Virus record (IMG/VR): IMGVR_UViG_3300037485_000646
Span: 1-21,736 of that record
From: a virus
Strand: one strand, 5' to 3'
DNA: 21,736 nt
How positions within the stretch are numbered: the stretch's first letter is position 1; every line of letters begins with the position of its first letter. Positions 1 to 21,736 of the stretch are shown one piece after another. Made by a program: the position numbers and the translations under genes. The notes beneath the pieces were generated by a model. That model saw only the letters and a program-made list of their open reading frames with translations. It made no database searches and was not told where the DNA came from.

Positions 1-78
1 TCTTCAGAAGCCGCCCAAGGCTATGGAGATGGCAAGTATCAGAACCAAGGCGCTAGCGTAGCATTCGCTGCCGTATAG
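1..78 (+). CDS. C-terminal end of an upstream protein (partial)
   Basis: An open frame enters from the left edge and runs 25 codons (ending ...GASVAFAAV) to a TAG at 76-78. It is followed three bases later by the GTG start of the nuclease gene, a spacing typical of co-transcribed phage genes. The visible tail is Gly/Ala/Gln-rich with no recognisable domain. It could be the flexible end of a DNA-metabolism protein, but that is a guess. It is too short to exclude a chance open frame; strand and tight spacing are the main support. Confidence 0.45.
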   Translation, partial: SSEAAQGYGDGKYQNQGASVAFAAV

Positions 79-81
79 ACC

Positions 82-444
82 GTGAGTGCTCTTGAAGATC
101 AGTTTCTCGGCCTTTGGCAAGCCCATTTCCCTGGCATCCCATTGATCAGAGAATTCAGTGACGTGCCAACGTGGGAAGCTGATTTTCAAGAGCGCTATGC
201 AAAAAGCAAGCGGTCAAAACGCTATAGGGCAGACTTTGCTCATCTGCCCTCCCAGAGCCTCATTGAAATACAAGGAGGCACGTTCAGTCGTGGTCGCCAC
301 GTGACTGGCTCTGGCTACGAGCGCGATGCTCGTAAGTTCAATCTTGCCACCATGGGAGGATGGAAGGTTTATCTTCTTACCAGCCAAACGGCCAAGGAAA
401 TTTTTTGGCTTGAGCGGATTGCTGCTTCTTTGCAAAGCTGTTAA
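82..444 (+). CDS. PD-(D/E)XK-type nuclease, small
   Basis: A 120-residue protein starting at GTG. It shows the outline of a small restriction-endonuclease-fold domain: an N-terminal Glu helix (E5), then RADF with D51, then IEIQGG with E62 and Q64, a charged helix (YERDARKFNL, 79-88), and a final strand GWKVYLL (93-99). The D51-X10-E62-X-Q64 arrangement fits the PD-(D/E)XK active site with Gln in the usual Lys position, as known for BglII. The likely role is cutting or resolving DNA during replication or recombination; substrate unknown. It lies three bases after the upstream frame, and its 3' end overlaps the convergent gene at 377-754 by 68 bases. No Shine-Dalgarno sequence is visible before the GTG. 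The fold call rests on motif pattern only. Confidence 0.7.
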   Translation: MSALEDQFLGLWQAHFPGIPLIREFSDVPTWEADFQERYAKSKRSKRYRADFAHLPSQSLIEIQGGTFSRGRHVTGSGYERDARKFNLATMGGWKVYLLTSQTAKEIFWLERIAASLQSC

Positions 445-754
445 CTGCATCTGCAGCTTCCATGAGCAGCTCATCAGCAGCTTGCAAATCGTGCTCTTGC
501 AATTGCATTGCTTGACGCAGCTCAAGGTTTTCCTTCACCAAGGAACTCACGGCTTCTTGCATATTGCTCCAACCTTCCATCATCATGCAAGCCACTTGAC
601 GCAGCTTCTCCACATCATTGCATTCGCTAAGAGCTTTCTTGTTGGCAACAAGGGCAAAGTCCCTTTCCATGCTCCGTTCAAATGGCCCCATGGCAGCAAT
701 GCATTCCCGTCCGTTGTAGTTTAATCCTACTGGAATGGAAAACATCCTGGACAT
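377..754 (-). CDS. Hypothetical helical protein, antisense to the cassette
   Basis: A 125-residue protein on the opposite strand to its neighbours. The N-terminal 35 residues look folded (MSRMFSIPVGLNYNGREC, then a stretch beginning MGPFERSMER). Residues about 35-110 are strongly helical and acidic, with heptad-like spacing (for example SSLVKENLELRQAMQLQEHD), suggesting a coiled coil. The end is basic and aromatic (AKKFPWPFGW). The start ATG is preceded by GAAGAGAGAACA, a plausible purine-rich ribosome-binding site. The competing plus-strand frame (326-724) has poor protein character: rich in Cys, His and Leu, with no sensible start. The 3' end overlaps the nuclease gene by 68 bases. Function unknown; a regulator or small accessory protein is possible. 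Confidence 0.65.
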   Translation of the reverse strand: MSRMFSIPVGLNYNGRECIAAMGPFERSMERDFALVANKKALSECNDVEKLRQVACMMMEGWSNMQEAVSSLVKENLELRQAMQLQEHDLQAADELLMEAADAVNSFAKKQQSAQAKKFPWPFGW

Positions 755-784
755 TGTTCTCTCTTCATTTCGTTTAGCCTAGCC

Positions 785-1111
785 ATGCGGCAATTTGGCA
801 AGCGGTTTGCTTATAAGGTGGACGATGGGAAGGATGCCGTAACATGCGGGGCGGGCTACCGCCCCTACAAGCTCCCTCGCACGCCTCGCAACCATGAATG
901 GCTCCCTGGGCAACAAGTGGTGTATGTACAACGTACAGCCGCTGGATGGATGCCCTCCTCCATTGTTGGCACCATTGAAGGCTTTGATGCAAGTGGACGA
1001 GCCAGGAAGGCACAAGTACGCTGGCATTCCGCTACGGACATTGCTCCTACAATCAGTTTGCAGCGACTTCGGCCCCTCTGTTTAATCAATGAGCTTTATG
1101 GCAAAAATTGA
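785..1111 (+). CDS. Hypothetical protein, possible SH3/Tudor-like barrel
   Basis: A 108-residue basic protein. The middle (about 44-80) reads as short beta strands with the pattern QQVVYVQR, SIVGTIEGFD and KAQVRWHS, which resembles SH3-like or KOW-type barrels found in nucleic-acid-binding proteins; this is only a pattern impression. It begins at ATG 785 with no clear Shine-Dalgarno sequence and lies 30 bases from the divergent start of the gene at 754. Its 3' end overlaps thyX by 23 bases if thyX starts at 1089, or by 14 if it starts at 1098. That overlap fits co-transcription with thyX. Function not recognised. Confidence 0.55.
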   Translation: MRQFGKRFAYKVDDGKDAVTCGAGYRPYKLPRTPRNHEWLPGQQVVYVQRTAAGWMPSSIVGTIEGFDASGRARKAQVRWHSATDIAPTISLQRLRPLCLINELYGKN

Positions 1112-1802
1112 CCCGCTGAGGGACGGCATCAGCATGGTGCGTCTCATCGATTGGATGGGAAGCTCCCTTGACATCGTTTGCGATGCTCGTCAAAGCTTTG
1201 ACCAGACCAGTAGCGAATGGTCCGATAAGGACCAGAAGCTTTTGAACTATCTCGTCAAGCATCAGCACACCAGCCCATTTCGTGGCGTTGTCACCAAGTG
1301 GCAAGTGAAGGCTCCATTGTTCGTTTGTCGGCAATGGTGGAAGCATGTCATTGGTGGCACCTTCGCCAACGACACCCTTGGCTGGAACGAGAAAAGCTTT
1401 CGCTATTGCGAAGCTGACGAAGATCTGTTCTACATGCCTCGTGTGTTTCGTCAGCAAAGCGCTAGCAACAAGCAGGCCTCTGATGGGCTCCTAGAAGAGC
1501 CTGCAAACCAGATGGCGATGATTGAATACGCGAAGGCCTTGGAGCAGGCTAAGCAGGCCTACAAGGCCCTCCTGACGCTAGGCGTGAGCAAAGAGCAGGC
1601 ACGAGGCATTCTGCCCGTTGGTATGTACACGAGTTTCACTTGGACCTGCAGCTTGCAAGCTTTGTTGCATTTCATTTCATTGCGGGACAAGGCTGATAGC
1701 CAAGGCGAAATCCAAGCCTATGCTCAGGCTCTCTCCATGCTCGCCCGTCCGCTGTTCAAAGAGGCCTTTGAGGCTTTTGATCTCCACCAAACATCGTTCT
1801 GA
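1089..1802 (+). CDS. thyX: Flavin-dependent thymidylate synthase ThyX
   Basis: A 237-residue protein that makes dTMP from dUMP using FAD, methylene-tetrahydrofolate and NAD(P)H. It presumably supplies thymidine nucleotides for phage replication. The core begins at about residue 16 (MVRLIDWMGSSLDIV, then DARQSF), followed by HQHTSPFRG (58-66). The ThyX signature appears in a variant form: R81-QWWK-H86, then a short insertion, then W99-N100-E101-x-S103-x-R105-Y106, in place of the compact RHRxxSxNExSxR. The dUMP-binding region follows: EQARGILPVGMYTSFTWT (169-186), LHFISLR (193-199) and a Gln/Glu helix (205-216). Length is normal. The start could be ATG 1089 or ATG 1098; neither has a clear ribosome-binding site. 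It ends two bases before the next gene. Confidence 0.93.
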   Translation: MSFMAKIDPLRDGISMVRLIDWMGSSLDIVCDARQSFDQTSSEWSDKDQKLLNYLVKHQHTSPFRGVVTKWQVKAPLFVCRQWWKHVIGGTFANDTLGWNEKSFRYCEADEDLFYMPRVFRQQSASNKQASDGLLEEPANQMAMIEYAKALEQAKQAYKALLTLGVSKEQARGILPVGMYTSFTWTCSLQALLHFISLRDKADSQGEIQAYAQALSMLARPLFKEAFEAFDLHQTSF

Positions 1803-1804
1803 CC

Positions 1805-2023
1805 ATGCCCATCACAACTATCAAACGTTGCCAATCTGAGCCCGAATGGTGGTACACAATTGAAAATTGCATGATCGAGGTGGACGAAGATCCTGGAACA
1901 GGATTGACCATTAAGCATTACGACGAGATTGGCCAGCCACAAGGTCAAATACTCCTTTCAGTTGGGCTTGAAGATGCCCTCTTGATTCGCGACGCCATCA
2001 ATCAACTCTATCCCTCTGCCTGA
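1805..2023 (+). CDS. Hypothetical 72-residue protein
   Basis: A short acidic protein starting at ATG two bases after the thyX stop, so probably translated from the same message. It begins with a basic stretch (TTIKRCQSEPEWWYTIENC), followed by an acidic beta-like segment and a C-terminal helix (EDALLIRDAINQLYP). No known domain is recognised. Its position between thyX and the DUF3310 gene suggests a role in nucleotide or replication metabolism, but only by association. Confidence 0.65.
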   Translation: MPITTIKRCQSEPEWWYTIENCMIEVDEDPGTGLTIKHYDEIGQPQGQILLSVGLEDALLIRDAINQLYPSA

Positions 2024-2031
2024 TTTTTACC

Positions 2032-2400
2032 ATGCACGACCCCGTAAACAACCCTCGCCACTATGCCAAGAATGGTGGCATCGAATGCATTGAAGCCATT
2101 GAAGCTTCAATGGACGTAGATGATTTCAGAGGATTCCTTAAAGGAAACATCATTAAATATATTTGGCGTTATGAAGACAAGAATGGCCTAGAGGATTTGA
2201 AGAAATGTCGCTGGTATCTTGATCTTCTTATTTTTTCCAAGGAAAATGAAGCGGAGCAGGAAGCTGTTGATGCTCTTGAAGGCTCTTCAGAACTTTGCAA
2301 GGATGGCTTCTGTCCCATGCCAGGCCAAATGCAGCCAGTTCCTGGGATTCGTTACGACTTACCAGGCAAGCAGATCACTTTCGCTCCAGTGGAAGGCTAA
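2032..2400 (+). CDS. DUF3310 family protein
   Basis: A 122-residue protein. The first 65 residues match the DUF3310 (SaV-like) pattern common in phages: VNNPRHYAKNGGIECIEAIE, then a hydrophobic-aromatic core (FLKGNIIKYIWRYEDKNG) and LEDLKKCRWYLDLLI. The C-terminal 50 residues are less conserved, with two Cys (CKDGFC) and a Pro/Gln-rich end. The biochemical function of DUF3310 is not established; it often sits with nucleotide metabolism genes, as here with thyX. It is the last gene of the left cassette: a terminator follows 13 bases after the stop, and its TAA (2398-2400) overlaps the opposite-strand TAG of the HNH gene (2397-2399). Confidence 0.85.
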   Translation: MHDPVNNPRHYAKNGGIECIEAIEASMDVDDFRGFLKGNIIKYIWRYEDKNGLEDLKKCRWYLDLLIFSKENEAEQEAVDALEGSSELCKDGFCPMPGQMQPVPGIRYDLPGKQITFAPVEG

Positions 2401-2951
2401 GCAGCATTGCAACAAAGGCCCCATACGGGGCCTTTTTCATGGGCAATACGTTGATGCACGGGAAGCACCAAGCCTTTCTTTTCGCACCATTCCTCAAGAT
2501 CCTTCTGGTCAGTGTGGGCACTGACAAAGCTATTGCAATACACCCAAGCCATTAGCTTTTCTTCCCGTTCCTCGGTCCAAAAATCTTGAGGCCGCCACCA
2601 TTCAAACACTGGCAGGTTCTGCTTAGAGATGTTACAGGATCGACATGCTGGAATGGTGTTCCATCGACTGAAATGAGGCCCTCCTTTGCTCTTGGGAACA
2701 ATGTGGTCAATGGTAAGCTTTTCGTTCCACGTGCCGCAATAAGCACATGCACACTGCCCAAAAGGTCCTCTCAGGAAATAGTCTTCAAAAATGCTCTTGC
2801 GAAATCTACGTTTTGCATCCCCAGGGCGAAGTTCAATGAGAGAATAAAGCAGCTCATCAGGACCATTCGCACTAAGCATGGCACTATTTAATTGTCTTGA
2901 GGACAATCTAACGCGAAACATTTGCTGATGAATTCCGTAGAATAATATCAT
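2397..2951 (-). CDS. HNH endonuclease, free-standing (probable homing type)
   Basis: A 184-residue protein from the ATG at 2951. The HNH/zinc-ribbon core is clear: CAYCG, then LTIDHIVPKSKGG, then RWNTIPACRSCNISK, giving the paired CxxC...CxxC metal site around the Asp-His active site. The rest is a basic N-terminal arm and an aromatic C-terminal helix. ATG 2951 is preferred because AAAGG lies three bases upstream and homology-like sequence starts near there. The longer frame to 3065 lies opposite the membrane-protein gene and lacks protein character; ATG 2921 is the other alternative. It probably cuts DNA as a selfish or homing enzyme. It is inserted against the direction of its flanking cassettes, starts 12 bases from the divergent gene at 2964, and uses the terminator region as coding sequence. 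Confidence 0.9.
   Translation of the reverse strand: MILFYGIHQQMFRVRLSSRQLNSAMLSANGPDELLYSLIELRPGDAKRRFRKSIFEDYFLRGPFGQCACAYCGTWNEKLTIDHIVPKSKGGPHFSRWNTIPACRSCNISKQNLPVFEWWRPQDFWTEEREEKLMAWVYCNSFVSAHTDQKDLEEWCEKKGLVLPVHQRIAHEKGPVWGLCCNAA
2414..2437 (+). terminator. Rho-independent terminator after DUF3310 gene
   Basis: A nine-base-pair stem AAAGGCCCC / GGGGCCTTT with the loop ATAC, followed by a T run (2433-2437). It ends the plus-strand cassette 1-2400. It lies inside the 3' coding end of the convergent HNH gene, so it should not stop that gene's transcript efficiently unless a poly-U equivalent exists on the other side; the reverse strand has TTTG there. Confidence 0.9.
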
Positions 2952-2963
2952 TGACCTTTGGCT

Positions 2964-3173
2964 ATGGACAGTTTCAAGGACGGTCTGGCTAACTTTGTGG
3001 CGACTATAACCGCCGGAATGTTGCTGTCCACAGGGGCAATGCTTATTGCTGTGGGCACTCAGCAAGCAAGAGTGGCCGTACAGATTGAAAGTGTTACAGA
3101 AAAGCTCAGTGCGCTCACTGATAAAATGAGCGATCTTGAAACAAGAGTGCGCAGTTTAGAGATTGAACGCTAG
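2964..3173 (+). CDS. Small membrane protein with C-terminal coiled coil, holin-like
   Basis: A 69-residue protein from ATG 2964 (a TTG at 2958 would add two residues). One hydrophobic segment (FVATITAGMLLSTGAMLIAVG) is followed by a soluble helix with heptads (ESVTEKLSALTDKMSDLETR). This fits a single-pass inner-membrane protein. Together with the next small membrane protein and the endolysin, it suggests a holin, antiholin or spanin-like role in lysis; I cannot tell which. No Shine-Dalgarno sequence is visible. It begins a new plus-strand unit after the HNH insertion, and its promoter must lie in or near the HNH 5' end. Confidence 0.65.
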   Translation: MDSFKDGLANFVATITAGMLLSTGAMLIAVGTQQARVAVQIESVTEKLSALTDKMSDLETRVRSLEIER

Positions 3174-3203
3174 GCTATTTATATACTCCTCGCATTGTTC
3201 ATC

Positions 3204-3347
3204 ATGAGCGGCGCAGAATGGTTCGTAATTGGTGGCATTCTTATTGCTGCTGCAGACCAAATTCTTGATCACTCTCCTTGGAAAAGCAATAACGTGCTCC
3301 AGCTTCTCATTGAAGGCCTGAAGACTGTCTTCCGCGTCAAGGGCTGA
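3204..3347 (+). CDS. 47-residue membrane protein, possible holin component
   Basis: Translation from ATG 3204 to TGA 3345-3347 gives 47 residues: a short N-terminus, a hydrophobic stretch (WFVIGGILIAAADQIL, 6-21), then HSPWKSNNVLQLLIEGLKTVF, an amphipathic basic helix. The pattern of one membrane segment and a basic tail fits a class II/III-type holin or lysis accessory protein. It sits 30 bases after the previous small membrane gene and four bases before the endolysin. The tail of this gene (CAAGGGCTGATGCC) supplies the AAGG ribosome-binding site for the endolysin ATG. Its short length is why a length filter misses it. Confidence 0.65.
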   Translation: MSGAEWFVIGGILIAAADQILDHSPWKSNNVLQLLIEGLKTVFRVKG

Positions 3348-3351
3348 TGCC

Positions 3352-4296
3352 ATGTGGCCCTCTGATCGGGCATTCTGGGATGAATGCTTCCAGCTTGCCC
3401 GGCATTACGGCGCTCGCTACCCCGAGCTTGCTGCAGCACAATGCTGTCTTGAAAGTGGCTTTGGTAAGCACACATCTGGCAAGAACAACTTTCTGGGCCT
3501 TAAAGGAGAAGGTACGTCTACTGCCACGCAAGAATGGTACGACGGTCAGTGGGTGATTATTAAGGCGGGCTTCATTGATTTCCCTAGCCTTGCCGCCTGC
3601 ATTGAATATTTAATCACGCGATGGTATAAAGACTATCGCCATTTCAAGGGAGTTAATCACGCGCCTAATCGTTACGCAGCAGCACGCATGCTTCGTGAAC
3701 AAAGCTATGCCACGGATCCCGATTATCCAGCAAAGCTGTCTAGGCTCATGAAGGAATACGCTCCAGAATCAACAAAAACTACCATGATTGGTCCCAAGAA
3801 ACGTCCTCAAGACTTTGGCTTCAAGAAAGGAGACTCCCATCTCATCGTTAACGATGCGAATGAGACAATGAAAGCATTCTCGTTTGAAGGCGAGCTGCTT
3901 TGGACCATTCCTTGCCTTGCTCGTGGGCAATATAGTGATTTTGAATGGAAGATTACAAATTCAGACACTCCTGTGGGGGTCTATAAGATTGGTGCCATCT
4001 ATAAAGACTATGAGAGAGTGGGTGACAAGCCTGCATATGATCGCACTCTTATGGCTTATGGCTGGTACAGCTTTGATATGGTGGAGCTTGAAAATCAAGA
4101 AGCTGGCAATGGTCGAGCTGGAATTATGACGCATGGTGGTGGCAGCGCTAATGGCTGGCCAGGTGCATGGGCTCCTAAGCAGCCTCTTGTCCCCACTCAT
4201 GGCTGCGTTCGTTGCCACAACATTGATCTTCGTGATAAGATTCTGCCCTTAACGAAACAAGGCACCATCTTTATTAGCGTCTATCAAGAAGGCTGA
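3352..4296 (+). CDS. Endolysin: GH73 glucosaminidase plus L,D-transpeptidase (YkuD) domain
   Basis: A 314-residue protein predicted to open peptidoglycan at lysis. Residues 1-138 form a GH73 (FlgJ-like) glucosaminidase: AAAQCCLESGFGKH with likely catalytic E34, then NNFLGLKGEG and the C-terminal part VNHAPNRYAAARMLRE. Residues about 158-310 show a YkuD L,D-transpeptidase fold: H261 in MTHGGG, and THGCVRCHNID with H283, C285 (nucleophile) and R287. Both catalytic sets look intact. There is no signal peptide, so export would need the holin. AAGG upstream supports ATG 3352. YkuD domains normally cross-link peptidoglycan or attach lipoprotein; in a lysis protein it may instead act on peptide stems or bind them. 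That role is inference. Confidence 0.88.
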   Translation: MWPSDRAFWDECFQLARHYGARYPELAAAQCCLESGFGKHTSGKNNFLGLKGEGTSTATQEWYDGQWVIIKAGFIDFPSLAACIEYLITRWYKDYRHFKGVNHAPNRYAAARMLREQSYATDPDYPAKLSRLMKEYAPESTKTTMIGPKKRPQDFGFKKGDSHLIVNDANETMKAFSFEGELLWTIPCLARGQYSDFEWKITNSDTPVGVYKIGAIYKDYERVGDKPAYDRTLMAYGWYSFDMVELENQEAGNGRAGIMTHGGGSANGWPGAWAPKQPLVPTHGCVRCHNIDLRDKILPLTKQGTIFISVYQEG

Positions 4297-4320
4297 TCAT
4301 TCTCTATTCGCGAATACCAA

Positions 4321-4725
4321 ATGAGCAAGCAATCTTGGTTTAATGCTCTTTGTTATGAGCTTGGCTTATGGGCTGCTACCAAGCAGCCCTCTCTTGCATT
4401 GAAGCCATGGTTCAAAATGCTCATGGCATATTGTCGTCCAGACTGGACAGAATGGAAAACAAAAATTGTCATGGAGAAAATTGACGAGCAGGCAGCTACG
4501 CTCGTCAAGCAATGGGGCCAGGAAGAGCGAGAATCAAAAGCAAACGCATTGGCCCAAGAAGCTCATAAGCTTTTTCCTGATGCCACCATTACGCCATTGC
4601 CTGACGCCATTGTCCCATCGGTGCTCATTGAAAAAGCCCCGCCAGCGAATGCCAGCGAGGCCGTGAAAGCCCTTGGTGGGGAATTGAGGATTACATACCA
4701 GCTCCCAGGCCCAGAAGCGCCCTAA
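4321..4725 (+). CDS. Hypothetical protein downstream of endolysin
   Basis: A 134-residue protein from ATG 4321. Its N-terminal half is Trp-rich (SWFNALCYELGLWAATK, then CRPDWTEWK), followed by a helix (EERESKANALAQEAHKLF) and a Pro-rich C-terminal tail. No domain recognised; no signal peptide or membrane span. It follows the endolysin by 24 bases on the same strand, so it is likely in the lysis transcript, possibly as a regulator or structural accessory. No ribosome-binding site is visible. Its stop lies in a GC-rich hairpin (4714-4733), and its last 35 bases overlap the opposite-strand gene 4691-4909. Confidence 0.6.
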   Translation: MSKQSWFNALCYELGLWAATKQPSLALKPWFKMLMAYCRPDWTEWKTKIVMEKIDEQAATLVKQWGQEERESKANALAQEAHKLFPDATITPLPDAIVPSVLIEKAPPANASEAVKALGGELRITYQLPGPEAP

Positions 4726-4909
4726 GGCGCTTCCATTTGGCAAGCTCCTTCTCGTGGTGGTCTTCCCACGAAGCAATGGTTTCGCCAAGAGCCTTGCAGG
4801 CCATGGCGGGATCATCGTCCGTTAACAGTTCTGCAAGAATATCGGAGAGACCCTCCGTCTGCTGCTTGTACCATTCACTTTCTGCAACAAAAGGAAAAGC
4901 CATGAGCAC
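4691..4909 (-). CDS. Hypothetical acidic helical protein
   Basis: A 72-residue protein from GTG 4909, with AAAGG eight bases upstream; ATG 4903 would shorten it by two. It is mainly helical with acidic patches (GLSDILAELLTDDDPAMACK), then ETIASWEDHHEKELAKWKRL and a short hydrophobic end. No known domain. It is the last gene of the minus-strand late block, lying 25 bases after the 4935-5771 gene, and overlaps the 3' end of the plus-strand gene by 35 bases. It may be a structural or regulatory late protein; function unknown. Confidence 0.6.
   Translation of the reverse strand: MLMAFPFVAESEWYKQQTEGLSDILAELLTDDDPAMACKALGETIASWEDHHEKELAKWKRLRALLGLGAGM
4714..4733. terminator. Hairpin at end of convergent genes, possible bidirectional terminator
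   Basis: A perfect eight-base-pair stem GAAGCGCC / GGCGCTTC with the loop CTAA, which contains the TAA stop of the plus-strand gene. There is no clear T run on either side, so its strength as an intrinsic terminator is doubtful, but it sits exactly where the two transcription directions meet. Confidence 0.5.
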
Positions 4910-4934
4910 TAAAGATGCCTTTGCATACTAGTGG

Positions 4935-5771
4935 TTATGCCCATGGTCCGACTGATACGTTACTCCCGGACGTTCCAATGGGCCAAATACTAATGAAAGA
5001 TCCAGTAAGAGTGCTATATGCGCCGCCTGGAGCAGCAGATAGTTTGTATTGAGGGTTGAATGTGCCTGCCGCATTGACACTAAATGTGCCATAAAACGTG
5101 CCTGTTTGCGTGCGGACGGCTCCTGCAATACTGGTTATATAGTTAATTAAAGCAGTTGTTGTATGTATGCCATAGTTCCAAGCGCTTGTTGCCAAAGAAC
5201 TTGTACTAGGCGGCGCAGCTTGAATGTTTTGATACGTGCCGTGTATGTGTATGTTGTTAAATGTGGCTGTGCCGCCATCAAAGCTAAACCCTATGGAATG
5301 AGAAGAGGCTCCTGCAGTTTTTGCTAAAGTGAATGTCATTTGCATGGCATAAATCGTATTCGCCTGCAAAGACACTCCGACGCCAAATAAACTTTGCGAC
5401 ACTGTGCTGTTCGCTCCAGCCAAGTCAGCATTAAGGCGATAAACCATCGCGGAAGGGGATATTCCTCGCGCTGCTGGCGTACTGTAAAAAACTTTGCCAT
5501 CATATTCCATCACTCCAGAAGCAGCAGTTGTTAGGCTAGTGCCCGCTTGGAACAACAATGGAGCAAGCGATGTGGTCCCAGATGCAACCACTAATCCGCT
5601 GGTTAAAGTGCCGCCAGTAAAGGGCGCCCCGATAGCGACCATCGTTCCCGCGGAGTCTTTCACATAGAGTGCTCCCCCATCCTTATTCCATGCAGGTTCA
5701 CCAATGTCAAAATCCGCCCCATTCGGCACTGTTGTGCCATTGCGAAGAATGATTTTATTTTGACGAGGCAT
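4935..5771 (-). CDS. Tail fibre-like or virion surface protein
   Basis: A 278-residue protein. The N-terminus (KIILRNGTTVPNGADF, then GEPAWNKDGGALYVKD) is the particle-attachment motif seen in many phage fibre proteins, in which a Gly-Glu-Ala/Pro-Trp turn precedes an LYVKD strand. The rest is a low-charge Ser/Thr/Gly/Ala beta-rich region, ending in a compact possible receptor-binding part with aromatic residues (about 175-278). It starts directly at the TAA of the previous gene; its ribosome-binding site GGAGG, ten bases upstream, is encoded by the last Gly codons of that gene. Host-range or surface decoration role is inferred. Confidence 0.75.
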   Translation of the reverse strand: MPRQNKIILRNGTTVPNGADFDIGEPAWNKDGGALYVKDSAGTMVAIGAPFTGGTLTSGLVVASGTTSLAPLLFQAGTSLTTAASGVMEYDGKVFYSTPAARGISPSAMVYRLNADLAGANSTVSQSLFGVGVSLQANTIYAMQMTFTLAKTAGASSHSIGFSFDGGTATFNNIHIHGTYQNIQAAPPSTSSLATSAWNYGIHTTTALINYITSIAGAVRTQTGTFYGTFSVNAAGTFNPQYKLSAAPGGAYSTLTGSFISIWPIGTSGSNVSVGPWA

Positions 5772-6863
5772 TTAAAATGTTCCTCCATCGACTGTGCTGT
5801 TTGTATCAAGATAGTCGGTGCCGGCAGTGGCGGCAGTAAAGGCAGACGTACCATTGCCCTTGAGAATGCCAGTTAGTGTTGTTGCGCCTGTACCACCATC
5901 TCCTACTGCCAATGTGCCAGTAATACTAGAAGCGCCTAGGTCCACTGCAAGCTCTGTGCTCTCAATGACAAGACCACCGTTTGCCTTTAAATCAACGCTA
6001 AATTCATCACCGACAAGATCCAATCCATTGCCGGCAGTGTACACTGTACCCCCGCCACCACCTGATGCCGAAATCGTAATTGAACCATTGCCGTTGCCAA
6101 TGCTAATACCACTGCCAGCAGTTAATGTTGCCTTGGTAAGCGTATTCCCAGTGGTATTGCCAATTAATAGCTGACCGTCAGTATAAGTGGATTGCCCAGT
6201 GCCTCCCTTGTTCACTTCAATAGTAGAAGCAGACCAAACACCAGATGTGAGAGTGCCAACGCTTGTCAGGCTAGAAGAAACAACGCTACTGCCTAATGCG
6301 CTGACGGTTAAAACATTATTGCCATTGATAAAGTAAGACTTTCCGCTAGCAACAGCCAAGTGTTCGCTACTTGTCCATGAATCAGTGGCATTCACCCAAT
6401 AAATGGTTTTATCAGTGTCTCCCTTGAGAAGGATGCCGCCTCCATCTGCTGTAGTGTCGGTGGGACTTGCGACACTACCAAGCTCAATATTTTTATCATC
6501 AACAGTGACAGTGGTGCTATTGACAGTAGTCGTCGTGCCATTAATAGTAAGATTTCCGCCGACAATAACATTGCCAGTGGTGCTAAAGCCATCAATGGTG
6601 GCGCCGCTCATCGTAAGAGTGCCAGTAAAAGTTTTATTGCCGCTAATTGATTGCGTGCCAGTTAAATTAACATAAGCACCATCGCCGCCAATTGCTACAA
6701 CTTGCGTGGCACTTCCACCAGCTCCACCAGCGCCATAACCATAATAAAGAACGCCATTGCCAGCATCGCTTTCGTTATAGGCAAGTTCAGCATTTGCCAA
6801 GCTTGACGGGGCGCCAGTGCTACCACCAGAAGCCCTGCGCTTAATGCGGATGGTATTAGCCAT
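5772..6863 (-). CDS. Tail fibre protein with GGTG repeats
   Basis: A 363-residue Gly/Ser/Thr-rich fibre protein. N-terminal TIRIKRRASGGSTGAPSSLA followed by ELAYNESD is a recurrent phage fibre attachment module. The middle contains beta-solenoid-like text (GNVIVGGNLTINGTTTTVNS). Two GGTG modules follow (KGGTGQSTYTDGQLLIGN at about 219-236 and GDGGTGATTLTGILKGNG near the end). It ends STVDGGTF. Start ATG overlaps the preceding stop by one base, with GGGGG nine bases upstream inside that gene. Its own last codons supply GGAGG for the next gene. Likely part of the adsorption apparatus. Confidence 0.8.
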   Translation of the reverse strand: MANTIRIKRRASGGSTGAPSSLANAELAYNESDAGNGVLYYGYGAGGAGGSATQVVAIGGDGAYVNLTGTQSISGNKTFTGTLTMSGATIDGFSTTGNVIVGGNLTINGTTTTVNSTTVTVDDKNIELGSVASPTDTTADGGGILLKGDTDKTIYWVNATDSWTSSEHLAVASGKSYFINGNNVLTVSALGSSVVSSSLTSVGTLTSGVWSASTIEVNKGGTGQSTYTDGQLLIGNTTGNTLTKATLTAGSGISIGNGNGSITISASGGGGGTVYTAGNGLDLVGDEFSVDLKANGGLVIESTELAVDLGASSITGTLAVGDGGTGATTLTGILKGNGTSAFTAATAGTDYLDTNSTVDGGTF

Positions 6864-7153
6864 TAAAAATTACCCCCATCTGTAATTGAAGAAATAACCC
6901 AAGTTGTATCTGCTTTGAAAGATGCAGTGGCAGCATCGTAATAGACAACACTTTTGTCTACTTTAGCAGTGCCGTCTATAGCAACGCCACTTCCCACTGG
7001 GCCCTGCGGACCTTGTGGACCTTGTGCTCCCTGCGGTCCTTGCGCAATGATAGTCGCTATGGCAGTTGTCTCAGAAGTGATTACAACACTGTTCTCCTCT
7101 TCTTGTATAACAATTTGATTGATTTCTGGTGAGCTAATGACCACTTCAGACAT
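6863..7153 (-). CDS. Short collagen-like fibre protein
   Basis: A 96-residue protein from ATG 7153 (the GTG at 7162 is less likely because GGGAGG lies eight bases before the ATG). Residues 1-40 are beta-rich and acidic. A Gly-X-Y collagen-like run follows (GPQGAQGPQGPQGPVG), which would trimerise. Then come KVDKSVVYYDAATASFKADT and the ending SSITDGGNF. The ending resembles those of two other fibre proteins here. The gene lies between a structural protein and a longer fibre, with translational coupling on both sides. Probably a short trimeric connector or fibre tip. Confidence 0.8.
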   Translation of the reverse strand: MSEVVISSPEINQIVIQEEENSVVITSETTAIATIIAQGPQGAQGPQGPQGPVGSGVAIDGTAKVDKSVVYYDAATASFKADTTWVISSITDGGNF

Positions 7154-7158
7154 GTGAT

Positions 7159-7497
7159 TCACCTCCCAGTGAGTCCAAGATCAATAAAAGCATTTCCTTG
7201 TAAAAGATAGTATTTATCGCCGCTAGGTTCTGTTACCAGCACGTCATATTGCCCCTGCTCAGTGATGCCGCTTGTAACAGCACTTGTCAATCGAAGCCTG
7301 AATAGGCCACTAGCTTGCGTCGTCCAAGAAAAATCAAAATTACTAAGTTTAGAAGTGCCTAGTCTGTTCCATAGCTGAGCAGCCACTGTATAACCGCTCA
7401 TATTCACTGGAGTGCCAGTAGAGTCTTTGTACTGCAAGCTCAGCTCAAACGTGGCACCCTGATGAATAGTAATATCGTACTTCCCTGGTGTTACCAT
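7159..7497 (-). CDS. Virion structural protein, beta-sandwich-like
   Basis: A 112-residue protein starting at ATG 7497 with AAAAAAGG seven bases upstream. The sequence alternates beta strands (YDITIHQGATFELSLQYKDS, then TPVNMSGYTVAAQLW) and ends with YDVLVTEPSGDKYYLLQGN. This resembles the immunoglobulin-like or BppU-type N-terminal domains that attach baseplate or fibre proteins; the match is by pattern only. It stands at the head of a coupled group (7497 down to 4935), with a TACAATAAAAGAA element 12 bases before its start. Its stop region carries the GGGAGG ribosome-binding site of the next gene. Confidence 0.72.
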   Translation of the reverse strand: MVTPGKYDITIHQGATFELSLQYKDSTGTPVNMSGYTVAAQLWNRLGTSKLSNFDFSWTTQASGLFRLRLTSAVTSGITEQGQYDVLVTEPSGDKYYLLQGNAFIDLGLTGR

Positions 7498-7509
7498 GGC
7501 CAGCCTTTT

Positions 7510-7522
7510 TTCTTTTATTGTA
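7510..7522 (-). promoter_or_regulatory. TACAATNAAAGAA element before 7497 gene
   Basis: Minus-strand TACAATAAAAGAA, ending 12 bases before the ATG at 7497. The same 13-mer, with one variable position, occurs before the genes starting at 8752 and 18385. TACAAT is one base from a sigma70 -10 box, but no shared -35 box is seen. Confidence 0.5.
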
Positions 7523-7528
7523 AACGAA

Positions 7529-8752
7529 TTAAGTGATTTCCACCCAGCCGATCATACCAAGAGCCTTAGCGCTGTCTGCACTGTCGAGGGTCAAGATGAG
7601 AGTGTCGCTTTCGCCAGAGGCATTTTGTCCTAAGGCAAGACGAATGGCCACTGCAATGTCGTAATTATTGACACTGCCTTGACTGACAAAGCCCGCGTCG
7701 ACCACTGTACCGCCTGTAGCTGTGCCACTAGTTGTCACTTGTACATTGCCTCTTTGATTGTCCGCAGCACTCCACGTCACTCCACTAAGCGTTGGATTTA
7801 AACGCAAACGCCACAACACCACATCATTAGTAGCCGTGGCAGTGGAAATTCTCACAGGCAGAATGACATTGCCAGTGCGACCACTTGCCATGCGAATGCC
7901 AGCAGTGATGCGTTCTCCAGAAGTGTTGGGAACAGAATTTAGGTCGTGGTTCACTGAATACACAGCACCATCTGGCTCGTACCCGCCTTCACTCAGTACG
8001 CTGCTGCAAATCTGCTTCATGGTGCGTCCCGAGGCTTGGACTGAAGCATTTTGAATGCGATAGGACAATGGCAAAATAGCCGTTGTCATATAGGCGCTGG
8101 TTAGCACGTTGTAATGATTAAATTCATGGCAATAAATGATTTCACCATTAACGACAAAGCCTGTCCTTGCTCGCCCTACGCCAAGCCATTCAAAGTCGGC
8201 AGTAAAGATTTGAGCTTTAGAGAAATCCAGCGAATCAAGAGTGTTAATATTCCATGCTGATTGATTGACAACGTTTTCAACAATGGAGCCGGAAGTGGAG
8301 CTTCTAATGACCATTTGTAACGTAGTACCACTTGCCCTAAGCATCACTCCGTTCTGATCATCGAAGAAGCCCACTTCCTGAATGAGGCCTGCTGTTGGCG
8401 TGGCGCCAGCGAAGCTTTGCATGATCATCATGCTCTTTCCTGGCTGGTACGGGAAGTATTGCTTAGTTCTACGCAGTACAACGTCCCCAGATGCCGTAGT
8501 GGTCGCCAAAGCCGTGCTGCTTTCATTGGTCAAATAAGTGACCACTCCTCCGCCAGAAATACGGTCAAACCATTGATCAGGACGCTTGTTATAGCGCATC
8601 GTGCTATCAAAAAGCGTATAGGGAGCACTAGTACGAGCCCTGCCAAATGCATCCACTGCGCCACTATCAGGACCAGTTTTTAAAATTTGCCCGCGATAAT
8701 CTGCCTCAATGTGAGTTTCAAATTGTTCACCGCCCGCAATAATCTGTCCCAC
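7529..8752 (-). CDS. Virion structural protein (cyanophage-type)
   Basis: A 407-residue protein from GTG 8752. The N-terminal part (YRGQILKTGPDSGAVDAFGR, then SAPYTLFDS) and the following RYNKRPDQWFD are features I associate with cyanophage structural proteins. The rest is beta-rich with few Cys, suggesting a large receptor-binding or decoration protein. The reading frame continues up to an ATG at 8800, but that ATG lies in the loop of a terminator hairpin serving the upstream genes, so the start was placed at the in-frame GTG 8752, 13 bases after the TACAATTAAAGAA element. No strong ribosome-binding site is present (AAAGAAAAG). It ends 31 bases before the next gene. Confidence 0.78.
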   Translation of the reverse strand: MGQIIAGGEQFETHIEADYRGQILKTGPDSGAVDAFGRARTSAPYTLFDSTMRYNKRPDQWFDRISGGGVVTYLTNESSTALATTTASGDVVLRRTKQYFPYQPGKSMMIMQSFAGATPTAGLIQEVGFFDDQNGVMLRASGTTLQMVIRSSTSGSIVENVVNQSAWNINTLDSLDFSKAQIFTADFEWLGVGRARTGFVVNGEIIYCHEFNHYNVLTSAYMTTAILPLSYRIQNASVQASGRTMKQICSSVLSEGGYEPDGAVYSVNHDLNSVPNTSGERITAGIRMASGRTGNVILPVRISTATATNDVVLWRLRLNPTLSGVTWSAADNQRGNVQVTTSGTATGGTVVDAGFVSQGSVNNYDIAVAIRLALGQNASGESDTLILTLDSADSAKALGMIGWVEIT

Positions 8753-8765
8753 GATAATAACGCTT

Positions 8766-8778
8766 TTCTTTAATTGTA
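8766..8778 (-). promoter_or_regulatory. TACAATNAAAGAA element before 8752 gene
   Basis: Minus-strand TACAATTAAAGAA, 13 bases before GTG 8752 and just downstream of a terminator. That placement fits a promoter restarting transcription after the upstream unit ends. Confidence 0.55.
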
Positions 8779-8781
8779 ATG

Positions 8782-8809
8782 CTAAAAGAAAAGGGGCCAA
8801 TGGCCCCTT
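8782..8809 (-). terminator. Rho-independent terminator after 45-residue gene
   Basis: On the minus strand, AAGGGGCC / GGCCCCTT stem with an ATT loop (arms extend to nine bases as a near-perfect palindrome), followed by TTTTCTTTT. It lies two bases after the stop of the 8812-8949 gene. Confidence 0.88.
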
Positions 8810-8811
8810 AG

Positions 8812-8949
8812 TTATTTACCTTGTCCTCGAGGCTGCTTGCGGCCATGACTAGGCTTGCTATTCGCCCCATTGCCTTGCCTTGTCTTTTTAGGCTTGCCAG
8901 GAGTGAATAGCTTCTGTCCGCTAATGCCTACTTTGCTTTTTGATGCCAT
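8812..8949 (-). CDS. 45-residue highly basic protein
   Basis: Translation from ATG 8949 gives 45 residues with many Lys/Arg, Gly and Pro: MASKSKVGISGQKLFTPGKP, then KKTRQGNG, then KPSHGRKQPRGQGK. There is no hydrophobic core, so it is probably disordered and binds nucleic acid, or is packaged in the virion. GGAG lies seven bases before the ATG, overlapping the end of the upstream gene, and a terminator follows the stop. I recall similar short basic proteins next to structural genes in cyanophages, which raises confidence that it is real, but no function is known. Confidence 0.72.
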   Translation of the reverse strand: MASKSKVGISGQKLFTPGKPKKTRQGNGANSKPSHGRKQPRGQGK

Positions 8950-8952
8950 TCA

Positions 8953-9264
8953 TCAGCTCCAAGGAAGGCCAGTGCCAGTGGTCGGAACACGCTGCTGTTC
9001 AATCTGGGCAGCAAGTGCATCTTCAATTTCTTCTACTTTCTCCTCACCAAACTTATCCTTCACCCAGTCAATTACGATTTCGGGCGTGAGCTGAGCATAA
9101 GGAATGGCGTCTTCCTCTTCGGGAGCTTCAAGACCAAGGCTGCCATATGCCGAACTTGCATAGGTGCCATCGTCGGCAGAAATCGTATAGTGGACAGTTC
9201 CCACAAAGCCATTTGACAGCGTGCGGTCCATATTGGCCACCGACCACTGATAAGTAATTGCCAT
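8953..9264 (-). CDS. Conserved small phage protein (DUF7936-like)
   Basis: A 103-residue protein from ATG 9264 (a TTG two codons upstream is less likely). The N-terminal half is a beta domain: MAITYQWSVANMDRTLSNGF, then GTVHYTISADDGTYASSAYG. The C-terminal half is an acidic helix (DWVKDKFGEEKVEEIEDALA), ending TGLPW. I associate this arrangement with DUF7936-type proteins of cyanophages, from memory. Its message ends with the 45-residue gene, whose ribosome-binding site lies within its last codons. It is first in the short unit between two terminators. Role unknown, possibly virion-associated. Confidence 0.75.
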   Translation of the reverse strand: MAITYQWSVANMDRTLSNGFVGTVHYTISADDGTYASSAYGSLGLEAPEEEDAIPYAQLTPEIVIDWVKDKFGEEKVEEIEDALAAQIEQQRVPTTGTGLPWS

Positions 9265-9298
9265 GATCAAAAAAAAATGGTCTTCGTTAGTTTAGCAA

Positions 9299-9331
9299 TG
9301 AAAAAGAAGGCGGCTTCTTCGGGAAACCGCC
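9299..9331 (-). terminator. Rho-independent terminator after 37-residue gene
   Basis: Minus-strand stem GGCGGTTTC / GAAGCCGCC (nine pairs, one G-U) with loop CCGAA, followed by TTCTTTTTC. It ends the unit running down from the S74 fibre gene, about 14 bases after the stop at 9345. Confidence 0.88.
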
Positions 9332-9344
9332 AGGGAGAGAAGCG

Positions 9345-9458
9345 TCAAAGACTACTGGCCTTTAACAAATTGTAGATGTCTGCAAGTTGATTAGCAACAA
9401 CTGCCGCCCATAGCAAAAAGCAAACAAACCACCAATGGAGAATACTGATTTTGTTCAT
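9345..9458 (-). CDS. 37-residue membrane protein
   Basis: Translation from ATG 9458 to TGA 9345-9347 gives 37 residues: a short N-terminus (MNKISILH), a Trp-rich hydrophobic segment (WWFVCFLLWAAVVA, 9-22) and a short helix (NQLADIYNLLKASSL). It is a likely single-pass membrane protein. It starts nine bases after the preceding gene's stop and ends just before a terminator, which supports it as the last gene of that unit. No Shine-Dalgarno sequence is visible. A lysis-related or superinfection-related role is possible but unsupported. Confidence 0.5.
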   Translation of the reverse strand: MNKISILHWWFVCFLLWAAVVANQLADIYNLLKASSL

Positions 9459-9467
9459 GGTAAAACT

Positions 9468-9614
9468 TTAAGTGTCAGCAAGACGTTTCATGCCTTCGTC
9501 GTTGCTGCTGTAAAGACGCTTCAATGCGGCATTGGCTTTTCTGATGGCTTCCGTTTCACGTTTTGTTTCTTCGATACGGCGATCAAGCGGTTCCAACCAA
9601 TCGGTGTCAGACAT
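9468..9614 (-). CDS. 48-residue helical protein
   Basis: Translation from ATG 9614 to TAA 9468-9470 gives a charged, almost entirely helical protein: MSDTDWLEPLDRRIEETKRE, then TEAIRKANAALKRLY and SNDEGMKRLADT. The heptad spacing suggests a small coiled coil. It lies 14 bases after the stop of the 9629-10009 gene and nine before the next small gene, so the three look co-transcribed. No ribosome-binding site is visible. Codon and residue character fit a real protein better than the opposite-strand frame at 9435-9650. Confidence 0.55.
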   Translation of the reverse strand: MSDTDWLEPLDRRIEETKRETEAIRKANAALKRLYSSNDEGMKRLADT

Positions 9615-9628
9615 AAAAGAGCAAGTGG

Positions 9629-10009
9629 TTACTGGTTTTTGTGGGCGTAAGACGTAAGCACATACCTGGCGAAAGCAGACATGCTGCCCTCTTCAATCAC
9701 TTCAGAAACAGTACGCTCATCAGTATCTGGTCCCCACCAAAACAAGGCAAGCTCATCTAGATCATCGTCTGTTGGCATGTTTCGCACCACAAGCAATTCT
9801 TTCAAGGTCGCTTTCATCAGCCGATGCACCTCACCAGCATCATCAACAAACTCACCTTTGTAGTAAAAGCCTTCTTCGGTGAACTTGGCGATTTCTCCGG
9901 CGTCTTTGGTGTTGAAACTGATGGAAGGAGGTGGTGCGTCAAAATTCCCGACTAAAAGATTTCCTGTGGGGGCCGCAAGAACATCTTTGCTGTAATCTTG
10001 TTCAGTCAT
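9629..10009 (-). CDS. Hypothetical structural-region protein
   Basis: A 126-residue acidic protein from ATG 10009, preceded closely by GGAG (three bases). A GTG at 10063 would add 18 residues, but these are Pro-rich and read like leader sequence. The N-terminal 35 residues look flexible (EQDYSKDVLAAPTGNLLVGN). The middle has a beta-like segment (FTEEGFYYKGEFVDDAG), followed by helices and an acidic end (EVIEEGSMSAFARYVL). Not recognised. It is in the unit with the S74 fibre gene upstream, so it could be a fibre-assembly chaperone or another late protein. Confidence 0.7.
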   Translation of the reverse strand: MTEQDYSKDVLAAPTGNLLVGNFDAPPPSISFNTKDAGEIAKFTEEGFYYKGEFVDDAGEVHRLMKATLKELLVVRNMPTDDDLDELALFWWGPDTDERTVSEVIEEGSMSAFARYVLTSYAHKNQ

Positions 10010-10078
10010 AATCTCCAGGGGATTGTGGCCGGGGGCAGGAGGTGACACTCGCTGCCCTACCACATTACATGACGCCAG

Positions 10079-10106
10079 ACCATTTTGTTGATGTCACCAA
10101 AATGGT
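10079..10106. repeat. Perfect inverted repeat at a stop codon
   Basis: Nine-base arms ACCATTTTG / CAAAATGGT flank a ten-base loop containing the TGA stop of the 10094-10255 gene. There is no T run, so it is not a typical terminator; it could stabilise the 3' end of a processed message. Confidence 0.6.
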
Positions 10107-10255
10107 TTGTTACGCTGAGAAACACGCCTGAACTCCTCAAGGAAGTCTTCACCCATCACCGCCACGAGCTGTTCATGCGTGACGTTACGGATGAGCTGAA
10201 GACATTCCCTAAAGCGTCGGTCGTTTTCCTCTGGGGTGATGGTGTCGTCAGGCAC
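10094..10255 (-). CDS. 53-residue hypothetical protein (start uncertain)
   Basis: The frame from GTG 10255 encodes 53 residues: MPDDTITPEENDRRFRECLQ, then LIRNVTHEQLVAVMGED and FLEEFRRVSQRNKPFW. It is a compact helical protein with good residue balance. The frame stays open up to the stop of the fibre gene. An ATT codon at 10288-10286 overlaps that stop in the form ATTGA, mimicking the common ATGA coupling, and would add 11 residues (IEPSVQIPFVT); ATT is a rare start codon. No Shine-Dalgarno sequence supports either start. Co-directional position between two late genes supports it as real. Confidence 0.6.
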   Translation of the reverse strand: MPDDTITPEENDRRFRECLQLIRNVTHEQLVAVMGEDFLEEFRRVSQRNKPFW

Positions 10256-10283
10256 AGTAACGAAGGGGATTTGGACCGATGGC

Positions 10284-12581
10284 TCAATTAATACCAGCGT
10301 CGTTCAGGCGCTGTTCAAGAACCTCAATCCGCTCCATCGCTTCCTGCAAAGCTTTCGCTGCTTTCATAAGTAGGATTGATTGCTTCACAGACTTAACTCC
10401 ATCTTCGCTGTCTACTACAAGTCCAGGGGAAGTTTGCTCTAGTTCTTGTGCAATAACGCCGAGGTGGTGTGAAGCATTTTCGTTGTTAATGACTTCATCT
10501 TTGAGCCGATACTTTCTGAAACGTACAGCTTTGATGTCATCCCACTGCGAAGACGCATCTTCAATTTCTTGCTTAAGATTTACATCAGAAAGAGTGCCCC
10601 AGGTGCCCGTGGTGTTGTAAGCCTGTCCAGCACTTGTGAACTGAACTCGCGTTGTAGTTGGCCCTCCAGTATTAGTAGTGCTGCACCTAAAGCACAAGTC
10701 ACCAAGTGCATCTGTTTCTGTTTGCAAGCGCCAGTTTCGCCTGTTAGCAGAGTCAGTGGCATTGATGCACAGCGACAAGCGTTGGCCAACATTTACATCA
10801 ACAGCCTCAAGAGAGCTTTCGACAGTTGTTGTCAGGAGTATTCTTCCGCCATTTGTAATCCTCATCCGCTCCGTCGGAGAACTCGCCCCGTCCGCCGTGG
10901 TGGAGAACACTAGGCGAGTTGGATGACTAGTACCAGCGCTCCATGTTCCATCCCCTTCAGCGAGAATACGGGCACCAACATTATTAGAAGAGTTGGTAAA
11001 GTCAACAAAACCAATGGTGCTGCCAGCAGATGCTGTGGTTGCATTCCGCTGGATGTTTACTGCGCCGCCAAATCCAGTAGATCCACCTTGAACAACAAAC
11101 TTAGCTTCGGCAGAGCTAGAAGACGTACCAACTAAGAGCCTGCCGCTGGAGTCGATGCGGGCCACTTCGCTGGCGCTGATATTGGCAATAAAGGGCGCAG
11201 TGGATGCAGCAGAAGTTAACGTTGTAGTACCTGCGCTGCTGATACGAACTCGTTCACTAACGCTGCCACCGCTGCCCGTACCAACAACGAGAGCGCCACT
11301 CCCGCTGTTAAACATGTCGGTACTGATGTACGCATGAACACCAGGGCTATCCGTATCGGACGTGTACCACTCAATTGTCCCGGTGGGTTGATCGTTGGTT
11401 TGTGTGGTGTCTGTGTCAGTAAAGCGAAGACGGTTTGTTGCGTTAAGCGGAGACGTTAAGCCTGTATTGTTTCCAGCAAGATCCAATAACGCCCCAGGCG
11501 AAATAGTCCCTATGCCTACGCGCCCATTGCTCTGGATCCTCATCCGCTCCGTCGGTGAACTCGCCCCATCCTCTGTAGTGGAGAACACTAGGCGGCCTGC
11601 ATAGCTTCCAGCACTCCAGGCAGCATCTGTTTGCGCGTAAATCTGCGCTCCAACCGAGCCGGCGGAATCTTGAAATTGAGCAAAACCAAGGCTTAAATTA
11701 ATTCCAGGATTTGTTACACCCCTGGCTAAATTGATAATTGCGTGGGAGGTGCTGCCACCAGAGTTACCCTGAAAAACAGCGGTTGCCGCTGTAGACGCAC
11801 TAGACGTACCAACTAGCAAGCGTCCCGAGCTATCCACGAACAACCTGCCAAACCCACCAGTGCTGATGGCTAATTGGCCTGCGCCGGGTGAGTAGATGCC
11901 AGTGTTGGTGTCGCCGGTAAATGTAATACTGGGAGCTGCAGCAGCGCCAAGAGCGGCACTAACAATCCCAGTGGTTGTAATTGTCTGACTGCCAAAATCA
12001 GGACTAATTTTAGTGCCTGCAATAGCAGCACTGGCATTTACGTCAGCATTAAGAATAGTGCCATCCAGCAGCATGGTGCTAGTAACAGTGCCAGTATCGC
12101 CAGTCGTAATAACAGTGCCAGTAACGTTTGGCAGAGTAATAGTGCGATCTACTGTAGGATTAACGACGGTTAATGTCGTCTCAAAGCCATCGTCTGTACT
12201 GCCTTCAAAAATCAAGCTGGCAGATGGTCCCATTGTTAGCGAACCAGTCATGGTATCGCCAGTGCTGTTTACAAACTCCCCAGCTTCACTGCGCCATGAT
12301 CCACCGTCCCAAATCTTGAATACGTATGTACCACCACTTGTATCAAGCCATTGCTCGCCAAGACTATTCCCTGCCGTGCCGCCACTAGCAGGACTCACAT
12401 TAGGAGCCGTGCTACCAACATGCACGGGCCCCACTTTCACTAAACTACCGTTGCTGTCCTTGAAGAACATGCCAGGGCTGCCACTTGCATAGTTAATGGC
12501 CACTTGACCATCAACCATAGAAGCAGGATTAGGACGCTTATTAAGCGTCGATGAACGCAGGTGTTGAAGAACGCCAGCCAT
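10284..12581 (-). CDS. Tail fibre/spike with C-terminal S74 chaperone domain
   Basis: A 765-residue fibre. The N-terminus has the particle-docking pattern (NKRPNPASMVDGQVAIN, then GMFFKD). Then come a Trp module (EQWLDTSGGTYVFKIWDG), a segment shared with the end of the preceding fibre (LIFEGSTDDGFET, TLPNVTGTVITTGDTGTVTS), and two copies of a module with DSSGRLLVGTSS and DGASSPTERMRI. The end is a peptidase S74 intramolecular chaperone: TWGTLSDVNLKQEI with S665-D666 at the likely self-cleavage site, GVIAQELEQTSPGLVV, then a coiled coil (665-765). Such domains trimerise the fibre and then cut themselves off. Its ribosome-binding site (AAAGG, nine bases before the ATG) lies in an inverted repeat. 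Confidence 0.92.
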   Translation of the reverse strand: MAGVLQHLRSSTLNKRPNPASMVDGQVAINYASGSPGMFFKDSNGSLVKVGPVHVGSTAPNVSPASGGTAGNSLGEQWLDTSGGTYVFKIWDGGSWRSEAGEFVNSTGDTMTGSLTMGPSASLIFEGSTDDGFETTLTVVNPTVDRTITLPNVTGTVITTGDTGTVTSTMLLDGTILNADVNASAAIAGTKISPDFGSQTITTTGIVSAALGAAAAPSITFTGDTNTGIYSPGAGQLAISTGGFGRLFVDSSGRLLVGTSSASTAATAVFQGNSGGSTSHAIINLARGVTNPGINLSLGFAQFQDSAGSVGAQIYAQTDAAWSAGSYAGRLVFSTTEDGASSPTERMRIQSNGRVGIGTISPGALLDLAGNNTGLTSPLNATNRLRFTDTDTTQTNDQPTGTIEWYTSDTDSPGVHAYISTDMFNSGSGALVVGTGSGGSVSERVRISSAGTTTLTSAASTAPFIANISASEVARIDSSGRLLVGTSSSSAEAKFVVQGGSTGFGGAVNIQRNATTASAGSTIGFVDFTNSSNNVGARILAEGDGTWSAGTSHPTRLVFSTTADGASSPTERMRITNGGRILLTTTVESSLEAVDVNVGQRLSLCINATDSANRRNWRLQTETDALGDLCFRCSTTNTGGPTTTRVQFTSAGQAYNTTGTWGTLSDVNLKQEIEDASSQWDDIKAVRFRKYRLKDEVINNENASHHLGVIAQELEQTSPGLVVDSEDGVKSVKQSILLMKAAKALQEAMERIEVLEQRLNDAGIN
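10858..10916 (-). repeat. Copy 2 of a 59-base internal duplication in the S74 fibre gene
   Basis: It matches 11536-11594 at 54 of 59 bases, 678 bases (226 codons) apart and in frame. It encodes residues about 556-575 with the core STTADGASSPTERMRI. Only one of the five differences visibly changes the protein (Ala versus Glu). Confidence 0.9.
11536..11594 (-). repeat. Copy 1 of a 59-base internal duplication in the S74 fibre gene
   Basis: Partner of 10858-10916; it encodes residues about 330-349 with the core STTEDGASSPTERMRI. Both copies look more GC-rich than flanking fibre sequence. Confidence 0.9.
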
Positions 12582-12585
12582 AATT

Positions 12586-12643
12586 AAAAGCCTTTCAAGA
12601 CTGAGAGAGACTAATTAGTCTCTTACAATTCTAAAAGGCTTTT
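12586..12643 (-). promoter_or_regulatory. Nested inverted repeat in the leader of the S74 fibre gene
   Basis: Outer arms AAAAGCCTTT / AAAGGCTTTT (10 perfect pairs, 12586-12595 and 12634-12643) enclose a perfect 18-base palindrome AGAGACTAATTAGTCTCT (12606-12623). On the mRNA, the downstream arm contains AAAGG, the apparent ribosome-binding site of the gene at 12581. The stem could therefore hide it. Read on the plus strand, the structure ends with CTTTTCTTTTT and could act as a terminator for opposite-strand transcripts. Confidence 0.75.
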
Positions 12644-12654
12644 CTTTTTAATGA

Positions 12655-15600
12655 TTAGAACGTACCCTCATCCATGGTGGCATCAATCGTACCAGCGGAG
12701 AAATTACCACTACTATCGCGAGCAATAATCGCATTGGCAGTGTTGGCGCTAGTGGCCGTGGTGGCACTATTGCTTACTTTTCCAGCAGTGGAAATAGTGC
12801 TGAGCTTTGTATCAGCAATACTGCCAGCAAGCATTAAATTAGTAACAGTACCAGAGTCGCCAGTAGTGATGAGGGTGCCAGTAGTGTCTGGCAGCGTCAC
12901 CACCTTGTCTGAAGTGGCATCAGCCGCTGCAAGTTGAATTTCAAAAGTGTTATCAGTGGCACCTTCAAAAAGCAATGTTCCCGCATTGCCAATTACCACT
13001 TCACCAGTGATAGTGCCGCCTGCTTTTGGCAATGCTGCATTGGCTAGGTCATAAGCGCTCTTCACTGCAGTGGCAGTAGCAGCAAGCGTTGAGCTAGTAG
13101 TTGCAACGGAATCAGTGAGTTGAACACTTCCCCTAACGCTTGTCGTGGCATCGGGAATTGAAATAATAGGCGTAGTAGATCCGCTGACGACAGTAATCGG
13201 AGAATTGGCGCTCACCGAGAGTACCGTGCCACTAGCAGGTGTGGCCCATTTCACGCCAGTGCCAAAAGCTGAATCAGCAGTTAGTACCTGCCCGTTGGTT
13301 CCCACCGCCTGCTTTAGAAGTGTTGTACCACTGCTGACAAGAAGGTCTCCTTTGGTGTAGGCATTAAAACCAGTGCCGCCATATCCAGTGGCAAGAATAC
13401 CACTCGCTACATTGTTTACATTGCGACATTCATTGCTCACTTCTTCAATGGCCGACTGCACATTGCTGCTTGCAATGCTCGCTGCTGGAGTGAATGCAAC
13501 GTTCACTGCAGCCTGGCTCGTGTAAGTGGAGCTAACGTCCACTTCCACCCATGCCGTGCCATTACAAAGCAGAATGTCTGGCGGCTGCAGAATTGTTTCA
13601 GGAGCTGGAGATGCGCCTGTGCCTCCACTTGCAACTACCACGTAATAACGATTAAACGTGACTGATGGCGAAGGAAGTGGCTGTCCAACACTTAGGCCAA
13701 TTGCTGCGCCATCAGCACTCGTGCTCGCGATGGTATTACCGCTTGCATTGTATGTGCCACCAAAAATAATCTCCCCCACTGAAATTCCAACTGGGTTCCA
13801 AACATTGCCATCCCAGAGGAAAAGATCTTTTTCCAGGGGATTAAAGAAAAATTGCCCGATGAAGTCGGCAACTGGCGGAGCTTCACCAAATTGGCTGACA
13901 GAATAATTGGCAAGCTTTGATGCCAAAATGGAATCATCTGCAATAAAGCCACTGCCAAAGGATCCAGTGGTAATTTTGCTTGCCGAAAGCGAAGGAATGT
14001 CATCCGCGACAAGACTTGCATTGCCAGCAGTGACGTGCCCTTCCGGGTCCACGGACACCCTGTAATACACACCTGAGGCGATGCTATTGGTATGGTTAAA
14101 AATGCCACTAACGGTGACCAATCCTGTTCCAGCTTGCGCTACGCCCAAAGCTGAAGTGGTTGCCTTGGGAAGATCATCAGTGCTGATTGTGCGGAATGTC
14201 GGGGCTGCGTCTGCACTTCCACTGGCGGGGCCAGCAAAAAAGCGCGATGCCACTTGAGTGTTTAAAGAGGGAACGATGGATGCACTAAATTCATCTGGAT
14301 AAGAAGAAGTAAAGCCATAAATGGCGTCACCAGAGACGACAATAGTTGAAAGACTAGCTTGACGCTGCCAAGAACTTCCATTCCATGTGTATTCATAGCC
14401 AGTGCTTGTATTAATCCATTGTTGGCCAATAAAATCTCCACTTCCAACTGGCGTAGATCCAGCAACCACAGCAGCGGAATTATCTGCCATCTTTGCGCCA
14501 GTAATAGCTCCATCGCTAAGCTTGGCAGTAATCACGGCCAAGTCATTAATTTTTACGGAAGTAATGGCAGAATTGGCAATCGTAGCAGCAAATGCACCAG
14601 TGCCAGTACCAGTGACATCTCCCGAGAGTGTGATAGTCTGATCGCCAGTGTTAATACCAGTGGAAGTACCAGAGAAACTTCCATCTTGCACTGCCAATGT
14701 CCCAAGGCCAAGCGTAGTGCGAATGTCTGCAACAGTGGCATCATCAAGAATGGAACGCGCTGCTGATGTGCAGACAATTTCCTCTATGGTTCCTCCACTA
14801 GCAGAGAATCTGCCAAGGATGACATCGCTTGCACTAGTGGCTTGAATTTTGCCGTAAGAAACTGCTGCATCGGCAATCTTGGCAGTAGTAATGCCGCTAT
14901 CAATAATCTTGGCGGTAATAACTGCATTACTCGCAAGCTTATCCGCCGTGATATTTGCATCAACAATTTTGACAGTGGTAATGCCACTGTCAGCAAGTTT
15001 CACAGTGGTAATTGCATTGTCAGCAATATCTGCAGTGACGATGGAAGAGGAATCGTAATCTCCACTTCCTACTGTATTTTTTACGGCTAGCGAACCAAGG
15101 CCAAGCGTAGTACGTTGAGCGCTGGCATCTGCGTCGTCAAGAATGGCACGACCGGCAGCCGTGATTGTGGCTGCAGCGTAAGTGTCAGAAGCAATGGCAT
15201 AGATAAATTCACCAGACGCAACGGTGATGCCAGCAATTGAAGCCAGTGCAGCATCGTAAGCCTGCACGTCGGTGCCAATAATCAGACCGAGATTTGTCCT
15301 GGCTCCAGAGGCTGTAGATGAGCCTGTACCACCGTCTTCAATGGCAAGGTCAGTAATGCCACTGATTGCGCCACCATTGATGGTTGCATAGGAAATAGTG
15401 CCACTACTGAGCACTGCCGTACCACCAGTAATTGCCACGCCAGAAGCAGCTTGTACTGCCATGGAATCCAGGCCAAGCGTAGTGCGTTGAGCAGATGCGT
15501 CAGCATCGTCCAACAGGGCCCTGCCTGCCTCAGTGAGCGTGATGCTCTCTATGCTGCCACTACCGGCAGAAGCCCTACCAAGCAGCACTCCACTAGCCAC

Positions 15601-17295
15601 TTGCTGGATCTTGGTAAAAGTGACGGCATTATCTTCAATGGCGACAGTAGAAATAGATCCACTTGCGTAACTTCCAGAAGGAATGGAACTAGCGGTAATG
15701 ACAGATCCAGGAAGCTCCCCAGAAGAAAGACCAAGCTTTCCGATGGTGACGGCTCCAGAGGCAAGCTTTGCAGTTGTAACGCCACTGTCAACGATTTGTG
15801 CAGTGCCAATACTACCGCTTGCCATCTTGGCAAGAGTTACAGTCGAATCAACAATGTTGATCGTGGTGATACATCCGCTTGCAAGCTTGGCTTGAGTGAT
15901 GCCACTATCAATAATGTTGGCAGTAGCAATAGAGCCTGCAGCAAGCTTTGCTTGGGTGATGCCGCTGTCTACTAAATTGATAGTAGACACTGAATTGGCA
16001 GCAAGCTTCTCTTGCGTAATGCCACTGGCCAAGACATTGACAGTTGCCACCGCATTCGCAGCAAGCTTCACTTGCGTGATGCCACTATCTACTAAATTGA
16101 CAGTATTGATTGCATTAGCAGCAAGCTTTTCTTGCGTGATGCCACTGTTAACAATTTGAACAGTGCCGATACTATCGCTTGCCATTTTGGCTAGCGTTAC
16201 AGAAGCATCAATAATGTTGACAGTTGAAATGGCACCACTAGCCAGCTTGGCTTGCGTGATACCACTATCAACGAGCTGAATAGTGCCAATGCTATTAGTA
16301 GCCATCTTGGCTAGCGTCACAGCGGAATCAACAATGTTGATCGTATCCACTGCTCCACTTGCAAGTTTGACCTGCGTAATGCCGCTATCAACAAATTGAG
16401 CAGTGCTAACACTGCCACTGGCCATTTTTACCAGCGTGACGGAGGCATCAATAAGATTAACCGTATCAACAGCGCCACTAGCAAGCTTGGGCTGCGTCAC
16501 TCCACTGTCGATGATGTTGATTGTCGCGATACTTCCAGAGGCAAGCTTCACTTGCGTGATACCACTGTCAACAATATTTACCGTCGCAATGGCATTCGCA
16601 GCAAGCTTAACTTGCGTCACTCCACTGTCTACCAGTTGAATGGTTCCAATAGAATTGGCAGCCATCTTCGCTAGTGTTACGCCACTAGCAGCAAGATGAA
16701 CAGTGTTAATAGCTTCAGCGCTTACATTGGCGCCAGTGATGCCACTAGTTTGAATCTTGACGGAAGTTACGGCACCATCAATAATCTTAATTGTTTCTAC
16801 AGAATCACTAGCAAGTTTGCCAGCCGTAACGGCAAGATCATCGATCTTATCAGTGGTAACGCTTAGATCTTCAAGGAGACTTGTGTTAATGGTATTGCCA
16901 GTGGCGACAATTCCAAGCTCTAAAGTAGAACGAGCTGCAGTGGAATTAGCGTCGTCAAGCAGCGTGCGAATGTAAACAGTGCAATCAATTTCCTCGACGT
17001 TGCCAGCAGAGGTGGTACGACCAAGGAGCTTGTTTGCATTTACTTGCTGGATCTTGTCATAGGTGAGCGTATTTGTGTCAATGGAAGTGCCAGTAAGTTT
17101 GGTCGCGCTTCCTTGATTAATCTTTGAAATGTCAAGCGTTGAAGCATCCGCAAGATTAAAACCAGCCTGAACTAGGCTCTTAACTTGCACCTTCTTTGTC
17201 TGACTAGCGCTAATATCCGCAATAGGCAGTACGTCGTTTGAAGCTACGCCTCCCTGAGGGAGTTCAACGAGTTCCGTAATTCTTTGATCGGCCAT
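12655..17295 (-). CDS. Giant repeat tail fibre protein
   Basis: A 1546-residue fibre. The N-terminus has the pattern RITELVELPQ...DVLPIADIS...TKKVQVKSL, common in phage fibres. Residues 193-512 are sixteen 20-residue repeats; residues 750-819 are seven related decapeptides (such as SGITTVKIVD). Four LLDDAD/STLGL-type motifs separate the modules (near 107, 585, 710 and 845). Then come Trp modules (WINTSTGYEYTWNGSSWQ; FFFNPLEKDLFLWDGNVW), a GGTG module (YGGTGFNAYTKGDLLVSS), and an end module shared with the next gene, closing with ATMDEGTF. It is likely a long, trimeric, beta-structured adsorption fibre. The gene follows a 16-base palindrome, and its start has only a weak GAGAG. It is a rapidly rearranging gene by appearance. 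Confidence 0.9.
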   Translation of the reverse strand: MADQRITELVELPQGGVASNDVLPIADISASQTKKVQVKSLVQAGFNLADASTLDISKINQGSATKLTGTSIDTNTLTYDKIQQVNANKLLGRTTSAGNVEEIDCTVYIRTLLDDANSTAARSTLELGIVATGNTINTSLLEDLSVTTDKIDDLAVTAGKLASDSVETIKIIDGAVTSVKIQTSGITGANVSAEAINTVHLAASGVTLAKMAANSIGTIQLVDSGVTQVKLAANAIATVNIVDSGITQVKLASGSIATINIIDSGVTQPKLASGAVDTVNLIDASVTLVKMASGSVSTAQFVDSGITQVKLASGAVDTINIVDSAVTLAKMATNSIGTIQLVDSGITQAKLASGAISTVNIIDASVTLAKMASDSIGTVQIVNSGITQEKLAANAINTVNLVDSGITQVKLAANAVATVNVLASGITQEKLAANSVSTINLVDSGITQAKLAAGSIATANIIDSGITQAKLASGCITTINIVDSTVTLAKMASGSIGTAQIVDSGVTTAKLASGAVTIGKLGLSSGELPGSVITASSIPSGSYASGSISTVAIEDNAVTFTKIQQVASGVLLGRASAGSGSIESITLTEAGRALLDDADASAQRTTLGLDSMAVQAASGVAITGGTAVLSSGTISYATINGGAISGITDLAIEDGGTGSSTASGARTNLGLIIGTDVQAYDAALASIAGITVASGEFIYAIASDTYAAATITAAGRAILDDADASAQRTTLGLGSLAVKNTVGSGDYDSSSIVTADIADNAITTVKLADSGITTVKIVDANITADKLASNAVITAKIIDSGITTAKIADAAVSYGKIQATSASDVILGRFSASGGTIEEIVCTSAARSILDDATVADIRTTLGLGTLAVQDGSFSGTSTGINTGDQTITLSGDVTGTGTGAFAATIANSAITSVKINDLAVITAKLSDGAITGAKMADNSAAVVAGSTPVGSGDFIGQQWINTSTGYEYTWNGSSWQRQASLSTIVVSGDAIYGFTSSYPDEFSASIVPSLNTQVASRFFAGPASGSADAAPTFRTISTDDLPKATTSALGVAQAGTGLVTVSGIFNHTNSIASGVYYRVSVDPEGHVTAGNASLVADDIPSLSASKITTGSFGSGFIADDSILASKLANYSVSQFGEAPPVADFIGQFFFNPLEKDLFLWDGNVWNPVGISVGEIIFGGTYNASGNTIASTSADGAAIGLSVGQPLPSPSVTFNRYYVVVASGGTGASPAPETILQPPDILLCNGTAWVEVDVSSTYTSQAAVNVAFTPAASIASSNVQSAIEEVSNECRNVNNVASGILATGYGGTGFNAYTKGDLLVSSGTTLLKQAVGTNGQVLTADSAFGTGVKWATPASGTVLSVSANSPITVVSGSTTPIISIPDATTSVRGSVQLTDSVATTSSTLAATATAVKSAYDLANAALPKAGGTITGEVVIGNAGTLLFEGATDNTFEIQLAAADATSDKVVTLPDTTGTLITTGDSGTVTNLMLAGSIADTKLSTISTAGKVSNSATTATSANTANAIIARDSSGNFSAGTIDATMDEGTF
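14839..15048 (-). repeat. Seven decapeptide repeats in the giant fibre
   Basis: Seven consecutive 30-base units encode ten-residue motifs of the type NAITTVKLAD, SGITTVKIVD, ANITADKLAS and NAVITAKIID. They correspond to half-units of the larger 20-residue array. Confidence 0.85.
15760..16719 (-). repeat. Sixteen 60-base (20-residue) repeats in the giant fibre
   Basis: The array has an exact 60-base period with no insertion or deletion, covering residues 193-512. A typical unit is ANAIATVNIVDSGITQVKLA. Each unit is two related decapeptides. Units fall into three types by the Asn/Gln position and the KLA/KMA ending (see findings). Confidence 0.95.
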
Positions 17296-17335
17296 CTCTC
17301 AGAAGGGCAAAGCTAAATGCAGTCTAACCTTAAAC

Positions 17336-17351
17336 GATAATAGCTATTATC
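17336..17351. repeat. 16-base perfect palindrome before the giant fibre gene
   Basis: GATAATAGCTATTATC lies in the 79-base gap between two late genes, 40 bases before the ATG at 17295. It could be an operator, a small hairpin or part of a promoter (TATTAT as a -10-like box); no way to choose from sequence alone. Confidence 0.65.
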
Positions 17352-17374
17352 ACCAACTGCTTTTTTTGCTGGAA

Positions 17375-18385
17375 TTAGTCAGTCACTTCTTTCAACAAGT
17401 AATCAAGACCCTGTTCAAGATAGATGGCATCATCATCTTCCTTGAGAATGTACTCAGGCGGAATGCCCACACGCAGCTTGAATTCACCAGTGGTAACAAA
17501 GTCAACAGAGCATGCTACCAACGCATCCGCTGTTACAGTGACTCCTGCTCTGGTGACCACTGCATCCATCTCATAATAAACTTCCTCCCTGAAAGTAAGA
17601 GATCGCTCAACTGAAGATAGTGAAAGCAATGCCTTGAAACTACTCCCCACGTCTAATCGATTAATGACTTGCAAGAGAAAAAGAGGAACATCTTGGTTTG
17701 ACACTGATTCATAGCTGAACAGGCATTCAATGCTTCCATTGCCACTTAGCAGTCCTGCTGAATATTGCTGCTTAAATTTATCCGATAGGCTCGTTGTTTC
17801 CATTGCCGCCCTGTCAGTATTAATCTCAAATGAAGTGACCGACCCCAGCGTGTTATAGCGAGTATCCCTAACCCCCACCGTAACATCAATAGGCTCGCCA
17901 TAAAAATTAGCCAATGCATATTCATTGGCTCTCTCATTATTCACCGCATCGTTAAAATCTTCAAACAGGCGGATTCCGCCCACGCTATTCACGTGAGCGT
18001 AAGCTCTAATATTGTTGGCAATCACATAATCGCTAAGCCTGAATTCATCGTAACCTTGTGGCGGCAAGTCACTGCTGGTACTAATATCATCATCGAGCCA
18101 GCCGGATAAGGAGGCTGTGCTTCCAGAGGTCCACACCACTGCATTGAAGCCATCAACGATTGGTCCTGGAATGTTCCAAAACGTGGCTGGCATAAACAAT
18201 AGCCCTCTTTCATCCTCCGTGGAGATTTCAAGAAGGTCGCCAGTAATTAAATTATCATCACTCCCTTCAAAACTGAAGCGATTTAATGATGTGTTAACAT
18301 CGCTTGGCGAAATAGAAGTAAAAAGAGTATTCTCTCCTCCGCGCTGAAGTTTGATAGCGCCTGTATGGCCAACAAAAAACGTCAT
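17375..18385 (-). CDS. Tail tube-like protein with N-terminal extension
   Basis: A 336-residue protein. The C-terminal half resembles the neighbouring 139-residue tail-tube-like protein: ETTSLSDKF...AGLLSGNGSIE aligns with DTTALGDTA...PGLSSATGSAT, and the final strand VACSVDFVTTGEF with TVSFNFTINGPL. The N-terminus also shares the pattern FVGHTGAIKLQRGG (compare FYTGRTGKLRLGG). Between them is an acidic insertion of roughly 150 residues with no recognised domain. The gene starts at ATG 18385 with GAGG just upstream and a TACAATGAAAGAA element 16 bases before it. It may form part of the tail tube, a tube terminator or a minor tail protein. Confidence 0.72.
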   Translation of the reverse strand: MTFFVGHTGAIKLQRGGENTLFTSISPSDVNTSLNRFSFEGSDDNLITGDLLEISTEDERGLLFMPATFWNIPGPIVDGFNAVVWTSGSTASLSGWLDDDISTSSDLPPQGYDEFRLSDYVIANNIRAYAHVNSVGGIRLFEDFNDAVNNERANEYALANFYGEPIDVTVGVRDTRYNTLGSVTSFEINTDRAAMETTSLSDKFKQQYSAGLLSGNGSIECLFSYESVSNQDVPLFLLQVINRLDVGSSFKALLSLSSVERSLTFREEVYYEMDAVVTRAGVTVTADALVACSVDFVTTGEFKLRVGIPPEYILKEDDDAIYLEQGLDYLLKEVTD

Positions 18386-18401
18386 CTCGCCTCAGCGCTT
18401 A

Positions 18402-18414
18402 TTCTTTCATTGTA
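18402..18414 (-). promoter_or_regulatory. TACAATNAAAGAA element before 18385 gene
   Basis: Minus-strand TACAATGAAAGAA, 16 bases before ATG 18385, in the 61-base gap between two tail genes. It is the third copy of the 13-mer. Confidence 0.5.
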
Positions 18415-18446
18415 CAAGCAATGTAAATGGCAAATTAACAATCCTA

Positions 18447-18866
18447 TCAAGTGGTGCCAGTGAGGGTGACGGTAGTCAGGGGGCCATTGATGGTAAAGTT
18501 GAACGACACAGTAGTCAGTTCATCAGTGGAAGAACTGACACTGGCGCTATTGATGAAAGCATTGGCAACAAAGGACTGACTTGTGCCCACTTCAAAGGTG
18601 AGGCTCACTTCGTCGCTGTCAGTGATGGCGCCAGTCTTTGCAATCTTTGCGAGAAGATCGGTAACATCAGTAGTGGCACCATTGTAATAAGACAAGGTGG
18701 CGCTACCAGTGGCGCTAGACAGGCCAGGAGTGAAAGTGCTGGCAGTGTCCCCCAATGCCGTGGTGTCCAGCATGTTCACAGATGTATCAAGCGTCCAGTT
18801 GCGCACTTTCGACACTTCGCTACCGCCAAGGCGCAATTTACCAGTACGACCAGTATAAAAAGGCAT
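18447..18866 (-). CDS. Tail tube-like (major tail) protein
   Basis: A 139-residue, beta-rich, low-Cys protein: FYTGRTGKLRLGG, KVRNWTLDTS, then LDTTALGDTASTFTPGLSSA and a C-terminal strand FNFTINGPLTTVTLTG. This order (N-terminal strand pair, TT-L-GD loop, Gly-rich turn, final strand) fits siphovirus tail tube proteins, which stack as rings around the tape measure. It starts at ATG 18866 without a strong ribosome-binding site but with TAACATAAAGAA 14 bases upstream, a degenerate version of the late element. It lies downstream of the tail-tip gene, which is unusual for the typical tail gene order. Confidence 0.75.
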   Translation of the reverse strand: MPFYTGRTGKLRLGGSEVSKVRNWTLDTSVNMLDTTALGDTASTFTPGLSSATGSATLSYYNGATTDVTDLLAKIAKTGAITDSDEVSLTFEVGTSQSFVANAFINSASVSSSTDELTTVSFNFTINGPLTTVTLTGTT

Positions 18867-18880
18867 TGTCTTAAAGCTTT

Positions 18881-18892
18881 TTCTTTATGTTA
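18881..18892 (-). promoter_or_regulatory. Degenerate late element before 18866 gene
   Basis: TAACATAAAGAA, 14 bases before ATG 18866, resembles the TACAATNAAAGAA elements and lies at the same distance from its start, but lacks one base and differs in the first half. Confidence 0.35.
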
Positions 18893-18911
18893 ACAGGATT
18901 TGGCGATAGCG

Positions 18912-21736
18912 TTAGTTAACGAAGAAAGCATCGTCAAAATTAGCAATCTTAGAAAGCGTGGTGCCGCCAGTCTCATCGCATGGGTGTTCAATAGCGCTAA
19001 TAGTAATTTCACCTTCTTCCTCCATTGACACTTCCGTTGTGCGGAATACTCGCTTGGTAGTTAATTGCGTGCCAAGGACAAAAAGCCACCCTTCGTAATT
19101 TATCAATGCAGGCGACTGGTTATTGCTGATAGCAACAGATGAAAGCCTGGTGGGATTATTCTGTCCATCGTAGAGCAATATTGTAAAAGAGCCGTTTATA
19201 GCGTCTTCAGCTAATGGAAGATTAAGCTGTCCATTCTCTTCTACCACGCCACTCCGCACGTCGTCCCATTGATTCTGATCAAGCTGCACATAAATATAGG
19301 AACCAGGCGCTACGGGGCTTTCAGTGGGAAAGGTCTTAAATTCAATGGCGCGACGAGAAAAGTGCCTTTGTTGGCACAATAATTTGCCATATTTGATAGC
19401 CTGATCTCTGCTGCTTACAAACGCGGATAAATCAAAGGTTTGGCGAATACTGTCTGCCTCCACTGCATCTTGACGCTGCACTTGAACGCTTGTATTTTGA
19501 GGAAATGAATTGTCGTTTGCTGTATCCCGATAGACGATGGTAGCAATCAAGTCTTGAGTGCTATCGCCGTAATCAATAAATTCTTCCTTGTAACTGTCTT
19601 CCAAGATATTGCCTTGATTAAACAATGCTTGGATTTGCACTTGGCGTGAAATCTTGTAAAGAGTGTCATATGGCACAGCAGGGACGAGGGTTTCCTTTCC
19701 GCCAATGCGAGCAAATTCAAGCAAGCTAAACGGGGCCGTTTGTGCCCAGAATTCTCGCCACGATCCTTGGTCGGCAATCACTGCATCCATGAAGAGGCCA
19801 TTCGCCTGACAAAATCTTTGAGAAATACTTAACTGCCTAGTGTCTATGCCATTGATATTGGCATATGCCTTAATGCCATTATCCTCGTCAAGAACAGTAT
19901 CAAGAAAGATCTCTGGTGCATAGCTAGTGGACTTAGAAGGGGAAGGCTCATAATTACCATTTACATCCAGAAACTTTCTTACTTTCTTGCCCTTGCTCAC
20001 CCATGCACTAAGGGAACGCAGGTCTTTGATTCCTTGCCCGCTGTAGATATTAAGGGCCAGCATTGACATGCCTGCATAAATATCATCAGTTAACGCTTGG
20101 TTTTGCTGCTCAGTAACTGCCACCAGGGAAATCTCGGGGCCACTTTCAAAGGAAAATGAAATCTGAGTGTCACTGCGCAAGGAGAAGAGCCCCCATTCGT
20201 CAACAAACTTAGGAGTGCGGTTTGATGGCGGTCGAAGATTAATTGTTTTTGCAGTAGCACGTCCTTTGTAGACGATAGAAAACCCCTTGTCAAAAGACAA
20301 CTGCCTACCACGCAGACTTCCGCCATATCCAGCAGTGCGCAAATAAACCATCTCCATATTCACGCCAGCGTTATAAGTGCGCAATTCCGCAGCTAAATCA
20401 ACGATTGGATCAAGCTTAAATTGCCACTTCTCCTTTGATGGCGCAATAAATCGTAGATTTACATATCGATCAATCTCTTGACCACTCCGAATGCCAAACA
20501 CATAAGGAACAAGCTTATAGGAGGTTTCTTCTGGCTTTTTGTACCAAAGCCAGAACATAGAGGTGCGATTGCGCGTACCGTTATCGCTATCCTTGTGCCC
20601 CTGCTGGTCCACTTCGGCATATTTATTCATCCTCCCTTGGATGCGCTGGAACACTCTTGCTTTAAAAGAAAAATTCACCACTTCACATTTTGTCACTGCC
20701 TCGTATCGTATATCATCAATCTTGGCAATGCATTTGGTATTGAAATGGTCATTCCATGCATCTTCATTTTGTAGCTGCTTGGTAATGGTATTAAGGTTTG
20801 CAGTTGCTTCTGAATAGCGCCTTGTCCAATCATCCTGTGCAGATTTTTCTGCAGTGGAATCGCGATCTACATTACTAGCCGCTTGGGCTCGGTCTTTTTC
20901 AAGCTTCCTTTTGGTTTCTTTTAATTTGCGACGTTCTTCTCTTAAATTTGTATTTTTACTCCCATCGTAAAGCCCTTGCTCAATGGCGCGAGTAGAAAGC
21001 CTTGCAAACTGATCGCGAAGCTCCACTCTTTTTTCTTTTTTCTTGGCAATTTTTGCTTTCTTGTCTTTCTTCGCATCTTGAAGTTTTTTCTTCTGTGCGT
21101 TAGTTCTATCTATGGGCCTAAGCTCAAGGATGTCATTGATTTCACCTTCTAGATTTTCAATGTCGTCATTCAGGCCTTTAATCTCGCCCTCTAGGGTATC
21201 AATGTTGTCTCTAATGCCCTTAAAAGTACCCTCATTCGCAACAACATCTAGCAGTTCTCTGCCTGACAAGTCACCTTTAAGAATGGCAGTGGCGCTCTCG
21301 ATGGCGTTGTCTGTGTCAAGCAATCTTTGATCAAACTCTGCTATTTTGGTTGAACCAGGTCCCGTATAGCGATTGGCAAATGCAGCACTTTTTTCAATAT
21401 TTAACGCATTGATAGCGTCTTCTGCTTCTCGTTTTTGGCGGCGTAAATCTTCTTCGTTTTCTTGATAACGCATTGTCGCATAGTCTTCTTCGCACAACAC
21501 GCCACTTTCAACACATTCAAAAACAAACTTACCTTCAATGTCGCTGCCACCATCAATATCATCAGAGACTAGCTTGAGCTTTGCTGCTCCCATCTTGTAA
21601 GTGGCCGCAGAATCAAACGTATTGATATAGGTACTACGCAAGTCAACTGCAGCCCTTTGTACGTCTTCTGTTGGCTTCTTGTCATCTTCCTCAAAAACAA
21701 TCGTGAGCTTTGTTCCAATAGGAAGACTAGGGCGGA
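18912..21736 (-). CDS. Tail tip / host-specificity protein, partial, with coiled-coil insertion
   Basis: The frame is open to the right edge: codons before the first possible start (TTG 21641) continue with PIGTKLTIVFEEDDKKPTED, so the N-terminus lies outside the window. Numbering from 21641, residues 58-292 (about 20766-21470) are an unbroken charged coiled coil with a Lys-rich patch (QKKKLQDAKKDKKAKIAKKK). The remaining 600 residues are beta-rich with blocks such as YVFGIRSGQEIDRYV, LSFDKGFSIVYKGRATAKT, GLFMDAVIADQGSWREFW and QQRHFSRRAIEF. That pattern fits central tail-hub/J-type proteins, which close the tail and contact the receptor. The coiled coil could stretch or gate the tail tip. 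Confidence 0.78.
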   Translation of the reverse strand, partial: RPSLPIGTKLTIVFEEDDKKPTEDVQRAAVDLRSTYINTFDSAATYKMGAAKLKLVSDDIDGGSDIEGKFVFECVESGVLCEEDYATMRYQENEEDLRRQKREAEDAINALNIEKSAAFANRYTGPGSTKIAEFDQRLLDTDNAIESATAILKGDLSGRELLDVVANEGTFKGIRDNIDTLEGEIKGLNDDIENLEGEINDILELRPIDRTNAQKKKLQDAKKDKKAKIAKKKEKRVELRDQFARLSTRAIEQGLYDGSKNTNLREERRKLKETKRKLEKDRAQAASNVDRDSTAEKSAQDDWTRRYSEATANLNTITKQLQNEDAWNDHFNTKCIAKIDDIRYEAVTKCEVVNFSFKARVFQRIQGRMNKYAEVDQQGHKDSDNGTRNRTSMFWLWYKKPEETSYKLVPYVFGIRSGQEIDRYVNLRFIAPSKEKWQFKLDPIVDLAAELRTYNAGVNMEMVYLRTAGYGGSLRGRQLSFDKGFSIVYKGRATAKTINLRPPSNRTPKFVDEWGLFSLRSDTQISFSFESGPEISLVAVTEQQNQALTDDIYAGMSMLALNIYSGQGIKDLRSLSAWVSKGKKVRKFLDVNGNYEPSPSKSTSYAPEIFLDTVLDEDNGIKAYANINGIDTRQLSISQRFCQANGLFMDAVIADQGSWREFWAQTAPFSLLEFARIGGKETLVPAVPYDTLYKISRQVQIQALFNQGNILEDSYKEEFIDYGDSTQDLIATIVYRDTANDNSFPQNTSVQVQRQDAVEADSIRQTFDLSAFVSSRDQAIKYGKLLCQQRHFSRRAIEFKTFPTESPVAPGSYIYVQLDQNQWDDVRSGVVEENGQLNLPLAEDAINGSFTILLYDGQNNPTRLSSVAISNNQSPALINYEGWLFVLGTQLTTKRVFRTTEVSMEEEGEITISAIEHPCDETGGTTLSKIANFDDAFFVN

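Follow-up and report, generated by a model that had tools for sequence, protein, structure and literature searches.

L,D-transpeptidases are known chiefly for building and editing cell walls. The locus analyzed here raises the question of what such a fold does in a phage lysis protein. It lies in IMG/VR virus record IMGVR_UViG_3300037485_000646, of which the whole stretch of 21,736 nucleotides (positions 1 to 21,736) is referred to as the window. A first-pass annotation had described one of its open reading frames as an endolysin that combines a GH73 glucosaminidase with an L,D-transpeptidase (YkuD) fold, and had suggested that the YkuD half might cut, bind or lock peptide stems or exchange D-amino acids. 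Judging from the sequence, we propose that this endolysin, from a virus of picocyanobacteria, is a natural example of phage lysis drawing on an L,D-transpeptidase fold.

The endolysin joins two intact catalytic folds

The ORF encodes a protein of 314 aa (Table 1). Pfam placed PF01832 (Glucosaminidase) on aa 14-136 (E = 6.9e-17; 62.7 bits against a gathering cut-off of 30.2) and PF03734 (YkuD) on aa 163-293 (E = 2.7e-6; 28.5 bits against a cut-off of 23.4), and the profile of PHROG 3513, which is named merely 'endolysin', covered aa 1-312 (E = 4.7e-58). When the PDB was searched by sequence with a profile built for the YkuD half (A1), no true relative emerged, so that only fold comparison was informative for this half. 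For this we used an AlphaFold2 model built on a 76-row alignment (A2; pLDDT 88) instead of the single-sequence model (pLDDT 33). The GH73 half of the model matched 3fi7, 5dn5 and 4qdn (Z 14-16). The YkuD half matched B. subtilis YkuD (1y7m; Z 13.1, rmsd 2.2 over 113 residues), Bd1075 (Z 13.0), Csd6 (12.4), LdtMt2 (~10.7), Tlde1a (10.5) and Pgp2, with all matches spanning Z 10-13. These six proteins share the fold of the C-terminal half, but they are cellular wall enzymes or secreted effectors, whereas the window's protein is a phage lysin. We dropped the choice between an LD-carboxypeptidase and an LD-transpeptidase from fold scores, since on this predicted model the LD-carboxypeptidases (Z 12-13) and B. 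subtilis YkuD were tied within 1.

Both folds were thus as the annotation had claimed, and E34, H261, H283, C285 and R287 were found exactly at the positions it had given. E34 is probably the equivalent of the catalytic Glu of FlgJ. The YkuD half contains THGCVR, with 20 residues between H261 and T282 compared to the X(14-17) of the canonical L,D-transpeptidase motif, for which we used H-X(14-17)-[S/T]HGC with an Arg two after the Cys. A chance or frameshift fusion of GH73 and YkuD was ruled out because the match was full length at every one of 80 loci.

Table 1 Features of the lysis cassette and of other parts of the window
Feature	Position	Strand	Basis or remark
HNH endonuclease	2397-2940	-	strand opposite to neighbors
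Small ORF 1	2964..3173	+	one apparent N-terminal membrane helix and coiled coil
Small ORF 2, 47 aa	3204..3347	+	one hydrophobic stretch; homologue of S-CBS4 gp064
GH73-YkuD endolysin, 314 aa	3352..4296	+	one frame, ATG at 3352, stop at 4296; Pfam, PHROG, NCBIfam; AlphaFold2 model
GH73 glucosaminidase domain, aa 14-136	3391..3759	+	PF01832; fold matches
Candidate catalytic Glu, E34	3451-3453	+	E34 in 81/81 aligned proteins
Inter-domain linker, aa 139-153	3766..3810	+	least constrained part
YkuD-fold domain, aa 154-314 (start approximate)	3811..4293	+	PF03734; fold matches
YkuD residue H261	4132-4134	+	
YkuD residue H283	4198-4200	+	
YkuD residue C285	4204-4206	+	
YkuD residue R287	4210-4212	+	
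Conserved ORF	4321..4725	+	PHROG 6464 (unknown function); 3' of endolysin
Tail-fiber-like protein	10284-12581	-	C-terminal Peptidase_S74 self-cleaving chaperone domain, E=1.2e-9
Repetitive 1546-aa protein, probably a tail fiber	12655-17295	-	many 'SGITQxKLAxxxI' repeats

The endolysin lies in a conserved lysis cassette

Two small membrane-protein-like ORFs directly precede the endolysin ORF, and both were retained 5' of it in 71 of 71 relatives with enough upstream sequence. The product of the first appears holin- or spanin-like, its only match being a weak one to the Rz-like PHROG 739 (E = 0.034). The second probably encodes a holin-like protein, and the last codon of its homologues usually lies 5-15 nt 5' of the endolysin start. 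The gene order around the endolysin (ThyX, DUF3310 protein, HNH nuclease on the other strand, two small ORFs, endolysin, PHROG 6464 ORF) is the same as in Synechococcus phage S-CBS4, where the last ORF is also kept 3' of the endolysin. The identification as an endolysin-like protein held up, with two intact catalytic folds in an ORF directly after two small membrane-protein-like ORFs. No signal peptide was visible, which together with the annotation of the relatives fits a holin-dependent endolysin. The HNH endonuclease gene lies just 5' of the cassette, and S-CBS4 and contig L198 have one as well.

The GH73-YkuD fusion is common in viral records

As a novel architecture the fusion was not supported by the database search. 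Relatives were encoded on 305 IMG/VR stretches, of which 80 were kept, all full length, and the fusion was present in at least 123 viral records including S-CBS4, as counted after the removal of 15 repeated contigs. Each of 15 long contigs (61-107 kb) encoded one GH73, and Pfam detected one YkuD in 11 of them. The PF03734 score of some relatives in which position 283 is M or Y lies under the cut-off; on L054, L081, L188 and L190, which have Met at this position, Pfam missed YkuD, yet the fusion is present. Among 50,697 phage records, only three phages (S-CBS4, B23 and S-CRM01) were found to have the endolysin's YkuD module, and tblastn recovered no Microcystis phage as a relative. S-CBS4 gp063 (YP_005098362) has the same length, both domains and the same cassette order, and is 85% identical over 314 aa. 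It is annotated 'endolysin'/'N-acetylmuramidase', and its YkuD half goes unmentioned. The fusion is thus already in a public isolate genome and not unique.

Nor is YkuD new as an endolysin domain. PhaLP counts it among the enzymatic domains of phage lytic proteins, with 10 occurrences, and the portion of that source considered here states no architecture, shuffling or mechanism for the class (PMC8310338). A second list of lytic-protein domains includes it too (PMC5017753), and one gut endolysin has a GH25-YkuD architecture (PMC13284279). For the late cyanophage gene product gp80 of cyanosiphophage Mic1, an 'L,D-transpeptidase', the authors suggest a possible role in host lysis, and the sections of their report used here mention no fused glycosidase (PMC11237433). 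In the literature searched we found no description of the GH73-YkuD fusion, of YkuD module shuffling or of a YkuD-only cassette. What is new is the pattern across the family, namely the module shuffling and the YkuD-only cassette.

The YkuD module occurs with other glycosidases and alone

We found the YkuD module with three glycosidase classes: GH73 (fused), GH19-like (fused or adjacent) and GH24 (adjacent or in a split frame). The GH19-like partner, seen in B23, L126-L128 and L202, falls under the PF00182 cut-off and matches the PHROG 181 endolysin (E = 7e-41). YkuD is fused N-terminally to it in B23 gp319 and five contigs, and in L202 the YkuD gene lies directly 3' of the GH19-like gene. Next to GH24, the YkuD gene is directly 5' with a 4-nt ORF overlap (e.g., L143, L156 and L165), while in S-CRM01 the YkuD module comes after a GH24 lysozyme, the end of which is encoded in the YkuD ORF, as though a frame change had divided a single gene. 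The modules of B23 gp319 and S-CRM01 g113/g112 are 70% and 59% identical to the window's, but their partners are GH19-like and GH24, respectively, not GH73; in both phages the ORFs with YkuD are annotated hypothetical. The division of the S-CRM01 GH24 domain over two ORFs, the second with YkuD (L003:4234-5543), could be a natural frameshift, a programmed frameshift or a sequencing error.

Other combinations were observed as well. On L107, a Cyanobium contig, YkuD is fused to a domain matching the PHROG 90 endolysin and adjoins a tail protein gene. Cyanophage PSS2 gp098 (L004:2992-4218), annotated hypothetical, joins a related GH73 to a C39-like cysteine peptidase in a parallel glycosidase-plus-peptidase design. 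Phages and hosts alike repeatedly combine YkuD, GH24 and GH19-like domains with a short N-terminal module of about 60 aa (RFxxFKxEPQQxxG; e.g., L110:3761-3940, L003:4234-4430 and L002 near 5595-5720).

Three contigs (L196, L197 and L198) have naturally lost the GH73 half. Their cassette consists of the two small ORFs, YkuD alone (172 aa) and the homologue of the downstream PHROG 6464 ORF, and is otherwise intact. Since the contigs are 87-97% identical in DNA, the YkuD-only cassette is not one assembly error. Neither GH73 nor GH24 was found on them, and a Pfam family scan of the 19-kb contig of this set listed no other wall hydrolase, the accompanying PHROG scan covering the best 25 of 83 families; because these contigs are fragments, a second lysin elsewhere is possible. 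The presence of YkuD beside at least three unrelated sugar-cutting enzymes, and once without any, suggests that the module helps to break the wall rather than to build it. We are doubtful of a stronger version, in which the YkuD enzyme itself would be the phage lysis enzyme, the sole wall-attacker of some cassettes such as these three and elsewhere a portable partner of unrelated glycosidases.

Both halves are under equal purifying selection

Median dN/dS was 0.058 for GH73, 0.062 for YkuD and 0.155 for the linker, which places the two halves under equal purifying selection at about 0.06. Residue conservation was counted over 197 phage and host loci, with some contigs entered twice. C285, G284, R287 and N290 were invariant and H261 varied only in one 52-residue fragment, while 68 loci had L, M, Y, W or R in place of H283. 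The claim that the catalytic residues are kept is thus correct for the window's protein and, as regards H283, does not extend to the wider family. Two of four canonical host L,D-transpeptidases (LDTs) have HGC and two have NGC (TNGC in L212 and L214), indicating that position 283 is loose in picocyanobacteria generally. We toned down H283 loss as the mark of a hydrolase, given the TNGC of host secreted LDTs at the same position.

Picocyanobacterial genomes encode a separate, endolysin-like family

Close relatives (55-62%) were found at 35 loci among picocyanobacterial genome contigs. Such relatives occurred in 26 of 201 family genomes, compared to 2 of 292 genomes sampled across the phylum. 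The family is common to phage and host and, within the range tested, confined to picocyanobacteria and the phages that infect them. The host proteins are either GH24-YkuD fusions (13) or the short N-terminal module plus YkuD (19). They are distinct from the canonical LDTs that these genomes also encode and form a separate, endolysin-like host family, with several members near prophage-like genes. Recent capture of the phage module from a host housekeeping LDT was ruled out (best blastp E against host secreted LDTs, 0.03). In the YkuD tree most phage and host types lie apart, and its deep branches are weak, so that it gives no direction of phage-host transfer.

In 12 picocyanobacterial genomes, a chromosomal GH24-YkuD fusion gene adjoins a sulfate-permease-like (SulP) gene (L086, L087, L090-L092, L094-L097, L099, L118 and L119), and from the conservation of this synteny the gene would seem to be fixed and not part of a prophage. 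On L100, L105, L106 and L089, a distance of a few kb separates genes for the short N-terminal module plus YkuD from prophage-like genes, with a head-scaffolding-protein match on L105 (E = 3.8e-13); the setting might be a defective prophage, a tailocin or a gene-transfer-agent cluster that has been conserved.

The YkuD half may attack stem peptides

We consider it probable that the protein is a bicatalytic endolysin whose YkuD half attacks stem peptides at mDAP by its cysteine and thereby helps lysis. The small membrane proteins would permeabilize the inner membrane first, after which the GH73 half would cut the glycan at N-acetylglucosaminyl bonds. In the YkuD half, C285 would attack the mDAP(3)-X(4) bond, with H261 as the base and R287 placing the substrate. 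Residue 4 would then be released or exchanged, by L,D-carboxy- or endopeptidase activity or by D-amino-acid exchange, and crosslinks would be undone or prevented, resulting in net wall weakening. Of the roles offered by the annotation, cutting or D-amino-acid exchange would be the best, as favored by the module shuffling with at least three glycosidase classes and by the natural GH73 deletion; binding or locking is less likely given the near-invariant Cys, His and Arg.

Hydrolytic YkuD folds are known in Csd6, Pgp2 and DpaA (PMC10653827), and the T6SS effector Tlde1a is a toxic one (PMC9638812). Many L,D-transpeptidases have an Arg equivalent to R287, which the amidase DpaA lacks (PMC10653827), and this transpeptidase-type Arg keeps transpeptidase activity possible, against a hydrolytic reading. 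We also counted the relatives in host prophage-like and chromosomal loci against the favored reading. Given the secreted canonical LDTs of host genomes, a YkuD substrate probably exists; we found no account of the wall crosslink chemistry of picocyanobacterial hosts in the literature searched. LD-crosslinks inhibit phage lytic-transglycosylase endolysins, whereas tested phages with lysozyme- or endopeptidase-type endolysins are unaffected (PMC11390936), which makes the clearing of LD-crosslinks to free the glycosidase only one possible benefit. GH73 and GH24 enzymes may need no LD-crosslink removal.

Binding domains are present in many endolysins, and the YkuD half, no longer or not mainly catalytic, could likewise serve to bind the wall and position the glycosidase at stem peptides, perhaps through a stable thioester. 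The loss of H283 in 68 of the 197 loci and the odd motif spacing would agree with this. However, C285, H261 and R287 are essentially invariant, the dN/dS of the YkuD half is as low as that of the enzyme half, the module can also be encoded by its own gene next to a glycosidase or fill the endolysin slot by itself, and a non-His residue at the same position is found in host secreted LDTs too. We regard wall binding as distinctly unlikely. Also unlikely as the main activity is a swap of the terminal D-Ala for other D-amino acids, which would block further crosslinking as in Tlde1a. The likeness to this toxin is one of fold, seen in the predicted model. Its H129A mutant, altered in the HGC histidine, retains full D-amino-acid exchange, loses most crosslinking and partly keeps carboxypeptidase activity (PMC9638812), and H129 corresponds to the position lost in 68 relatives. 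Such an exchange is nevertheless expected to be slow relative to lysis, and the window's own protein retains H283.

It is very unlikely that the YkuD half builds or reinforces crosslinks, whether as a timer of lysis or as a barrier to superinfecting phages. R287 and the HGC are of the transpeptidase type, and the inhibition of lytic-transglycosylase endolysins by LD-crosslinks (PMC11390936) is in keeping with such a role, but within the lysis cassette the module is joined, by fusion or coupling, to a lytic glycosidase of the phage itself, lysozyme- and endopeptidase-type phages escape this inhibition (PMC11390936), and a YkuD-only endolysin slot would make little sense unless another lysin is encoded elsewhere. 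With bicatalytic attack on the wall as the favored reading, this phage-borne module, under strong selection and with at least three glycosidase partners and once none, provides a clean natural system for asking whether an L,D-transpeptidase fold can serve as a lysis weapon and which bond it attacks.

Outside the cassette, two minus-strand genes of the window attracted attention (Table 1): one for a tail-fiber-like protein with a self-cleaving chaperone domain and one for a highly repetitive protein that is probably a tail fiber.
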